Source of the DNA: Blastocatellia bacterium | Lineage (GTDB): Bacteria; Acidobacteriota; Blastocatellia; UBA7656; JADIYM01 | Direction: 5' to 3' | DNA: 64,000 nt | NCBI GenBank assembly: GCA_021463145.1 | Contig: JAJTWZ010000018.1 | Coordinates: 1-64,000 of the forward strand | In this document: piece after piece, positions 1 to 64,000 of the stretch | Position numbering within the stretch: the stretch's first letter is position 1 | Layout of the letters: each line of letters starts with the position of its first letter | Notes under the pieces: model-generated | Seen by the model: only the letters and a program-made list of their open reading frames with translations | What the model was told of the DNA's origin: nothing | Databases searched by the model: none | Translations under genes and position numbers: made by a program

Positions 1-123
1 ACCAGATCTGTCCCGCGGCGTTGGAGTAGATGCCGATGGAATCGTCTCCGTCGTTGTCCCAGTCTCCAGCCACCGGCTTCCAGTCCGATCCGCCGGCCCG
101 AAGATGAACGGAGCCACGTCGGC
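1..123 (-). pseudogene. Fragment of an FG-GAP/VCBS-like repeat protein (edge of window)
   Basis: Read on the minus strand, the first ~115 bases encode a peptide containing the motif AGDWDNDGDDSIGIY, followed by NAAGQIW at the window edge. Asp/Gly-rich motifs of this kind are typical of FG-GAP or VCBS beta-propeller repeats in secreted or surface proteins. The frame stays open upstream to an in-frame stop near position 337. It has no ATG there, and the upstream peptide is Arg-rich and unlike the repeat. The gene would continue past position 1. It may be a remnant cut by the adjacent inverted repeat, or a real gene with an unusual start. Only the motif is solid. Confidence 0.35.
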
Positions 124-166
124 TCCTCTCAAGTCGCCCCAGCCGCGGAGCGCTCCGAGTCGCAAA

Positions 167-317
167 GCCGGCCCGTCGCTCGGCGCTCCGGGTACGACTC
201 CGCTCTGCCGTCGGTGAGTCGGACCGGGTTCGTGCGCACGGCCGGTCCGTCGGCAACGCGCACCGTCCCACGCACAGTTCACTCAGCGGAGTCGTACCCC
301 GAGAGCGACGGGCCGGC
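167..317. repeat. Long imperfect inverted repeat upstream of infA
   Basis: The arm at 167-203 is mirrored by 286-317. The outer 15 bases (GCCGGCCCGTCGCTC) and the inner run ending GGGTACGACTCCGC match exactly in reverse complement, separated by a 5-base length difference. The loop between the arms is about 82 bases. The stretch 124-501 has no convincing gene. The repeat could be a strong mRNA or terminator hairpin for the fragment to its left, or a small inverted-repeat mobile element. Nothing like a transposase is present. Confidence 0.6.
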
Positions 318-501
318 CGTGAGGGTTCTGGCCGTCAATTGTACGTGAGCCTGCTCACCCGGCAATTCCTATCGGGCAAGCTCCGTGACTGAATCCGTTT
401 CGCGTAAGTGCCGGAACCCGCTAGTATAGCGACTTCGATTTGGGGCGCGCGGAGTCGTTCTCGTCTCCTGTGCGCGAGACTAACGTCGACTCAACTCGAC
501 G

Positions 502-514
502 AAAGGAGGTGATC
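502..514 (+). promoter_or_regulatory. Thirteen-base Shine-Dalgarno sequence of infA
   Basis: AAAGGAGGTGATC is complementary to the entire anti-Shine-Dalgarno tail of typical bacterial 16S rRNA (GATCACCTCCTTT). The GGAGG core ends 8 bases before the ATC at 518 but 23 bases before the first ATG at 533. It therefore selects ATC as the start. An SD this extended is unusual and would compensate for a weak start codon. Confidence 0.8.
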
Positions 515-517
515 TGA

Positions 518-739
518 ATCCCGAAAGAAGACATGATTCCAGTCGACGGCACGGTCATCGACTCTCTGCCGAACGCGACCTTCAAGGTGAAACTCGGAGA
601 GGGCCACGAAGTTCTCGCCCACCTGTCCGGAAAAATGCGAAAGCACTTCATCAAGGTGCTGCCAGGTGACCGAGTCACGGTCGAACTCTCACCCTACGAC
701 CTGACCAAGGGACGCATTACCTACAGGCATCGAAGCTAG
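518..739 (+). CDS. infA: Translation initiation factor IF-1, apparent AUC start
   Basis: IF-1 is an S1-like OB-fold protein that binds the ribosomal A site during initiation. The predicted 73-residue product starts (M)[12 protein letters not shown] and continues through [40 protein letters not shown] and KGRITYR. It is collinear with E. coli IF-1 from residue 1. A TGA stop at 515-517 directly precedes the ATC, so no upstream start exists. Starting at ATG 533 would delete the conserved KED segment and leave the Shine-Dalgarno 23 bases away. AUC and AUU starts are known from infC, where IF3 discriminates against them, so an initiation-factor-controlled start is plausible here. A sequencing error (ATG to ATC) is the main alternative. 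Product identity is near certain; the start codon is likely. Confidence 0.95.
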
Positions 740-779
740 CCGCTCGCGAATCTCCGCGGAAGTGGCGCACGCGTGAATG

Positions 780-798
780 CCCGGCCTCGCCGGCCGGG
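780..798 (+). terminator. infA: GC hairpin after infA
   Basis: CCCGGCC (780-786) pairs with GGCCGGG (792-798) across a 5-base loop, 40 bases past the infA stop. No T-run follows, so it is a weak candidate for intrinsic termination. It could also be a 3' stabilising stem. Confidence 0.3.
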
Positions 799-965
799 CT
801 CGCCGCGCTTCGGAGTGTGCGGCCGATGCGACGATTGTCGGCTTCCACGATCGGACGCTCAATTGACAGCAGCACCGGCCGTGCGCGACACTCGCCCGGA
901 CCGTGCTGCGATCGTTGGATCGTCGACCGTCGTGACTCGTCACTCTCATTCCGAGGAGTCCAAGC

Positions 966-1649
966 GTGCACTGCGTTTTCTGCGGGAACCAGAATGCGGA
1001 CGGATCGGCCGTCTGCCAGAATTGTGGGCGCACCCTTCCGCCTCAGCAGAACAGTTCGGGCTGGGGCGACGCTCCGTCGTATCCGCCGCCCACGACGATG
1101 CCGACCGATCCCGTTGGCGGCGCCACAGCCAACTCCGGCTGGGGACAGCCGTCGGCGCCGGATCAATGGACGCCGGCTTCGTACCCACCTCCCACCAGTC
1201 CCGGCGCGGGCAGCACGAGCTTCGGCAGCGAAAGCAGTAGTTCCAGCTTCGGCAATCCGGCACCGCCTTCGTTTGGCGCACCCGCTCCGCCGCCGAGTTT
1301 CGGCGCTGCGCCGTACTCTCCGTACCAGCCGGGCGGATTTGGTGGAGCCCCGGGCTCGTGGACCCCTCCCCCCTCATTCGGCATGATGTCGGCTTCGGCA
1401 GCGAGCGCGAAAAAACAGGCGATCTGGGCGCTCGTATGCTCGATCGTAGGTGTCCTGTGCTGCGGGATCATCCTGGGTCCCATCGGCATCGGTCTCGGCT
1501 ATTCTTCGAGGTCCACTCTGCAGAGGGAAGGCGTGGAGGACGGACAGAGCTTCGCGACGGCCGCGATGATCATAGGAGGGATCGACGTCGTGCTCTTCGT
1601 GATCTACATGCTGTTCAACCTGTCGACGGGGCTGGGCCGGGGATTCTGA
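966..1649 (+). CDS. Zinc-ribbon, Pro-rich linker, DUF4190-like two-helix membrane protein
   Basis: The 227-residue product starts at GTG with GAGGAG seven bases upstream. Residues 1-20 form a zinc ribbon with Cys3, Cys6, Cys17 and Cys20. Residues ~25-140 are a disordered Pro/Ser/Gly-rich linker with repeated SFG and PPP elements. Residues ~150-225 hold two hydrophobic helices (AIWALVCSIVGVLCCGIILG and AAMIIGGIDVVLFVIYMLF) like the DUF4190 membrane domain. This architecture (cytosolic zinc ribbon on an unstructured arm attached to a small membrane module) is common and mostly uncharacterised. It stands alone, convergent with the minus-strand fad operon. Function unknown. Confidence 0.8.
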   Translation: MHCVFCGNQNADGSAVCQNCGRTLPPQQNSSGWGDAPSYPPPTTMPTDPVGGATANSGWGQPSAPDQWTPASYPPPTSPGAGSTSFGSESSSSSFGNPAPPSFGAPAPPPSFGAAPYSPYQPGGFGGAPGSWTPPPSFGMMSASAASAKKQAIWALVCSIVGVLCCGIILGPIGIGLGYSSRSTLQREGVEDGQSFATAAMIIGGIDVVLFVIYMLFNLSTGLGRGF

Positions 1650-1734
1650 GAATGGTATGACGCGCGCCTTTCGCGGCCGGTCTTGCCCGCAGTCCGGATC
1701 GTAGATCCGTGTGCACGACGAAGTGCGTTCCCAA

Positions 1735-2691
1735 TCATTCCCGCCCGCGGGTCCTGGCGTAGACTTCCACATCCCCACGTTCCGACCGCCGGAATCGCCC
1801 TTCGCTAACCCCGAAGTCCAACTGCGCGATCGTCTCAGAAAGCGCCAGGAAGCGGTGTGCGTCCATAGCCGCCGGAAACAGTGCGACGCAGGCTTCCCAG
1901 GGCGACGCGCCCCCGGTCGGCAACAGTCCTTCGAGCTTTGCCTGCCGGTCGTCCACCGACCGCACCGTCTTGAGAAAGTGGCTCTCGAAGTCCGTCACAT
2001 CCGGCCCGTGCCCACCGTGAATCACCGTCGGCGCAAGCTCCCTGATTCTTGACATCGACACGAGGTACTCGCCAAGACTCTGAAACCGCCGATCGGCCGC
2101 GAGCGGATCGGGACTCAGCACCGGATTCGGCGAGATGTTCGCGAGCACCGTATCGGCCGCAATCAACGAACGATCCGCGGCACGATAAAGGCAGACACTG
2201 CCCGGAGTGTGTCCAGGCGTGTGCAGCACCTCGAAACTGCCACGGTCGAAATCGATCAGATCCCCGTCCTCGATGCCTTCGATCTCGTGGATGTCCTCCC
2301 CCAACTCGCGGATCCCCGCATAGGCGCGCCGAAAGACCTGAATGACCTCCGGAGGCACGCCCGCCCGCTCCAGCAACGGCAGGTACATCAGGTAGTCGTC
2401 GTACCCGCGCAGCCGATCCGCTTCCCACGGGTGTGCAAACACGACGGCGTTCGAAATCCGTTGAATCGTCGCCGCAAGGCCCGAGTGGTCTTCGTGCAGA
2501 TGGGTAACGACGATCCGCTGAATGTCCTCCAGACGGTGACCGGCGCCTTCGACGCATTTTCGCAGTGCATCGAGCGCTTCCGGCAGATTCGGACCCGTGT
2601 CGATGAGCGTGAGCGGCGACTCGTCGACGAGGTAGACGTTGACCGGGCCAAGGTACAGTCCCGTCGGAATCTGGAATTGATGGACGCGCAT
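1735..2691 (-). CDS. MBL-fold metallo-hydrolase, distal gene of the fad operon
   Basis: This 318-residue protein has the metallo-beta-lactamase metal motif HLHEDH (His64, His66, Asp68, His69) after beta-strand DIQRIVVT. It also has HTPGHTPGSVCLY and a C-terminal HGGHGP loop, giving a complete binuclear zinc site. The family includes hydrolases of thioesters, lactones and glutathione adducts. The tail MRVHQFQIPTGLYLGPVNVYLV is the usual first strand. It follows fadE by 49 bases on the same strand, so a thioesterase-like or detoxifying role in acyl-CoA breakdown is plausible but not shown. A strong hairpin lies in the gap before it, so its expression may differ from the upstream genes. Confidence 0.85.
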   Translation of the reverse strand: MRVHQFQIPTGLYLGPVNVYLVDESPLTLIDTGPNLPEALDALRKCVEGAGHRLEDIQRIVVTHLHEDHSGLAATIQRISNAVVFAHPWEADRLRGYDDYLMYLPLLERAGVPPEVIQVFRRAYAGIRELGEDIHEIEGIEDGDLIDFDRGSFEVLHTPGHTPGSVCLYRAADRSLIAADTVLANISPNPVLSPDPLAADRRFQSLGEYLVSMSRIRELAPTVIHGGHGPDVTDFESHFLKTVRSVDDRQAKLEGLLPTGGASPWEACVALFPAAMDAHRFLALSETIAQLDFGVSEGRFRRSERGDVEVYARTRGRE

Positions 2692-2700
2692 TCCCGGTAA

Positions 2701-2731
2701 CGCGCCGGGCCCTTACGCCGGACCCGGCGCG
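2701..2731 (-). terminator. Perfect 9-bp stem between fadE and the MBL hydrolase gene
   Basis: CGCGCCGGG (2701-2709) and CCCGGCGCG (2723-2731) form a perfect stem with a 13-base loop in the 49-base gap. No U-run follows on the minus strand. It may partly terminate, or stabilise the 3' end of the upstream fad mRNA and so lower expression of the last gene. Confidence 0.45.
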
Positions 2732-2740
2732 TCCGATTCC

Positions 2741-4534
2741 TTACGAGAGAGGATACCGCTCCGTTTCAATCACGCGCGCCGCAATCGAACGCCGGAGGGC
2801 CACCGTGTTGATCGGCGTGTACTTCGTGAAGCGTCGCAGCGCCGCGAGCAGGGTACGAAGCTCGTCGCCCTCGACCGTCGCCGCCAGCGCCGACTTCGCC
2901 CACGCCTCGACCATCGGCACCGAGTCGTTGACGAAAACCCGAGCCATCTCTGCCGCGACCGAAGCGCGATCGGTCGAACCGCTCGACGCTAGCTTCACTG
3001 CGCGCTGCACCGCGCACTCCATTGCGTACACCTGCATGATGATGTTGGACCCGAGCGCGAGAACCTCCTGCTCGTCCTTCAGGGCATCCCGGAACTTCTG
3101 CACCGCAACGCCCGACACCATGAGCGCAATCTTCTTCGCGTTTACGACCGCCTTGCGTTCGGCAGCCAGCACCTCGTCCGACTCTTCCTCGAGCTCGGGG
3201 AAGGCCATCACTTCGCCCATCAGCTTCTGAACCGCCGGCATCAGCGGTAACGTGCCCTTCATCGCGCGTTTGAGCAACTGGCTGGAGATGATGAGCCGGT
3301 TGATCTCGTTCGTGCCCTCGAAGATGCGGTTGATGCGCGCGTCGCGGTAGTGCTTCTCGGCCGGATAATCCTTGCTGTATCCGTTGCCGCCGTAGATCTG
3401 GACTTCCTCGTCGACGACGTAGTCGATCATCTCGGAATTCCAGACCTTTACGATCGAGCACTCGATCGCATACTCCTCGATGCTCTGCAACACCGCCATC
3501 GGATCCGACTTGTCGATGGTCGCGAGCAGTCCGTCGATCATCCCGGCCGTGCGATAGACCATCGACTCGGCGGCGTACGTGCGGACGGCGATTTCGCCCA
3601 GCTTCTCCTGCACGAGCCCGAACGACGCGATCGGAACGTTGAACTGCTTGCGGTCCTTTGCGTAGGCGACGGCGGACCGGAGCGCATACTTCGCACCGCC
3701 GCACACGCTCGCGCCCAGTTTGAAGCGCCCGATGTTGAGGATGTTGAACGCGATCTTCGCGCCCTTGCCGATCTCGCCGAGCAGGTTCTCCACCGGAACT
3801 TCGGCGTTGTCCAACCGGACAGCTACGGTCGACGAGGACTGAAGGCCCATCTTGTGCTCTTCCGGGGCAGTCGAGACACCGGGGAACGCCCGCTCTACGA
3901 TGAACGCCGAGAAATGCTCGCCGTCAATTTTCGCGAATACGATGAAGAGATCCGCGAACCCGCCGTTGGTGATCCACATCTTCTCGCCATTGAGAATGTA
4001 GTGTGTGCCGGCTTCGTTGAGCACGGCGCGTGTCTTCGCCGCAAGAGCGTCCGATCCCGAGCCCGACTCCGTCAGTGCGTACGCCGAAGGCAGTTCGGCC
4101 GAGCCGAGGCGCGGCAGGTACTTCTTCTTCTGCTCTTCGGTGCCGAAGTAGACGATAGGAAGCGTCCCGATGCCCGCCTGGGCGCCGTGCGTCGTGGCGA
4201 AGCTCGCGGACGCCGCGACTTTCTCCGACACTATGAGCGACGACACCTTGTCGAGCGCGAGACCGCCGTACTCCTCGGGAATGTCCATCGACAGGAGGCC
4301 GAGTGAAGCGCCCTTTCGCAGCAACTCGACGAGGACCTTCCAGTTCTTCTTCTCCAGCTCGGGCTCGGCCGGAAGCACTTCGTTCGCGACGAACTCTTCG
4401 GCCATCTCGCCGATCATCCGATGCTCGTCGGTGAAGTCCTCAGGGGTGAAGATCGTGGCAGGAGCGTGCTCTTCGATCAGAAAGCTCCCACCCTTAGAGA
4501 CTGCGTCAGCAGATTTATCGAGCACCGTAGACAT
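2741..4534 (-). CDS. fadE: Acyl-CoA dehydrogenase (FadE, Bacillus type)
   Basis: FAD-dependent first step of beta-oxidation, converting acyl-CoA to trans-2-enoyl-CoA. The protein has 597 residues, longer than the ~380 of ordinary acyl-CoA dehydrogenases. The extra C-terminal helical domain is as in Bacillus FadE (YusJ). Visible signatures are AYALTESGSGSDA, GEKMWITNGGFADLF, RKQFNVPIASFGLVQEKL, and IYGGNGYSKDYPAEKHYRD followed by RIFEGTNEINR, the last carrying the catalytic Glu region. AAGGAG sits 5 bases before the ATG, right after the fadA stop. The order fadN-fadA-fadE is the same as the Bacillus subtilis fadNAE operon. Confidence 0.95.
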   Translation of the reverse strand: MSTVLDKSADAVSKGGSFLIEEHAPATIFTPEDFTDEHRMIGEMAEEFVANEVLPAEPELEKKNWKVLVELLRKGASLGLLSMDIPEEYGGLALDKVSSLIVSEKVAASASFATTHGAQAGIGTLPIVYFGTEEQKKKYLPRLGSAELPSAYALTESGSGSDALAAKTRAVLNEAGTHYILNGEKMWITNGGFADLFIVFAKIDGEHFSAFIVERAFPGVSTAPEEHKMGLQSSSTVAVRLDNAEVPVENLLGEIGKGAKIAFNILNIGRFKLGASVCGGAKYALRSAVAYAKDRKQFNVPIASFGLVQEKLGEIAVRTYAAESMVYRTAGMIDGLLATIDKSDPMAVLQSIEEYAIECSIVKVWNSEMIDYVVDEEVQIYGGNGYSKDYPAEKHYRDARINRIFEGTNEINRLIISSQLLKRAMKGTLPLMPAVQKLMGEVMAFPELEEESDEVLAAERKAVVNAKKIALMVSGVAVQKFRDALKDEQEVLALGSNIIMQVYAMECAVQRAVKLASSGSTDRASVAAEMARVFVNDSVPMVEAWAKSALAATVEGDELRTLLAALRRFTKYTPINTVALRRSIAARVIETERYPLS

Positions 4535-4546
4535 AATTGCTCCTTG

Positions 4547-5725
4547 CTACATCCGTTCGAATATTCCGGCGGCTCCCATGCCGCCACCCACACACATCGT
4601 CACCATTCCGTAGCGGCCGTTGCGTCTCGCGAGTTCGCCGAGCAACGTCGCCGTCAGCTTCGCACCCGTGCATCCAAGCGGATGCCCGAGCGCGATAGCT
4701 CCGCCGTTCGGATTCACCTTGTCCGGATCCAGGCCAAGCTCGCGGATGACCGCAAGCGCCTGGGCCGCGAATGCTTCGTTGAGCTCGATGACATCGATGT
4801 CGTCGAGCGAGAGGCCGGCGAGCCGGAGCGCTTTCGGGATCGCCAGCGCCGGCCCGATTCCCATCTCTTCCGGAAGCACGCCTGCAGTCGCGAACGCGAC
4901 GAAGCGGCCAAGCGGCGCGAGGCCGAGTGCCTTCGCCCTGTCGCCCGACATCACGAGGGTGGCTGCTGCGCCGTCGCTCATCTGCGACGCGTTGCCGGCG
5001 GTCACCGTTCCGCTCACGTGAAACGCCGGCCGCAGTTTCGCGAGAGCCTCGGCGCTCGAGTCGGCGCGAGGGCCCTCGTCGACCGAGAACGTGACCGTCG
5101 ACGTCTGCTTCTTGCCCTTCGCGTTCAACGAGTCGACCGTGACTTCGAGCGGCACGATTTCGGCCTCGAAGCGACCGCCGGCGATGGCGGCGACCGCTTT
5201 CTCGTGACTCGCAAGCGCGAACGCATCCTGCTCTTCGCGCGTGATGCCGTACCGCGCTGCGACGCGCTCGGCCGTGAGGCCCATGTTCAGGTACGCATCC
5301 GGATACGTGTCGACGAGTTTCGGATTCGGCAAGATGCGATGCCCGCCCATCGGAATGAGCGACATCGTCTCGGCGCCACCGGCGAGGATCGCCGTCGCGC
5401 CACCGGCCATGATCCGTTCGGACGCCAGGGCAATCGCCTGCAGGCCCGACGAGCAGAACCGGTTGACCGTCATCGCCGAGCACTCGACGGGCAGGCCCGC
5501 GCGCAGGCTGGCGATTCGTGCGACGTTCATCCCCTGCTCCGCCTCGGGCATGGCACAGCCGAGAATCACGTCGTCGACTTCCTTCGGATCCAGCCCTGGC
5601 GCCCTGTCCAGCGCTCCGCGCAGGGCCGTGGCCGCCATTTCGTCAGGCCGCGTCGAGCGAAGCGTCCCCTTGGGCGCTTTGCCGACCGCGGTCCGCACCG
5701 ATGAAACAATGACTGCGTCGTGCAT
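4547..5725 (-). CDS. fadA: Acetyl-CoA acyltransferase (3-ketoacyl-CoA thiolase)
   Basis: Cleaves 3-ketoacyl-CoA with CoA to acetyl-CoA and a shortened acyl-CoA. The 392-residue length is standard. The nucleophile Cys91 lies in [10 protein letters not shown]; the catalytic His lies in [12 protein letters not shown] and the second Cys in [14 protein letters not shown] near the C-terminus. It starts 12 bases after fadN and ends 12 bases before fadE. This spacing indicates co-transcription and a trifunctional-like division of labour with FadN. Confidence 0.96.
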
Positions 5726-5737
5726 GAATTCCGCTCC

Positions 5738-8134
5738 CTAATTTCTCAGCGGCTTGCCGGTCTTGAGTGTGTGCTGGATGCGCTCGAGCGTCTTGCGCTC
5801 GCCGCAAAGCGAGAGGAACGCCTCACGCTCGAGATCCAGGAGGTACTGTTCGGTAACGACGGACCGGTGCGACAAGTCGCCGCCGGTCATGATCCGCGCG
5901 AGTTTGCCGGCGATCTTCGCGTCGTGCTCCGAGATATAGCCGCCCTGCTGCATCTGGTAGACGCCGAGTTTCAGCGCGGCGAGCGCGCCTTCGCCGAGTG
6001 CCGGAATGTCCGTGCGCGGACGATAGGGACGATAACCCTCGGCTACGAGGCCTAGCGCGACCTGCTTTGCGTCCGCGATCAGCCGGTCGCGATTCATCGT
6101 GATCGAATCTGCCGGTCGGAGGAATCCGAACGACCGGGCCTCCTCCGCGCTCATCGCGACTTTCGCCATCGCGACGATCTCGAACGCCTTGCGAATGGCG
6201 TCGAACATATCGCCGCCGGTCGCCGCGGTCGCGTCGCCCGCGCGGATCACAACTTCCTTCGTGCCGCCGCCAGCAGGAATGAGTCCGACGCCGAATTCGA
6301 CCAGGCCGATATACGTCTCGGCAGCGGCGCGCACGCGAGCGGCGTGGAGCGTGATCTCGCAACCCCCGCCAAGCGCCATTCCGAACGGCGCGACGACCAC
6401 GGGACCCGGAGCGGTCTTCAGCCGCATGTTCACGTTCTGGAAAGCGCGGATCATCAGGTTCACGTCGTCCCAGTTGCCCTCCTGCGCCTCGAGGAGCAGC
6501 AACATGAGGTTCGCGCCAACGCAGAAGTTCTCCCCCTGGTTGCCGATCACGAGCCCGGCGAACTCGCCGTCCTCGAGCGCCTTCGCTCCCGCGTTCAGCG
6601 TTGCGATCGTGTCGCCGCCAATAGCATTCATCTTCGAATGGAACTCGATGCACGCGACGCCGTCGCCCAGATCGATCATCGTCGCGCCGGCCGACTTCCT
6701 GACGACTCGGCCACGGTCCTTCACGTCGCGCAGAATCGTCACGCCGGGCGTGTCGTCCACGACGACGTAAGACTCGGTTGCGAAGTCCCAGTACTGGGTC
6801 CGTCCCTCGTCGCGCCGGTAGAACGTCTCGCCACCGTTCTCGAGCATCTTCGTCACGGAGACCGGAATATCGAGGCCCTCCGCGCGCATCCGCTCAACGG
6901 ACTTTCGGACGCCGAGCGCGTCCCAGAGCTCGAACGGGCCCATCTCCCAATTGAACCCCCATCGAATCGCGCGATCGACCTGCAGCACGTCGTCCGCGAT
7001 CTCGGGAATCCGGTTCGCCGCGTAGACGAGGGTATCGCGAGTGACCCGCCAAAGGAACGCGGCGACGCGATCCTTCCCGAAGACGAGCGCCCGCACGCGC
7101 TCTGCCAGATCTTCGATCGTCTTCGCCGCGTCGACAGACGGGAACCTGGGCCGGATCTTCCGGCGGTACTCGAGAGTCGCGGGATCGAGCGTGAGGATCT
7201 CGTCGCCCTGTTTCTGGTAGAAGCCCTTGCGCGTCTTGTTGCCGAGCAACTTACGCTCGACCATCGCCGCGATCGTCGCCGGAACCGTGAACGCCTCGCG
7301 CCTTTCGTCTTGCGGTGCATTGACGTAAAGGTTGCCCGCCACGTGCGCGAAGACATCGACGCCGACGAGATCCATGAGCCGGAAGGTGCCGACCTTCGGC
7401 CTGCCCATCACGGGACCGGTCAGCAGGTCGACCTCTTCCGGCGTGTAGCCGTCTTCGATCATCACGTTCATCGTGTGCAGTGCCGAGAACGTGCCGACAC
7501 GATTCGCGATGAAGTTCGGCGCATCCTTTGCCGAAACGACTCCCTTCCCGAGCCGTTCGTCGAGAAACTCCGACATCCGCGCCACGATGTCAGGGTCGGT
7601 GTCTGGTGTCGCAATGACTTCGACTAACTTCATGTAGCGCGGCGGATTGAAGAAATGAATGCCGAGAAACCGGCTGCGAAAACCGTCGCTCCGGCCTTCC
7701 GCGATCTTCCCGACCGGAATGCCGGAAGTGTTCGTCGAAACGACCGTGGCCGGTCCGAGCACGGCATCGATCCGTTCGAAGAGGTCGCGCTTGACGTCGA
7801 GGTTCTCGACGATCGCCTCGATCACGAGGTCGGCCGTCGCGGCGCGCTCGAGGTCGTCCTCCAGGTTGCCGACGGAGACGAGCGCGGCCGCCTTGGCCGT
7901 GAAAAAAGCCGCCGGCTTGGCCTTCAGGGCGAGGTCGAGTCCAGTCTGGGCAATGCGGTCACGGACGGCGCGATCGGAGAGAGTGCGTCCGGCGCGCTCC
8001 TCGTCGGCGGTCAGTTCACGCGGCACGATGTCGAGGAGGAGTGTCTGGATGCCGGCGTTGGCGAGATGTGCGGCGATCTGAGCGCCCATCGTTCCGGCGC
8101 CGAGCACTGCCGCGGTTCGAATTGCGTGCTTCAT
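5738..8134 (-). CDS. fadN: Bifunctional 3-hydroxyacyl-CoA dehydrogenase / enoyl-CoA hydratase (FadN type)
   Basis: Second and third steps of beta-oxidation in one chain of 798 residues. The dehydrogenase comes first, with Rossmann motif VLGAGTMGAQIAAHLANAG at residues ~9-27, then HFFNPP and a C-terminal HAD domain. The crotonase domain follows, with VIGNQGENFCVGANLML for the oxyanion hole and PFGMALGGGCEI. This order is the reverse of E. coli FadB and matches FadN of Bacillus. ATG 8134 is preferred, with GAGGA a few bases upstream, over a TTG five codons earlier. It lies between the flavin reductase gene (30-base gap) and fadA (12-base gap). Confidence 0.95.
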   Translation of the reverse strand: MKHAIRTAAVLGAGTMGAQIAAHLANAGIQTLLLDIVPRELTADEERAGRTLSDRAVRDRIAQTGLDLALKAKPAAFFTAKAAALVSVGNLEDDLERAATADLVIEAIVENLDVKRDLFERIDAVLGPATVVSTNTSGIPVGKIAEGRSDGFRSRFLGIHFFNPPRYMKLVEVIATPDTDPDIVARMSEFLDERLGKGVVSAKDAPNFIANRVGTFSALHTMNVMIEDGYTPEEVDLLTGPVMGRPKVGTFRLMDLVGVDVFAHVAGNLYVNAPQDERREAFTVPATIAAMVERKLLGNKTRKGFYQKQGDEILTLDPATLEYRRKIRPRFPSVDAAKTIEDLAERVRALVFGKDRVAAFLWRVTRDTLVYAANRIPEIADDVLQVDRAIRWGFNWEMGPFELWDALGVRKSVERMRAEGLDIPVSVTKMLENGGETFYRRDEGRTQYWDFATESYVVVDDTPGVTILRDVKDRGRVVRKSAGATMIDLGDGVACIEFHSKMNAIGGDTIATLNAGAKALEDGEFAGLVIGNQGENFCVGANLMLLLLEAQEGNWDDVNLMIRAFQNVNMRLKTAPGPVVVAPFGMALGGGCEITLHAARVRAAAETYIGLVEFGVGLIPAGGGTKEVVIRAGDATAATGGDMFDAIRKAFEIVAMAKVAMSAEEARSFGFLRPADSITMNRDRLIADAKQVALGLVAEGYRPYRPRTDIPALGEGALAALKLGVYQMQQGGYISEHDAKIAGKLARIMTGGDLSHRSVVTEQYLLDLEREAFLSLCGERKTLERIQHTLKTGKPLRN

Positions 8135-8164
8135 GAATTCCTCGAGCAAGAGAGATCGGATCGA

Positions 8165-8875
8165 TCAGAAGTTGCGGATCACCCGTTCGCGATCCACTCC
8201 GAGCGCCTCCAGCGCCTCGGTTGTCTGGGACATCATCTCGGGCGAACCGCAGACGAAAGCCACCGGGTTCGACGTCGCGCGCACGACTCGATCGAGCAGT
8301 CCCTGCACGCGTCCGGTCGAGCCCGTCCACGTTCCGTCGCCCGGTTGTGTCACGGTCAGGACCACGTCGACGTCGGCGCGGCGCCAGGCGTCGACCTCGT
8401 CGTCGACGGAGAAATCCCCGGGATGCCGCACGCCGTGGACAAGCACCAGCTTCCCGAACGACGAACGCCGTGCTGCCGCGTACGAGACCGCCGCGCGGAC
8501 CGGCGCGATCGCCGTGCCCGACGCTACGAAAAGAAGATCGCGCCCCCAGTACCGGTCGACGGGGAACCCGTCGCCAGCCAGCCCGACGAGCGAGACTTCG
8601 GACTCGTGGCCGAGGTCGAAAAGTTTCTTCCCGAACACGCCCTCGTTCTTCACGAGGAACTCCAGGCGATGCCGGGCATCGGGAGAAGACGCAATGGCCA
8701 TGTATGTCTCGCCGACCTCCGGCACGGAGAGAACGGCGACCTGACCGGGCTCGAACTTCACGTCTTCGAGATGCTCGCCATCGGCGGCCTGAAGGGTGAA
8801 CAGCCACACGGACTCGGTCCGCCGGGCCACGCTCTCGACGCGCAACCGCATTGGCTTGAAGCGTTGGTCAGGCAC
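8165..8875 (-). CDS. FNR-like FAD/NAD(P) oxidoreductase
   Basis: A 236-residue protein with a ferredoxin-NADP reductase fold and no iron-sulfur domain. The flavin region contains FEPGQVAVLSVP and TYMAIASSP, a variant of the usual RxYS signature. The nucleotide region contains LLFVASGTAIAPVRAAVSYA, LVHGVRHPGDF and the C-terminal FVCGSPEMMSQTTEALEALG. It overlaps the end of fadD by 8 bases, so the two are translationally coupled. Its role in the fad operon is not known. It may reoxidise or supply electrons to a partner flavoprotein or desaturase, but no acyl-CoA-dehydrogenase electron acceptor (ETF) gene is visible here. Confidence 0.85.
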   Translation of the reverse strand: MPDQRFKPMRLRVESVARRTESVWLFTLQAADGEHLEDVKFEPGQVAVLSVPEVGETYMAIASSPDARHRLEFLVKNEGVFGKKLFDLGHESEVSLVGLAGDGFPVDRYWGRDLLFVASGTAIAPVRAAVSYAAARRSSFGKLVLVHGVRHPGDFSVDDEVDAWRRADVDVVLTVTQPGDGTWTGSTGRVQGLLDRVVRATSNPVAFVCGSPEMMSQTTEALEALGVDRERVIRNF

Positions 8876-10694
8876 CGGTGGCGGCTCCTTCGGCCTCGGG
8901 GTACATCGATTCGATGACGTCGCGATAACGGTCCTCCACGACGCGCCGCTTTACCTTCAGAGTGGGCGTGAGCTCGCCGGACTCGATCGTGAGCTCGGCC
9001 GGAAGGAGCGCGATCCTCTTGATCTGCTCGTATCGCGGAAGGTGCCCCGTCAACTCGCGGACGACCCCTTCGTAGAGTTCGGTAACGCGAGGATCGGCGA
9101 GCGGGTCGGAACCGTCGGCGATCCGGATGCCTTTCGAGGCAAGGTGCTTTCCGAGCGCGTCGCGATTCGGGACGATGAGGGCCGAGCAGTACTTGCGGCG
9201 ATCGCCGATCACGACGGCCTGCGATACGAGGCTCGAGAACTTCAGCGCGTTCTCGATCGGCTGCGGCGCCACGTACTTGCCGCCGGATGTCTTGAGCAAG
9301 TCCTTCTTGCGATCCGTGATCTTCAGGAATCCGTCGGCGTCGATCAGCCCGATGTCACCGGTGCGCAGGTAGCCGTCGCCGGTGAACGCCTCGGCAGTCG
9401 CGTCGGGCAGGTTGTAATAGCCTTCCATGACGGACGGACCGCTCACCAGGATCTCGCCATCCTCCGCGAGCTTCACGTCCACGTTTGCGAGCGGACGGCC
9501 AACGGTGCCGATCCTCCACGCTTCCGCCGTGTTGATGGCGATGACGGGTGACGTCTCGGTCAGTCCGTATCCTTCGTAGATCGTAATTCCCGCGCCGAGA
9601 AACGCGTAGGCCATATCGGCCGACAGCGGCGCTCCGCCCGACAGGAAGAAGCGCAACCGGCCGCCCAGGGCATCGCGCCACTTGTCGAACACCAGCCGGT
9701 TCGAGACGAGGTTGTACTCCAGCTGCACGAGTGGGTCGGTCGCCTTTCCGGCGTGAGAAGTTCGTGCGACGTGATCGCCGGCTCGGAGGGCACGTTCGAA
9801 GAGAACGGACTTCCAGCCACCGGCGCTTCGTCCGAGCCCGCAGATCTTCTCGTACATTTTCTCGAAAAAGCGCGGCACACTGGTCCCGACCGTTGGCCTG
9901 ACTTCTCTGAACTCGCCGGACACCTTGTCGAACGAAGTCGCGAAGTAGAGCGACGCGCCCACGTTGAGGTAGCCGTAGACGGCCGTCCGTTCGAGGATGT
10001 GCGAGAGCGGAAGGTAGGAAAGAGCGACATCGCCGGGCTCGAGCCTGAGCGCCGTCTCGAACGTCGCTTCGATGTTCGAGACGAAGTTCCGATGCGAGAG
10101 CATCACTCCCTTCTGCCGGCCGGTCGTCCCGGACGTGTAGATGAGCGTAGCAAGATCCTCCGGCCGGATCTCGTCCTCGAGGCGTTCGGGCAGGTCGGGT
10201 TCGACGTCGAGCCGGCGCGCACCGGTCGCCTCGAGCTCGTGCATGGAGATGGCCGGAGCGCCGGGCTCCCACTCCGCCGGGTCGATGACCACGAGCCGTT
10301 CGAGGGCAGGCAGCTCCGCCAGAAGCGGCAGCACCTTCCCGAGCTGGGCCGAGTCCGAGACCACGCAGATGCGAGCACCGGAATCCTTCAGGATGTGCTC
10401 GACGTGGTCCGGTGTCAGCGTGGGATAGATCGGCACGAGCGCACCGCCGAGACCGACTGTCGCGAGGTCCGTCATGGTCCATTCCGGACGAGACTCCGAG
10501 AGAACGGCAATGCGATCGCCTTTCCGGATTCCAAGATCGAAGAGCCCGGCGGTCAGATAACGCACGCGCTCGACGAGCTCCTTGTGCGAGATCGGATGCC
10601 ACGCGCCATCACGTTTCGATGCCAGCACGATCGGTCGATCGAACCGTCGCGCTGCGTTTCGAAAGAGATGTGGGATCGTTTCCTGCACGGCCAT
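8868..10694 (-). CDS. fadD: Long-chain fatty acid-CoA ligase
   Basis: AMP-forming ligase that activates free fatty acids to acyl-CoA, with 608 residues. It has the P-loop LIYTSGTTGRQKGVMLSH, IYEGYGLTETSPVIA, LRTGDIG and a DRKKDLLKTSGGKYVAPQPIE hinge, the pattern of the eukaryotic/bacterial FAA1-type ligases. The N-terminus MAVQETIPHLFRNAARRF is typical for the family. It begins 25 bases after fadR and overlaps the next gene by 8 bases. Activation of substrate at the head of the operon, next to the regulator, mirrors the lcfA-fadR pairing of Bacillus. Confidence 0.95.
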   Translation of the reverse strand: MAVQETIPHLFRNAARRFDRPIVLASKRDGAWHPISHKELVERVRYLTAGLFDLGIRKGDRIAVLSESRPEWTMTDLATVGLGGALVPIYPTLTPDHVEHILKDSGARICVVSDSAQLGKVLPLLAELPALERLVVIDPAEWEPGAPAISMHELEATGARRLDVEPDLPERLEDEIRPEDLATLIYTSGTTGRQKGVMLSHRNFVSNIEATFETALRLEPGDVALSYLPLSHILERTAVYGYLNVGASLYFATSFDKVSGEFREVRPTVGTSVPRFFEKMYEKICGLGRSAGGWKSVLFERALRAGDHVARTSHAGKATDPLVQLEYNLVSNRLVFDKWRDALGGRLRFFLSGGAPLSADMAYAFLGAGITIYEGYGLTETSPVIAINTAEAWRIGTVGRPLANVDVKLAEDGEILVSGPSVMEGYYNLPDATAEAFTGDGYLRTGDIGLIDADGFLKITDRKKDLLKTSGGKYVAPQPIENALKFSSLVSQAVVIGDRRKYCSALIVPNRDALGKHLASKGIRIADGSDPLADPRVTELYEGVVRELTGHLPRYEQIKRIALLPAELTIESGELTPTLKVKRRVVEDRYRDVIESMYPEAEGAATGA

Positions 10695-10719
10695 GTCGAA
10701 TGCTCTCCGAGGATGTGAT

Positions 10720-11328
10720 TCAGGCGGCGTTGACGCCGTTGAAATAGAGGTCGATGACGACGTCGGCCGTCGAGCTCAGGTCGTAGGCCTTCCGGCTCAG
10801 GACCCAGTTGGTAACCATTTCATCAAGGACGCCGAAGAAGACCTTGCTGGCCAGGTTTGCGTCCAGCGACGCGCGGAAGCAACCCGAGCGCTGTCCGTCC
10901 TGAATGACGCGACGAATCAGGTCGAGATACTCGGAGACGCGCGTTTCAGAGAACTGCTCCATGAATTTGGTGGAGGATCGGAGCTCGACTTGAAAAACGA
11001 CCGCCAGGTCTCGATCGGCACCCATTCGCTCGAGGTGAAGCAGCGCTATTTTCCGGAGCTTCTCGCGCGGGTCGGCGATGGAATCGATGACGCCACGGCC
11101 CTGAGAGATCGACTCGTTCATCGTCTCTTCGAATATAGAGACGAGAAGGTGCTCCTTGTTCTTGAAGTACAGATAGACCGTGCCGTCAGCGACGCCGGCT
11201 TCCCTGGCCACGTCGGCGACCTTCGCATTGAAGAAGCCGTTGCGCGCGAAGACCCGGACTGCGGCGCGAAGGATCGCGTCGAACTTCTCCGGCTTACGGC
11301 TGGCCGCCAGTTTCGCGTCTCGCGCCAA
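10720..11328 (-). CDS. fadR: TetR-family regulator of fatty acid degradation (FadR-like)
   Basis: A 202-residue TetR-family protein. The N-terminal helix-turn-helix reads KVADVAREAGVADGTVYLYF (residues ~36-55). The remainder is a helical ligand pocket of the FadR/AcrR C-terminal type. The only suitable start is TTG at 11328, with GGAG about 10 bases upstream. In Bacillus and Thermus, TetR-type FadR represses fad genes and is released by long-chain acyl-CoA. Its position as first gene of the fad operon, behind a palindrome matching the Bacillus FadR consensus, supports the same role here, including autorepression. Confidence 0.9.
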   Translation of the reverse strand: MARDAKLAASRKPEKFDAILRAAVRVFARNGFFNAKVADVAREAGVADGTVYLYFKNKEHLLVSIFEETMNESISQGRGVIDSIADPREKLRKIALLHLERMGADRDLAVVFQVELRSSTKFMEQFSETRVSEYLDLIRRVIQDGQRSGCFRASLDANLASKVFFGVLDEMVTNWVLSRKAYDLSSTADVVIDLYFNGVNAA

Positions 11329-11350
11329 GGGTTGGAATCTCCGAAAGGGA

Positions 11351-11370
11351 CTGAATGAATCGTCATTCAG
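11351..11370 (-). promoter_or_regulatory. FadR operator at the head of the fad operon
   Basis: CTGAATGA (11351-11358) and TCATTCAG (11363-11370) form a perfect palindrome around ATCG, 23 bases upstream of the fadR start. The inner 18 bases agree at all but one position with the B. subtilis FadR consensus TGAATGAMTANTCATTCA as I recall it. On the minus strand a weak promoter (TTGCGT, 18 bases, TAGAAA) would place the operator just downstream of the -10, where binding would block transcription. Confidence 0.8.
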
Positions 11371-11486
11371 TTTCTACCATGGCTGGAAGCTATGACGCAA
11401 CGCGCCATTGGAGTTCGGGTCCGAATGGGCTCGGGTTGGCCGGCCCGGGCGCCAGTGTAGTCTCCGAAACGGCGGACGGCGTTTCC

Positions 11487-12653
11487 CTACCTGTTCCGGC
11501 CCAACTTCTCGTGGCTCGTCACCCAGTCGAGCGAGCTTATTGCCGCGCCCAGCGAGAGCTCCCCAGCCAGCACCACTGCGGCGACGATCTCCGCGAACTT
11601 GTACACCTTGTCGCGACCGTGGCAGCCGAGTATCTCGAGGCATTCACGCTGCGTCGGCAGGTTCGTACCTCCGCCGTAGGTCGCCACGATCAACGACGGG
11701 ATCGTGATCGACATGTAGAGATCGCCGCCGGGCGTAAGCTCGACGTGGAGCACGCCCGCCGACGATTCCGCCACGTTGGCCACGTCCTGTCCCGTTGCGA
11801 TGAACATCGCCGTGATGCCGTTCGGCGAATGCGCACCATTGTTGTTGACTCCGGACATGAACCCGGCAACCGAGGAAACATGATGATGGTACTGCAGCGA
11901 CTCGGGCGACGTGCGCATGTTGTCTATCAGTACCTGCCGCGGCACCGTCGCTTCGGCCGTCACACGCTTGCCACGGGTCATGATCGTGTTGATGTAGGAC
12001 CCTTTCTTGTCAGTCGCGAAGTTGCTCTCGAGGTAATACCTGCCAACCAGCGGACAGTTGGCCTTGATCCATTCGCACGCGAAGTAAGTCGCTCGTCCCA
12101 CCATGTTCTGCCCGGCCGCATCGCCCGTGCGGAAGTTGAACCGCAGGAACATGAACTTGTTCGCGTGATACTTCTCGATCCCAACGAGCTTCGCGACGCT
12201 CGATGTCCCTTCGGCGGCCTTGCGGATGCCATCCATGTGCTCGTCGATCCAGTAGGCGAAGTCGCGCGCTCCTCTCGCATCTTCGAAGACGAAAACCGGC
12301 GCACGCTGCATCTGGTCGCCGGTTACGGTCGTCTTGATGCCGCCGGACATGCTCAGCACCTTCATTCCGCGGTTGTAGGACGCGACAAGGGTTCCTTCGG
12401 TCGTCGCGAGAGGGATGTGAAACCAGCCGCTCGCGTGTTCTCCGTCGATCAGGACGGGACCGGCCAGCCCGATCGGCACCTGGGCAACTCCGATGAAATT
12501 CTCGATGTTGCCGTTAGCGAGCGGCGGATCGAAGGAGTGGCTGAAGACGTGCTTGATATCGGCTCCCGACTGCTCGCGGATGAAGCGCTGTCGTTCGGCG
12601 ATGATCTCGGGACTGAAGTTGTTCGTCTTGTCGAGCGGAACCTTGTTGGACAT
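11487..12653 (-). CDS. mvaA: Hydroxymethylglutaryl-CoA reductase, class I-like
   Basis: Reduces HMG-CoA to mevalonate, the committed step of the mevalonate isoprenoid route. The 388 residues contain ENFIGVAQVPIGLAGP, the catalytic-Glu segment TTEGTLVASYNRG, GDAAGQNMVGRAT, the Lys region NFATDKKGS, the catalytic Asp in ATGQDVANVAESS, and a C-terminal His in VTSHEKLGRNR. The sequence pattern is nearer the class I (eukaryote/archaeal) form than Pseudomonas class II. GGAGG lies 8 bases before the ATG. It is upstream of the fad operon on the same strand, 158 bases from fadR. No other mevalonate gene is in the window, so whether it makes isoprenoids or works in reverse on mevalonate is open. Confidence 0.9.
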   Translation of the reverse strand: MSNKVPLDKTNNFSPEIIAERQRFIREQSGADIKHVFSHSFDPPLANGNIENFIGVAQVPIGLAGPVLIDGEHASGWFHIPLATTEGTLVASYNRGMKVLSMSGGIKTTVTGDQMQRAPVFVFEDARGARDFAYWIDEHMDGIRKAAEGTSSVAKLVGIEKYHANKFMFLRFNFRTGDAAGQNMVGRATYFACEWIKANCPLVGRYYLESNFATDKKGSYINTIMTRGKRVTAEATVPRQVLIDNMRTSPESLQYHHHVSSVAGFMSGVNNNGAHSPNGITAMFIATGQDVANVAESSAGVLHVELTPGGDLYMSITIPSLIVATYGGGTNLPTQRECLEILGCHGRDKVYKFAEIVAAVVLAGELSLGAAISSLDWVTSHEKLGRNR

Positions 12654-12838
12654 TGCGAGCGCCTCCTGCAGAAGGGTTCGACCAGTGTCGTCGGCGCTCC
12701 GGTGCCTGTCAACGCGGTTGTGTCTCTGGCGTTCACCCGGCTGTCGTCGGTCCGGAAGTCCGGCCGGGCGCGGTTCGCGTGTCCCGCGCCCAGGTCCGAT
12801 GTCGCGATCGATCGCTTAGGGACGATCGGCGGCGGCTG

Positions 12839-13276
12839 TTACCGGCGTCGCGGCTTGACCGCGGCAGTCAACTCGTCGATCTTCTGCTCGAGCTCGCGGA
12901 TGTCGTCGCGCGTTGGCACGTCGTGAGTTTTCAGGGCCTCCTCGACATGCGCTTCGATGGAAACTGGCCTCTTCGGCGCCACTCCCGGCACCTTCTTCAG
13001 GTAGTCCTTCATGTACGCAACCTGCTCGCTCTCGAACGCCTTCAGGTCTTTCAGCGCCTCCTTCTCGATCTTCGCACCGCGATCGATCGCGAGGAACAGA
13101 ACCTTCTGCGCCTCGTCGAACGCCAACGCCGCCAGGCCGATCGTTGCCTGCACGCCCATGCGGGCTACGTCGACGACGACGTCGAACGGAATCGTCGGGA
13201 TGCTGTCCGCCAATCGGCCTTCGTGGCCGCTGACATCGACAATGTGCGAAGTAGGTGCGGTCTTGCGGGTCGTCAT
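12839..13276 (-). CDS. Phasin-like PHA granule protein
   Basis: A 145-residue, Lys/Glu-rich helical protein. Residues ~30-110 are amphipathic helix (VARMGVQATIGLAALAFDEA, KDLKAFESEQVAYMKDYLKK) and the C-terminal 35 residues look like a short coiled coil (DDIRELEQKIDELTAAV) ending in basic residues. These are features of PhaF/PhaI-type phasins, which coat polyhydroxyalkanoate granules. AAGGAG is 8 bases before the ATG. It follows phaR by 26 bases, the usual phasin/regulator pairing. No single sequence motif proves it; the assignment rests on composition plus neighbours. Confidence 0.75.
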   Translation of the reverse strand: MTTRKTAPTSHIVDVSGHEGRLADSIPTIPFDVVVDVARMGVQATIGLAALAFDEAQKVLFLAIDRGAKIEKEALKDLKAFESEQVAYMKDYLKKVPGVAPKRPVSIEAHVEEALKTHDVPTRDDIRELEQKIDELTAAVKPRRR

Positions 13277-13302
13277 TCGATGTGTCTCCTTCGTTGGTGA
13301 AC

Positions 13303-13938
13303 TTACGTGATTCTGCGGGGCTTGGTGGCCGCGGGTTTGGGAGTTGTGACCTTCCGGCTCTTCGGTCCGACGGACTTGGCGCGGATGCGTGTCGCGGCCG
13401 CTTTTGCCGAAGACGGGCTCTTGCGCCCGGCGTGCGTGCTCTCGAGCGCGGCAACCCGGACTGCCAACGCCTGGACGTCTGCGCGCGTGGCGACGTTCAT
13501 CTCCGCGAGAAGCGAGCGCAGGCGTTCCTCGACAATCCTGGCGATCTGCTCGCTGACGCCGACCAGCGGCTTTACCGCGTCTCGCTCGACGCGGCGATTG
13601 ACGCTGTCGACGAACTTTCCGATCTCGGCTCCAACCTGCTCGGCGGCGCGCTGTCCCGCGCTGACCGAGGACTTCACGGCACCGAGTACGGCCTCGCCGG
13701 GCCGTTGGATGAGATCAATGAGCGCGTTGGCCGGAAGCGGCGTGTTGCCCTTCCTGCTGCCATCGGCAAGGATCCTCGCCAGGACCGTGCCGGTGAGATC
13801 CTCGCCAGTGTCCGCGTCCTCGACGCGAACGTCTTCTCCGGCTTTCACGAGCACGCCGACTTCCTCGAGGGTCAGATACCGCTTGGTGCGGGTGTCGTAG
13901 AGCTTGCGATTCGCGTAACGCTTGATGGTGTAAGGCAT
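13303..13938 (-). CDS. phaR: PHA synthesis regulator PhaR
   Basis: The N-terminus IKRYANRKLYDTRTKRYLTL (residues 5-24) is the PHB/PHA accumulation regulator DNA-binding domain. It is followed by the paired accumulation domain region (RPGEAVLGAVKSSVSAGQRA, FVDSVNRRVERDAV) and a basic Lys/Pro/Ala tail. PhaR binds both nascent PHA granules and DNA, repressing phasin genes until polymer forms. The start MPYTIKR at 13938 is chosen because the family begins there; a start at 13959 would lie inside the palindrome upstream. The phasin gene is 26 bases downstream. Length is 211 residues. Confidence 0.9.
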   Translation of the reverse strand: MPYTIKRYANRKLYDTRTKRYLTLEEVGVLVKAGEDVRVEDADTGEDLTGTVLARILADGSRKGNTPLPANALIDLIQRPGEAVLGAVKSSVSAGQRAAEQVGAEIGKFVDSVNRRVERDAVKPLVGVSEQIARIVEERLRSLLAEMNVATRADVQALAVRVAALESTHAGRKSPSSAKAAATRIRAKSVGPKSRKVTTPKPAATKPRRIT

Positions 13939-13949
13939 GATGCCGGCAA

Positions 13950-13968
13950 TATGACGCACTGCGTCATA
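13950..13968. promoter_or_regulatory. Perfect palindrome upstream of phaR (candidate operator)
   Basis: TATGACGCA and TGCGTCATA flank a single C, a perfect 9-bp inverted repeat ending 12 bases before the phaR start. PhaR is known in other bacteria to autoregulate by binding TGC-rich sites at its own and phasin promoters. The two TGC-containing half sites here fit that idea. Binding to this exact sequence is inferred. Confidence 0.6.
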
Positions 13969-14009
13969 GCCGTCAAGCGGTAATTGCAGGGGCGTGTGCT
14001 TGGGCGGTC

Positions 14010-14412
14010 CACCCGCTCGCTGCCGCTCGCGGTACTGATCCTGTCAGGCTGCGCGCGCGCCTGCGCGGCGCACCCGCTCGCCGCCGCTCGCGGTACTGAT
14101 CCTGTCGGGCTGCGCGTGCGATTGCGCTGCCCGCCCGCTCGCTGCCGCTCGCGGTACTGATCCTCTCGGGCTGCGCGGCGCACCAGCTCGCTGCCGCTCG
14201 CGGTACTGATCCTGTCGGGCTGCGCGTGCGATTGCGCGGCGCACCCGCTCGCTGCCGCTCGCGGTACTGATCCTGTCAAGCTGCGCGCGCGCCTGCGCGG
14301 CCCACCCGCTCGCTGCCGCTCGCGGTACTGATCCTGTCGGGCTGCGCGCGCGATTGCGCGGCGCACCCGCTCGCTACCGCTCGCGGTACTGCTCCTAATC
14401 GGGCTGCGCGCG
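14010..14412. repeat. Seven-copy tandem array, 61-bp period
   Basis: The marker GGTACTGATCC recurs at 14031, 14092, 14153, 14202, 14263, 14324 and 14385 (last copy diverged). The steps are 61, 61, 49, 61, 61, 61 bases. Each unit carries CGCTCGCTGCCGCTCGCGG, the marker, then a GC-rich variable stretch. The 49-bp step lacks 12 bases. The period is not a multiple of three, and the frame shifts from unit to unit, so it is not coding. The last unit supplies the final codons of the upstream hydrolase gene. It fills the gap to phaR; positions 13969-14009 hold nothing else visible. Confidence 0.9.
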
Positions 14413-15645
14413 CTCGCGGAGCTCGACGCCGGACGTAGCGGCAAAGTACTCGCGGGCGATCCCGTCGCGCCACCGCGGAGCGACTCGCGCAAACGCACAA
14501 TGCGAGCCTCGCGGCTTCACGCAGACACCGACCAGCCGGTTCCCCGCGCGCGCGGCCGCCGATCGCAACTGCCTGGCGTGATCGACTCCTACGACCCAGT
14601 CGTCCTCGGCGTGCAGCTGCAGTGCCGGCACGCGAATACGATCGACCCGATTCACCACGCTGTCCAGATCGTAAAGCTCGTCGATCGACAGCCCGTAGTA
14701 CGGCGCCGACACCTGCTCGAAGTACTCTGAAATCGACATCCTGCCCCGCCCTTCGCAGCGGAACTTCTCTCCGAAGCTGATCGTGAAAAGGCGGTAGGCG
14801 ATGTGCTCGCGCGTGAGGAGCCCCGGGTTCCTCTCGATGATCTTCACTACTTCCCTGGCATCGACGAACCCCGACTCGGAAAGCACCCCGGACTTCAACA
14901 GTTCCGGCGCCCTGTCGTGGGCTGCCGCCGAAAGCACCGATGCTCCACCGAGGCTGTAGCCGATCGCGCCGACCGTCGATGTCGCAGTGTTCTCGAGCAG
15001 CCACCTGGCCGCACCAAGCACGTCCTCGCCTTCTCGCCAGCTACCGCTCATCGGAGTGCTCGAGAGCGTCGCACTGCGCGACCAGCCGCGAAGATCGACG
15101 ATCGCGACGTTGAACCCCCAGTCCGCAAAGGCGCGAATCGCCTGGTCACCGTAGATCCGCTGGCCGCTCGAACCGAACACGCCGTGCACGACAACGATCC
15201 CGGGTCGCGATTCTCCCTCGTGGGCCGCAACTTCCGCCGAGATCGGCGTGCCGTCGAGCGACTCGATCGTCACTCGCCGGAATGGCGGCGGACAGCTGAA
15301 GAAGCGATTCGAAAATCGCGGGCGGATGTCGAGGACGCTTGGAATCAGGTCAGGCGCGTAGACCATCAGGAAGTCCTTCGTGCCGTAGCCAGGCCTCGCG
15401 TGCATCGGCTCCGCCTCGCGCGCCGCCGCGTACGCCGCGACGTCCGTCATCCGCTGCCGGCCGCCTTCGATTGCATACCGGGCAGACGTAGCGAGTGGCC
15501 TCGCCCTCCGTACGAGTCTCCAGAGTCCGTAAACGACCCCAACGAGCAAGGCGACCGGCAGAAGCAGGAGTCCGCGCACGCTCTCCGCCTTTGCGCTCAG
15601 CGGACGGCCAACGGTGGTGGAGGAAGTGTCGACCGCCACGCTCAT
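14395..15645 (-). CDS. Membrane-anchored alpha/beta hydrolase coupled to PHA synthase
   Basis: A 416-residue protein. An N-terminal membrane helix at residues ~25-45 (RGLLLLPVALLVGVVYGLW) is followed by an alpha/beta-hydrolase domain with strand PGIVVVHGVFGSSGQ, nucleophile elbow GYSLGGAS, and ALQLHAEDDWVVG providing the acid region. A C-terminal His is likely in PRGSHCAF. The ATG overlaps the phaC stop by 4 bases, so translation is coupled. A role as PHA depolymerase, thioesterase or esterase on 3-hydroxyacyl groups is plausible from context only. Its extreme C-terminus (RERAQPD) is encoded by repeat-array sequence. Confidence 0.8.
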   Translation of the reverse strand: MSVAVDTSSTTVGRPLSAKAESVRGLLLLPVALLVGVVYGLWRLVRRARPLATSARYAIEGGRQRMTDVAAYAAAREAEPMHARPGYGTKDFLMVYAPDLIPSVLDIRPRFSNRFFSCPPPFRRVTIESLDGTPISAEVAAHEGESRPGIVVVHGVFGSSGQRIYGDQAIRAFADWGFNVAIVDLRGWSRSATLSSTPMSGSWREGEDVLGAARWLLENTATSTVGAIGYSLGGASVLSAAAHDRAPELLKSGVLSESGFVDAREVVKIIERNPGLLTREHIAYRLFTISFGEKFRCEGRGRMSISEYFEQVSAPYYGLSIDELYDLDSVVNRVDRIRVPALQLHAEDDWVVGVDHARQLRSAAARAGNRLVGVCVKPRGSHCAFARVAPRWRDGIAREYFAATSGVELRERAQPD

Positions 15646-16757
15646 CCGGTCGCTTCGGCCGCCGGCAGTTCATGAATCGCCGATCTGCCTGCAAGCCACT
15701 CCGAAATGAGCCGCCAATTGGACGGCGCACGGCTGCCGGCCATAGCGCCGAGGTGTCCGCCACGCACGAGCATGAACGTCTTCTCGCGGCTTCCGATCGC
15801 ATCTATGACCGGACGGGCGGCCGCCGGCGCGCCGAAATGATCGTCCGGGCTCGCAAGCACCAGGTAGTCCGCCGTGACTTTCGAGAGGTCGACGATGCGA
15901 TCGAACATCACCACCTCATTGCGGATCAGCTTGTTGTCGCGGATGAAGTCTCGAGCGAACTGCTTGAATGCCGCCTCGGGATAGTGGAGAATATCGCCCA
16001 TCCACTTGCTCATCGCCTCGTAGCCCTCGAGGAACTCGTCATCCCAGAGATTCCAGACGAGCGACACCGGACGTGTGATCATCTTCATCGGCTGGGTAAG
16101 CTGGAAGAGCGCCTGCGACAGGAACGCCGGAAAGTAGCCGTACCGTTCCGCGATCGACACCAGCGGCCCCTCCGCGTACTTCATCAACTGGTGATAGAAC
16201 TCGAGCCTGGAGAAATCCACGGGCGCGCCGAGCATCACGACGTTCTTCACCGCGTTCGTCCGCTCGAGGGCCGCATACACCGTCGCGAAGATGCCGCCCA
16301 TGCAGTATCCGAATATCGATACCTGCCGCGATCCCGTCACTTCCCGCATCCTCTCGACCGAAGTGTTGATCGGACGCAGAAGGTAGTCCTCGAGGCGGAA
16401 TTCACGGTCCTGCTCGTCAGGACGGCCAAAGTCGACAAGCCAGACGTCGTAACCTTCGTCTAGCATGAACTCGACAAAAGAGTGTCCAGGCCGGAGGTCG
16501 TAGATGTCGGGCTTTACCATCAGAGGCGGGACGATCAACACCGGCACGGGATGAATCGGGCCGCCCTCCCGCTTGAGCCTGTATCGCCGAAGCAGTACGT
16601 GGCGCTCGTCGATCATGACGTCGGACGGTTCGGGCTCGAATTCGTAGAGCCCGCCATTGACGGCCATGCGCACGCCGTTATCGATCCGCAGGAGCGTCTT
16701 GTAGAACTCGACGCGTGCGGCCTCGGCTACGGCTGCGAGAAGATCGTCAGGCATCAC
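15642..16757 (-). CDS. phaC: Class III-like poly(3-hydroxyalkanoate) synthase PhaC
   Basis: Polymerises 3-hydroxyacyl-CoA into storage polyester. The 371-residue length matches class III/IV PhaC rather than the ~560-590 of class I/II. The lipase-like box is GYCMGG with nucleophile Cys152, diagnostic of PHA synthases. The catalytic Asp lies in LVLASPDDHFG and the general-base His in VRGGHLGAMAG. YDVWLVDFGRPDEQDR is also characteristic. GTG 16757 and ATG 16754 are adjacent possible starts, without a clear Shine-Dalgarno. Class III enzymes usually need PhaE, which is not seen in the window. The coupled downstream gene is a hydrolase, not PhaE. Confidence 0.92.
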   Translation of the reverse strand: MMPDDLLAAVAEAARVEFYKTLLRIDNGVRMAVNGGLYEFEPEPSDVMIDERHVLLRRYRLKREGGPIHPVPVLIVPPLMVKPDIYDLRPGHSFVEFMLDEGYDVWLVDFGRPDEQDREFRLEDYLLRPINTSVERMREVTGSRQVSIFGYCMGGIFATVYAALERTNAVKNVVMLGAPVDFSRLEFYHQLMKYAEGPLVSIAERYGYFPAFLSQALFQLTQPMKMITRPVSLVWNLWDDEFLEGYEAMSKWMGDILHYPEAAFKQFARDFIRDNKLIRNEVVMFDRIVDLSKVTADYLVLASPDDHFGAPAAARPVIDAIGSREKTFMLVRGGHLGAMAGSRAPSNWRLISEWLAGRSAIHELPAAEATG

Positions 16758-16922
16758 GCCATGAGAAATACCACAACTGACGCGAATGTGGCCTCCCGAT
16801 CGACGCGATTCGCAAGCACCCGAAAGCAGCGCAAGGTGGGCAGTTACATTGGATCGAACGGCGCCTGGCCGCAGCTCGCTCGGGTCCGATCGATACGCCC
16901 GATCCGCTCGATCCCTCTGCGC

Positions 16923-19169
<2,247 letters not shown>

Positions 19170-19173
19170 GGCG

Positions 19174-19491
19174 TCACGCCTCCTCCAGCGAGCACAGAAG
19201 CGGGAACTCGCTTTCGCGGGCCAAGCGCGTGACCTTGGCGACCTTGGACTCGGCGATCTCGTATGGGTAGACGCCTGCAACGCCGATCCCCTCGTTGTGA
19301 ACCTGAAGCATGACCCTGAATGCAGTTGCGTGATCGCGATGGAACACGGAAACGAGGACCTCGATGACGAACTCCATGGTCGTGAAGTTGTCGTTGTGCA
19401 GAAGGACGTTGAACATCGGTGGCTGGCCCGTGATGGCTTTCGGATCGGCGACAACGGCGCCGGAACGCCCCGGTTGGTGGCTCGTCGGCAT
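19174..19491 (-). CDS. clpS: ClpS adaptor for the N-end rule
   Basis: A 105-residue adaptor that delivers N-degron substrates to ClpA. The core reads FNVLLHNDNFTTMEFVIEVL, then HRDHATAFRVMLQVHNEG and GVYPYEIAESK, with the HNDN/TMEFV pocket residues and the VMLQVHNEG helix intact. It has a short disordered N-terminus. It lies directly before clpA, the normal order, with a 4-base gap. Confidence 0.96.
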   Translation of the reverse strand: MPTSHQPGRSGAVVADPKAITGQPPMFNVLLHNDNFTTMEFVIEVLVSVFHRDHATAFRVMLQVHNEGIGVAGVYPYEIAESKVAKVTRLARESEFPLLCSLEEA

Positions 19492-19533
19492 GGCGGGAGA
19501 ATTGTACCCCTACGAACGCGCTACAGCCCACGG

Positions 19534-20589
19534 TCAGGCACGCTCGCGCCGCTTCCAGATGAAGCCGTCGAGCACGTAGTGAACGATCTGGGGCACCGCC
19601 AGCAGCGGGACGATCAGGAACTGCAGCCATTCCACGTTCCAGCCCGGCCCGAACAACCACGCCCGGTCCTGCCATACCGCCCGATCCCAGACCAGTTCCT
19701 CCACGTAGGCAAGCACCCAGAGCGTCGCGAGGAACACGATCGCTCCACGTCCGAAAAATCGCGCGAAAGCCGTGCCCGGGATCGCCGCGGCTCGCCTCGA
19801 GGCCGAGAACCACACGATCGCGAGGTACGGCACACCGTGCACTATCACGTTCGTCACGGTGAAGGCATAGTCCGAGTCATAAGCGACGATGCCCGCATAC
19901 CAGCATGCCGCCGTCGTCGCCACGACGATGTCCTTGCCCGGATTCGGCCGGCGCTCGATCCACGCCCGGCTCGATCTCACCGCATAGGCCGAAAGCAGTG
20001 CGACGTACACCCAACCGAACGCGGTTACGGCCAAACCCGGAATCGAGAGCGCAAAGTCTCCCTCGAGAAACCACCAGAAACGCCTTGGCAGATTTGAGTG
20101 CCAGTAAGCCAGCGGATAGAGAGTGGCCGCGTAGATCGTCGCCGCGTCAAGCCAGTGGCCAAGCCGGTCGTATTCACCGGCCCGGCCCCGATACAGTGCC
20201 ACCCATCCATACTGCTGGCGGATAAAATGAAACACCGCCACGTATGCCAGCACGCGCCAGAAAACGAGCGCACCGAACGTGTAGAGCGCGATTCCGGCGA
20301 CGAGAGCCAGGACCGGCACTGCCGTGTATAGCAGAGGCCGCCGGCGCAGTTCCTGCCCGTCGAGGTATATCTTGAACGACGTCGAATAGACGTGCGCAAC
20401 GTCGATCAACAGCACGCACGGCACCCAGACCCATTCCGGCGTGCCAGCAGCCAGCAGACCGAACCTGGCGCCTGCCCAGAGCAGCGCGAACGACAACACG
20501 GCGCTGCCCAGAAACACCGACAGGTCGACTGGCATCGAGAAGAGCCACGGCAACCCGCCTGAAGCGGCTCGTGCGGTTACGGCGCTCAT
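19534..20589 (-). CDS. Polytopic membrane protein, last gene of the polyamine-type operon
   Basis: A 351-residue protein with about eight to ten hydrophobic segments and no recognised family. Conserved-looking charged/aromatic motifs are LIDVAHVYSTSFKIYLDG, FHFIRQQYGWVALYRG and NVIVHGVPYLAIVWF. Buried His residues next to Arg-Gln or Tyr suggest a membrane enzyme rather than a simple anchor. Its ATG overlaps the stop of the FAD oxidase gene (ATGA), and it ends 42 bases before clpS. The upstream open frame is Arg-rich shadow sequence. Function unknown. Context points to a lipid or polyamine-linked membrane step. Confidence 0.75.
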   Translation of the reverse strand: MSAVTARAASGGLPWLFSMPVDLSVFLGSAVLSFALLWAGARFGLLAAGTPEWVWVPCVLLIDVAHVYSTSFKIYLDGQELRRRPLLYTAVPVLALVAGIALYTFGALVFWRVLAYVAVFHFIRQQYGWVALYRGRAGEYDRLGHWLDAATIYAATLYPLAYWHSNLPRRFWWFLEGDFALSIPGLAVTAFGWVYVALLSAYAVRSSRAWIERRPNPGKDIVVATTAACWYAGIVAYDSDYAFTVTNVIVHGVPYLAIVWFSASRRAAAIPGTAFARFFGRGAIVFLATLWVLAYVEELVWDRAVWQDRAWLFGPGWNVEWLQFLIVPLLAVPQIVHYVLDGFIWKRRERA

Positions 20590-22241
20590 CCGGCAAGCGC
20601 CTCCACGCGAAATCCAAGGGCCGCGAGCACTTCCTCGCCTGCCCGCACGCCGTGGGCAAGCGCCTCCTCGAAAAGTGCGATCCGGCTGAGGTCCGTATGC
20701 GCGAAATGCACCCCGCCGATCGGAGCGGCCGCGCGACGCCGGGCATCGTCCCATACGGCGCCGGGCTCAGGCCGGACCATCGCGTGCCCCCACCGCATAA
20801 CGTCGACGCGAGTAGCGAGCTCCCGCACATCGGGATGCGCCATCGACAGGTCCGACAGCGCCACCTCGGCCCATTCGTCGCGTCCGGCGGAAAGCAGCCG
20901 GCGCTGCCCTTCTCGCGCATTCGAATCGGTCAAGGGGTAGTAGTAGGTGAGCACCGTCGGACCGCGATCCAACTCGGTCTGATGGGTCGCCACGACATAT
21001 CCGAGCGACGGACTCTCGACGAGCACGTTGTCCCAGCACATCGGAAAGTTACCGGGCCGCAACTTCGGGCGGTCGCTCAGATGGATGTTCGCCACCATCC
21101 ACGCTCCGTATGCCGGCGCCGGGCGATCCGGGCTGTAGCCGTCGCGTATCGAAGCAACAATCCTGCGCGTCAGGTGTCCCGGAGTCGCGACGATCGCGCG
21201 GTCGCAGCGCACGCCGAATGCCGTGTCTGTCTTCGCGTCCCACGCGACCACCTCGAGCCTCCTGCCGTCTGCTGCGACGCGAACGTCGGTCACGGCCGCT
21301 CGCGTTCGCACGCGCGGCCCCGCGACGCCAGCCAGGTGCGCAACAAGCCGGCCATTGCCTTCAGGCCAGGTCACCAGCGGCTGCGCGGCGTCGTCGAGGC
21401 CCCCGACGCGCGAGCAGAAATAGAAAAGCCCGGCCCACGCGCTCGTCTGCTCGAGCTTCGAGCCGTAGTCGTCGCGGCACGCGTATTCGACGTACCAGCG
21501 CAGGCGCTCCGAGGTGAGTGCGCGTTCACCCATCCAGTCGGCCATCGTCATCCTGTCGAGCGAAATGACATCGGCGTCGTCCGATCCGGCAGCCACGGGC
21601 AAGCCGAATGCGCGTCGCCCGCGTCCGTCCCGAAATGCGATCCATTTGCGGACCTCCGCGACGAATCGCCCATACTGATAGAGGTCGTCATCTGAAGCGC
21701 CCGCGTTCAGATAGAGTCCCTCGTACCAGCGGCCGCGATGGAAGACACGCTCCTCCGGATCGCGGCAGAGGAACTGCTCGGCAACGATGGGCTCTCCCCG
21801 CGCGTCGCGGCCCTCGAGCACGCCCATCTCATCGAGCAACGCGACCAGCGCGCGATCTTCCTTGAGAGGTGCAGGAATGTAGTGCGCGCCCCAGGGATAC
21901 GCCACGACACCGGACTGGCCAGCGCGCGAAGTGCCACCAGACTCGGGCTCGAGCTCCAACAACAGGAATCGTTCGAACCCGGCTCGCTCGAGTCGCCACG
22001 CGGCGGCCAGTCCCGCTACACCGCCGCCGGCGATGACCACGGGGACGTCGTCCCACGCCTCGGCCGCGGGTTCAGGGCGGAATCCGTCACGCAACCGATG
22101 GCCAAGCTCGAACGACGGACCGGCGAGCTCTCCCGGCGGCAGTGGCGGAACCGCCGCGCCGCCACGGCACGCCGCCGCTGCGACCGGGGCGGCAAGGAAC
22201 GACGCCAGCAGGTCGCGTCTGGTCCAGGCGCCTAATCCCAC
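20586..22241 (-). CDS. Tat-exported FAD-dependent amine-oxidase-like protein
   Basis: The 551-residue product starts at GTG 22241 with AGGAG about 8 bases upstream, overlapping the previous gene by 10 bases. The N-terminus TRRDLLASFLAAPVAAAACR has a twin-arginine motif, hydrophobic segment and a Cys (possible lipidation). The dinucleotide fold VVIAGGGVAGLAAAWRLERA and ELEPESGG follow. Further signatures are PWGAHYIP and, near the C-terminus, GGVHFAHTDLS, as in flavin amine oxidases and protoporphyrinogen oxidase relatives. An open frame continues far upstream inside the SpeE-like gene but is a shadow. With SpeD and SpeE homologues in the operon, oxidation of a polyamine or polyamine adduct outside the cytoplasm is a reasonable inference. 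Confidence 0.85.
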   Translation of the reverse strand: MGLGAWTRRDLLASFLAAPVAAAACRGGAAVPPLPPGELAGPSFELGHRLRDGFRPEPAAEAWDDVPVVIAGGGVAGLAAAWRLERAGFERFLLLELEPESGGTSRAGQSGVVAYPWGAHYIPAPLKEDRALVALLDEMGVLEGRDARGEPIVAEQFLCRDPEERVFHRGRWYEGLYLNAGASDDDLYQYGRFVAEVRKWIAFRDGRGRRAFGLPVAAGSDDADVISLDRMTMADWMGERALTSERLRWYVEYACRDDYGSKLEQTSAWAGLFYFCSRVGGLDDAAQPLVTWPEGNGRLVAHLAGVAGPRVRTRAAVTDVRVAADGRRLEVVAWDAKTDTAFGVRCDRAIVATPGHLTRRIVASIRDGYSPDRPAPAYGAWMVANIHLSDRPKLRPGNFPMCWDNVLVESPSLGYVVATHQTELDRGPTVLTYYYPLTDSNAREGQRRLLSAGRDEWAEVALSDLSMAHPDVRELATRVDVMRWGHAMVRPEPGAVWDDARRRAAAPIGGVHFAHTDLSRIALFEEALAHGVRAGEEVLAALGFRVEALAG

Positions 22242-23803
22242 CGCTTCCACTCCTGCTCGTAGTACCGAACGAGAGCCTGATTGTCGAGGCGGTTGATCTC
22301 GACCTCGACCGGCTTCATATCTGCGCTGAAGCGAAACATGGACTGAAGAGCTTCGTCGTTCAGGAATCGCATTCCCTCGGGCGCGACAACTGGCACGTCG
22401 AAGGGTTCCAGCCGCGCAAGCACGAAACCCCAAACGCCGAATGACGGAACGGGCGTCTGGTAGGGCCGCGCTATGAAGCCCGCGGCCTCGAGAGTCCGGA
22501 CAATGCACCAGTACGACGTGCGCGCAAAGAGCGGTGAAGTGCATTGAATGCCGACCGTGGCGCCGGGCGCCAGTCGCGCGCGAAGCAGTCCGTAAAATCG
22601 CGTGGTGTACAGCTTCCCGAGGGCAAACGAATTCGGATCCGGAAAGTCGACTATTGCGACGTCGAACGACTCCTGCACTTCCGCGAGCCAGATCATCGCG
22701 TCGCGATTGACCACCGACACGCGCGGATCGGCGAAGCTGTGGCCATTGAGTTCCGCAAGCGGAGGAAATCGACTGGAGAGTTCCGTCATCCCCGGATCCA
22801 GATCCACAAGCGTCACCGACTCGACGCAGGACCACTTGAGAATCTCGCGTAGCGCCAGCCCGTCGCCTCCACCAAGCACGAGCACGTGTCGAGGATTCGG
22901 GTGGGCGAGCATAGCCGGATGCACGAGCGCCTCGTGATACCGGTACTCGTCGGCAGAAGCGAACTGCAGATTGCCGTTGAGAAAGAGCTGGAATCCCGAC
23001 TTGCCCTTCGTTACGACGATCCGCTGGTATGAGGTCGACCTGGCGTATACGACGTCGTCCGCGTACAGGCCCTCCTCGGAAAGCGATGTGAGCGCGTTCG
23101 CCTTCCAGAAGCCGATGGCGAGCAATGCGATGAGAAGGAACGCCCTGATGCGCAGCCCCGTGGCGCCCCGCCTGATCAGCGGGCCGAGAAGCCACGTGCT
23201 CCACAAGCCAACCGAGGCGTTCAGCAATCCGAAAAGAAGCGACGTCCTGACGAGACCCAGGCGCGGGACGAGGATGATCGGAAAGAGGATCGACGCGGCG
23301 AGCGACCCGATGTAGTCGAAGGCAAGAACGCGCGCGACGATGTCCTTGAACGTCAGTCGATTCTCGAGCAGCCGCATGAGAAGCGGGATCTCGAGACCAA
23401 CGAACACGCCGATCGCGAAGACGAGCGAGTAGAGAAGCAGCGAGAACGCACCAACGCGGGCAAAGGCGAGAAAAAGGACCGGCGCGGCAGTACCGCCGAG
23501 CAGCGCAACGACCAGCTCGACCTCGACGAAGACGCGGGCGACATCCGCCCTGACGAACTTCGAAAGCCACGCGCCGACTCCAAGCGCAGACAGGTAGATG
23601 CCTATGACCAGCGAGAACTGCGTCACCGAATCGCCGAGCACGTAGCTGGCGAGCGTGGCGGCCAGCAATTCGTAGATCAGCCCGCAAGTGGCGATCAGGA
23701 AGACGTTGACGAATACGATCGCCGGACGAATCGGCGTGGCGTCCGCAGGGACGCCAGGCGGGCTGCTGGATGTGTCGGACTCAGCGGACATTGACGGCTG
23801 CAC
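22232..23803 (-). CDS. Membrane-embedded spermidine synthase-like aminopropyltransferase
   Basis: A 523-residue protein. Residues ~28-230 hold about seven membrane helices (FVNVFLIATCGLIYELLAAT, SLLLYSLVFAIGVFVGLEIP). Residues ~270-510 form a SpeE-like domain with VLVLGGGDGLALREIL (decarboxylated-SAM site), VTLVDLDPGMTEL, and VDFPDPNSFALGKLYT, the substrate loop equivalent to the DxxDPxGP motif of spermidine synthases. Fusion to a membrane domain is known for a large, mostly uncharacterised SpeE subfamily. The start is GTG 23803 or ATG 23791. Its product stop overlaps the oxidase gene. It probably transfers aminopropyl groups to an acceptor at the membrane. Confidence 0.88.
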   Translation of the reverse strand: MQPSMSAESDTSSSPPGVPADATPIRPAIVFVNVFLIATCGLIYELLAATLASYVLGDSVTQFSLVIGIYLSALGVGAWLSKFVRADVARVFVEVELVVALLGGTAAPVLFLAFARVGAFSLLLYSLVFAIGVFVGLEIPLLMRLLENRLTFKDIVARVLAFDYIGSLAASILFPIILVPRLGLVRTSLLFGLLNASVGLWSTWLLGPLIRRGATGLRIRAFLLIALLAIGFWKANALTSLSEEGLYADDVVYARSTSYQRIVVTKGKSGFQLFLNGNLQFASADEYRYHEALVHPAMLAHPNPRHVLVLGGGDGLALREILKWSCVESVTLVDLDPGMTELSSRFPPLAELNGHSFADPRVSVVNRDAMIWLAEVQESFDVAIVDFPDPNSFALGKLYTTRFYGLLRARLAPGATVGIQCTSPLFARTSYWCIVRTLEAAGFIARPYQTPVPSFGVWGFVLARLEPFDVPVVAPEGMRFLNDEALQSMFRFSADMKPVEVEINRLDNQALVRYYEQEWKRWD

Positions 23804-23848
23804 GCGAACGGTCGCGTGGGGCGTTCGCAGGCGCGGGCGCGCCCTGCC

Positions 23849-24076
23849 TCAACCCTGAATTGCCATGCCGATGATGATGGCGATGCCGATGATGATGGAC
23901 GCCATAACGATCGCGAGCGCCGTGTTCTGGTCCTCCTCGATCTCCTTCTGGATCGAGAACGGCGTCACCTTGATCATGATGACGAAAGCGATCGCGAACG
24001 CGATGACCCCGATGACAGCGAAGACAAGCGCCGCGACGAGGTGCGCGATGAACAGGTTGAGTGCCTCAGGCGACAT
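23849..24076 (-). CDS. DUF350 small membrane protein
   Basis: A 75-residue protein with two hydrophobic helices joined by a short charged loop (IQKEIEEDQNTALAIVMASI), the DUF350 signature. DUF350 proteins include YjfL of Escherichia coli, encoded beside a glutathionylspermidine-synthase-like ATP-grasp enzyme. The ATG shares its A with the stop of the upstream peptide gene (TGATG), so translation is coupled. Most family members carry one or two copies of this pair of helices; here there is one. Confidence 0.85.
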   Translation of the reverse strand: MSPEALNLFIAHLVAALVFAVIGVIAFAIAFVIMIKVTPFSIQKEIEEDQNTALAIVMASIIIGIAIIIGMAIQG

Positions 24077-24258
24077 CACTTTCCTCCCTGGTATCCGGAA
24101 TGCCAAAAATGGAACGAGCGGTAACCGCCTGGCGACTGCCGGACGTCCGCGGGCACGAATTCCCGCTCGGAGTCGCCGAATTCGGTGCCGGTCCACGCCA
24201 CGCCGCCGTAGCCGATGATCGCCAGTGCCGCGAGGCCGAGAAAGAACTTGTTGAACAC
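24076..24258 (-). CDS. 60-residue peptide with membrane helix and Gly/aromatic Lys-ended tail
   Basis: GTG start with GGAGG seven bases upstream. Residues ~4-22 are a single hydrophobic helix (KFFLGLAALAIIGYGGVAW). Residues 23-40 are acidic then basic (EFGDSEREFVPADVR). The tail reads SPGGYRSFHFWHSGYQGGK, rich in Gly, Tyr, His and Phe/Trp and ending in GGK at the very C-terminus. It sits between the DUF4178 and DUF350 genes and overlaps the latter by one base. No known domain is recognised. The small size, fixed position between modification-type genes and exposed terminal Lys make it a candidate substrate of the operon's enzymes. Confidence 0.8.
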   Translation of the reverse strand: MFNKFFLGLAALAIIGYGGVAWTGTEFGDSEREFVPADVRQSPGGYRSFHFWHSGYQGGK

Positions 24259-24275
24259 GTCACATCCTCCGTCCG

Positions 24276-26183
24276 TCATTCGTCGCTGGAGCTTGTATTG
24301 AACATGCTCTCGCGCCATCGCCTGGCCTCGAAGTTGGCCTTCACCAGGATGGCGATGAACATACCGACCGAAACCAACACCATAAGGAGCACCCAGTGCA
24401 GCACTCGCGGCACGCCCTGCGTTATGGCCACTTTCGCCTGAGTCGGTTTTGCAAAGTCCTGCCACTGTGCCTCGAGGCGCAGCGTGTATCGGCCCTCGGG
24501 CAAGGACGAGAGATGGGTTTCCGAGAAGGGCGAACCCTCGCTCCAGGATTCGCCGCCCTCGACGCCGCTGTAGAACTCGACAGGAATCGAGAACGACTGA
24601 ACGAGCCCGCTCTCGACATTGACCAGATCGCCTTCGACGTAGAACCAGGAGTTGCTGACGGGAGCCGTGACCTCGACCTTGAGGTTCTCGTGGGCCTTCA
24701 CGTTGAACTCGTCACTGAAGTAGACAGAGGTGGCCGTCGAGCTCTCGAGCGGCTTGAATTCGATCGTCTTGTCGAATATCGGCCTCCGCGGCCCGCACGC
24801 CTGAAACCCGAGACCGACGACGAACGCGAACAGAAGCATCAGTACCCAGGGCAGCACCTTTCCGTTGTGCGGATTCGGCTGGGCCATTCCGACCGTCGCC
24901 GGTTGCGGCATCTCGCGTTGCAGTTTGTAGAGCTCCGCAATGGTGTCACGCTGTACGTAGACGCCGTGCGACCACGTCATCTCGGTAGAAGTCACTTCCC
25001 GGGAGAGGATCTCGGGGGCGCGAACGAAATCGGTCGCGAAGCAGGACTCACCGGTCTCGACGCGCCAGTAAAACTCGCCGTAAACGGTCTGCACGTAGGC
25101 CGTGACCGCCTGAAAGCGCTTGAACGACCTGCTCCGATACGAGGCCATCGTTTCGCCGTCGAAGACGTCGCCTGCCGAGAGCGGTTCGACGAAAGACCAA
25201 TGGCCGGAGTCGTGAACCAGCCATCGGAACCCGGCAAGCGGCGCGTAAATCAGATACTCCTCCCAGCCGTATGTCACCCCATCGACGACGCACGCCCGCG
25301 TCATGTACCCGATGGTCGTAAAAGCCGTCTCGTTCCAGTTGGCGACGGATCCAAGAGGTATGAGCGGAATCGACCGCGACTCGAGCGTTCGCAGGTACGA
25401 GAGATTCCCGTTCTCGACTTCGAGCAGCGCATTGCAATTGGGGCACGTTGCACGTTCCGACTCAGGCGCCCGCAGATCCATCGGTCCACCGCACTGCGGG
25501 CACGTCAGGCGCACGGATCCGACCCTGCGTTCCCGCTGGTCGAAGGAATCCGCCTCGCGTGTTATGCCGATGCCGCCCAGCGTGACTTCGCGGCCGCCAA
25601 AAAGTAACGGCGGAGTCTCGCTGTAGTCGATCGTTGCAAACTGCCCTGCATCGCCCGCGAGGTCGACGAAATAGTACTCCTCGCCGGGAACGAGCTCGTA
25701 CGGGATCTCGCCCTCGGCAGCGATCGGGCGCGCGGCGCCAAGCTCGCTTACGACGAAATTCCCTGGTGTCCCCGGCAGCGGGCCCTGAAGGCCAGGACGC
25801 ACGTTGCCAAGTTGCGGAAGGAGGTTCGCGTCCGCCACCGGCACTGGAAACGTCATGTAAAAGCGTCCCTGAGCTTCGGCGAGCCACCCGGTTCGCCCGT
25901 CGCCGAAGGTGGCATACCACTCGTCCCAGACGCCGCCGGCCTGATGCTGAATCTGAGCGCGGCCTGTCAGGACGAACGGCTTGCCGTCGAATCGTCCTTC
26001 GGTGCCGACAGAAAGCGGTGAGCGCGTGTCGACCAGATCGGCGACCTTGCCGAGGTTGCGCACGTCGCGATCCGTCCGCGCGATCGCCGAGTTGCAGTAC
26101 TCGCACACGACCACGATCGACGCCCCGAGCTTGAACTCGACCGGAGCGCCGCACGACGGGCAATCTGCTCGAGTAATCGTCAT
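24276..26183 (-). CDS. DUF4178 protein with two zinc ribbons and membrane helices
   Basis: A 635-residue protein. The N-terminal zinc ribbon has Cys8, Cys11, Cys28 and Cys31 (CPSCGAPVEF ... CEYCN). A first DUF4178-type beta domain follows, with FVLTGRAQIQHQAGGVWDEW. A second zinc ribbon (CPQCGGPMDL ... CPNCNALL) precedes a second beta domain with WNETAFTTIGYMTRACVVDG and YEFYWRVE-like strands. Two membrane helices lie near the C-terminus (VLPWVLMLLFAFVVGLGFQA, LHWVLLMVLVSVGMFIAIL) around an extracytoplasmic domain. Start ATG 26183 overlaps the speD stop by 4 bases. DUF4178 proteins recur beside DUF350 and SpeD/SpeE homologues. The biochemical role is unknown. Confidence 0.88.
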   Translation of the reverse strand: MTITRADCPSCGAPVEFKLGASIVVVCEYCNSAIARTDRDVRNLGKVADLVDTRSPLSVGTEGRFDGKPFVLTGRAQIQHQAGGVWDEWYATFGDGRTGWLAEAQGRFYMTFPVPVADANLLPQLGNVRPGLQGPLPGTPGNFVVSELGAARPIAAEGEIPYELVPGEEYYFVDLAGDAGQFATIDYSETPPLLFGGREVTLGGIGITREADSFDQRERRVGSVRLTCPQCGGPMDLRAPESERATCPNCNALLEVENGNLSYLRTLESRSIPLIPLGSVANWNETAFTTIGYMTRACVVDGVTYGWEEYLIYAPLAGFRWLVHDSGHWSFVEPLSAGDVFDGETMASYRSRSFKRFQAVTAYVQTVYGEFYWRVETGESCFATDFVRAPEILSREVTSTEMTWSHGVYVQRDTIAELYKLQREMPQPATVGMAQPNPHNGKVLPWVLMLLFAFVVGLGFQACGPRRPIFDKTIEFKPLESSTATSVYFSDEFNVKAHENLKVEVTAPVSNSWFYVEGDLVNVESGLVQSFSIPVEFYSGVEGGESWSEGSPFSETHLSSLPEGRYTLRLEAQWQDFAKPTQAKVAITQGVPRVLHWVLLMVLVSVGMFIAILVKANFEARRWRESMFNTSSSDE

Positions 26184-26560
26184 CGCATCGTCGCTTCGAG
26201 CGTGCCTGCGTGCGCACCCCGGCGCACGGTCCGAATAGTTACGTCCGACGCGCCGAGAGCTTCGGAGAGGCGGTCTTCCCAGGACCATTCCGGCCGGACG
26301 GAGCAGCAATAGAGATTGAACGTGGCAACGCCGTCTTCGGGATACGTATGCACCGCGAGGTGCGATTCCGTCAGCATGACGAGCCCGGTGACGCCACCCA
26401 TTCCGCCGAACACGTGCCAGCAGGGCTCGCCGAGCACCGTGAGACCGAGCTCGGAGATGGCCAGTTCGACGACTGATCGGATCACGCCCTCATCCCGGAG
26501 CGCCGAAGGCCGGCAACCCGAGGCATCCACGATCCACTCGATCCCAACTGTGTTTTCCAT
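26180..26560 (-). CDS. speD: S-adenosylmethionine decarboxylase proenzyme (SpeD, prokaryotic type)
   Basis: Makes decarboxylated SAM, the aminopropyl donor for SpeE-type enzymes, using a self-generated pyruvoyl group. The 126 residues include MLTESHLAVHTYPE, where cleavage is expected between Glu65 and Ser66. His71 and Cys86 correspond to the His68 and Cys83 of Thermotoga SpeD with the same +3 offset as Ser66 to Ser63. It is the first gene of a seven-gene operon on the minus strand, overlapping the next by 4 bases, and is divergent from the gene at 26698. No Shine-Dalgarno is obvious. Confidence 0.95.
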   Translation of the reverse strand: MENTVGIEWIVDASGCRPSALRDEGVIRSVVELAISELGLTVLGEPCWHVFGGMGGVTGLVMLTESHLAVHTYPEDGVATFNLYCCSVRPEWSWEDRLSEALGASDVTIRTVRRGAHAGTLEATMR

Positions 26561-26697
26561 CGCGCTCGGAGGACTGGCTCGCGCACGTCATCGAACGTGG
26601 CGGGCAAGCGCGAAGAGGATGCGGGCAACGAGTGCCCTTTGACAAGAGCGCGCGCAGGCGGCTTGCCGGATTGCGCGGTTGCGCGGGCGTTGCGTGA

Positions 26698-27357
26698 TTG
26701 TCTACATTGCCTCTTGTGAAGCAACCCACGTCGGTATCGGGCAAGCTCAACAACCTCGAACAGGCGAAGACGGCGGTGCAGGACTTCCAGGTCCGGCGGC
26801 TGAAGCGCGACTTTCGCGACCTTCGAATGTCGGAGGAGTACGGCCCGTTCAGCGACTTCTTCGCGACGGAGATCTATTCGGCAAGAGACTTCACGGAGCG
26901 CAACGAGAGCTTCCGGAAGATCACCGGCCAGTTTCGAAGCCTGCTCGGCGAAGAGATCTACCACGGACTCGTGAGCCTGCTCGACCTCCACTCGCTGACG
27001 GACCGGCTTGACGAGGCGGTGGCGGAGAGGATGATCGCCGCCGCCTTGCCGCCGAGCTTCACCGAAACGCAGTACGAGAAGATCTATCGAGACCTCGACA
27101 ACTACGACGAGCGGAAGCAACAGATCGAGATGATCGTCGAAAGCCTGCAGTTCACCCACCGCATCAGCCACCAGACACTGATCGGAGTCGTACTCAAATC
27201 GGCCAAGGTTGCGACGGGTCTCTTCTCGAAGGACCGGACGGTTGCGGTCCTGGAGCACGCGTACTCGACGCTTCGCCATATCAGGGACATCACCCATCTC
27301 AACGACGAGATTCGCCGGCGCGAACTCGGCCGGCTGGACCGGATCTACGGACGGTAG
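26698..27357 (+). CDS. Conserved all-helical protein of unknown function
   Basis: A 219-residue soluble protein without signal peptide. It is rich in charged residues and predicted almost wholly helical. Motifs are GPFSDFFATEIYSARDFTER, GLVSLLDLHSLTDRLDEAVA and ALPPSFTETQYEKIYRDL. The FFATEIY/DFTER pattern is shared, as I recall, with uncharacterised proteins in several proteobacteria. The start is uncertain: TTG 26698, TTG 26707 or GTG 26716 are the only in-frame choices and no strong Shine-Dalgarno decides. It stands alone, divergent from speD with 137 bases between. Confidence 0.7.
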   Translation: MSTLPLVKQPTSVSGKLNNLEQAKTAVQDFQVRRLKRDFRDLRMSEEYGPFSDFFATEIYSARDFTERNESFRKITGQFRSLLGEEIYHGLVSLLDLHSLTDRLDEAVAERMIAAALPPSFTETQYEKIYRDLDNYDERKQQIEMIVESLQFTHRISHQTLIGVVLKSAKVATGLFSKDRTVAVLEHAYSTLRHIRDITHLNDEIRRRELGRLDRIYGR

Positions 27358-27433
27358 TACGGCGAGGCGAATGGTTCCGTGGCCCATTTCGCATCCGCGT
27401 CGAAAGTGTCCGCGAAACGCGAATTCCCGTGGC

Positions 27434-27463
27434 TTGACGGTTCATTTCGGGGACCGGTAGGGT
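27434..27463 (+). promoter_or_regulatory. Candidate sigma-70-like promoter of the dehydrogenase gene
   Basis: TTGACG at 27434-27439 and TAGGGT at 27458-27463 are spaced 18 bases apart, about 85 bases before the start codon. The -35 is good and the -10 is poor, so this is tentative. Confidence 0.35.
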
Positions 27464-27549
27464 CTCGGGTCCGGCGGAAAGCGGAGAACGCGACCGTGGA
27501 GTGAACCGCTCCCGTACGGACAGCGAGGATTACAGTTTCGGAGGTGGCC

Positions 27550-28755
27550 ATGGCTCTTGCGAATCCCCAGAGGGAGAATTGTGTAGGCGTCGAGCTCGAC
27601 CACGGCTCAGTCGTCGGAAACGATGTCGATACGTTCGGACCCCTTCACATCCTCTCGTTCGAGAACGCGCAGCTAGGCGCGAAGTCGATCCTCGTCACGC
27701 ACAACATCGCTCGCGGCCCGGCCATCGGTGGATGCCGTTTCGCACCCGACGTCACCGCGCGAGAAGTGTACGAGCTTGCTCGCGCCATGACCTGGAAAAA
27801 TGCGGCCGCGCTGATTCCGCACGGGGGCGCGAAGTCGGCCATCGTTGCCAATCCGGTTGATTTTCCCCAGGGTTCGCCCCAGCGCCGCGCGCTGATCGAG
27901 TGGTACGCGGACTGTGTCGCGCCGTACACGGAGTACATCCCCGGCCCGGACATGGGCACCGACGAACGTGACATGGACGTCATCTTCGAGCGCAACGCCC
28001 GCTCGATAGGACGCACCGACGGCATTCCGCTCGACCAGCTCGGTCTGACCGCGCTTGGAGTCATGCACGCGCTCGAACTGCTGGTAGAAGGCGGATTCGT
28101 CAATGGACTAACGAAGGTCGCCGGGTCGACGATGGCGGTCGAAGGCTTCGGCAACGTCGGCGCCGCCTTGGCGCGCTTCTCTGCACAGAGCGGCGTAAAG
28201 TTGGTTGCGGCAAGCGATCTGCCCGACGCTGCCCGCAATTACGGCGGCGTCGTCAGCCATCCTGACGGGCTCGACCTTGCAAAATTGCTCGCCCTGCGCG
28301 ATGCGGGCAAGTCGATCGTCGAGACGGATCAGCCGGGAGTGCAGGTCTTTGCCGGGCGCTCCGAACTGAAGCGGCTGTTCGCTGTCGAAGCCGACATCGT
28401 CGTTCCTGCGGCCCGCACTAATTCGGTCGACCTGGCAACGGCGCAGTCGATGCGAACGAAGCTTGTGCTCGAGGCGGCGAACGCGCCGTTGACCGAGGAG
28501 GCCGAGATGCACCTTCATGAGCGTGGCGTAGTCGTCGGCACCGATTACATCGTCAATTGCGGCGGCGTAATTGGAGGTGCCGAGGGCTGGGCGGAGTTAC
28601 AGAACCCGCTCGACTCGCTCCGCATCCCGGCTGCGGTCGCGCGGATCATCACGGCTGTGACGAAGAACATTCCTGCAATTCACGAGCTCTCACGGTCGAA
28701 GGGCATCACTCCTCGAGCGGCTGCCGGCGAGATCGTCGAGGCTCGAATCGGGTAG
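27550..28755 (+). CDS. Glu/Leu/Phe/Val-type amino acid dehydrogenase
   Basis: NAD(P)-dependent oxidative deaminase of an amino acid. The 401-residue protein has GPAIGGCRFAPDVTAREVYE, the catalytic-Lys region MTWKNAAALIPHGGAKSAIV, PGPDMGTDERDMDVIF, and a Rossmann domain with VAVEGFGNVGAALARF-type sequence (TMAVEGFGNVGAALARFSAQ). NCGGVIGGAEGW lies near the C-terminus. Length and the short N-terminus are closer to leucine/valine dehydrogenase-like members than to hexameric glutamate dehydrogenase, but substrate cannot be assigned. ATG 27550 is preferred because GGAGG ends 6 bases before it; the GTG two codons upstream abuts the Shine-Dalgarno. Confidence 0.88.
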   Translation: MALANPQRENCVGVELDHGSVVGNDVDTFGPLHILSFENAQLGAKSILVTHNIARGPAIGGCRFAPDVTAREVYELARAMTWKNAAALIPHGGAKSAIVANPVDFPQGSPQRRALIEWYADCVAPYTEYIPGPDMGTDERDMDVIFERNARSIGRTDGIPLDQLGLTALGVMHALELLVEGGFVNGLTKVAGSTMAVEGFGNVGAALARFSAQSGVKLVAASDLPDAARNYGGVVSHPDGLDLAKLLALRDAGKSIVETDQPGVQVFAGRSELKRLFAVEADIVVPAARTNSVDLATAQSMRTKLVLEAANAPLTEEAEMHLHERGVVVGTDYIVNCGGVIGGAEGWAELQNPLDSLRIPAAVARIITAVTKNIPAIHELSRSKGITPRAAAGEIVEARIG

Positions 28756-28833
28756 TCCTTCGTTCGATCTAGCGCAGTTCCGGGACTTCCGAGCGGCGCC
28801 GGTAGCTGCGCCTGCGGCGCAGCGGTCACGCGC

Positions 28834-29372
28834 GCGAAGCGGTCCAGGACGAGAGCCAGGGGTCACGGCGGTGAGCGAAGCGATCCGCCGTCACCCCCGG
28901 TACGCGCCGCAGGCAGGATCTCGGTCTCGGAGCGGTAGCACTGAAGCCGTCGCGATTCGATATCCACCGTGCTCGCTTCGGGACCGGCCGTTCGACCGCT
29001 CCGCGGTCGGCGCGATGGGGCTGGTGGTTCCGCGGGTCGCGCGCGGAGGCTCGTTTCACTCGCCTGCGCGCGACCCACGGCTGCTATGAAACACAGCCGT
29101 GCGCTGACGCCTGCACTCCGCCCGTTTCATTCCAGGGGGTACGCCGCAGGCGTGTGGGGAACTATTGCATCGACCGCTCCGCGGGCGGCATGACCGCGAA
29201 GCGGTCACAGACGATAGCCGGGGGTCACGGCGGTGAGCGAAGCGATCCGCCGTCACCCCCGGTACGCGCCCCAAGAAGGATTTCGACCGCGGAGCGGTCG
29301 CACTGATTCTTGACGGACGCGACTTCCGCTGTGCTCGTCGCGATGGTGACGGTGCGACCGCTCCGCGGTCGC
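28834..29372. repeat. Repeat island A: composite of 17-bp palindromes and larger modules
   Basis: This fills the 790-base gene-free stretch 28756-29545. A module at 28834-29010 recurs at 29196-29372 with a constant 362-base offset, almost identical over its first ~110 bases. Each contains the stem GGGGTCACGGCGG / CCGCCGTCACCCC around TGAGCGAAGCGAT. Palindromes YGACCGC-NNN-GCGGTCR occur at 28993, 29191, 29284 and 29355. Between the modules, 29024-29170 is a reverse-complement match to part of island B near 45 kb. No open frame or transposase is present. Confidence 0.88.
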
Positions 29373-29545
29373 GGACTCGGCAACGCGCGACCCGAGCGTG
29401 CAGACGAGGCGCTGTCGCCGTGATACTGCGTGCGCCAATCGTCCGGCTCGATTCGATCGCACCGCGCATCTCCCCCAATTCTCCGGGCCGGGAACTTTCG
29501 GACGCAGTGTACGATAGTAGGCGTGAGCGCGTGGGGGACCCCGCA

Positions 29546-30154
29546 ATGACCGACGAGGAGTTGATGACCGCGTTCCAGGGCGGCGACGACGCGGCATTCG
29601 AAGAGCTCTATGGCCGGTACAGGCGATCGATCTACCAGTACGTGTTTCGGCGGCTGGTCAATGCGTCGCGCGCCGAAGAACTCGCGCAGGAGGTTTTCAT
29701 GGGGCTGATCCGTTCACGCGGTTCGTGGCGACAGGAGGCGTCGTTCAAGACCTACCTCTATCGGATCGCCTTCAACCAGTGTGCAAGCGAGGCGCGCAGA
29801 GCCGACTTTCGCGTCCTGGACCCGCTCGAGCGAGAAGACGGATCGACGATCGACGTGGAGGATCACGGTATCAGTCCGGATGGACATGCAAGCCAGCAGC
29901 AGGAAGCGGCACTTGTCGTCGCGGCGCTCGACCGGATAGATCCGGAACAGCGCGAGGCGATCGTAATGCGAGAGTACCAGGGGTTGAGTTACGAAGAGAT
30001 CGCGGACGTCACCGGTGTTGCGGTGGGAACCGTGAAGTCGCGGATATTCCGCGGAAAACTTGAACTGCGGCGGCATCTCGAGCCGCTGCTCGGCGTGGAA
30101 CCGGAAGACGATCAGGGCGGGCGCGTCATACCGATGCGGTCGCCAGGCCGGTAG
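29546..30154 (+). CDS. ECF-type RNA polymerase sigma factor
   Basis: A 202-residue sigma-70-family factor. Region 2 reads AAFEELYGRYRRSIYQYVFR, ASRAEELAQEVFMGLIRS and SFKTYLYRIAFNQCASEAR. Region 4 reads LDRIDPEQREAIVMREYQGL followed by SYEEIADVTGVAVGTVKSRI. ATG 29546 follows a GGGGGA; the open frame upstream is intergenic. It directly precedes an anti-sigma factor gene (25-base gap), the usual ECF arrangement, so activity is probably gated by that membrane protein. Confidence 0.93.
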   Translation: MTDEELMTAFQGGDDAAFEELYGRYRRSIYQYVFRRLVNASRAEELAQEVFMGLIRSRGSWRQEASFKTYLYRIAFNQCASEARRADFRVLDPLEREDGSTIDVEDHGISPDGHASQQQEAALVVAALDRIDPEQREAIVMREYQGLSYEEIADVTGVAVGTVKSRIFRGKLELRRHLEPLLGVEPEDDQGGRVIPMRSPGR

Positions 30155-30179
30155 TGGAAGGGCAGAAACGGGGACTTAG

Positions 30180-31412
30180 ATGAACTGCGGAATGAAAGAC
30201 GAAATGCTGCTGGCGTGGGTCGATGGCGACCTCGACCAGACCGGGCGCGCGCGCGTCTCGGAGCACATCGTCGGCTGCCTCGACTGCCACCGCACCATTG
30301 CCGAACTCAAGCAGGTGACTGGAGCGCTCGAAAAGTGGGCCGTCGCCGACCCTGCCTCGCTGCCGACGGCGCGCGAATTGCTCGATCGCGCGGGCCTGCC
30401 TCCATCGGCGGCCCCGGGATCGGGCGGATGGCGCGATTTCGCCCGCAAGTACGGCGCCGTCGCCGGAATCGTGCTGTTCGCAGCCGTGGCCGGCCTCGTC
30501 GTCCTTCCACGCTACACGTCCAACGACCGGTCAGGGCTCGCTACGGCGCCCACGGAGAGCGGGACGTCAAGCAAGGCGGCGACTGGCCGCGGAGGCGAGC
30601 CACCGGACGAGCGGGCAGGCACCGATAGCGCCAAGCCGGAGCCCCCGCGACCGGATGCGGGTGCCCAGCCGCAAGCGGGTAGTTCTGCAGATCAGGACGC
30701 AAGCGGAAAGGCCGAGCGAGCGGCCGCGGCGCCGGCTGAAGGTGGCGTTGACGCGACGCCGTCCGATGGGCCGGCTCCCGCGCCGGCTGGCGAAGAAGCT
30801 CCAAAGCCCGACCCCGCACCTGCGCCAGGCGCCGTGGCGCAGCCGTCGGAATCGGTCGCAAGGCGGGACGAAGACGACGGGCGAGGGGCGGACAAGGCCG
30901 GTTCCGGCGCGGCCGCTACGAGTCCCGCTCCACCAGCGTCGAAGTCGGCGGCCCGCAGCGCGGACCGGCGCGCGTCCACTTCGGCCGTGGTCCGCCGCGC
31001 CGACATTGCGATCGCTGGTGGCGAGGCCGCGGCTATTGCGGACCGCGTCGCCGCCGCGGCGCGTGCCGAGAATGGCACGGTCACGAAGCGTTGGGCACGT
31101 TCGAACGAGGATGGCGCTCAAACGGTGACCATTGAGCTCAACGTGCCGGCCGGGAACTTCGAGCAGACGATATCGCGACTGCGGGGCGTGGGAAACGTAC
31201 AGTCGGTCCGCCGGTCTGCAATCGATCTATCCGGCCGGATTGCTGAAATCGACGGTGAACTGGGCTACGCGGGCGAGAGGGAAGACGGCGTGTCCGCCTC
31301 CCGCAAGCAGAAGGAATCCAAGGACTCGCTCCAGCGTGAACGTCAAAGCCTTGCAGCCCGCGCCGAACGCGCGTTCATCACGGTGACGATCGTCCAGGCC
31401 CCCGAGCGTTGA
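30180..31412 (+). CDS. Membrane anti-sigma factor with zinc-binding domain and DUF4349-like sensor
   Basis: A 410-residue protein. The N-terminal anti-sigma zinc domain has His29, Cys33 and Cys36 (EHIVGCLDCHRTIAEL). A single membrane helix follows at ~residues 95-115 (KYGAVAGIVLFAAVAGLVVL). Residues ~120-270 are a long disordered Pro/Ala/Glu-rich linker. The C-terminal domain (~275-405) resembles DUF4349: RRADIAIAGGEAAAIADRVA, GTVTKRWAR, VTIELNVPAGNFEQTISRLR, then a charged coiled coil and AFITVTIVQ. This topology puts the DUF4349-like part outside the cytoplasm as a likely signal sensor. The combination of ZAS and DUF4349 in one chain is notable. Confidence 0.88.
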   Translation: MNCGMKDEMLLAWVDGDLDQTGRARVSEHIVGCLDCHRTIAELKQVTGALEKWAVADPASLPTARELLDRAGLPPSAAPGSGGWRDFARKYGAVAGIVLFAAVAGLVVLPRYTSNDRSGLATAPTESGTSSKAATGRGGEPPDERAGTDSAKPEPPRPDAGAQPQAGSSADQDASGKAERAAAAPAEGGVDATPSDGPAPAPAGEEAPKPDPAPAPGAVAQPSESVARRDEDDGRGADKAGSGAAATSPAPPASKSAARSADRRASTSAVVRRADIAIAGGEAAAIADRVAAAARAENGTVTKRWARSNEDGAQTVTIELNVPAGNFEQTISRLRGVGNVQSVRRSAIDLSGRIAEIDGELGYAGEREDGVSASRKQKESKDSLQRERQSLAARAERAFITVTIVQAPER

Positions 31413-31445
31413 GGAACCCGGCGCAGCCCGCCTTCAACGCGCCAC

Positions 31446-32045
31446 TCAGCCCGCCGGTTGCGACGTCAACTGGTTCGCATAAATGAAGTCGCCATTGTTC
31501 TGCCCGTTCCCGTTGGCGACGTTTCCTGCGACGTACAAGGTGAGCGGCCCCTTGTACTTCTTCGGAGCCTTCCAATTGAAGGTCCAGGTGGCGGATCCTC
31601 GCTGACCGGCGTAAGAGCCAGCGGATTTCTGGACGATGTACTGCCGGCTCGTCAGGAATACTCCCGGTACGACCTTGGTCAATGCCGGATCGGAGGCGAT
31701 CAGCTTTCCCGCCCGCCTCTTTTTGGACGAGAGCACCGTCGCTTCGAATCCCCACGCCAGACCACTGTCGCTCGTGAGCGTGACGGTCACCGCATAGGTC
31801 ACTCCGGGCACGTACGTCTCCGGAAATCCCGAGACCGTCAGCAGTCCGCCCGGAACGTTCAGAGGGAAGGAATCGTGACAATGCCGGCAGGTCTCCTCGC
31901 CAGGGGCGCCTGTGAACCCTCCGAACGGACCGGACGCAGAAGCCTCGCCGCGATCCGGAGCCACGAGGACCGCGACCAGTCCTGCTATCGCAAAAAGCGC
32001 GACAGCCGACAGTTTGCGGCGCCTGACCTTCGGGTGTCCTTCCAT
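31446..32045 (-). CDS. Secreted choice-of-anchor/Reeler-like protein with one CxxCH motif
   Basis: A 199-residue exported protein. A signal peptide occupies residues ~10-35 (KLSAVALFAIAGLVAVLVAP, then GEASA). TGAPGEETCRHCHDSF follows, with Cys53-x-x-Cys56-His57 as a potential c-type haem site. The rest is a beta-sandwich with YVPGVTYAVTVTLTSDSGLA and GFEATVLSSKKRRAG, characteristic of the 'choice-of-anchor V' family in which TGAPGE-x-TC-x-x-CH is a hallmark. MEGHPKVRRR at 32045 is taken as start; the longer frame upstream has no exported-protein features. It is convergent with the anti-sigma gene (33 bases apart). Confidence 0.8.
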   Translation of the reverse strand: MEGHPKVRRRKLSAVALFAIAGLVAVLVAPDRGEASASGPFGGFTGAPGEETCRHCHDSFPLNVPGGLLTVSGFPETYVPGVTYAVTVTLTSDSGLAWGFEATVLSSKKRRAGKLIASDPALTKVVPGVFLTSRQYIVQKSAGSYAGQRGSATWTFNWKAPKKYKGPLTLYVAGNVANGNGQNNGDFIYANQLTSQPAG

Positions 32046-32174
32046 CTCTTTCCGAGCATAGGACGTGCGCTGCGACGCCGTCAATCGAGCCCCGGCGCGC
32101 CGTTTCCGAGCCGCAATGCCGTGTGGTACATGTTCGCGTTCCAACGACTACCTACAAAGGAGCGCCACTGCGCC

Positions 32175-33734
32175 ATGATGCCGCCGTTCAAGAACGAACC
32201 CTTCACCGACTTTGCTGCGGCCGAAAATGCCGCCTCCATGCGCGAGGCACTCGCCGAGGTCTCGAGCCAGCTCGGCCGCGAGTACCCGTGCGTCGTCAAC
32301 GGCGAGCACATCACGACCGGATCGCTCCTCGTCTCGACGAACCCGTCGAATCCCGAGCAGGTCGTCGGATCGGTCCATCTTGCGGACCAGGAGATCGCGA
32401 GCCGTGCTCTCGAGTCGGCATGGACCGCTTTCGATTCGTGGAAGCGGCTGCCGGCCTCCGAACGCGCTGGTTATCTCTTCAAGGCCGCCGAGATAATGCG
32501 TCGACGCAAGCACGAGTTCTCGGCCTGGATGGTTCTCGAAGTCGGCAAGAGCTGGGCAGAGGCCGATGCGGACACGGCCGAGGCCATCGACTTCATGGAG
32601 TTCTACGGCCGTGAGGCGCTTCGTTACGCGGGGCCGCACGGCGTAACTCCGTCGCCGCTCCCGGGCGAGGAGAACACGTTCTTCTACGTGCCGCTAGGCG
32701 TCGGCATGGTGATTCCACCGTGGAACTTCCCGCTTGCCATCACTGTGGGAATGATGACCGCCGCTGCGGTCGCGGGGAACTGCGTCCTCGTGAAGCCCTC
32801 GAGCGAGTCTCCGATCATCGCCGCGAAGTTCATCGAACTGATGGAAGAGGTCGGACTGCCGAAGGGCGTCATCAACTTCGTTCCAGGCAGCAGTTCCAAG
32901 ATCGGCGACTTCCTTGTCGGTCACCCCAGGATCCGTTTCATCTCGTTTACCGGCTCTCGGGACGTCGGTCTCCACATCAACGAGTTGGCCGCGAAGACCG
33001 CGGAGGGTCAGATCTGGATCAAGCGCGTCGTTGCCGAGATGGGAGGTAAGGACACGATCGTTGTCGACGAGACCGCGAACCTGGATTCGGCTGCCGAAGG
33101 AATAGTCGCGGCTGCGTTCGGCTTCTCGGGTCAGAAGTGCTCGGCCTGCTCGCGCGCGGTCATCGTGGAGAGCGTCTACGACGAAGTGCTTGCGAAGGTC
33201 GTCGAGCGGACCGGACAGGTGACGGTCGGCGACCCGGCGGTCGGTGGCGTATCGACCGGCCCCGTGGCGTCAAAGAGCCAGTACAAGAGCGTCCTCGAGT
33301 ACATCGACATTGCAAAGGGCGAGGGGCGAATCGTCGCCGGTGGTGGAAGGGCCGAGTCGGCTGGCCCCGGCTACTTCATCGAGCCGACCGTCGTTGCAGA
33401 CGTCGATCCCAAGGCCCGCATCGCTCAGGAAGAGATCTTCGGGCCGGTCCTCGCCGTCATCAAGGCGACCGATTTCGACGATGCAATCGCAATTGCGAAC
33501 AACACCGAATTCGGCCTGACTGGCGCTCTCTACTCGGGTGATCCGGACCGGCTCGAGCGGGCGAGGACCGACTTCCACGTCGGTAATCTCTACCTCAACC
33601 GCAAGTGCACGGGCGCCCTCGTGGACGTGCATCCGTTCGGCGGATTCAACATGTCAGGCACTGACTCGAAGGCCGGCGGACGCGATTACCTCCTGCTCTT
33701 CCTTCAGGGAAAGAGCGTCGCCGAGAAGAAGTAG
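32175..33734 (+). CDS. pruA: 1-pyrroline-5-carboxylate dehydrogenase
   Basis: Oxidises pyrroline-5-carboxylate/glutamate semialdehyde to glutamate in proline and arginine breakdown. The 519-residue aldehyde dehydrogenase has VGMVIPPWNFPLAITVGMMT, the NAD motif FTGSRDVGLHI, the general base in EMGGKDTIVVD, the nucleophile in GFSGQKCSACSRAVI, and PHP-type end motif HPFGGFNMSGTDSKAGG, typical of monofunctional PruA/RocA. AAAGGAG ends 13 bases before ATG 32175, a slightly long spacing. The open frame upstream is antisense to the haem-motif gene and was excluded. No proline dehydrogenase lies nearby. Confidence 0.93.
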   Translation: MMPPFKNEPFTDFAAAENAASMREALAEVSSQLGREYPCVVNGEHITTGSLLVSTNPSNPEQVVGSVHLADQEIASRALESAWTAFDSWKRLPASERAGYLFKAAEIMRRRKHEFSAWMVLEVGKSWAEADADTAEAIDFMEFYGREALRYAGPHGVTPSPLPGEENTFFYVPLGVGMVIPPWNFPLAITVGMMTAAAVAGNCVLVKPSSESPIIAAKFIELMEEVGLPKGVINFVPGSSSKIGDFLVGHPRIRFISFTGSRDVGLHINELAAKTAEGQIWIKRVVAEMGGKDTIVVDETANLDSAAEGIVAAAFGFSGQKCSACSRAVIVESVYDEVLAKVVERTGQVTVGDPAVGGVSTGPVASKSQYKSVLEYIDIAKGEGRIVAGGGRAESAGPGYFIEPTVVADVDPKARIAQEEIFGPVLAVIKATDFDDAIAIANNTEFGLTGALYSGDPDRLERARTDFHVGNLYLNRKCTGALVDVHPFGGFNMSGTDSKAGGRDYLLLFLQGKSVAEKK

Positions 33735-33760
33735 CCGGCGTCGACGCGACGCCCTGCCAG

Positions 33761-34555
33761 ATGCACGAGCGTCCGCAGACACCCCCGGCCGTCACGCCAG
33801 AGGGCCGGTACACGGAGCCCGTCAGGGGACTCCGCGTACCGGCTCCGCCTTTGCCGCCTGCGGAGGCGGCGGCCGGGGTCAAGGAGTTCTTCGCTCACGG
33901 CGACCTCGGCGCTTACACCCGGAAACAGCGCATCGCCATTCGGGCGATGACGTTCGGCTACTGGGCACTCATCTCTGTCCTCGGTCCGACGCTGCGATGG
34001 ACGATGCACGGTCGCGAGCATCTCGAGTCGATCTACGAGTCGGGCAAGCTGCCGATCTACTGTTTCTGGCACAACCGGATTCTTGCGACGACGTGGTTCT
34101 GGCGCGACCGCGGAATTGTCGTGATGACGAGCAGGAGCTTCGATGGAGAGTCCATTGCGCGATGCATCCAGCGATTCGGATACGGCGCGTCGCGCGGATC
34201 GTCGACGCGCGGGGCGGTCGGCGCCCTCATCGGGCTCAATCGGGCGCTCGCGGCCGGCTACGAGGTTTCGTTCACGGTGGACGGACCGAAAGGACCGATG
34301 TACGAGGTGAAGCCCGGGCCAGCGGCGGCGGCGCGACGGTCGGGTAATCCGATCCTCCCGGTTTCGCTCGCCCTGTCGCGTCGATGGGAGATCGGATCCT
34401 GGGACCGGTTCCAGATCCCGAAGCCGTTCTCGCGCGCCGTCGTCAGCGTCGCCGCCCCGATTTACGTGGACAGAGACGCGGACGACGAAGGTCTCGAACG
34501 AGCGAGAGCCGAGCTTCAGTCCTCGCTCGAGCAACTGCGCCGGAAGTACGATTGA
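33761..34555 (+). CDS. DUF374 / lysophospholipid acyltransferase-like protein
   Basis: A 264-residue protein with an acyltransferase-like core. YCFWHNRILATTWFWRDRG carries the HxxxxD-like element (His-Asn-Arg). VVMTSRSFDGESIARCIQRF, GASRGSSTRGAVGALI and FTVDGPKGPMYEVKPG follow; together these define DUF374. A hydrophobic stretch precedes the core (MTFGYWALISVLGPTL). Family members are linked to acylation of lipid A or other envelope lipids in bacteria. It lies 26 bases after pruA and 29 bases before the SDR gene, suggesting a lipid-related pair with the latter. Confidence 0.85.
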   Translation: MHERPQTPPAVTPEGRYTEPVRGLRVPAPPLPPAEAAAGVKEFFAHGDLGAYTRKQRIAIRAMTFGYWALISVLGPTLRWTMHGREHLESIYESGKLPIYCFWHNRILATTWFWRDRGIVVMTSRSFDGESIARCIQRFGYGASRGSSTRGAVGALIGLNRALAAGYEVSFTVDGPKGPMYEVKPGPAAAARRSGNPILPVSLALSRRWEIGSWDRFQIPKPFSRAVVSVAAPIYVDRDADDEGLERARAELQSSLEQLRRKYD

Positions 34556-34584
34556 TCCACCACCAAATGCAAAGGGAGACAACG

Positions 34585-35334
34585 ATGAGCGGAGAATTCA
34601 GCGGAAAGCGAGTACTCGTTACGGGCGGATCACGCGGTATTGGACGTGCAACCGTCCTCGAGTTTGCCCGTCGCGGGGCGAACGTGGCGTTCACATACGC
34701 CCGGAGCGCCGATAGCGCCGAAGCGGTGCGTGCGGAGGCCGAGACGTTTGGAGTGATATCCAGGGCATACCAGTCCGACGTCGCGGACTTCGAGGCGTCC
34801 CGGCAACTCGTCGGCGACGTAAAGGAGGCCTTAGGCGGCATCGACGTGCTCGTCAACAACGCCGGCATCGTGCGCGACAAGCTGATCCTGCAGATGACGG
34901 AAGAGGACTGGGACGAGGTCGTCCGAACTAATCTGAAGGGTGTCTTCAACGTCACTAAGCACACGGCCGCGCTGATGGTGAAGCAGCGGAAGGGGCGAAT
35001 AGTGAACATCGGGTCGATCAGCGGCGTGGCTGGCTTCGCTGGGCAGACGAATTACGCCGCGTCGAAAGCCGCACTCGGAGGCTTCACGAAGTCACTGGCG
35101 AACGAGCTTGGCCGGCGCAACGTCACCTGCGTCACGCTTGCGCTCGGCATCGTGGAGACCGAGATGACGAGCGGACTTCCGGAGGAGTATCTGTCCAGGA
35201 TGGTCGAGCGGGTTGCGTTGCGGCGCGCGGCATCGACGCCGGAGATGGCACGCATCGTCGCAAACTTCGCTTCCGACGAGATGGAGTATGTGAACGGGCA
35301 GGTGATCCTGGTCGACGGCGGCACGGGGATCTGA
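34585..35334 (+). CDS. fabG: 3-oxoacyl-ACP reductase-like SDR
   Basis: A 249-residue short-chain dehydrogenase. The cofactor motif is VTGGSRGIGRATVL, with VLVNNAGIVRDKLI, the catalytic Ser in NIGSISGVAG and the Tyr-Lys pair in YAASKAALGGF. The C-terminus ANFASDEMEYVNGQVILVDG is FabG-like. ATG 34585 has AAAGGGAG about 8 bases upstream. It could serve fatty acid synthesis, or supply 3-hydroxyacyl units for PHA (a PhaB-like role); the sequence alone does not decide. Confidence 0.88.
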   Translation: MSGEFSGKRVLVTGGSRGIGRATVLEFARRGANVAFTYARSADSAEAVRAEAETFGVISRAYQSDVADFEASRQLVGDVKEALGGIDVLVNNAGIVRDKLILQMTEEDWDEVVRTNLKGVFNVTKHTAALMVKQRKGRIVNIGSISGVAGFAGQTNYAASKAALGGFTKSLANELGRRNVTCVTLALGIVETEMTSGLPEEYLSRMVERVALRRAASTPEMARIVANFASDEMEYVNGQVILVDGGTGI

Positions 35335-35536
35335 GGACTACGGCCGGCCCAATTGAAGTGCCAGAACCGGGAGCGATAGCGAAGAGATTGGCAATCGAGT
35401 CGATTCACATCGACCGAACCAGGTGTCGACCGGATCACCGTGGCCGCCCGCACCGGCCGTTCCCGTGGAGTCATGGGTTTCGACGGAAGGCGAATACGCC
35501 CCGTTCCCGAGCGTACCCGTACGATCCCGCATCGCT

Positions 35537-35558
35537 AAGTCTCATGGCCATGAGACTT
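35537..35558. promoter_or_regulatory. Perfect 22-bp palindrome in the SDR/BON intergenic space
   Basis: Arms AAGTCTCATGG and CCATGAGACTT abut with no spacer. It lies 202 bases past the SDR stop and 42 bases past the BON lipoprotein stop (convergent genes). No T-run follows on either strand and no promoter is obvious. It could be a protein-binding site or part of a bidirectional termination zone. The remaining sequence of the 266-base gap shows nothing else. Confidence 0.6.
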
Positions 35559-35600
35559 GCAGCGACGGCAGGCTTCCCTTCTTTCGAATCCCGATATCAG

Positions 35601-36395
35601 TTACGACTTACCGGTGGAGGGAGCGCCAATGCGCTTGTCGTCGGGTTCGCCGCCCTTGACCGTCAGGCGGCCGGTGTCGACAGCTTTGACGCCTTTCACC
35701 TGATGAACGGCACGGGTTACTTCGACAATCTTCGACTGGTCCGGAACAGCGCCGCTTACCGAAACGACTCCATCCTTCACGGTCACGAACAGCGTGAGGT
35801 CCAGAAATCGTTTGTCGAGCTCCGCGCTGACGGCCTCCTCCAGCTGCGGGTCCGGTACCGGCGCTTCCACGGCGGCTGCAACTATCTGCAGCGAGTTCGT
35901 CACGGACGAAACCCCGGGAGTGGCCTTCGCAGTCTTTTCAGCTGCGGCCTTCGCGGCCTCCGTCGGGACCGTGCCCGAGAGTGTTGCGACGCCGCCGGCA
36001 ACTGACGGCACGATATTGCTGCCCGCAAGAGCCGGATCCGCGAGAAGACGTTGCTGCACCGTGGCTGCAAGGACGCTGTCCTTGTTACCTGGATCGACGA
36101 CCACCGGGGGTGTGGCATTTACCGCGATCTGGCTCTCGATCGTCGTGACTCCCGCAATGCCCTTCACGATGGACAATACCTTGTCGAGCGTCGCCTGGTC
36201 GGAGACGGACCCGGTCATCGTCACCATTCCGTTCGAGACCGTATAGTTCACGCCCGCGATGTTCGCAGCGTCGAAAGACGACGCGATATCCTGGGTGATT
36301 TTCTGATCGCTAGGCGGAGCGGCCGCCGGTCCGGAGCAGGATGCCGCAGCCATTGCCAGAGTCAACGTCAGGATCGTCAGCACGGACTTGAGCAC
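35601..36395 (-). CDS. Lipoprotein with three BON domains
   Basis: A 264-residue lipoprotein. GTG 36395 follows GAGGAGG, and the signal LTLTLAMAAASCSGPAAA has a lipobox with the lipidated Cys about 20 residues in. Three BON repeats follow, each with the pattern of VxxGxVxLxGxV: GVNYTVSNGMVTMTGSVSDQ, NIVPSVAGGVATLSGTVPTE and LTLFVTVKDGVVSVSGAVPD. BON proteins such as OsmY and Kbp are periplasmic or membrane-associated and often stress-induced. An upstream longer frame is antisense to the 36589 gene and is rejected. Confidence 0.88.
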   Translation of the reverse strand: MLKSVLTILTLTLAMAAASCSGPAAAPPSDQKITQDIASSFDAANIAGVNYTVSNGMVTMTGSVSDQATLDKVLSIVKGIAGVTTIESQIAVNATPPVVVDPGNKDSVLAATVQQRLLADPALAGSNIVPSVAGGVATLSGTVPTEAAKAAAEKTAKATPGVSSVTNSLQIVAAAVEAPVPDPQLEEAVSAELDKRFLDLTLFVTVKDGVVSVSGAVPDQSKIVEVTRAVHQVKGVKAVDTGRLTVKGGEPDDKRIGAPSTGKS

Positions 36396-36588
36396 GTCAT
36401 TCCTCCTCGGCCGAACTCTTGTGGCGACACCGGACCGCACGAAACAACGGCTTATACCACCGGCCGATTTGCCGCGGCAAGAAACGCTGGCGGCCCATCC
36501 GTCGTACGGGCGGCTATACTCGTCACGGAGGCCAGGACCGGCGCGCGGGGTGACCGGACCGATGGCCAGCCAGATAGGGAGGAACACA

Positions 36589-37002
36589 ATGGCGGAACCC
36601 GAAAAGACACTCGTTCCCGGCGACGTTACCGTCGAGCACAAGGGCGATCCTGCGCAACGCGATGCGGCATCCGAGGCGCGCATTCGACTCGAAGAGTTCA
36701 AGTCGTCGGTCAAGGAATTCGCGCAGAAGATTCCTGACCAGATCGGCAAGGCCTTCGAAACGCTCAAGGATCGGCTCAACACGATCACCGTCCACGTCGA
36801 CGACGAGACCCAGCGCCGCATCGATACACTCGTCGAAGCCGGAATCTTCAAGACGCGCGCCGAATCGGCGAGCTACCTTCTGCACGAAGGCATCAAGGCA
36901 CGGGCCGACGTCTTCGGCACGATAGACGGAAAGCTCGTGGAGATCGAAAAGTTGCGATCCGAACTGCGCGATCTTGTCACTCCCGCGGAGCCGGAGGAGT
37001 AG
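36589..37002 (+). CDS. Ribbon-helix-helix-like protein
   Basis: A 137-residue protein with GGGAGG-type ribosome site (AGGGAGGA) 4-5 bases before ATG. Residues ~65-100 read ITVHVDDETQRRIDTLVEAG, then FKTRAESASYLLHEGIKARA. This fits a strand-helix-helix DNA-binding fold like CopG/Arc. The N-terminal half (EARIRLEEFKSSVKEFAQKI) and C-terminus are amphipathic helices. It is convergent with the replication initiator gene (110 bases apart) and could be a copy-control or partition-like partner. That is inferred only from position; RHH folds are also common in chromosomal regulators. Confidence 0.7.
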   Translation: MAEPEKTLVPGDVTVEHKGDPAQRDAASEARIRLEEFKSSVKEFAQKIPDQIGKAFETLKDRLNTITVHVDDETQRRIDTLVEAGIFKTRAESASYLLHEGIKARADVFGTIDGKLVEIEKLRSELRDLVTPAEPEE

Positions 37003-37111
37003 CGGAGAGCTGGCCAGCGATCGGAGCACCGAGCGAAAGCGGCCGGGAGGATATTCGATTCCGCTGACGTCGATCGAATCGCTCGCCGCCCCGGCCGCCA
37101 TTGCTTCGGCT

Positions 37112-38611
37112 CTATCCGCGCCGCTGATCCAGCCAGGCCTCGAACTCCGGCAATTCGAGCTCCATCGCTACAGCCTTACGGACGAAGAGGACGGCGTGGC
37201 TTCGCAGCATGTCCTCGGACCAGCGCTGATAAACCTCGGCGCGCTCGCTCGCCCGAAACTCCGCGATCTTCTCGAGCACGCGAGCTTCGAAGGCAAGGTC
37301 GCCCATACGGCCGACCTCGCGGTTCACTTCGGCGTCGACGAAGCCCGTGTAATCGAGTTCCTCACGACTTCGCCGCTCGATCTCGTCTGTCACGTCACTG
37401 ACCGACGCCGTCTCCTGTGGAGGCGCAACGTGGCTTACCGGCAACTCGTCGCTGATCAGGGAGATCAGGAAGCCCGCCGGGTTGTCGACACGCCGCTTGC
37501 CGTGCTTCAACAACCAGTCGAAGTACGAAATCGTGTCCGTGACCTGTCCCAGCCGGTTAGGCGAGTGCGCCCGGACGATTGAAGCCGCGCGACGTCTGGT
37601 GATTCCTCGGTCGACCAGCGCGGCGAGCACGTCGCCCTCAGCTCCAGCCAACCGTGCTTCGTCGTCGCCGTCGACCTCGATCGTCAGCGCAGCTTCTTCG
37701 AACGGCAGTCCGTCGAGGGCTTCCTCGATGACTTCCTGCTCGAAGTCATCGTGCGGGACACGCTGGAACGAGATCACACGGTCGCGAATCTCCCAGTTCT
37801 TCAGGTAACCGTTGACCTTCAGATCTTCGAGGGCCGGCTTGAGCTGCTGCACGAGCTGAGAGACGTACTTGAAGTTTCGGCTGACGCCCAGGTGCTCGTG
37901 CGAGAGCTTGAAGATGTCGATGGCAAAAAAGTGATCCCGCCCGAATTTCTTGTCGAGGTATCGGAACAGCCGCCGGGCGGTTGCTGAATTGAGCTTGAAG
38001 TAGAGCTCGGTATCGAGGAACTTGATGTAGCCGCTTTTGAAGCTCTCGAAAAGCCGTTCCGTCCACATGAAGAAGCTGGACGGCGGGTCGGACCTGAGCT
38101 TCTCGCCCTTCCGCGGCTTCTCGTCGTAGAGCTGGTATTCCTGAATCAGCGAAAAGCTGACCGTCACGTAACTGCGCTTCGCGTTGTCCCAGAAGGCGTT
38201 CGACGCGTGAATGTTGACGTTCGCAAGGCGCAGCAGCGCCTGCTCGATCCGGCTGTAAGTCTTGCCGCACGGCGACCACCCAAGCCGCTTCGCCAGTTCG
38301 TATCGCGAAAAGTTCACCTTGCGGTCAGCGAAACCGAGCTTCCGCGTCAGTTCCATCAGCGCCACGTAGACGTCCTCGTCGCCGGCCGTCGGCATGCCGC
38401 AATCCGAACCGCCCTGGACGGTCCAGGTCCGTTTAACGATTTTCCCGCCGTCGCCCTGGATCGTATCCTGGAATTTCAACGCCTTGACGTCCTTTGGAAC
38501 TCGAACCGAAAGGGCCGCAATCGGGAAGACGGCGAGGTTCATCTCGTCCTTCCCGCTGCGTCCCCTCAGTTTTCTTGTTCCCGGCGTCGCCGGACGGCTC
38601 TTTTTCGTCAT
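37112..38611 (-). CDS. Plasmid-type replication initiator protein A (RPA family)
   Basis: A 499-residue protein. The N-terminus DEMNLAVFPIAALSVRVP, then WTVQGGSDCGMPTAGDEDVY and NFSRYELAKRLGW-type winged-helix sequence (VNFSRYELAKRLGWSPCGKT) are hallmarks of the replication initiator protein A family found on plasmids and in some chromosomes. YSRIEQALLRLANVNIHASN, VTVSFSLIQEYQLYDE and LNSATARRLFRYLDKKFGRD continue the domain through about residue 290. The C-terminal ~200 residues are acidic and helical. Directly upstream lie two direct repeats and an iteron array (38736-39179), the classic origin arrangement. No parAB, mobilisation or toxin genes are adjacent. Confidence 0.87.
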   Translation of the reverse strand: MTKKSRPATPGTRKLRGRSGKDEMNLAVFPIAALSVRVPKDVKALKFQDTIQGDGGKIVKRTWTVQGGSDCGMPTAGDEDVYVALMELTRKLGFADRKVNFSRYELAKRLGWSPCGKTYSRIEQALLRLANVNIHASNAFWDNAKRSYVTVSFSLIQEYQLYDEKPRKGEKLRSDPPSSFFMWTERLFESFKSGYIKFLDTELYFKLNSATARRLFRYLDKKFGRDHFFAIDIFKLSHEHLGVSRNFKYVSQLVQQLKPALEDLKVNGYLKNWEIRDRVISFQRVPHDDFEQEVIEEALDGLPFEEAALTIEVDGDDEARLAGAEGDVLAALVDRGITRRRAASIVRAHSPNRLGQVTDTISYFDWLLKHGKRRVDNPAGFLISLISDELPVSHVAPPQETASVSDVTDEIERRSREELDYTGFVDAEVNREVGRMGDLAFEARVLEKIAEFRASERAEVYQRWSEDMLRSHAVLFVRKAVAMELELPEFEAWLDQRRG

Positions 38612-38653
38612 CCTGGCTCCTTCAAGCCTGGCTCACAGCAACAACATCTGCCG

Positions 38654-38692
38654 CTTCTCTTCATGTTACAAGCAGTTATTCTCTCATGTTAC
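38654..38692 (-). promoter_or_regulatory. Paired direct repeats at the rep promoter
   Basis: TCATGTTAC occurs at 38661-38669 and 38684-38692, exactly 23 bases apart. Each is preceded by CTTCTCT or TTCTC, like the left half of the downstream iterons. They sit 50-80 bases before the rep start in the most A+T-rich stretch of the neighbourhood. In iteron plasmids, partial iterons at the rep promoter allow the initiator to repress its own gene; this is a good candidate for that. Confidence 0.6.
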
Positions 38693-38735
38693 CGTTGTCG
38701 TAACTAACTGATACAAAAGATCTTGCAACGCGCTT

Positions 38736-39179
38736 TTTCTTTCGATGGCCGATACGGTTTCTTTCGTGACCCAATGACGCTTATCTCGGGGTTCGAATCT
38801 CGTTCTCCCGGTATCCAATAGTTCTTCTTCATGAATCCGATAGCGCCAAGCCCATGTTCCCAATACCCGCTTCTTCCGAAACCCGTGTCCAACTTCTCTC
38901 GAAGACCAGTAAGAATTTATCCCGGAGTCCAATACTCGCTTCTTCCGGCAACCGATAAGACTTCTCTCGAGGACCAATAGGTATGTCGCCGAAGCCAAAG
39001 GCATGAATCGACGTCGCCGAAGGGCGTTCTTATCTCGAAAACCAATAGATCGGCGGCGGGCGCGAGGGGCTGGCTTATCTCAAAGACCGATAGATTTACC
39101 GGAACACATGCCCGGACGGACTGCATTGAACTTCTCCCGAAGCCCGATACTTCTGGTTGGCTTATGTCGGGGTCCGATA
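38736..39179. repeat. Iteron array (candidate replication origin)
   Basis: A 19-bp motif, consensus CTTMTCYCGRRGWCCRATA, recurs with starts at 38736, 38758, 38780, 38802, 38824, (38847 weak), 38870, 38893, 38916, 38939, 38961, 39029, 39074, 39131 and 39161. Spacing in the first eleven is 22-23 bases, about two helical turns. Later copies are separated by one or more decayed units (around 38982, 39005 and 39052). All copies face the same way. No DnaA box was recognised. The stretch 38612-39293 has no gene. The layout matches iteron-controlled plasmid origins next to their initiator gene. Confidence 0.85.
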
Positions 39180-39293
39180 CTGGAAGGCGTGAAACCGCGG
39201 CATCATACCACGCGCCTCGGAGGCTCCAACCGGTAGATTCTTGTTGGTTCCGGCGCCTTCCCGTTAGACTGTCGATCCCTATTAGGAACTCCG

Positions 39294-39809
39294 GTGGATT
39301 GGGCGAATGGAATGAATGCTTTGACACGACATGCCGGGGTGGCGGCGCTTATCGCGACCGTCGCCGCTACCGTGATCGCTGCGCCGCGTTCCCAGCGAGT
39401 TGTCGGGCCTGCGTCCGATAGTGCGAAATACGGTTTGGGACCCGAAATGACCGAGTACATGACCTTCATTGACGCCGAAATCGCCGAATTGACCCATCTG
39501 CGAGATGAGGGTGACGTAGGTGCGGCCGATTTCAGGATTTCGCGCGACCGTCTGGACGTGACTCGAGAAGCGGCGATCCGGATTGCCCGGACGCGTAGCG
39601 AGGATCGCGTGCCGGATCTCTACGTTCTTGTCGACTCGGAATTGACCCAGATTCTGCCGGCAGGCGCCGCCGCGCTCCGGAGCAAGAAGGTCGGGGACAT
39701 AGTCGGGGGCGAGTTCATCTTCCACGGAAGAATCCGCCGCCAGAAGACATTCAACATTCTGGAGCGTACGGGCAACATCCGGCGCGCAAGCCCGTATTCT
39801 CCGGACTGA
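39294..39809 (+). CDS. Exported protein of unknown function
   Basis: A 171-residue product from GTG 39294 (or 165 from ATG 39312). A signal-like segment MNALTRHAGVAALIATVAAT with VIAAPRS follows the second start. The mature part is charged and helical (EMTEYMTFIDAEIAELTHLR, then DVGAADFRISRDRLDVTREA) and contains LYVLVDSELTQILPAGAAAL. AGGA precedes the GTG by 6 bases. It lies between the iteron array and ctpA and reads in the same direction as ctpA, with a 105-base gap. No family is recognised. Confidence 0.6.
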   Translation: MDWANGMNALTRHAGVAALIATVAATVIAAPRSQRVVGPASDSAKYGLGPEMTEYMTFIDAEIAELTHLRDEGDVGAADFRISRDRLDVTREAAIRIARTRSEDRVPDLYVLVDSELTQILPAGAAALRSKKVGDIVGGEFIFHGRIRRQKTFNILERTGNIRRASPYSPD

Positions 39810-39914
39810 TGTCGATTCGAGGCCCGCGAGCCCGGTTCTTGCTCGGCTCTCGACAGTGCCGGTATAGTTTCGTTGCGATCAAGGTAGCCGCAAAGCATTG
39901 TTGACAGGAGCATT

Positions 39915-41549
39915 ATGAAGAACCGTTTCTTGGCCGTGTCTTTGGCGATGTTCGTGGCGGTCGTTCTGGCGGCCCCGATTTCGGTTCCGGCCGCCGGTCC
40001 AGACCGTGAACAGGTCACGCAGGACTTCATCGAGGCGCTGACCGTCGTCGAGGCGAACTACTCGGGCGAGCTCGATTACGCGAGGGTCTCCAAGACCGCC
40101 ATTTACGGGATGCTCCGCACTCTCGACCCGCACTCCAGTTTCTACGACCGGGAAGAGTTCGAGACTTTCCGCACCGAGCAGCAGAGCCAGTACTTCGGCA
40201 TCGGCGCCTCGATCGGCGCGCGAAATGGCAAGGTCTATATTCTGGCGCCATTCCCCGGAACCCCGGCCCTTCGTGCCGGCCTCCATTACGGTGACGAGAT
40301 CGTCGAGGTCGACGGAAAGTCCACGAAGGGATGGAGCTCGTTCGAGGTCTCGTCGAACATCAAGGGACCGCGGGGCACCAAAGTCACGATCAAGTACCTG
40401 AGGCCAGGAAATTCTGAGCCGCAAACCGTTGACATTATTCGTGATATGGTCCCGCAACCGTCCGTCACGAATGCATACATGGTTGCGCCGGGGGTGGGCT
40501 ACATTCACCTTCAGCGTGGATTCAACTCCACTTCGGGTGACGAGGTGAAGGCTGCGCTCGCGAAACTGGAGCCGCAGGGGTTGAAGGCGCTTATCTTCGA
40601 CCTGCGCGACAATCCCGGCGGGTTCGTAAAGGAAGCGATCGCGATATCGAGTGATTTCCTCTACAAGGGTCAGGGCATTCTGTCGATCCGGGGCCGTTCG
40701 GGCGGAATGCGAAGCGGCGAGATTCCGGCGATGAATCCGCAGCCGAACGAATCGCCGCTGGTCGTCCTCGTCAATGGCGCCTCGGCGTCGGCTTCCGAGA
40801 TCGTAGCCGGCGCCCTCCAGGACCACGACCGCGCGCTGATCGTCGGTCAGACTTCCTTCGGCAAGGGTCTCGTGCAGTCGCCGTTCGAGCTCGAAAAGGA
40901 CAGCGGTGGCCTGATTCTGACCACAGGCAAGTACTACACGCCGAGTGGCCGGCTCATCCAGCGCGACTACTCCAGGACCTCGTTCTACGACTACATCATG
41001 CATCGGAGTCCGATGGCTGACGCCGACACGACAAAGAAGGAAGTGTTCCGGACCGACTCGGGCCGTCCGATATACGGCGGCGGTGGCATTTCGCCCGACA
41101 TCGAAGTCGCCTTCCCTCCCGACACCGGCCGGAAGCTTGCGAAGTGGATCGGCGCGACCTTTGCCTTCACGGCGTTGGCCGTCAACGGCCAGGTGAAGGG
41201 CTTCGAGTCGTTCCGGCTCGAGACGCCGAAGTCCGTTTCCGTCCTGCAACCGAGCGAGTTCGTCGTCACCGACAAGTACATCGACGCGTTCAAGAAGTTC
41301 GTAACCGAGACACCTTCGCTCAAGCTGACTGCGGCGGAAGTCGAGGCCGAGCGTGAGTACCTCCGCTCTGAGCTCCGTCGCGAGCTTGTCACGGCCCATT
41401 ACGGCACGGAGACGGCCGGGCAGGTCACGCACCTCGTAGATCCACAGCTTCAACGCGCCATCCGGGAGGTGCCTCAGGCCGAGCGAATGGCCCAGGCCTA
41501 TCGCCGGAACAAGCCGAACGGCGTCGTTACCACGACGGCCGCACGCTAG
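39915..41549 (+). CDS. ctpA: C-terminal processing peptidase (S41 family)
   Basis: A 544-residue periplasmic serine protease. A signal peptide (LAVSLAMFVAVVLAAPISVP) is followed by YGMLRTLDPHSSFYDREEF, a PDZ domain (GIGASIGARNGKVYILAPFP, ALRAGLHYGDEIVEVDGKS) and the catalytic core. FDLRDNPGGFVKEAI, VLVNGASASASEIVAGALQD with the nucleophilic Ser, and IVGQTSFGKGLVQSPF with the Lys are all intact. A ~150-residue C-terminal helical extension ends with Arg/Asn-rich sequence. It processes or degrades envelope proteins. A 14-bp stem-loop closes the unit downstream. Confidence 0.95.
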   Translation: MKNRFLAVSLAMFVAVVLAAPISVPAAGPDREQVTQDFIEALTVVEANYSGELDYARVSKTAIYGMLRTLDPHSSFYDREEFETFRTEQQSQYFGIGASIGARNGKVYILAPFPGTPALRAGLHYGDEIVEVDGKSTKGWSSFEVSSNIKGPRGTKVTIKYLRPGNSEPQTVDIIRDMVPQPSVTNAYMVAPGVGYIHLQRGFNSTSGDEVKAALAKLEPQGLKALIFDLRDNPGGFVKEAIAISSDFLYKGQGILSIRGRSGGMRSGEIPAMNPQPNESPLVVLVNGASASASEIVAGALQDHDRALIVGQTSFGKGLVQSPFELEKDSGGLILTTGKYYTPSGRLIQRDYSRTSFYDYIMHRSPMADADTTKKEVFRTDSGRPIYGGGGISPDIEVAFPPDTGRKLAKWIGATFAFTALAVNGQVKGFESFRLETPKSVSVLQPSEFVVTDKYIDAFKKFVTETPSLKLTAAEVEAEREYLRSELRRELVTAHYGTETAGQVTHLVDPQLQRAIREVPQAERMAQAYRRNKPNGVVTTTAAR

Positions 41550-41556
41550 AGATTCG

Positions 41557-41594
41557 TTCGACGGCCTGGCCTGTCGCGTTGCCGGGCCGTCGAA
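41557..41594 (+). terminator. ctpA: Stem-loop after ctpA
   Basis: TTCGACGGCCTGGC (41557-41570) pairs with GCCGGGCCGTCGAA (41581-41594), 14 pairs including one G-T, around a 10-base loop. It begins 8 bases after the stop. There is no U-run, so termination may need other factors. Confidence 0.55.
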
Positions 41595-41701
41595 GAAGCA
41601 CGAGTCCCTTCTGAAACAACTTTTGGCGAGTTGCGTATCTCGCGGCACAGTCAGAATCCTTGTTCGAAGATTCCCGCAGTTGGGGAAGCCGGAGGAGTTC
41701 A

Positions 41702-42418
41702 ATGCGACGTCGTGACTTCATGATGACCGCGGCCTCGGCGGCAGCGGCGGTACCGCTCTCGGAGTTAGCCCGGGCGATCGAACCCGTCCTTGCCCAGACG
41801 TCCGCCTTCACGTTCGCCCGTGCACAGTACGGTTCCGGCAACTGGGACACGGACGCCAAGATGCCTTCTAACATCCTCAACTCGCTCGTCGAGTACACGT
41901 CCGTCCGTGTGGACCCGGTGGACCGGGTCGTCGCGCTCGACAGCAACGAACTGTTCGGATTTCCCTTTCTGTATCTCTCCGGTAACGAGCTCGTCCGATT
42001 CACCGAGAGAGAGCGCGAGAACGTCGGCCGCTACGTTCACAGTGGCGGGTTCCTGTTCGTCGACGACTGCAATCACGACGTCGACGGGGTTTTCGCGCGC
42101 ACTTTCGAGGCTGAGATGAACCGGCTTTTCAGGGGCCCCGAAGCGCTTCGCAAGCTCAACAACGATCACGCGCTCTACAGGTCCTTCTTCAAATTCGAGG
42201 ACGGTCCGCCGGCGACTTCGCACGAACTGAACGGCTGGGGCGACGACATGGTCCACGAGTATTTGAAGGCCGTGACGATTCGCGGTCGCATCGGCGTGCT
42301 CTACAGCAACAAGGACTATGGATGCGAGTGGAACTACGATCACACGAACAAACGCTTCTCTACGGTTGACAACACGAAGTTCGGAGTGAACATTGTGGTC
42401 CACGCCCTGACAGCTTAA
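41702..42418 (+). CDS. Tat-exported DUF4159 protein
   Basis: A 238-residue protein with GGAGGAG 4 bases before ATG 41702. The N-terminus MRRRDFMMTAASAAAAVPLS is a twin-arginine signal. The body has FTFARAQYGSGNWDTDAKMP, NLLNSLVEYTSVRV-like sequence (SNILNSLVEYTSVRVDPVDR), FRFTERERENVGRYVHSGGF and LFVDDCNHDVDGVFARTFEA, the DUF4159 pattern. DUF4159 proteins are generally encoded with MoxR, DUF58 and BatA-like genes. Here pilT separates it from moxR. Confidence 0.88.
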   Translation: MRRRDFMMTAASAAAAVPLSELARAIEPVLAQTSAFTFARAQYGSGNWDTDAKMPSNILNSLVEYTSVRVDPVDRVVALDSNELFGFPFLYLSGNELVRFTERERENVGRYVHSGGFLFVDDCNHDVDGVFARTFEAEMNRLFRGPEALRKLNNDHALYRSFFKFEDGPPATSHELNGWGDDMVHEYLKAVTIRGRIGVLYSNKDYGCEWNYDHTNKRFSTVDNTKFGVNIVVHALTA

Positions 42419-42450
42419 GTCGCGGTAGATTCCGGGGCGCTCCCGAAACG

Positions 42451-43761
42451 ATGTCCCAGAACCCTCCTCAACCAGGTAATTCGGCCGCGGCCACCATCCA
42501 GAATTTCCACGAGATTCTGAAGGCGATGCTCGCGCACGCCGACAACGTCAGCGACCTCATCTTCTCGCCCGGCCGTCCGCCGCAGGTGGAGCACATCGGC
42601 AGATTGGCTCCGATCCGTCTTTCAGGCCTCGACAGGCTGCTTCCGAATCACACGGCTGCGATAGCGAAGGTCCTCGTGACCGGAAACGAAGCCGCACAGG
42701 TGAGCCTGGATCGGACCGGCTCGGCCGACGTCAGTTACTCGCTGCCGGGGATCTCGCGCTTCCGGGTGAACATCTTCAAGCAGCGCGGCACGATCGCGAT
42801 CGTGATGAGGGTGATCCCGAACCGCGTTCCGAGCTTCAAGGAGTTGAACCTCCCGGAGCACCTCAAGGAAGTCGTCGACCTGAAGAACGGCATCGTGCTC
42901 GTGACCGGCCCGACCGGCTCTGGCAAGTCCTCCACGCTCGCCGCGATAGTCGACGAGATCAACAATCGCCACGCCTACCATATCGTCACCATCGAGGACC
43001 CGATCGAGTTCCTTCATCCGCACAAGATGTCGACGGTTCATCAGCGTGAACTGCACACGGACACGGACAACTTCGCCAGCGCGCTCCGGGCCGCGCTGCG
43101 CCAGGCGCCGAAGGTCATCCTCGTCGGCGAGATGCGCGACCTCGAGACGGTGGAAGTCGCGCTCGACGCCGCCGAGACCGGCCACCTCGTCTTCTCGACG
43201 CTCCACACGACCGACGCGGCCAAGACGGTCGACCGCATTATCGGCATTTTCCCGAAGACGCACGAGCAGAGCATTCGGCAGAGGCTGTCGACCAGCTTCC
43301 GGTACATCATCTCGCAGCGCCTGTTGCCACGCGCCGACGGTTCGGGGCGGGTTCCTGCCGTCGAGATCCTCCGGTCGACGATGCGCACGCGCGAGTACAT
43401 CGAGAAAGGCGAGGCCGAGAAGCGCTCGCTCATAGAGGCGATGCGCGCTGGCGACATCGACGGGATGCAGGACTTCGACACCGTGCTCGAGCGGATGGTT
43501 CGCCAGGGCGTCATTGAGTTCGACGACGGCCTGGCCTACGCGACAAATCGCCATAACCTGCGTCTTTCGCTGGCCGACCTGCGTGACCCGTCCGCGCAGG
43601 TGCCACCGCAGTCACCGCCCCCTCGACCCGCTATTGCGTCGCAACAGGCGCCGCGGCCCGCAGTCCCTCCGAACGCACAGCCAGTGACGCGGCCGGGCGG
43701 CGAGGGAACGGGCAATCCAAAGCCCAGGACAGGCTCGCTGCTCGATCAGATCGAGCGGTAG
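42451..43761 (+). CDS. pilT: Type IV pilus retraction ATPase PilT
   Basis: A 436-residue secretion-type ATPase. Walker A is VTGPTGSGKSSTLAAIVDEI, the Asp box begins IVTIEDPIEFLHPHK, Walker B is ILVGEMRDLETVEVALDAAE, and the His box is HLVFSTLHTTDAAKTVDRII. These are diagnostic of PilT/PilU. The first ~110 residues form the PAS-like N-terminal domain. The last ~60 residues are a Pro-rich extension absent from typical PilT. It powers pilus retraction for twitching or DNA uptake. No other pilus genes are in the window. Confidence 0.93.
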   Translation: MSQNPPQPGNSAAATIQNFHEILKAMLAHADNVSDLIFSPGRPPQVEHIGRLAPIRLSGLDRLLPNHTAAIAKVLVTGNEAAQVSLDRTGSADVSYSLPGISRFRVNIFKQRGTIAIVMRVIPNRVPSFKELNLPEHLKEVVDLKNGIVLVTGPTGSGKSSTLAAIVDEINNRHAYHIVTIEDPIEFLHPHKMSTVHQRELHTDTDNFASALRAALRQAPKVILVGEMRDLETVEVALDAAETGHLVFSTLHTTDAAKTVDRIIGIFPKTHEQSIRQRLSTSFRYIISQRLLPRADGSGRVPAVEILRSTMRTREYIEKGEAEKRSLIEAMRAGDIDGMQDFDTVLERMVRQGVIEFDDGLAYATNRHNLRLSLADLRDPSAQVPPQSPPPRPAIASQQAPRPAVPPNAQPVTRPGGEGTGNPKPRTGSLLDQIER

Positions 43762-43779
43762 CTGTCGCCCGAATAGTCG

Positions 43780-44790
43780 ATGAGACCAGCGGAAATCTCC
43801 GAGGACGGCCGCGCCGAGGCCGCTGCGCGAGCGCCGGAACTAGTCGCCACACTCGAAGCGTCGATCGGCCGGATCGTCATCGGTCAGTTCGAAGTCGTCC
43901 GGCAGGTCCTGGTGGCCCTTCTCGTCGGCGGACACGTGCTGGTACGCGGCGTGCCCGGCCTCGCGAAGACGCTGCTGATCAAGACGCTCGCTTCATCGCT
44001 CGAGTTGGCGTTCAATCGCGTGCAGTTCACGCCGGACCTGATGCCGGGCGACATCCTGGGAACCGAAGTCCTCGAAGAGGATCTGACGACAGGGCGCCGT
44101 GTGACGAGGTTTATCCCGGGACCCGTGTTCTGTCAGGTGCTGCTTGCCGACGAAATCAACCGCACACCGCCGAAGACCCAGGCCGCGCTGCTCGAAGCGA
44201 TGCAGGAACGCCAGGTGACCGTCGCTGGCCAGCGGTATGCGCTCGACGCACCGTTCTTCGTGATGGCGACGCAGAATCCTATTGAGCAGGAAGGCACGTA
44301 CAGGTTGCCCGAGGCCGAGCTCGATCGCTTTCTTTTCAACGTGAAGGTCGACTATCCGAACCTCGACGAAGAGGAACGAATCCTCTCGGCTACTACCGCC
44401 GCGCGTGACGATGAAGTTCGGCCGGTGGCCGATGCGGCTCGGATTCTCGCGACGCAGCGAGCAGTGCGTGACGTGGTTGCCGCAACCAACGTCGTTCGAT
44501 ACGCCGCGCGCATTGCCCGCGCGACGCGCCCCGGCACCGCCGACGCAGTGGAAGCCGCCCGCGACTGGGTGGCGTGGGGAGCCGGACCGCGAGCCGGTCA
44601 GGCGCTGCTGCTCGGCGCAAAGGCGAACGCGTTGATAGAAGGGCGGTACGCGGTGACGTTCGACGACATTCGGAGGATTGCGCATCCGGTGTTGCGCCAT
44701 CGCGTCGTACCGAACTTCCACGCCGAGGCCGAAGGTCTCGATTCGGATACGATCGTGGATCGGGTGCTGGCCGACGTTCCGCTCGAGTAA
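43780..44790 (+). CDS. moxR: MoxR-family AAA+ ATPase
   Basis: A 336-residue ATPase. Walker A-like loop is VLVRGVPGLAKTLLIKTLA, the Walker B region LLADEINRTPPKTQAALLEA continues into MQERQVTVAGQRY, and sensor 1 is FFVMATQNPIEQEGTYRLPE. MoxR chaperones work with DUF58 and vWA proteins, usually encoded immediately downstream. Here the next 1 kb is a repeat island followed by an unrelated minus-strand operon, and the DUF58 gene appears only at 53267. It starts 18 bases after pilT. Confidence 0.93.
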   Translation: MRPAEISEDGRAEAAARAPELVATLEASIGRIVIGQFEVVRQVLVALLVGGHVLVRGVPGLAKTLLIKTLASSLELAFNRVQFTPDLMPGDILGTEVLEEDLTTGRRVTRFIPGPVFCQVLLADEINRTPPKTQAALLEAMQERQVTVAGQRYALDAPFFVMATQNPIEQEGTYRLPEAELDRFLFNVKVDYPNLDEEERILSATTAARDDEVRPVADAARILATQRAVRDVVAATNVVRYAARIARATRPGTADAVEAARDWVAWGAGPRAGQALLLGAKANALIEGRYAVTFDDIRRIAHPVLRHRVVPNFHAEAEGLDSDTIVDRVLADVPLE

Positions 44791-44976
44791 GAAACGGGAA
44801 AGCCGTCCTCGGCGGCGCTTGCGGGAAGCGCCCGAGTGGCGACGCAGACGGCCCGGCGCTCGGGTTCGGCGGTTGGACGACGCCGCGCGTGGTTGCGATT
44901 CCGAATGCGCGCGGAGGGCGGAGGCAGCGGATTCGTCCCAGTGCTTCGCACGGACAAAGCTTGTTGAAACTCAGAA

Positions 44977-45600
44977 TGCGCAGGATTTCGCCGTTGGGTG
45001 CGACCGCTCCGCGGTCGAGACGACGTGGGTGGGTGGACCGGGGGTGACGGCGGATCGCTTCGCTCACCGCCGTGACCCCCGGCTATCGTCTGTGACCGCT
45101 TCGCGGTCATACCGATCCGGAGCCCGGTGAAATAGCCGTGGGTCGCGCGCCGGCGAGTCCGCGACCGCGGAGCGGTCGATGTAGTAACTCCCCGCACGCT
45201 TGCGGCGTACCCCTTGGAATGAAACGGGCGGAGTCAGGCGTCAGCGCACGGCCGTGTTTCACAGCAGCCGTGGGTCGCGCGCAGGCGAGTCCGCGACCGC
45301 GGAGCGGTCGATATAATAGCCGTGGGTCGCGCGCCGGCGAGTGCAACGAGCCGCGGCGCGACCCGCGGAATCGCCCGCCCTGACGCGCCGACCGCGGAGC
45401 GGTCGCACCGTCGCTCCGGTCAAGCACACCGGGATCGTCTCGATTTGATTGTAATGCGCACGATTTCGCCGTTGGGTGCGACCGCTCCGCGGTCGAGATC
45501 CTGATTTGGGTGCGTACCGGGGGTGACGGCGGATCGCTTCGCTCACCGCCGTCACCCCCGGCTATCGTCTGTGACCGCTTCGCGGTCATACCGATCCAGG
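44977..45600. repeat. Repeat island B: inverted composite copy of island A
   Basis: The gene-free stretch 44791-45801 holds this island. A ~146-bp module at 44977-45120 recurs at 45454-45599, containing GGGGTGACGGCGG / CCGCCGTCACCCC stems. Perfect 17-bp palindromes YGACCGC-NNN-GCGGTCR occur at 45001, 45093, 45162, 45294, 45389, 45479 and 45572. The second module is the reverse complement of the island A module at 29196-29306, nearly identical over ~110 bases. 45170-45375 is the reverse complement of 29024-29180 with about 64 extra bases. Positions 44791-44976 show nothing recognisable. Confidence 0.88.
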
Positions 45601-45704
45601 GCGGTCAGGCCGATCCAGAGCGGTCCAGTCGATCCGGAGCGGTCACGCCGATCCAGGGCGGCCCAGCCGATCCAGGGCGGCCCAGCCGATCCCGAGCGTT
45701 CTTG
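45591..45704. repeat. Six-copy 19-bp tandem repeat
   Basis: Units start at 45591, 45610, 45629, 45648, 45667 and 45686, consensus CCGATCCAGGGCGGTCCAG. A single diverged unit stands at 45112. It abuts the end of island B, and its GCGGTC core resembles half of the palindrome found in the island, so it may be an amplified fragment of that element. Confidence 0.85.
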
Positions 45705-45801
45705 CCGAAGGCGCGTTGCGAACTGTGACGATGGACCGCCTGGCGATTTATCGTCCCACATTCGGCCGCTGCAGCGCTGGCCTGGCGGCCGGTCGCACAG
45801 G

Positions 45802-47352
45802 CTAGGCCGGCTCCTCGTCCTGATTCTTCCGCCTGGCCGCGGTCACGAGGCGACCGGCCAGGCCGCGCAGCATCCGCACGTCTTCGGCAGGAAGCCCGAC
45901 GATGAAAAGGGTTGCACCGTAGGCGACAACGACGGCCGCTCCGATCCCTGCAAGCGCCACGTACTTGTTGCCACTCGCCACCCCATCCACTAGGCTCCCG
46001 GCAACCACCGCGAGCGCGACAGCCATCGCCGGTTTGAGATGTGCCCGGCCGACGGCAACTACACGGAGCAGTCGATGCGCCGCGACTGCGTGCAGCAGAT
46101 TCGCGAGGATCATCGATGCGAGTTGTCCGATCGCAACGCCGACGAGGCCGTGGCCCCGCACGAGCGAGAGAGAAACAACCACGCCCGCGCCACCCGACAC
46201 GAGTCCGATCCAGAATGGCACACGCGCGTGGCCCGCCATCGTCAGGGCTGACGCCGCAGGACCGGCGAGAAAGCTCGCGAGCGTGCCGAGCGCAACGATA
46301 GCCACGACGGGTGAAGCCACGGCGAACTGATCGCCTACGACCGGCATGACCCGGTGGGGAAACGCAACGAGCATTGCAACCGCCGGCAGCGCAAGGGTCA
46401 GCACCGTTCGCGCGACCCGCTGGAAGGCTTCGGCGATGTCACCACGATCTTCGACCGCAAGCGCGGCCGCTATCGACGGCCGGAACGCCGCGTCGAACGC
46501 CGATGCGACCATCATCGTCAGGAGCGCCGTTCGAACGGCCACGGCGTAGTGCGTAGTCGCTTCGGACGTCACGAACGTGAATACGATGAACGTAGACGAC
46601 CACGTCAGCAGTCGCTGCAACAGCGAGAGACCGCACGACGGAACTGCCACGCGCAGCATTGCCGGCAGGTGCCGTTCCCGGCCGTGTCCTGTGATTGCGC
46701 TTGCGAGCTCGCGCTTGTACGCGATCCGTGCGAGAACTGCGCTAACCGCAATGCCCCCGGCGTACGCAATTCCGAGAGGCGCCGACTGGGAAACGAAGTC
46801 GGCCGCGAAGTACAGCCCACCTGCGACTGCGATCTTCACCGTCGGCTCGACCGCCATGCGGATGATGACCGGAAAGCGCTGACGGCCGACGCCTTCCAGG
46901 GCCCAAAGATGGTTGTCGGCAAACAGCGACAGGGGAATCGCGATCGCCGCGACCTGGAGGAACGGCGCGAGGTCCGGCCGGGCGAGGACCTCCGCGAGCC
47001 ACGGAGCGGCGACAATCACCGCCGCCATCACGGCGATTCCAAGCGGCAGCGTGACGGCGAAACTGGTCCTCACGATTCGGGGAATTTCGGGAGTCACGCC
47101 GCGTGCCTTCGCGCTCGCTGTCTCGCGAATGGACGCTTTCTCGAAGCCGCCCTCCGTCAACGCGTAACAGATCTCGAAGATTCCGACCCCGAACAGATAA
47201 AGACCGAATGCCGTCGAACCGTATGTCTTCGCAACGAACAGAGCGAACAGGTACCCCAGGACCTTGTCGAACGCGAGTCCCGAGAAACGAATCGACGCCT
47301 GGCGGGCGACGGAGCCGAACGTCGCCGGTGGCGGTTGTACTGGCATTTCCAT
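45802..47352 (-). CDS. Polysaccharide/lipid flippase-like membrane protein (MVF/Wzx type)
   Basis: A 516-residue protein from ATG 47352 with about 12-14 membrane helices. The N-terminal region FGSVARQASIRFSGLAFDKV, then YLFALFVAKTYGSTAFGLYL and ICYALTEGGFEKASIRETA, follows the pattern of Wzx/oligosaccharide flippases. It starts 79 bases after the threonine-synthase-like gene on the same strand, so it may export the product of that operon. A longer frame to 47496 overlaps the upstream gene and has no supporting features. The exported compound cannot be named. Confidence 0.85.
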   Translation of the reverse strand: MEMPVQPPPATFGSVARQASIRFSGLAFDKVLGYLFALFVAKTYGSTAFGLYLFGVGIFEICYALTEGGFEKASIRETASAKARGVTPEIPRIVRTSFAVTLPLGIAVMAAVIVAAPWLAEVLARPDLAPFLQVAAIAIPLSLFADNHLWALEGVGRQRFPVIIRMAVEPTVKIAVAGGLYFAADFVSQSAPLGIAYAGGIAVSAVLARIAYKRELASAITGHGRERHLPAMLRVAVPSCGLSLLQRLLTWSSTFIVFTFVTSEATTHYAVAVRTALLTMMVASAFDAAFRPSIAAALAVEDRGDIAEAFQRVARTVLTLALPAVAMLVAFPHRVMPVVGDQFAVASPVVAIVALGTLASFLAGPAASALTMAGHARVPFWIGLVSGGAGVVVSLSLVRGHGLVGVAIGQLASMILANLLHAVAAHRLLRVVAVGRAHLKPAMAVALAVVAGSLVDGVASGNKYVALAGIGAAVVVAYGATLFIVGLPAEDVRMLRGLAGRLVTAARRKNQDEEPA

Positions 47353-47431
47353 CCGATGAAGAGTGGCGCAGGCTATCGGCTTCGCAAGTGCTTCCGCAAC
47401 GCGTCCCGGATGCCGCGTCGTAATGACGGCC

Positions 47432-48652
47432 TCACCATTCGCCCTCCGCTTCCGGAACCCACGTGCCATTCGAGCGCCGCAGCCATCGGACTTCATGCGA
47501 GCCGGCCGTCTCGTCGCGGTCCCGGCCCGTCAGATTGACGAGCACCGTGTGGCCCGCGGGAAGCTCGCCTCGCCGGGCAAGGCGCGCCACCCCTGCAATC
47601 GCGGCTGCGCTGCTGAAACAGAGCGTGAGTCCTTCGAGCTCTTCCGCCATGCGCCGGGCTTCGCGTATCTCAGCCTCCGAGACCGACGCGAAGGCGCCTT
47701 CGCTCTCGAGCACGATTCGCCGGACTATCGGATACACGCGCGACGGATTCCCGCGCAGGATGGCGGACGCGATGCCAGTCGGCCGCTCGACGATGTGGCG
47801 CTCTTCGATCGTCTCGCTCCCCTCGGCGAACGCCGACGCCATCGGACTGCACGTCTCCTGCTGTACACAGAGGAGCCGGGGCGGCCGCGCGATTCGCGAC
47901 AGTTCCACAAGCTCGACGGCTCCTTTCCACGTGCCGTATACGCCCATGGCGCTCGAAACGGCCTGGACGTACCAGTCGATGGGCCGCGGCACCTGCTCGA
48001 CCGCTTCGAGGAACGCGAGCTTGAGTCCTTCACGCCGCGCAGGATTGAAAAATCCTCGTTCGGAGAGCAGTCCATTGCGTCGAGCGAACTCGGCCGCGAA
48101 CTCGAAGGCCTCGACGAACGTCGCGTCCCGAAGCACGAAGTGCGTAACCTGGTCTGTCGATGCGAAGTTCACGCGATGGCTGAACTCGTCGCCCGAGAAC
48201 AGGTACATCCGCATTTCAGGGCAGCGACCGATCAGGTTTGCGAGGGCCGTCGAACTGTTGCCGGTCGAAGCGGTACAGAACTCGGTAATCCCGCATTCCC
48301 GGAGGAACGACAGCACGACGGCAGCCATCCGGTCCTTCGTGGTGCCGGTCGGCAGCACGGACTCGTCCTTGATGTAGAGCCACGGAAGCCCAAGGGCGTC
48401 GCCGAGCCGCCCGGCGTGGTGGCACGGCGTCGGCCCCGCGCCGTACGTCGTCAGGTTCTCCGTCGACTCGAGCGGCAGCAGATCGAAGTACCGGACGAAC
48501 GAATCCTCCGACGACCGAAACACGACGCGGCCGAGGTCGTACCGAATGTCGATCATCGCACCGCAGCGATTGCAGAACGTCGTGAACGAGTGCGGAAACG
48601 CCGCGCCGCAGCCCGTACAGACATGGTGAACCGTCTTGACTGCGGAGCTCAT
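47432..48652 (-). CDS. Threonine synthase-like PLP enzyme with N-terminal zinc ribbon
   Basis: A 406-residue protein. The zinc ribbon has Cys12, Cys15, Cys27 and Cys30. The PLP domain has LYIKDESVLPTGTTKDRMAA, where Lys of TTKDR corresponds to the Schiff-base Lys of the PTGSFKDR motif in threonine synthase. CTASTGNSSTALANLIGRC is the phosphate-cup segment. Threonine synthases carry out beta,gamma-replacement on O-phosphohomoserine, but relatives act on other amino acids. Its ATG overlaps the stop of the LarA-like gene by 4 bases. The isolated setting in an A-T-TE operon suggests a role in building an unusual amino or keto acid rather than threonine supply. Confidence 0.82.
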   Translation of the reverse strand: MSSAVKTVHHVCTGCGAAFPHSFTTFCNRCGAMIDIRYDLGRVVFRSSEDSFVRYFDLLPLESTENLTTYGAGPTPCHHAGRLGDALGLPWLYIKDESVLPTGTTKDRMAAVVLSFLRECGITEFCTASTGNSSTALANLIGRCPEMRMYLFSGDEFSHRVNFASTDQVTHFVLRDATFVEAFEFAAEFARRNGLLSERGFFNPARREGLKLAFLEAVEQVPRPIDWYVQAVSSAMGVYGTWKGAVELVELSRIARPPRLLCVQQETCSPMASAFAEGSETIEERHIVERPTGIASAILRGNPSRVYPIVRRIVLESEGAFASVSEAEIREARRMAEELEGLTLCFSSAAAIAGVARLARRGELPAGHTVLVNLTGRDRDETAGSHEVRWLRRSNGTWVPEAEGEW

Positions 48653-49929
48653 GCCTCGGTCGCCGTGACGTGCGTGACGTTTGCGTGGGGGACGACGTGG
48701 CAGTGGAATCCCGGCCCGAGCCGCTCTTCGAGCCATGCGATCCCGGCTTCGAGCGACGGCACGGGATGCAGGCCCATCTGGCGCACCGAGTCGTCGTCCA
48801 GGCCGCTGCAGAGCGCAATGCCGTTCTGCCGCGACACCTCGCGCAGCATAAGCGTGTTGTGGCCCTTGAGGTTGTACCGTTCGCGGACGGCCGCTTCGAG
48901 CTCGGTGTCCGATTCGACGGCCGCCCACTTCAAGAAGTCCGGATCGATGCCGAACGGACACTCGGCAAGCCACAGGATCGCGCCGCCGGGACGCACCGCC
49001 TCGCGGACGTTCATCACGGCCTTGAGCGCCTGCATGAAGTTGCAGTCATATGGATTTCCCCCCGCGCTCGTGATGACGGCGTCCGCCCTTTCCGGCGTAC
49101 GGACCCGGTGCAGTCGTTCCGCTCGGCGACAGCCTTCGAGATGCGCGGCCTCCGTGTCGCCGGCAACGGCATCGACGAGGCGGTGCCCGGTGTCAAGCAG
49201 TGTGTTCAGGCAGAAGGTCGGACCGGCCATCCGCAGTCCTTCGAGCATGTCGAGATGGATCGGGTTTCCGTCCAGCACGCCCGGACGGGCCCTTGGATGA
49301 AGGCCGCGGCAGGCATCGAGAGTCAGCCGGTGATTCGCCTTGATCGTCCGAAAGCCGGCGACACCAGGAAGCAGCGCCTTACGGCCGCCGCTGAATCCGG
49401 CGAAGTAGTGCGGCACGATGCGGCCCGTGAGAATCCGGACGCCGGCGTCCAGCACGCGCCGATTGAAGGCGACCGGCGTCCCGAAGCTGGTCGTCCCGAG
49501 ATGCTCGAGGTTCGACTCTTCGAAGCAGTCGTGAAACACCGTGCGGACGCGCGCCGCCGTGTCTTCGCCGAGCAGCCCTGCGACGTCGCGTTCGAGGTGG
49601 TGCTCGTGCGTGCCAGTCGCAAGGAACACCTCGATCCCGCTCGCCGGCACGCCAGCACGCTCGAGCACGTCGACGAGCGCCGGGACGTAGACGCGCGTCG
49701 CGGCCACGCGCGTCTTGCCCGGAATAAGTATCGCCGCGGATCGGGCTCCCATCGCGAGCTCGTCGAGCGGCGCCGAACCGATTGGCGCGTCGAGCGCGCG
49801 CCACACGATATCGTCCGGCGAGCGTTCAGGATCGTCCGGCGGCGCGGAAACCACGGAGCAAAGCGACGCTGTCGCCGGAAGCGCGGCCGACTGCTCGCCG
49901 TATCCGTAACGAAGGCGGATCTCGGTCAT
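48649..49929 (-). CDS. LarA-family nickel-pincer racemase/epimerase
   Basis: A 426-residue protein. LATGTHEHH gives His108, RIVPHYFAGFSGGRKALLPG gives His174 and Lys184, and RTIKANHRL gives His200. These match residue for residue the catalytic His108/His174, cofactor-linked Lys184 and nickel ligand His200 known for lactate racemase LarA. The family interconverts alpha-hydroxy acids using a nickel pincer nucleotide. Making the cofactor needs LarB, LarC and LarE, which are not in this window. Start and stop both overlap neighbours by 4 bases, locking it into one operon with the synthetase and PLP genes. It probably acts on another 2-hydroxy acid. Confidence 0.85.
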   Translation of the reverse strand: MTEIRLRYGYGEQSAALPATASLCSVVSAPPDDPERSPDDIVWRALDAPIGSAPLDELAMGARSAAILIPGKTRVAATRVYVPALVDVLERAGVPASGIEVFLATGTHEHHLERDVAGLLGEDTAARVRTVFHDCFEESNLEHLGTTSFGTPVAFNRRVLDAGVRILTGRIVPHYFAGFSGGRKALLPGVAGFRTIKANHRLTLDACRGLHPRARPGVLDGNPIHLDMLEGLRMAGPTFCLNTLLDTGHRLVDAVAGDTEAAHLEGCRRAERLHRVRTPERADAVITSAGGNPYDCNFMQALKAVMNVREAVRPGGAILWLAECPFGIDPDFLKWAAVESDTELEAAVRERYNLKGHNTLMLREVSRQNGIALCSGLDDDSVRQMGLHPVPSLEAGIAWLEERLGPGFHCHVVPHANVTHVTATEA

Positions 49930-52451
49930 GCGTTCTCCGGCCCCCGGGCGCCCATGGCCCGCTCGATCGCCGTTGCCAGCGCCAATGCATTGCCCGCTTC
50001 GAACACGGTCCGGTGATCTCCCGGGACGTCGTGCACGACGTGTTCCGCAACGGGAGACCGGTCCCAGCCGAGCGAGCGGTCCAGCCGAGCGCCGAGGAAC
50101 GGGATCGCCGGCCGGAAGACGTCGACGCGGCCGGAATATGCGTCAGTCGGCGAGTACCGGCCGACGAGCTCGAGCATCGCCCGGCGCAGCGGACCGTCGA
50201 TGTCGGGGCCGCCCGTGCGCCGGCGTTCGCGCCGGGCAACGCGTTGCAGCGTTCGCCTGGCGAAAGCGAAGCGCTCGCCCGCTGGCAGCGACGCGAGGAC
50301 GGAAGCGTGATTGAGCTTCTTTCGTGCAGGCGAGACGCGCCGTCCCTCGATCGGTGCGTACGTGTCGATGAGCCCGAGAAATGTGACGGGCTCTCCGCAC
50401 GCCACGAGCTGGCGCGCCATCTCGAATGCTACAAGGCCGCCGGCTGAGTACCCGCAGAGGCGGTACGGACCGTCCGGCACGGCTCCGCGCAGCACGTCGA
50501 CGTATGCCGCGGCGAGGTCTTCGAGGGACCTGGCGCCGAGCTTGCCCTCGAATCGCCCGTCGGCTTCGAAGGCGAACGCCGGCTGGTCGGCCCCGAGCGC
50601 GGCCACGAGTTCGCGCAGGAAGACGACGCCACCTCGCAGGCCGTGCACGAAGAAGAGCGGCCGCCGCGTACCGCGCGCCTCGAGGGTCGTCAGATGCCAC
50701 GCGCACGCGTAGCCGGGTTCCGTCCGCACGAGCTCGGCCATGCGGGCGACGGTCGGAGCGCGGACGATGCTCGAGAGCGGCAAGCGCCGGCCCGTCAAGC
50801 GCTCGATGCGCACGAACAATTGCGCGGCGCCGAGCGAGTCGCCGCCGAGCGCAAAGAAATCGTCGTCGACGCCTACGGGCGAGACTCCGGTGATCTCCTC
50901 CCACATCCGGCAGAGCGTGGCCTCCAGGTCGTCGCGCGCGTCGAGTAACGGCGTGGCCAGGGCGGGGCGTTCTGGCGGCGGGTCCGGAAGCGCGTTGCGG
51001 TCGACCTTGCCTGTGGACGTAAAGGGCAGCGCGTCGAGCAGAACGAGCGTCGACGGGATCATTGCATCCGGCAGGCAAACGGCGAGCTGCGCGCGGACGA
51101 TCTCGATCGTCGGCGATGCCTGGTCGACGGGCACGCCGTACGCCACGAGCTTCGTCGAGCCGGATGGCGTCGCGCGGGCCGTGACGATCGCTTCGCGTAA
51201 CTCACCGGTCGCCACGAGCGCGTTCTCGACCTCTGCGACTTCGATGCTCTGGCCGCGGATCTTCAGCCGGGAATCCTTGCGGCCGAGATGCTCGAGGCAT
51301 CCGTCCGCGCGTAGACGGCCCGCGTCACCCGTCCGGTACGACCGCCACTCGTCCGTGGACGGATCCGCCGAGAGCGCGAGCGCCGTCAGCTCCGGACGGT
51401 TCCAGTAGCCGGTGCTCATATGCCGGCTGCGGACGAGGATCTCCCCTTCCTCGCCGAACGGCACGTCTTCGCCTTCCGCGTCGACGATCCGGACTTCGAC
51501 GCTGGACGGCGCGAATCCGACCGGCATCGCTCCGGACGCGATCGGCGTCGACGCAACGATCTGCATCTGGGCGATGACGCTCAACTCGGTCGCGGCGTAG
51601 TGGTTGACGAGCACGGCATCGGGCGGAAAATGCGCGCGGAAGAGCTTGACGTCCGTGGCCGTGACGGGCTCGCCGCCCAGGTCGACGGCGCGGACCGACT
51701 CGAGCGTCTCCGCCGATCCGAGGCTCGACGCAAGCTGACGGAACACAGTCGGCAACGTGTGCAGGATTGTGATGCGCTCTGCGGCGATCCACGACGCCAG
51801 GCCCGAGACACCGGCCTGGCGCGTCGGATGGCAGCAGAGCGCCGCTCCGTGCAGCAGTCCGGTCAGGATGTCGAGGTTCGCGGCGGCGAAACTATAGGAG
51901 TAGAGCATCGACAGCCGGTCGCGTTCGGTCACACCGAGTGGTGCGGCGTAGTTACGAACGAAGCTGACGAGCGACGCGTGGGATTGCATGACGCCCTTCG
52001 GCTCGCCGGTCGACCCCGACGTGTACACGATCACCGCAAGCGCATCAGGGCTGATCGGGACGCCTGGCGCGGAATTCGCCGTCCGCACCGCCGAGAGATC
52101 GATGCCATTTCCGCCGTCCGTCAGCACGAACGCCGCGCCGCAATCGTCGAGGACGAATCGCGATCGGGCTTCCGGAAACGTCGGATCGAGCGGAACGTAG
52201 ACGCCGCCCGCTTTGAAGATCCCGAGAATCGCGGGCACGAGCCGATCCAGGCCGTCCAGCCGCAAGGCCACGCGATCGCCAACACCGAGGCCCCGGTCGA
52301 GGAGCTCTCCTGCGATCCCGTTCGCTTCGGCGTCGAGCTCACCGTACGTCAGCACTCGGCCGGGCGACCGGACCGCGACGCGGGCCGGATACCTGGCGGC
52401 CAGCGCTTCGATGGCCGACGAAATCGATTGCGTTTCGGACAGGGCGGGCAT
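49926..52451 (-). CDS. Single-module synthetase: adenylation, carrier, thioesterase (A-T-TE), no condensation domain
   Basis: An 841-residue protein. The A domain (1-490) has IVYTSGSTGEPKGVMQSH (~141-158), NHYAATE (283-289), YRTGD (372-376), GRKDSRLKIRGQSIEVAEVE and the catalytic Lys in TSTGKVDRNAL (~482). The carrier has FFALGGDSLGAAQL with phosphopantetheine Ser539. The thioesterase has FFVHGLRGG, GYSAGG (Ser669), LIDTYAP (Asp696) and a C-terminal GDHRTVFE His. At the position of the Asp that binds the substrate amino group, the sequence is SFAAAN (Ala189). Known A-T-TE enzymes lacking that Asp condense alpha-keto acids to quinones or furanones. ATG 52451 is chosen; the frame upstream overlaps the divergent methyltransferase gene. 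Confidence 0.9.
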   Translation of the reverse strand: MPALSETQSISSAIEALAARYPARVAVRSPGRVLTYGELDAEANGIAGELLDRGLGVGDRVALRLDGLDRLVPAILGIFKAGGVYVPLDPTFPEARSRFVLDDCGAAFVLTDGGNGIDLSAVRTANSAPGVPISPDALAVIVYTSGSTGEPKGVMQSHASLVSFVRNYAAPLGVTERDRLSMLYSYSFAAANLDILTGLLHGAALCCHPTRQAGVSGLASWIAAERITILHTLPTVFRQLASSLGSAETLESVRAVDLGGEPVTATDVKLFRAHFPPDAVLVNHYAATELSVIAQMQIVASTPIASGAMPVGFAPSSVEVRIVDAEGEDVPFGEEGEILVRSRHMSTGYWNRPELTALALSADPSTDEWRSYRTGDAGRLRADGCLEHLGRKDSRLKIRGQSIEVAEVENALVATGELREAIVTARATPSGSTKLVAYGVPVDQASPTIEIVRAQLAVCLPDAMIPSTLVLLDALPFTSTGKVDRNALPDPPPERPALATPLLDARDDLEATLCRMWEEITGVSPVGVDDDFFALGGDSLGAAQLFVRIERLTGRRLPLSSIVRAPTVARMAELVRTEPGYACAWHLTTLEARGTRRPLFFVHGLRGGVVFLRELVAALGADQPAFAFEADGRFEGKLGARSLEDLAAAYVDVLRGAVPDGPYRLCGYSAGGLVAFEMARQLVACGEPVTFLGLIDTYAPIEGRRVSPARKKLNHASVLASLPAGERFAFARRTLQRVARRERRRTGGPDIDGPLRRAMLELVGRYSPTDAYSGRVDVFRPAIPFLGARLDRSLGWDRSPVAEHVVHDVPGDHRTVFEAGNALALATAIERAMGARGPENA

Positions 52452-52495
52452 ATGGCGCGGCGTGAGTATACGGCAGCGCGCGGCGGGCTGGCGCA

Positions 52496-53209
52496 ATGCC
52501 GTTGGCCTCGTGGAAGAGTGCTGGTAGAACGGCAACGGTGCGAAGGGTAACTGACAGCGTGAGACGGTGGCTGATACCGGTGCTCCCCGAGGCGCTCCGC
52601 GTCTGGTTCTTCCGGCGATTATGGGAGAACCGCTGGCAGGGCGACTCCATTCCCGGCCCCTGGTACGATCGGGACATCTCGAGCGAGATCGTCGACGCGG
52701 TCGAAAGCGGCTGGTTTCCCCCCGGGAAGCATGCGATCGATCTTGGATGCGGCAGGGGCGATGTGGCCGCGTGGCTCGCGACACACGGGTTTCTTAGCGT
52801 CGGGATCGACATCGCGCCCTCCGCCATTCGCCGCGCACGGGAGCGGCACGGCGAAGCGCCCGGGTTGCTCGCGTACTTCGTGGCGGACGTCTGCCGCGGG
52901 TCGTGGCCCGAGGGGACATACGACGTTCTCGTGGACCGCGGCTGTTTCCACCAACTCGCGGCTCGCGATCGTCTCGTGTATGCCTCAACGCTTCGGGAAC
53001 GTTCGGTCGACGGGGCGCGTCTCCTGCTTTTCGTGAAGGCATATCGCGACGATCGGCGAATCGGCGAAGCGAAGGAACGGGATAGAAGGACGCGCGAGGT
53101 CGAGCGTGCGTTCGAGGGCGCCTTCGCGATCGATCGCGTCGACGACACGTTTCTCGGGCCGGAACGTACGCTTCCGGGAATTGTGTTCTGGATGACGCGG
53201 CGTGCGTGA
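52496..53209 (+). CDS. SAM-dependent methyltransferase
   Basis: A 237-residue class I methyltransferase. Motif I is HAIDLGCGRGDVAAWLATHG, motif II SVGIDIAPSAIRRARER, then YDVLVDRGCFHQLAARDR and a C-terminal PGIVFWMTRR. It has features of the thiopurine/tellurite-type small-molecule methyltransferases (WENRWQGDSIPGPWYDRDIS at the front). It diverges from the synthetase gene with only 44 bases between starts, so it may tailor the same product. GTG 52541 is an alternative start. It reads toward DUF58, with 57 bases between. Confidence 0.83.
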   Translation: MPLASWKSAGRTATVRRVTDSVRRWLIPVLPEALRVWFFRRLWENRWQGDSIPGPWYDRDISSEIVDAVESGWFPPGKHAIDLGCGRGDVAAWLATHGFLSVGIDIAPSAIRRARERHGEAPGLLAYFVADVCRGSWPEGTYDVLVDRGCFHQLAARDRLVYASTLRERSVDGARLLLFVKAYRDDRRIGEAKERDRRTREVERAFEGAFAIDRVDDTFLGPERTLPGIVFWMTRRA

Positions 53210-53266
53210 CATTTGCAAGCGAACCGCTCGAAACCCCTCTCGGCGCGCTGCGTAGATCACTTCACC

Positions 53267-54154
53267 GTGCTCGATCCTCAACTCCTGTCACGACTTGGTT
53301 CGCTTGACGTCATCGCGCGCACGATCGTCGATGGAACGATGGTGGGCATGCACGCCAGCCGCAGTCGGGGCATCGGGACGGAGTTCTCCCAGTATCGCCA
53401 GTACATCGCCGGCGACGACCTGCGCTCTCTCGACTGGCGCGTGTACGGACGGACGGATCGCTACTACGTGCGGTTGTTCGCGGCCGAAACCAACCTCGAA
53501 GCAACCATTCTCGTCGACGCAAGCGCGTCGATGAGGTTCGGAACGACTGGCAGCTCGAAATTCGATGTCGCGCGAATGATGGCGGCGGCGCTCGCGTATC
53601 TGCTCGTTGGTCAGAGCGACCGGGTCGGGCTCGTTCCGGTTGCAGGCTCGGGCCGAACTCAGCGCATCTCGGCGGGCAGCGGCGATCGACACCTTCGCGC
53701 TTTGTTGCTTGGACTCGAGCGGCTCGAGGCGGACGGGAAGGGGTCCATCGCTGCCGAGCTGGACGGACTGTTGGGCCGGCTGCAGCGCCGGGGGCCGATC
53801 TTTGCGTTGTCGGACTGCTACGAGCGGGCAAGCGGGATTGGTGATGCGATCGCCAGGCTTTCGCGGGCCGGGTTCGACGTCACGCTGCTGCACGTGCTCG
53901 ATCCGGTCGAGCGGACGCTCGAAATCGATGGGGACACGGAGTTCGTCGGACTGGAGGGCGACGGCCATCTGACGGCCGACCCTCGCCGGCTGAAGCGTTC
54001 CTACCGCGAGCGCATCGACGCGCACGTGCGCGATCTAGCCTCGGCGTGCGCGCGGTGCGGTTCGATTTTCGTTCCGGTCTCGACTGCCGATCCGCTGGAC
54101 AGACCCCTTGCGACGGCGCTGCGCGCGCGTCGCCTGCGCGGAGCGCGCTCGTGA
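53267..54154 (+). CDS. DUF58 protein
   Basis: A 295-residue protein (GTG 53267; a TTG at 53213 would add 18 residues). The core reads GIGTEFSQYRQYIAGDDLRS, then LDWRVYGRTDRYYVRLFAAE and ATILVDASASM, a DUF58 domain with a MIDAS-like DxSxS. It belongs with MoxR ATPases in envelope or protein-complex maturation. The stop overlaps the ATG of the next gene. It has lost its usual adjacency to moxR, which ends at 44790. Confidence 0.9.
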   Translation: MLDPQLLSRLGSLDVIARTIVDGTMVGMHASRSRGIGTEFSQYRQYIAGDDLRSLDWRVYGRTDRYYVRLFAAETNLEATILVDASASMRFGTTGSSKFDVARMMAAALAYLLVGQSDRVGLVPVAGSGRTQRISAGSGDRHLRALLLGLERLEADGKGSIAAELDGLLGRLQRRGPIFALSDCYERASGIGDAIARLSRAGFDVTLLHVLDPVERTLEIDGDTEFVGLEGDGHLTADPRRLKRSYRERIDAHVRDLASACARCGSIFVPVSTADPLDRPLATALRARRLRGARS

Positions 54155-56019
54155 TGCCGGTCGCGTTCCTCGCTCCGCTGGCACTCGCCGCTCTCGGCCT
54201 GGTTGCCGGTCCGGTCGTCGTCCACATGCTCAGGCGCTCGAGGTCGAAGCGCCTCGATTTTCCAGACCTCAGGTTTCTGCGGGAGACACCGTCGCTCGTC
54301 CGGCGCTTCACGCCGCCGAACCGCCGGTGGTTGCTGGCGCTGCGCGTATTCGTTGTTGCGGCTATCGCGCTTGCGGCGGCTCGTCCCGTGTGGACGGACT
54401 GGACTGGCAGCGGGAGCGCGGCCACCGTAGTGCTTGTCGACGGCTCGGCGAGCATGTCGCGGCCGGAAGCGAGAGACGCCGCGCTTTCGGCAGCGCGCGA
54501 AGTCCTCGGCCGGCTCGACGCTTCAGATCGGGTCAGCGTCGCGCAGTTCGACCGGAGCATCCGCTGGCTCGCCCGCGATGCGTCACGCGACGAGGCAATC
54601 GCCGCGCTCGCTGGCTACGCGCCAGGACTTGCCGCAGCGGACGTGTCCGTCGCGCTCGAGGACGCGCAACGCAGCCTTGCAGCGGTTCCCGGAGCCGACA
54701 GGAAGGTCGTCATCGTCTCGGATTTTCAGGTGGCGAACGGCCCGTGGTCGCGGCCCGCCGGATACACGGCGTCGATCCAGCCGGTCAGGATCGAGAACGC
54801 GTTCGACAATGCTTTCGTCGTCGATGCTTCGATCGAAGGAACGAAGGACGGTGAAGCACTGGGCTGCTCGATCGTCCGGGCAACGGGCGAGGGAAGGAGC
54901 GTGTGGCGTGCATCCGTGCCGCTTGCCGACGGTGCAGCGACTGAAGGGCTGCTCGTCGCCGTCGACGGCGCCACCTGGCAGGCGCGCGTGACGGCGCCTG
55001 ACGGCTTCGGAGGCGACGATGTCAGATTCGGCATCGCCGGGTCCACCGGACAGGTCCTGGTATGCGATCCCGGCGCCGGCGCCCCTTACCTGAGCGCGGC
55101 GGCGCGCGTGAATGCCGGAGACGCTGCAGTCCGCGCAGTTCCGCAGGTCGATCGCGATTCGCTGGCCGGTGCCTCGATTGCAATTGTCAGCTCACGTGCG
55201 CTGGCGGCATCGGGAGCGCTTGCCGCAATCGACGAATGGGTACGCGCCGGTGGCTCGGCGCTAATTTTCGCGGCCGGCGCCGTGGCGCCAACGGACCTGA
55301 TTCCGGGCGTCACCCCACCCGGCGAAACCGGTGCGACAGTTTCGCTTGCCGCCCTTCCATCGTCTCCCGCCGCAATTGCGTTGCGGAGCGATTCCATTCG
55401 CGCCGGTTCGGTAGAAGCGAAACCATCCGATGCGGTGATAGCTCGTGACTCCGACGGGGACGCCGTCGTTGTGCGGCGCAACGTGGATGCCGGCGTCGTG
55501 ACGGTCGCCGGATTCGACGCGTCGCCGGCCTCGGGACGACTCGTACTCGACGGCGGATTTCCCGATGTCGTCCAAGAGTTGGTGGGCCCGCCGCCAACGG
55601 CATCGATGGACGTCGGAGACACGCTGCCGGGCCTGCCCCCCGGTGCTACAGTCGGGATCGAGGGCCGCAGGCTGCCCACTCGACCGGACGGCAGCGTGGT
55701 GCTCGACTCCGTGGGACTGGCAAGGGTTTCGTCGCCGTCGGGCTCGAGAATCGTTGCCGTCAACGTCCCGACGGCCGAGTCCGAGCCCGCGCAACTCACT
55801 GCCGGCGAAGTCGCGGCACTTGCCTGCGATGCCGCCGTGGCTGACGCCGCTCCCGCAGCGGCACTCGCCGCTTCCGAATCGCGGTGGCCGCTCTGGCGTT
55901 TCCTGCTCGCCCTCGCACTGGCGGCCGCGGTGGTCGAGCTCGCCGTCCTGGGACTTCGCCGGCGGCCCTTGCCGTCGCTTCCGCCGGCCAGGGCCGACGA
56001 GGAGACATCGCCTTCATGA
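54154..56019 (+). CDS. BatA-like membrane vWA protein
   Basis: A 621-residue protein. The N-terminal region PVAFLAPLALAALGLVAGPV, VHMLRRSRSKRLDFPDLRFL and a second helix (LLALRVFVVAAIALAAARPV) is the aerotolerance regulator N-terminal domain. A vWA domain follows with MIDAS motif VVLVDGSASMSRPE and KVVIVSDFQ. The middle is a large beta-rich extracytoplasmic part and the C-terminus has one helix (WPLWRFLLALALAAAVVELA). Translation is coupled to both neighbours: TGATG with DUF58 and ATGA with the Nudix gene. Confidence 0.9.
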   Translation: MPVAFLAPLALAALGLVAGPVVVHMLRRSRSKRLDFPDLRFLRETPSLVRRFTPPNRRWLLALRVFVVAAIALAAARPVWTDWTGSGSAATVVLVDGSASMSRPEARDAALSAAREVLGRLDASDRVSVAQFDRSIRWLARDASRDEAIAALAGYAPGLAAADVSVALEDAQRSLAAVPGADRKVVIVSDFQVANGPWSRPAGYTASIQPVRIENAFDNAFVVDASIEGTKDGEALGCSIVRATGEGRSVWRASVPLADGAATEGLLVAVDGATWQARVTAPDGFGGDDVRFGIAGSTGQVLVCDPGAGAPYLSAAARVNAGDAAVRAVPQVDRDSLAGASIAIVSSRALAASGALAAIDEWVRAGGSALIFAAGAVAPTDLIPGVTPPGETGATVSLAALPSSPAAIALRSDSIRAGSVEAKPSDAVIARDSDGDAVVVRRNVDAGVVTVAGFDASPASGRLVLDGGFPDVVQELVGPPPTASMDVGDTLPGLPPGATVGIEGRRLPTRPDGSVVLDSVGLARVSSPSGSRIVAVNVPTAESEPAQLTAGEVAALACDAAVADAAPAAALAASESRWPLWRFLLALALAAAVVELAVLGLRRRPLPSLPPARADEETSPS

Positions 56020-56594
56020 TCAAGCACTGGAGACACATATCGACGCGGACTCTCGCCGAGACACCGATCTTCACTTTGAACGCCCATCGCCGCTCGTCGC
56101 AGGAGACCGGCCGTCAAGGCGACTTCTACGTGCTCGACGCCGGCGACTGGGTCAACGTCGTGGCTGTCACGCGCGACGATCGCATCGTTCTGGTGGAGCA
56201 GTACAGACACGGCGTACGGCGGACGACGCTGGAGATTCCGGGTGGAATGATCGACGCCTCGGACGAATCTCCGGAGCACGCGGCGCGTCGAGAGCTTCTG
56301 GAGGAGACGGGATTTGCCAGCGATAACTGGCGCTGTATCGGTATCGTGGACCCGAATCCGGCTATCCAGTCGAATCGGTGCCACACGTTCCTGGCGCTGG
56401 ACTCGGAACAGGTCTCGGAACCGGCGCCCGACGGGAACGAAGAGCTTCGGCTGGTGCTCGAACCGGTGTCGTCGGTCCGCACCCTCGCGGCCGAGGGCCG
56501 CATCGAGCACGCACTCGTCGTCGCGGCGCTTTACTGGTGGGAATTGTCTGCCGATGAACGCGGATCGACGCCGGTCAGGAGGTCGAATCCGTGA
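56016..56594 (+). CDS. Nudix hydrolase (ADP-ribose pyrophosphatase-like)
   Basis: A 192-residue protein. The Nudix box spans GMIDASDESPEHAARRELLE then ETGF, matching Gx5Ex7REUxEExG. Preceding strands (VNVVAVTRDDRIVLVEQYRH, TTLEIPGG) are those of the ADP-ribose pyrophosphatase subgroup. The ATG overlaps the BatA-like stop. A nucleotide-sugar hydrolase inserted in a vWA/DUF4175 operon is unexpected; a housekeeping clean-up role carried by the operon is the simplest reading. Confidence 0.92.
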   Translation: MIKHWRHISTRTLAETPIFTLNAHRRSSQETGRQGDFYVLDAGDWVNVVAVTRDDRIVLVEQYRHGVRRTTLEIPGGMIDASDESPEHAARRELLEETGFASDNWRCIGIVDPNPAIQSNRCHTFLALDSEQVSEPAPDGNEELRLVLEPVSSVRTLAAEGRIEHALVVAALYWWELSADERGSTPVRRSNP

Positions 56595-56628
56595 GATCTG
56601 TCTTCGTCCCCGTCATCCGTGGATTGTC

Positions 56629-57036
56629 CTATTCAGCCTCTACGCGGGCGAGAATGCGGCCCGAGTTCGTATCGACGACGATCAGTGCGCGATCGAAAAG
56701 AAACCTCTCGGTTCCGTCAGGTGGACTGGAGAGCAGCTTTGTGAGCTTGCGAGGCAGGCGCATCGCGTGCTCGGCGCATTCAGATGTCCACAGCCTTGTC
56801 ACCTTCACCATTTCGGCGACGGCACGCGGCGCCTTCGGCAGGTCGTCGCCATTCTCCGCGAGATACTCGGCTACGACGGCGCGATCGTCCCCGGTCAGTC
56901 CACCCTTCGGAACGCAGGTGAGTGCGAACGTCCGCTTTTCGTCTTCATCCTGTCCAGACGCGGATGGAGTCGCGAGGAAATGCGCAAGCATCCCAAGTAA
57001 CAGCAGCGCGGCCATTCGTGCGGTCGGTCGTCTCAT
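56629..57036 (-). CDS. Small exported protein of unknown function
   Basis: A 135-residue protein with a signal peptide (ARMAALLLLGMLAHFLATPS, then ASGQ). The mature part is acidic then basic, with FALTCVPKGGLTGDDRAVVA and LWTSECAEHAMRLPRKLTKL; two Cys residues might form a disulphide. The end RALIVVDTNSGRILARVEAE looks like a beta-hairpin. It is on the opposite strand to its neighbours, diverging from the DUF4175 gene. No family is recognised. Confidence 0.65.
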   Translation of the reverse strand: MRRPTARMAALLLLGMLAHFLATPSASGQDEDEKRTFALTCVPKGGLTGDDRAVVAEYLAENGDDLPKAPRAVAEMVKVTRLWTSECAEHAMRLPRKLTKLLSSPPDGTERFLFDRALIVVDTNSGRILARVEAE

Positions 57037-57145
57037 TTGTTCTCTCGCGGGTCTTCGTAGCGGTTTGTGCCCTCGAGGCTCCGGAAAGTTGTACGAAGTG
57101 GCGAAGATTGCTCGCAGTTAGCGGCGGAACGACGTCAGGCACTCG

Positions 57146-59497
57146 ATGAACTTCAAGCGGCTCAAGCAATTGCGGAACCGGCTCGCGATCGTGAAGATCG
57201 GCGGAGCAGTCTTCCCGTGGTGGATCGCCGCGGCTGCGGCCGCCGTGACGCTTGTTGTCGCCGACGCTGTCTTCGGTTTCGGACCGGTTGTCAGATGGAT
57301 CGGGCTTGCTGTCGCCATCGTGTTCGGCATCGTCGGAATCCTCCGGCTTTCGATCGCGACCGTTCGATTCGACAGGTCGATGTCCGCGGCTGCACGATGG
57401 CGTGCCGCGCACTCCGGCGAATCGGCGAATGCGCTTGCAAGCTGGCTCGAGCTTCAATCCCACGGCGAGACTCCCGCCTATGTTGCCGACCGGCTCGCGG
57501 CCGCGGCCGATGCCGAGGCGTCCAGCGTCGATCCGCCGGCCGAGGTTCCGCTCGACAGGCCAGCTCGAATTGCAGCCACGATCGTAGCGCTCGGCGCCGT
57601 CGTCTTGTGTTCGCCGGTTGCCGGATATGACCTGTCCGGACGGCTCCTGCCGCCACGACTGGAAGCGAGCTCCACGCCGGCCGGCGCGGATGCGGCCTAC
57701 GCCGCCGAACCATTCGTCGACGCTCCGGACAGGTTGGCGATCGTCGTGACGCCTCCCGCTTACACCGGCCGCGCCGCAGCCAGGTTCGACGATCCGGCGG
57801 AGATCGTCGCGGTCGCCGGATCCCGGATCGAGGTTGCGCTCGTGCCTGGACATCCGGCCGTGACTGCAACCCTTTCGATTGGCGGCGGCGTCGACAGTGA
57901 GCTCGCGGCGGACGGATCGGGGAGCCTCGCCGCGTCATTCGTGGCGACCGAGCCCGGCAGCGTCGCGATCAGGCCTTTCGACTCTCGCGGAGAGCGTCGC
58001 GCGTTCCTTCTGCCGCTTCAGATTGCCGAGGACCGCGCTCCCGAGGTCCGCATCGTGAACCCCACGGCCGACATCCTTGTCGACGCCAGGTCACGGCCCG
58101 CGTTGCTGGACGTCAGCTTCGAGGCATCCGACGATTTCGGCCTTGGGCCGATGAAACTCGCGTGGATTCGCTCCATCGGCGAAGGCGATGCCGCCGAATT
58201 CACGCGCGGCGATCTGCCCGTACGGACAAGTGGCCGGACGGAAGCCGGCGCAGTGCGCGGATCGTGCCGCCTCGACCTCGAGAAGCTCGGTATCGTGCCT
58301 GGATCCTCGCTCGTCTTCCACGTCGAAGCGCAGGATCGCAACACGGTGAGCGGTCCGTCGACGGGACTTTCGGAGAGTCTCGTGTTCGAGGTTTCGGTGC
58401 CGGACCCGCCTGCGCCGGTCACGCTTGCAGACCTGCGGCCTGAAGATTTCCAGCGATTTCTCGTTTCGCAGCGGATGATTCTCGAGAAGACGCTTGCTCT
58501 GCATGCCAGGCGCGACCGGACGCCGGCGCCGCGTTATCGGGAAGAGTCCACGCAACTCGCGCGCGAACAGCGCGAGTTCAAGGAGAGCTTCGACCAGTTC
58601 ATCGAGATTCACGGCGAGCACGACCAGGGCGCTGGCGTGACCTTCGAGAGCGAGAAGGCGATCCAGGACGCGCAGAAGGAGCTGTCTCACGGCGAAGGAG
58701 ATGAGCACGACCCGGCGGCCGAAGCCGAGGAGGCCCACGAGGCGGCAGTCGAGGCGCGTACCGGCTCGCACGCGCACGGACCCGGCGACGAGTCCGGTCC
58801 CGCGAACTCGCCGTTTCGCGATCTGCTCGTGTCCATCCGCGCTATGTGGGACGCAGAACGAGCGCTCGGAATCGCGGACACGGCCGACGCCATTCCGCAC
58901 GAGCGGCGCGCCCTCGAGCTCCTCAAGAAGGCGCAGCGGGCGACGCGCTATTTTTCGCGTGCGCGAGTCACGACGAAGCCGATCGATTTGAAGCGACGGT
59001 ACGCCGGAGAGCTCGCCGAGATCCGCGGACGCCTCGAGCGTCTGACGGTCGAGGGGCTGACGCCGGCCGAGCGCGCGATGCGTGCACAGCTCGGAGTGCT
59101 CATCCGTCAGGTTGAACTTGCGGCGACGATCGACGCCGACAGCCCGTCCCCGGCGGGTGCCGGGCGCGCGGCGGCAATCGGAGCCGCGGCGTCGGACGTC
59201 TCGCGGATCCTGCTCGGCATCGAGACCGGATTCGATCCGGCGTTAGTCGGTATAGCCGGGCGCCTGACCGGCGTGTCGGGCGAAGCGCGGAGGCTTGGAG
59301 ACGCGCTCAGTCGCGGCGACGGTGCGCGCGCCCGCTCTTCGCTCTCGGCTCTGTCCGATGCGTTGGCCGGCGCCGCTTCGCAACTCGCGTCGCTTCTCGA
59401 CACTCGAACGCCAGTGCGCGGCCCGAGCGCCGGACGCACCATCGACTCCGGCCGTGCGGCGGGGTACTTCCGGCGACTTGCGGAGCGTGCCCGGTGA
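57146..59497 (+). CDS. DUF4175 membrane protein
   Basis: A 783-residue protein. Two N-terminal helices (VFPWWIAAAAAAVTLVVADA, WIGLAVAIVFGIVGILRLSI), a third at ~150, then a long extracytoplasmic region. LPLQIAEDRAPEVRIVNPTA and FEASDDFGLGPMKLAWIRSI are the DUF4175 core. The C-terminal third is coiled-coil rich with ERLTVEGLTPAERAMRAQLG. DUF4175 proteins are found with MoxR/BatA clusters. The stop overlaps the next gene (ATGA-type, 4 bases). Confidence 0.88.
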   Translation: MNFKRLKQLRNRLAIVKIGGAVFPWWIAAAAAAVTLVVADAVFGFGPVVRWIGLAVAIVFGIVGILRLSIATVRFDRSMSAAARWRAAHSGESANALASWLELQSHGETPAYVADRLAAAADAEASSVDPPAEVPLDRPARIAATIVALGAVVLCSPVAGYDLSGRLLPPRLEASSTPAGADAAYAAEPFVDAPDRLAIVVTPPAYTGRAAARFDDPAEIVAVAGSRIEVALVPGHPAVTATLSIGGGVDSELAADGSGSLAASFVATEPGSVAIRPFDSRGERRAFLLPLQIAEDRAPEVRIVNPTADILVDARSRPALLDVSFEASDDFGLGPMKLAWIRSIGEGDAAEFTRGDLPVRTSGRTEAGAVRGSCRLDLEKLGIVPGSSLVFHVEAQDRNTVSGPSTGLSESLVFEVSVPDPPAPVTLADLRPEDFQRFLVSQRMILEKTLALHARRDRTPAPRYREESTQLAREQREFKESFDQFIEIHGEHDQGAGVTFESEKAIQDAQKELSHGEGDEHDPAAEAEEAHEAAVEARTGSHAHGPGDESGPANSPFRDLLVSIRAMWDAERALGIADTADAIPHERRALELLKKAQRATRYFSRARVTTKPIDLKRRYAGELAEIRGRLERLTVEGLTPAERAMRAQLGVLIRQVELAATIDADSPSPAGAGRAAAIGAAASDVSRILLGIETGFDPALVGIAGRLTGVSGEARRLGDALSRGDGARARSSLSALSDALAGAASQLASLLDTRTPVRGPSAGRTIDSGRAAGYFRRLAERAR

Positions 59498-61680
59498 CCG
59501 GACTCGACGTGACTACGGACGGCCCCCTTGGATTTGCGCTGCTGGCGGCGAGTCCGGTTGCGGCTTTGGCTGCCGCCTGGTGGACATGGCGTTCGGCTGG
59601 CATCCGCGACGTCCTGACGCGTGTCGCCATTGCCGCGCTTCGTGGACTGTTCGTCGGACTGGCGCTGGCGCTATTAGCGGATCCGGCGATCATGCGGACG
59701 GTCGAGCGCCTGCCGAGACTCGTCGTTCGATGGGGAGACGAAGCAGCTCTGGACATCGCGGACGCGCCGGCCGGTGAGACACGCCGCGCGGCGCTTCAGT
59801 CGTCGCTGGATCGCGCACGCTCGCTCGGATTGGACGATAGGTTCGAGATTGTCGACTCTTCAGAGGCAGCGTCCGATGCAGACGGCTCCGCTGCGGTGCT
59901 TCTGCTGGCGCCGGATGAAGCGAGCGTCGCAGCCGCGGGGCGCGACGGCCGGGTATTCGCCTTGCTGCCACCTCGCGACGGTTCGGTCCCGGACTGTTCA
60001 ATTCTCTCGGTCGACGCGCCAGTGAGAGCGGCAGCCGGCGCACCGGTCGAATTTGTCGCAACGGTTCGCTGTCGAGGAAGTGCGGGCCGGCGGGTCGTCG
60101 TGACGCTCTCGGACGGAACGCGGGTCGTACGGTCGGCAGCGCGCGACGTCGCGGGCCCGGACGAAACGTTCACGGTTGCCTTCGGCGCCGCTCTGCAAAG
60201 CGTTGGATGGCAGAAGGTCACCGTCGAAGCGGCGGGTCTGACCGGTGAGGTTTCGCTCGCCGACAACAGGCTCGACCGTTGGATCGACTTGGAGTCCGAG
60301 GCTCGGAGCGTGCTCATAATAGAGAGCGCCCCGACGTGGGAAGGGAAATTCGTCCGGCGCGCGCTCGAGAAGGATCCGACGCTTCGTGTCGACTATGCGA
60401 CCGCCGTCAGCCGCGAAGCCGTCGTCGACGTGCAGACGTCGACGAGGGACGGCTCGGTGCCGAAGCCGGACCGATCCATCGCCGGGCCGGCGTCCCTGCA
60501 GGCGGTGCTTGGCGACGAAAAGCGCCTCTTTTCCTACGACGCAATCGTCGCCGGGCCGCTTGACGGGGCTGCGATTGGCGATGCGGCTGCGGTCCGTCTC
60601 GCGCGTTTCGTCGATGCAAAGGGAGGCGGGCTTGTCGTACTGGGCGGTAACGCGTACGCGGGATCGGTCCTCGCGCTTCGGGGTAAGTTCGCACAACTGA
60701 TTCCGGCCGTCATTCCGGCGCGCAGTCTTGGCCGTGCGGACTCGAGCGCCGCGAAGGTCGAGGGAGCCGCCGTCCTCGAACCGGCGGAGGGATTTACGGG
60801 GCATCCGGCGTTCTCGATGCTTGGCGACGATCCGGCGGCTGTCCTGAAGAAGCTGCCGAAGCTCGGCGGCGGCTACCTGCGGATGGGCGAACTTGCTCCG
60901 GGCGCGGAAACGATCGCGGTCGACGGATCGTCGCACGCCGGAACGCCGCTCGTCGTGGCGCAACGGTTCGGAGCCGGACGGGTCACGCTGGTCGCTCCGC
61001 CCGATACCTGGCGACTGAGTGTTGGGGCGACACAGGAATTCGAGGACGTTGCGGCGAAGTTCTGGACGGGGCTGGTGGGATGGACGGCGGCCGGAGCGCG
61101 AGACACGGTGCGAATGTGGGCAGAACCTACGGACGCGGGCCAGGCATCGGCCGCGCATTTCGTGATGGAGTTGCGTACGAGCGATTTCAGTCCCCGAACG
61201 GCAGCTCGCGTCGAGGCGGTCGCGGAACTCGAAGGGGACGCCGGTGCTGCGCCCGTTTCCGTGCGATTCGTCGCCGACGCGTCGGAGCCTGGACGGTACG
61301 TCGGGACCGCCGTGCTGCCGGTGCCCGGGACGTGGCTGGCCACGGCCACAATCGACGGTCGCGATCACGGGACCGCGCGAGTCGAAGTTCGAGCCACGAG
61401 TGAGGCAATTGCACGGCCGGATCCGTCGACCCAGGGCGCGCTCGAGATTGCATTGCGGGAAGGAGGCGGAGCGCTCGTGCGCGATGGGAACGCGGAAGCG
61501 CTCGTCGAAGCCGCCGGCGCCCCGGCCAGAGCCGCCGTCGCTATATCGACGCGTCCGGCTCGAGGCGTCTGGTGGGCTTACGTGCTGCCCTTGATCTTTG
61601 CGGGCGAGGCGTTCCTGCGGCGCCGGGCCGGGCTCGATGCGGAGGAATCGGCGCCGGGAGCGATCGCGACCGGGTCGTGA
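59494..61680 (+). CDS. Large BatA-cluster membrane protein with glutamine-amidotransferase-like fold
   Basis: A 728-residue protein. Two N-terminal helices (LGFALLAASPVAALAAAWWT, RVAIAALRGLFVGLALALLA) precede a beta-rich domain with CARDB-like strands (PVEFVATVRC). A Rossmann-like domain follows: SVLIIESAPTWEGKFVRRAL, YDAIVAGPLDGAAIGDAAAV, LARFVDAKGGGLVVLGGNAY and VAQRFGAGRVTLVAPPDTWR. A C-terminal helix (VWWAYVLPLIFAGEAFLRRR) anchors it. These features match the uncharacterised membrane proteins that end MoxR-DUF58-BatA-DUF4175 operons. No catalytic Cys/His pair of real amidotransferases is evident. Confidence 0.8.
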   Translation: MTGLDVTTDGPLGFALLAASPVAALAAAWWTWRSAGIRDVLTRVAIAALRGLFVGLALALLADPAIMRTVERLPRLVVRWGDEAALDIADAPAGETRRAALQSSLDRARSLGLDDRFEIVDSSEAASDADGSAAVLLLAPDEASVAAAGRDGRVFALLPPRDGSVPDCSILSVDAPVRAAAGAPVEFVATVRCRGSAGRRVVVTLSDGTRVVRSAARDVAGPDETFTVAFGAALQSVGWQKVTVEAAGLTGEVSLADNRLDRWIDLESEARSVLIIESAPTWEGKFVRRALEKDPTLRVDYATAVSREAVVDVQTSTRDGSVPKPDRSIAGPASLQAVLGDEKRLFSYDAIVAGPLDGAAIGDAAAVRLARFVDAKGGGLVVLGGNAYAGSVLALRGKFAQLIPAVIPARSLGRADSSAAKVEGAAVLEPAEGFTGHPAFSMLGDDPAAVLKKLPKLGGGYLRMGELAPGAETIAVDGSSHAGTPLVVAQRFGAGRVTLVAPPDTWRLSVGATQEFEDVAAKFWTGLVGWTAAGARDTVRMWAEPTDAGQASAAHFVMELRTSDFSPRTAARVEAVAELEGDAGAAPVSVRFVADASEPGRYVGTAVLPVPGTWLATATIDGRDHGTARVEVRATSEAIARPDPSTQGALEIALREGGGALVRDGNAEALVEAAGAPARAAVAISTRPARGVWWAYVLPLIFAGEAFLRRRAGLDAEESAPGAIATGS

Positions 61681-61792
61681 TGCGACGGCGTGCACACGTT
61701 GGCTCTGGCACGGTTTGAAACGCAGCCTGGGATGTATCCGGCCGCCCGGATCCTGCGCTGGAACTGCGAAAAAGCCGGCGTCAACCCGGTAG

Positions 61793-62740
61793 CTACTGCT
61801 CCCTGCCCGGATCTTTGCGGATGTCGCGCAGCTTTGCCAGGAACTCGTCCCGCTCGCGGTTCCGCTTCAGACTTCCGTCCTGGGCCCGCTGCTGCCAGGC
61901 TTCCGGCAACGCGGCAAGGACTTCCCCGTCATCGGGAAATCCGGACCTCTCTCCAGCCAGCAGTCTCTCGAGCGCTTCCATTTCGAGCCCCGAGAATTTC
62001 CGCGCGTTGATCACGTAGTCCTCGAACGCTTCCCAGGCAACGGGCACGACGGCCTTCACGATCCTGGCCATGGCCTGGGCGTAGACACGGATCTCGTACT
62101 GCGCGTGATCGTCCATCCTCAGCATCAGGAAGCGGAACAGGTTGTGCAGGTCGTTCTTCCAGTACCACTCGGTGTACTGCGCGACACCCAGGTTCACCCG
62201 CGCGAGTTCGCGCCGGATGTCGAGCTCGATCATCCGTTCGTAACCTTCGCGCACCGCCCTCTGCTCGCCTTCGATTATCCCGAGAACCTCGGCTGCTTCA
62301 TCCGAAGAAGCCGGATCGCCGCCGCCCTGGCGGTTTGCGTCGGACTGTTTCGTGACGTGTTCGACCGGTGGTACGTAAAACTCGTCGGGCATAACCGAGT
62401 ACCGGCCCGAGTACTCGTTCACGTTGGCGGTGCGGTGGCGGATCATCTGCCGTGCGACGAAGATCGGCAGCTTGAGGTGGAACTTCATCTCCACCATCTC
62501 GAACGGCGTCGTGTGCTGGTGACGCATCAGGTACCGGATCAGCCCGCGGTCCTCGTTCACTGTTTTGGTCCCGATGCCGTAGCTGACACGCGCCGCCTGC
62601 ACGATCGAGGCGTCTCCGCCCATGTAATCGACGAGGTAAACGAAGCCCTTGTCGAGGCAGGGAATCTTCTCGCCGATCATTCGGTCGGCTTCGGGTGTCG
62701 TCAGGCGGCGGGTCTCGTGCGTGTCGGCGTACGGCGTACT
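61793..62740 (-). CDS. thyX: Flavin-dependent thymidylate synthase ThyX
   Basis: Makes dTMP using methylenetetrahydrofolate and FAD/NADPH. The 315-residue protein contains RHRTANVNEYSGRYSVMPDE, the RHRxxxxNEYSxRYS signature. MRHQHTTPFEMVEMKFHLKL and EWYWKNDLHNLFRFLMLRMD are also standard. The C-terminal ~50 residues extend beyond the typical length. MSTPYADTHETR at 62740 is the likely start. It is convergent with the membrane-protein gene ending at 61680. Confidence 0.95.
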   Translation of the reverse strand, partial: STPYADTHETRRLTTPEADRMIGEKIPCLDKGFVYLVDYMGGDASIVQAARVSYGIGTKTVNEDRGLIRYLMRHQHTTPFEMVEMKFHLKLPIFVARQMIRHRTANVNEYSGRYSVMPDEFYVPPVEHVTKQSDANRQGGGDPASSDEAAEVLGIIEGEQRAVREGYERMIELDIRRELARVNLGVAQYTEWYWKNDLHNLFRFLMLRMDDHAQYEIRVYAQAMARIVKAVVPVAWEAFEDYVINARKFSGLEMEALERLLAGERSGFPDDGEVLAALPEAWQQRAQDGSLKRNRERDEFLAKLRDIRKDPGREQ

Positions 62741-62818
62741 CATCTTGGCCTCAGGCTGCGAACGGGTGTGAATCTTCCATTCCGGCCGCACAGCCTATCA
62801 GACCAGTTGCCGAGAGCG

Positions 62819-64000
62819 TCAATCGACGGAGACCGGTTGCAGCGTTACCTCGCCCGTCAGTCGCTTTGGCAGCATGAATGCCGTGAGAAATGCGGCGACG
62901 GCCACCGCGGCGCCAACCCAGAAAACGATGTGCAGAGAGCCGTCGAGGGCATTCGACATCAGCTCGATGGACTCGGGGGCAAGCGTCGCACGAGCCGACG
63001 GTTCGAGCAGCCGATTCGGATCCAGCGTCCCGGGCGCCACTCCGGCCGCCGCCATCCGGGTTGCCAGCCCCGCGGCCAGCAGCGAACCGAGCACCGAAAC
63101 TCCTATCGATCCGCCGATCGTTCGAGCGAACATCGTGAGCGACGTCGCGATCCCGAGCCGCTCCCGTTCGACCGATGCCTGCGTCGCAACGAGCAGCGTG
63201 AAGACCGCGAGTCCCATTCCCACGCCCATTACGCCAAGATCGGCCATCAACCACGACATCGACGATCCCTTGCCGAGCGTAGTCAGGAACATGAATCCGA
63301 TCATCACGAAACCCAGTCCGATCGCTACCGTGTATCGAAGTCCGGTCGCGTGCATGATCCGGCCGCCGACGATCGACGACAGCACCCAGAACATAAGAAG
63401 AGGCGTCAGCGCGGACCCTGCCGTCGTCGCCGAGACCCCGAGCACGCCCTGTGCGAACAGCGGGATGAACGCCATCGTTCCGAACAGCGCCGCGCCGACG
63501 AGGATTCCGGAGATTGTCGAAATCGCGATCACGCGATCACGAAGGAGATCCATCGGAACGATAGGATCGGCCGCCCTTCGCTCGATGGCGACGAATGCCG
63601 CGAACAAGATTGCCGCGGCTACGAATGCGCCAACCGTCGCGGGGTGGAACCACCCGAAAAACTGCGCTCCTTCTGTGAGGCCGATCAGGACGAGCGTGAT
63701 TGCCGCCGTGAGCGATAGCGCACCCGCGAGGTCGATCGACGGCCTGCTCGACCGCGCCGGTTCCTTCAGCGCCGCGCCTACGATGATAGCCGCCGCGATT
63801 CCGAACGGCAGGTTGATGAAAAACACCCATCGCCAGGAGATGGCTTCGGTAATGTAGCCGCCAGCGAGCGGTCCAACGATGCTCGCGATGCCCCAGACGC
63901 TCGAGAAGATCCCCTGCATCCGCGTCCTTTCGCGAACAGTGTAGATCTCGCCGATGATCGTCAGGGCAATGGGAACAAGCGCTCCCGCGCCGATACCCTG
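62819..64000 (-). CDS. MFS drug-exporter-like permease (DHA2/EmrB type), N-terminus beyond window
   Basis: The open frame runs off the right edge. The visible ~393 residues begin QGIGAGALVPIALTIIGEIY, then TVRERTRMQGIFSSVWGIAS and IVGPLAGGYITEAISWRWVF, the motif C region of 14-helix DHA2 exporters. About ten further helices follow, ending LPKRLTGEVTLQPVSVD. An internal ATG at 63919 is not the real start because the conserved helix lies upstream of it. It lies 78 bases before thyX on the same strand. Substrate unknown. Confidence 0.9.
   Translation of the reverse strand, partial: QGIGAGALVPIALTIIGEIYTVRERTRMQGIFSSVWGIASIVGPLAGGYITEAISWRWVFFINLPFGIAAAIIVGAALKEPARSSRPSIDLAGALSLTAAITLVLIGLTEGAQFFGWFHPATVGAFVAAAILFAAFVAIERRAADPIVPMDLLRDRVIAISTISGILVGAALFGTMAFIPLFAQGVLGVSATTAGSALTPLLMFWVLSSIVGGRIMHATGLRYTVAIGLGFVMIGFMFLTTLGKGSSMSWLMADLGVMGVGMGLAVFTLLVATQASVERERLGIATSLTMFARTIGGSIGVSVLGSLLAAGLATRMAAAGVAPGTLDPNRLLEPSARATLAPESIELMSNALDGSLHIVFWVGAAVAVAAFLTAFMLPKRLTGEVTLQPVSVD

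Follow-up and report, generated by a model that had tools for sequence, protein, structure and literature searches.

The locus described here raises the question of why a peptide of only 60 residues should be encoded among enzymes of aminopropyl transfer. We analysed a window of 64,000 nucleotides from a Blastocatellia bacterium, in which an operon on the minus strand runs in the order SpeD, DUF4178 protein, peptide, DUF350 protein, fused synthase, FAD amine oxidase and membrane protein. Its features are as follows.

26180–26560, minus strand: SpeD, S-adenosylmethionine (AdoMet) decarboxylase (PF02675, 5e-25)
24276–26183, minus strand: DUF4178 protein (PF13785, 1.9e-27)
24266–24270, minus strand: Shine–Dalgarno sequence GGAGG of the peptide gene, 7 nt 5' of the start, read from the sequence
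24076–24258, minus strand: gene for the 60-residue peptide, with a GTG start and a TGA stop overlapping the DUF350 ATG (TGATG)
24079–24129, minus strand: C-terminal tail GGYRSFHFWHSGYQGGK, with the lysine codon at 24079–24081, from the alignment
24079–24087, minus strand: GGA GGA AAG, the GGK codons and the Shine–Dalgarno sequence of DUF350
23849–24076, minus strand: DUF350 (YjfL-like) membrane protein of 75 residues (PF03994, 1.4e-12)
22232–23803, minus strand: spermidine-synthase domain joined to a seven-helix membrane domain (NF002956, 658 bits; cut-off 472)
20586–22241, minus strand: FAD amine oxidase carrying a Tat/lipobox signal, TRRDLLASFLAAPVAAAAC; start position approximate
19534–20592, minus strand: membrane protein of no family, the last gene of the operon

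The original prediction had noted a tiny gene with its own ribosome site between DUF4178 and DUF350, encoding one membrane helix and a tail of Gly, Tyr, His, Phe and Trp that ends in Lys. Both descriptions proved accurate: the GTG start lies 7 nt downstream of GGAGG, 17 nt separate the gene from the DUF4178 stop, and the 60-residue product has a single N-terminal membrane helix and finishes with GGYRSFHFWHSGYQGGK. No family in Pfam or NCBIfam matched the peptide. A chance open reading frame was rejected, since the peptide was matched in 11 of 58 relatives and in 27 of 297 genomes of the phylum Acidobacteriota. C-terminal sorting signals such as MYXO-CTERM and GlyGly-CTERM consist of a motif, then a C-terminal membrane helix and then a basic cluster; the peptide does not belong to this class, having its helix at the N-terminus and nothing after the glycines and lysine. 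The adjacent DUF4178 protein has zinc-ribbon-like cysteines, predicted hydrophobic helices at residues 443–463 and 594–624 and an acidic C-terminus; its AlphaFold model (pLDDT 85.9) gave only poor superpositions on PDB matches, with TM-scores of about 0.1–0.24. The membrane protein at 19534–20592, which has no Pfam or NCBIfam match, is kept as the operon's final gene in many loci.

To the homologues from the relatives and the phylum, a further scan of 84,980 species genomes added 30 loci, two of which were afterwards judged non-homologous. The fused synthase follows the peptide in 62 of the 64 loci with a homologue, a set that includes several contigs fetched twice; the exceptions are L049, which stops at the contig end, and L060, without a synthase on its contig. 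There are 51 distinct homologues (not counting L065, which proved spurious, and L066, which yielded no peptide match), and L049, being cut by the contig, was left out of the C-terminus count. The prediction that both GGYRSF and the terminal GGK would be invariant was borne out only for the terminus. Gly-Lys ends all 50 distinct complete homologues and GGK 47 of them, whereas exact GGYRSF occurs in 31 of the 51 distinct sequences, the others carrying GAYRTF, GGYRSY and similar variants, and it is missing from the 49-residue peptides of a sister family. Since the length of the tail ahead of GGK also varies, the terminus is held while its neighbouring residues are not. Distribution follows the synthase: 53 of the 297 genomes of the window's own phylum carry the NF002956 fusion, and all 27 with the peptide fall among these, compared with none of the 244 without the fusion. 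One contig (L043, CAMBFS010000002.1) is titled Klebsiella pneumoniae; its operon is close to that of a deltaproteobacterial contig (L042), and the label is probably wrong.

Conservation at the end of this gene has a second possible cause, because the GGK codons GGAGGAAA double as the Shine–Dalgarno sequence of DUF350, and protein function cannot be assumed to be the only reason why the glycines are kept. Across 55 distinct loci the typical last codons are GGA GGN AAR, followed by a stop that overlaps ATG; GGA stands third from last in 42 loci, and in 46 the final nine bases resemble a Shine–Dalgarno sequence. These counts are what would be expected if GGK were conserved only because its codons supply the ribosome site and spacer of the overlapping gene. 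However, in the six homologues without a stop-overlapping start, GK is kept in every case while the third-last glycine has changed in three (to A, P and S). L060, with no recognised DUF350 or synthase downstream, still ends in GGK, encoded by GGT GGC AAG. Furthermore, among 49 lysine-tail proteins (see below) whose next start is more than 12 nt away or absent, and which were chosen for ending in K, such a motif is present in only four. As the whole cause, the artefact is extremely improbable: it was rejected for the lysine and partly accepted for the glycines, whose conservation the DNA partly explains. The terminal lysine is very probably a selected functional element.

In operons without this peptide, unrelated lipoproteins, other short peptides or an extension of the DUF4178 protein have Gly-rich C-termini ending in lysine. 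Our first set comprised DUF4178 loci from Pseudomonadota and plasmids. Because the synthase family then became the basis of the survey, four DUF4178 loci with no synthase recognised alongside (L086–L088 and L130) were dropped from the tail count. NF002956 was drawn in 398 Pseudomonadota, 140 Myxococcota and 149 Planctomycetota genomes, and all loci above the cut-off were examined, four Myxococcota matches below it being left out. Of the 152 fused-synthase genomes or loci sampled from four phyla, 138 proved to have a Gly-rich protein ending in lysine. Tails were assigned by automatic filtering, after which the loci that gave no match were read, so that the assignment involves judgement. By phylum, the counts are 52 of 53 genomes in Acidobacteriota (the 27 that have the peptide and 25 of the 26 others), 42 of 45 Pseudomonadota, 27 of 36 Myxococcota and 17 of 18 Planctomycetota loci. 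The 26 peptide-less Acidobacteriota genomes were fetched afterwards as a test, and the lysine-ended proteins of the 25 lie mostly in the same place; one is a 49-residue peptide ending in GVPFFYSGFRGGK, without the GGYRSF motif. Other carriers include a 48-residue Novosphingobium peptide (GPSHK), proteins of about 100 residues (RGLRGGK), an Alteromonas lipoprotein-like protein (PSSGK), a Burkholderia protein (SYGSHK) and some DUF4178 proteins (SGGSHK). Ten loci taken from 12 plasmid-collection records with a full-length synthase match all have a lysine tail, that of Tritonibacter and some relatives ending in RVK or RIK. DUF4178 proteins without such a tail often have acidic ends, for example DDSSDD.

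A terminal lysine is rare in the other proteins of the operon (DUF350, 0 of 43; synthase, 0 of 52; oxidase, 0 of 32; SpeD, 2 of 38), and 43 of 827 reading frames of at least 300 codons end in K. When any Gly/Ser-rich tail (at least six of 14 residues Gly or Ser) within 2.5 kb on the synthase strand was counted automatically, K was the last residue at 57 of 98 loci, followed by A at nine, R at six and G at five. A hydrophobic anchor, in many cases with a lipobox, is present in 77 of the 79 lysine-tail proteins examined for it, all of them already chosen for ending in K. No lysine tail was visible in 14 of the 152 genomes or loci: L219, L221, L295, L228, L229, L236, L239, L241, L242, L246, L251, L252, L271 (where the contig is cut) and L358. 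In L228 a neighbour ending in VVRGPK was not counted. Seven of the 14, all Myxococcota (L229, L236, L239, L241, L242, L246 and L251), have no lysine-tail protein near the fused synthase, and DUF350, only a weak match in L236, is their one other recognised operon gene.

The catalytic residues of the synthase are intact. Residues D290, E291, D391 and D394 (window numbering) are invariant in 48 of 48 relatives, as are the acidic residues of the motifs DE, GGGDG and DxxDP; these residues have dcAdoMet-binding (dcAdoMet, decarboxylated AdoMet) and catalytic roles. The domain aligns with solved aminopropyltransferases, best with 3anx/1uir (Foldseek 1uir, E 2.2e-17), and its closest solved relative is a Thermus triamine/agmatine aminopropyltransferase. 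It thus shares the fold and these residues with canonical SpeE, but differs in being fused to seven helices and in its conserved QxTSP and VPSFGxWG segments, which depart from the aligned soluble enzymes. In the AlphaFold model (pLDDT 82.6) the helices fit seven crossings if residues 152–205 are counted as two. Since positive charge is concentrated on alternate loops, the N-terminus is predicted to be inside and the synthase domain outside. The N-side of the peptide is the more positive in 42 of 51 homologues, which predicts an outside tail, and a crude scan found a Tat signal on the oxidase in 24 of 32 relatives. These predictions place the tail, the synthase domain and the oxidase outside the membrane and, like the lipoboxes on many lysine-tail proteins of other operons, agree with a periplasmic site.

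The nearest parallel is the E. coli YgiC/YjfC system, whose ATP-grasp ligases attach spermidine as a whole to a peptide. The two enzymes are annotated as peptide–spermidine ligases, and a 2023 paper by Pederick et al. reportedly deals with them. Like the present locus, the yjf operon contains a DUF350 gene (YjfL) and its polyamine chemistry is aimed at a peptide; the partners YjfM and YgiB (DUF1190; K-12 loci L136 and L137), encoded beside the ligases, are likewise membrane or lipoprotein-like proteins with a Gly/Ser-rich C-terminal tail. In contrast, these E. coli K-12 partners, as well as a Salmonella homologue, end in GG instead of lysine, and the operon lacks SpeD and synthase. Conversely, no ATP-grasp glutathionylspermidine-synthase-like ligase was found in the seven operon proteins scanned here, and the peptide ends in GGK, not in Gly-Gly. 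Polyamine-derived chains on protein lysines are also known from eIF5A hypusine and silaffins, but those lysines are internal and no related enzymes occur in this operon. Hypusine derives from spermidine, not from decarboxylated AdoMet. In diatom silaffins, lysines bear aminopropyl units (PMC4557024). A survey of the PSP system (Ravi et al., 2024, PMC11237479) describes, in the sections considered here, an operon of DUF4178, DUF350 and 7TM-spermidine synthase together with a PspA–CesT/Tir pair and a lipoprotein, and suggests polyamine monitoring or aminopropylation of other substrates; those sections mention no small peptide, terminal lysine or C-terminal glycine. The first three components are all present in our operon, whereas PspA and CesT were not found in its seven proteins.

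We propose that the peptide serves as a membrane-tethered acceptor and receives, on its C-terminal lysine, an aminopropyl group from decarboxylated AdoMet, a reading for which we consider the chances to be about even, and in which we infer the transfer, the modified atom and the periplasmic site. SpeD would make the decarboxylated AdoMet, and the membrane-fused synthase domain would pass the aminopropyl group on to the tail's final lysine, with the side-chain amine as the most likely site; the product would be a spermidine-like end composed of lysine and aminopropyl. Lipoproteins, other peptides or the DUF4178 protein carry this kind of tail end in related operons. The Tat-exported oxidase may edit or remove the added group, and a later effect on the envelope may be exerted via DUF350/DUF4178. 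The acceptor role, suggested by the original prediction, gains support from related operons, whose unrelated proteins have nothing in common but a Gly-rich tail and its final lysine; part of the GG conservation, however, is that of a Shine–Dalgarno sequence for the next gene. The terminal lysine is the best candidate for the target of these enzymes. Several points count against this reading: the Shine–Dalgarno role of GGAGGAAA, the 14 of 152 genomes or loci without a visible lysine tail, and the arginine decarboxylase of the genome, which makes ordinary aminopropylation of agmatine possible. Moreover, if the synthase domain really lies outside, decarboxylated AdoMet would have to cross the membrane; the membrane domain of the fusion itself could be the exporter.

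In the main rival reading, the lysine tail serves for docking or regulation, and the synthase fusion, DUF350 or DUF4178 recognises it without any modification; the peptide would then belong to a membrane complex that responds to polyamines, as its assembly or sensor subunit. A tail rich in Tyr, His, Phe, Trp and Gly suits binding, an exact terminus would suit a binding pocket too, and the tail exists either as a free peptide or fused to DUF4178. However, the carriers are unrelated and their tails differ (GGK, SHK, RIK, RRGK), leaving lysine as the main common element, and the division between GG and K termini tracks the type of partner enzyme, a comparison in which the GG side comprises only the two E. 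coli proteins and one Salmonella homologue. On balance we regard unmodified docking as unlikely.

It is less probable still, though conceivable, that the operon makes an ordinary or unusual polyamine and that the peptide is a small accessory subunit with a chemically unused lysine. The intact catalytic residues and the relationship to the Thermus enzyme would agree with this, and the genome has an arginine decarboxylase, so that ordinary aminopropylation of agmatine is possible; the SpeD of the operon is also the only one found in the genome. Such a role would leave unexplained the terminal lysine common to unrelated proteins, and Li et al. are said to have found in 2019 that fused synthases of this kind do not restore spermidine. 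Direct oxidation of the lysine by the FAD amine oxidase to allysine, leading to crosslinking, with SpeD and synthase serving another purpose, draws on the presence of the oxidase in the same operon and on its frequent Tat signal, but the surroundings of many lysine tails, those of L121, L127 and L213–L218 among them, yielded no oxidase homologue, and we consider such oxidation very improbable.

Extended beyond this peptide, the acceptor proposal becomes more tentative: a widespread extracytoplasmic modification, in which the Gly-rich tails of membrane-anchored proteins end in a universal lysine that seven-helix synthase fusions aminopropylate, is possible but somewhat doubtful. Membrane-fused spermidine-synthase homologues paired with SpeD are common. 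If the proposal is true, aminopropyltransferases would carry out a new protein modification, and the two types of DUF350 operon would follow one logic, in which two unrelated enzymes, ATP-grasp ligases acting on GG termini and aminopropyltransferases acting on lysine termini, reach nearly the same end, a Gly-rich tail with a spermidine-like tip beside DUF350. We found no paper in the open-licence PubMed Central literature that states the acceptor idea. Elsewhere in the genome, a second speE-like domain lies in an open frame of 1083 residues (contig C146, L366). Within the window, repeated GC-rich elements of the type gaccgctccgcggtcg occupy 28780–29400, between genes for glutamate dehydrogenase and a sigma-factor-like protein.

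Follow-up and report, generated by a model that had tools for sequence, protein, structure and literature searches.

The 64,000-nucleotide stretch of DNA analysed here (the window) contains a five-gene block. At moderate confidence, the block appears likely to encode a horizontally moving pathway devoted to a small specialised metabolite; it would be a small-acid pathway with an interchangeable C2-modifying step. The block is an operon of four genes and a divergent methyltransferase gene; the operon is real, and its genes are intact. The five genes are as follows.

45802-47352, minus strand: MATE/Wzx-type flippase, 516 aa (Pfam Polysacc_synt above cut-off)
47432-48652, minus strand: fold-type II PLP enzyme with zinc ribbon, 406 aa (Pfam PALP above cut-off)
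48649-49929, minus strand: LarA-type nickel-pincer nucleotide (NPN) enzyme, 426 aa (Pfam Lar_N and LarA_C above cut-off)
49926-52451, minus strand: A-T-TE synthetase, 841 aa (Pfam AMP-binding, PP-binding and Thioesterase above cut-off)
52496-53209, plus strand: class I SAM methyltransferase (TPMT-like), divergent from the synthetase

Open reading frames and Pfam matches bear out the four genes, their order, the 4-base overlaps and the 79-base gap before the flippase given in the preliminary description of this DNA. Its composition of the unit holds for these genes, but the methyltransferase is also part of the block. The overlaps are at 49926-49929 (A-T-TE/LarA) and 48649-48652 (LarA/PLP enzyme). 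The gap between the PLP gene and the flippase is 79 bases if the flippase starts at 47352; an ATG further upstream, at 47496, is likewise open. A scan for promoters and terminators gave no more matches than chance.

In related genomes, moxR is within 1.4 kb of a DUF58 gene in 15/15 loci. In the window, the moxR/DUF58 pair (43780-44790 and 53213-54154) is kept apart by 8.4 kb, made up of the five block genes and a repeat-rich intergenic stretch. Therefore, the five-gene block is an insertion. The palindrome CGACCGCNNNGCGGTCG has 8 copies in the window (0.01 on average in shuffles), and intergenic stretches rich in it are found at 44790-45800 and 28993-29371. The first of these also carries longer direct repeats and adjoins the inserted block. 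A plasmid-type replication initiator (37112-38611, minus strand; RPA and TrfA families, 50 and 29 bits) is encoded about 7 kb from the block on the 72 kb contig and may indicate an integrated plasmid. Plasmid carriage of the block itself was rejected because none of the plasmid records encodes a near relative of its PLP enzyme.

Related clusters occur in 15 other genomes from several phyla. Scanning 84,980 species genomes for the PLP enzyme yielded 14 loci; L111 came from an additional search. In each group sampled, few genomes carry the PLP family: 2/396, 2/243, 1/246, 1/247, and 1/199, counts that include the genome on which each search was centred. The main loci are listed below; where an A-T-TE was read, its adenylation (A) domain code is given (ten pocket positions read against GrsA).

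Window, LarA type; AALHDGHVIK
L053 (G062), same phylum as the window but another class: methyltransferase, LarA, PLP enzyme, A-T-TE, in that order; GQAIRGANF
L095, Nitrospirota MAG, LarA type: LarA, PLP enzyme, A-T-TE; SAMHDGHVA
L096, delta-proteobacterial MAG, LarA type: LarA, PLP enzyme, A-T-TE; SAMHDGHVV
L098, Planctomycetota MAG: LarA, PLP enzyme, separate AMP ligases
L103: LarA, PLP enzyme, separate AMP ligases
L102, Sphingomonas hankyongi: compact oxidase, PLP enzyme, A-T-TE, no LarA; SAMHDARFI
L111 (G503), oxidase type: compact oxidase, PLP enzyme, A-T-TE, no LarA; SAMHDGHVI
L106, Acidimicrobiia MAG: oxidase, PLP enzyme, A-T-TE, no LarA; GAVHAGTPV
L104, gammaproteobacterial MAG: PLP enzyme, A-T-TE, no LarA, upstream end of locus missing; SALHDGHVI
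L107 and L108, Streptomyces: neither LarA nor oxidase

The preliminary description had made its reading depend on linkage of LarA, PLP enzyme, and A-T-TE in homologous operons, and this linkage is present in G062, the Nitrospirota MAG, and the delta-proteobacterial MAG. Identity of the window proteins to those of G062 is 50% for LarA, 57% for the PLP enzyme, 36% for the A-T-TE, and 45% for the methyltransferase. The window gene order differs from that in L053, L095, and L096; therefore, the linkage is not mere inherited synteny. Chance neighbourhood was rejected because the cluster recurs across phyla. Methyltransferase homologues are present in L053, L095, and L106. Rarity of the family and insertion of the block fit horizontal spread, which is not read from the PLP-family tree. 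In that tree, the very long branch of cysteate synthase makes its placement unusable, and branching within the family is for the most part not settled; no history of LarA and oxidase is therefore drawn from it.

LarA and an FAD oxidase are exchangeable at one gene position. LarA immediately precedes the PLP gene in six loci (window, L053, L095, L096, L098, and L103), and an FAD oxidase (DAO/ThiO type) directly precedes it in seven (L097, L099, L100, L101, L102, L106, and L111). No locus has both. In 9/9 genomes searched whose clusters lack LarA (G503, with L111, was outside this set), the LarA N-terminal domain is missing from the entire genome. The cluster oxidase resembles ThiO-type glycine oxidase and D-amino acid dehydrogenase (PF01266; up to 174 bits with the ThiO model), but it is below the ThiO cut-off of 250.8 and, unlike ThiO-type enzymes, always lies directly before the PLP gene. 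LarA and oxidase reactions are chemically different. The two enzymes probably handle the same building block, and gene position suggests that they serve the same step.

LarA enzymes that have been described use 2-hydroxy acids as substrates (PMC7583248; PMC11770544), and the catalytic residues of LarA are Asp72, His108, His174, and Lys298 (PMC7583248). The window LarA retains His108, His174, Lys184, His200, Gln300, and Lys303, and NPN-binding Arg75, Lys184, and His200 correspond to its Arg74, Lys184, and His200. The four key residues noted in the preliminary description (His108, His174, Lys184, and His200) are thus present, but of the catalytic set only His108, His174, and Lys303 are kept; the Asp72 site is Gly71-Lys72. 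All six cluster LarAs (window and five relatives) have Gly then Lys here (GK[TAD]R) and retain the NPN ligands and both catalytic histidines, while Mar2 and 15/18 other LarA homologues from related genomes have Asp-x-x-R. At the four specificity positions (taken from PMC11770544), cluster LarAs have Tyr, Phe, His, and Asn. Malate racemases differ at the last two, with His/Gln and Lys; the malate-racemase motif GHK is GHN in the window LarA. The best NCBIfam matches of the window LarA are malate racemase (LarAH6/Mar2) and LarAH10, at 333 and 330 bits, both below the cut-offs (500 and 540). The closest solved structure by sequence is 6d6z (Mar2), and the catalytic histidines and NPN ligands of both groups are retained. 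Judged on these residues, the cluster LarAs are a distinct LarA subgroup with an altered catalytic residue. The window LarA is the sole LarA of its genome, which also encodes LarC and LarE (both above cut-off). Its predicted structure has low confidence around residues 175-224. Instead of racemising 2-hydroxy acids, the variant (Asp72 to Gly-Lys) might use NPN to carry out hydride chemistry on an amino acid, or on one of its derivatives, at C2. It would then be the counterpart, working without oxygen, of the FAD amine oxidase that replaces it in other clusters; we consider this reading quite improbable.

The A-T-TE synthetase of the window has the adenylation core motifs (A10 Lys482), a carrier motif (LGGDSL, carrier Ser539), and a thioesterase (GYSAGG, triad Ser669/Asp696/His813), and it lacks a condensation domain. 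It therefore has the three domains, with active-site residues, of an A-T-TE-type enzyme. Loss of the Asp that recognises the substrate amino group, described earlier, was found to extend beyond the window: Ala189 in the A4 motif SFAAAN is position 235 (GrsA numbering), and Asp235 is absent from 8/8 cluster A-T-TEs read, with Ala in the window and Ser or Gly in the other seven. Asp235-bearing NRPS modules from the phylum of the window have the pocket code DAMHVGGV. Single-module A-T-TE synthetases for aryl alpha-keto acids are of the atromentin type. The window enzyme is like these in domain order, absence of a condensation domain, and absence of Asp235. Among curated models and solved chains, those closest to it are bacterial NRPS modules.

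The code SAMHDGHV is common to LarA-type L095 and L096 and oxidase-type L111; therefore, the A-T-TE substrate is, to judge from the codes, probably independent of whether LarA or oxidase is present. This bears on the possibility that the A-domain substrate is a 2-hydroxy acid racemised by LarA, which would lead to a depsipeptide-like product or an ester. Absence of Asp235 and the activity of the LarA family on 2-hydroxy acids are in its favour, but catalytic Asp72 is missing, and L111 has an amine-oxidase-like gene instead of LarA with the same A-domain code, so the LarA product need not be the A-domain substrate. We consider this possibility doubtful at best. The related earlier proposal, in which 2-hydroxy or 2-keto acids of controlled stereochemistry make up the product, would be compatible with the data; LarA is not obligatory, however, being replaced in L111 by the FAD amine-oxidase-like enzyme.

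The PLP enzyme shares its fold, PLP lysine, and STGNS loop with threonine synthase and cysteate synthase, and it has the signatures TGTTKDRMA, FFNPARREGLK, QAVSSAMGV, and QQETCSPM. In threonine synthase 1uim, the site for the phosphohomoserine phosphate comprises what we take to be Lys116, Asn154, Ser155, and Asn188. All four are replaced in the PLP enzyme, and Arg160 is kept. The label "threonine-synthase-like" thus suits the fold, but the residues where the substrate phosphate would sit contradict a threonine-synthase function. A housekeeping threonine synthase was rejected because this site is lost and the genome of the window has a second threonine-synthase-like gene (C141:94228). The family is far below the curated cut-offs of threonine and cysteate synthase, and sequence and modelling favour treating it as a family in its own right, apart from threonine synthase.

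Resemblance to cysteate synthase raises the possibility of a sulfonate route, in which the PLP enzyme would convert O-phosphoserine and sulfite to L-cysteate. Cysteate, sulfopyruvate, or sulfolactate would be the substrate of LarA or the oxidase, and a C3 sulfonate would be loaded by the A-T-TE. The predicted PLP-enzyme structure is confident (pLDDT 91). In structural comparison it matches CapA2, a cysteate synthase (9k3c), best, with E 1.9e-27 and a TMq of 0.83; short threonine synthases reach a TMq of about 0.69. CapA2 leads by E-value and TMq but not by TMt, and its greater length gives it an advantage in TMq. The PLP enzyme has Arg161 and Ser188 in common with 9k3c, unlike threonine synthase, but at conserved columns that tell the two apart the family sides with threonine synthase in 17 cases and with 9k3c in one. 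For the L096 and L102 enzymes, the highest-scoring NCBIfam model is that of cysteate synthase; its cut-off (TIGR03844, 324.9 bits) is not reached by the window (121 bits) or L096 (138 bits), nor does the PLP enzyme reach any other curated family cut-off. Positive residues recur in the A-domain pocket (His278, His/Arg322) and in LarA (Lys72), and sulfonolipid synthesis starts from phosphoserine with cysteate synthase as its first enzyme (PMC11211663). Annotation of neighbouring genes revealed no recognisable sulfite or sulfonate gene. On balance, a sulfonate route is possible but unlikely.

In the pathway that we favour, the PLP enzyme would form an aminoacrylate-type intermediate, like its structural relatives, and thereby make or remodel a beta-substituted amino acid, as fold and residues suggest. 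C2 of this acid or a derivative would be set to the needed form by the variant LarA with its nickel-pincer nucleotide and, in other bacteria, by the FAD amine-oxidase-like enzyme. The C2-acting enzyme and PLP enzyme would thereby feed the A-T-TE, which would adenylate an acid without the normally bound alpha-amino group hold it as a thioester, and release it by hydrolysis or transfer. The methyltransferase would modify and the flippase export the product, both last. Products may differ between clusters because the L053 A-domain code differs despite its full gene set. Counted against this pathway are the chemical difference between the LarA and oxidase reactions, the stand-alone AMP ligases that take the place of the A-T-TE in L098, L100, L101, and L103, the Streptomyces loci with neither C2 enzyme, and the flippase, which is not conserved beside the LarA/PLP/A-T-TE trio. 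The flippase could alternatively be a Wzx-type lipid-sugar exporter, with the block decorating a polysaccharide or the cell envelope and yielding no free metabolite. A polysaccharide-type flippase is present in the window and L105, and the L096 region has a glycosyltransferase upstream and a Wzt-like ABC ATPase. However, the inserted block has no glycosyltransferase, and neither flippase nor glycosyltransferase was identified in the compact L102 and L111 clusters, making envelope decoration rather improbable.

The block sets an NPN enzyme within a conserved biosynthetic cluster. We found no described case of this in the literature searched, which also yielded nothing comparable for LarA, threonine synthase, or cysteate synthase as members of biosynthetic clusters. 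It also defines the altered LarA subgroup and a PLP family apart from threonine synthase. Exchange of LarA and FAD oxidase narrows candidate substrates to acids with a C2 on which both enzymes could act. This is directly testable in Sphingomonas hankyongi, a named strain that carries the oxidase, PLP enzyme, and A-T-TE.

In Streptomyces (L107 and L108), a diverged PLP-family enzyme is encoded with a carbamoyltransferase, an enolase-superfamily enzyme, a Gfo/Idh oxidoreductase, an MFS exporter, and acetolactate-synthase-like and transketolase-like TPP enzymes; no product was assigned. Neither LarA, PLP enzyme, nor oxidase adjoins the A-T-TE loci L112 (L067), L113 (L069), and L114 (L077). These three and L086 encode further A-T-TE-type enzymes without Asp235, with pocket codes SAMRCGQTI (L112), GAGYRGGLA (L113), AASHRSSLI (L114), and GATHRGGVI (L086).
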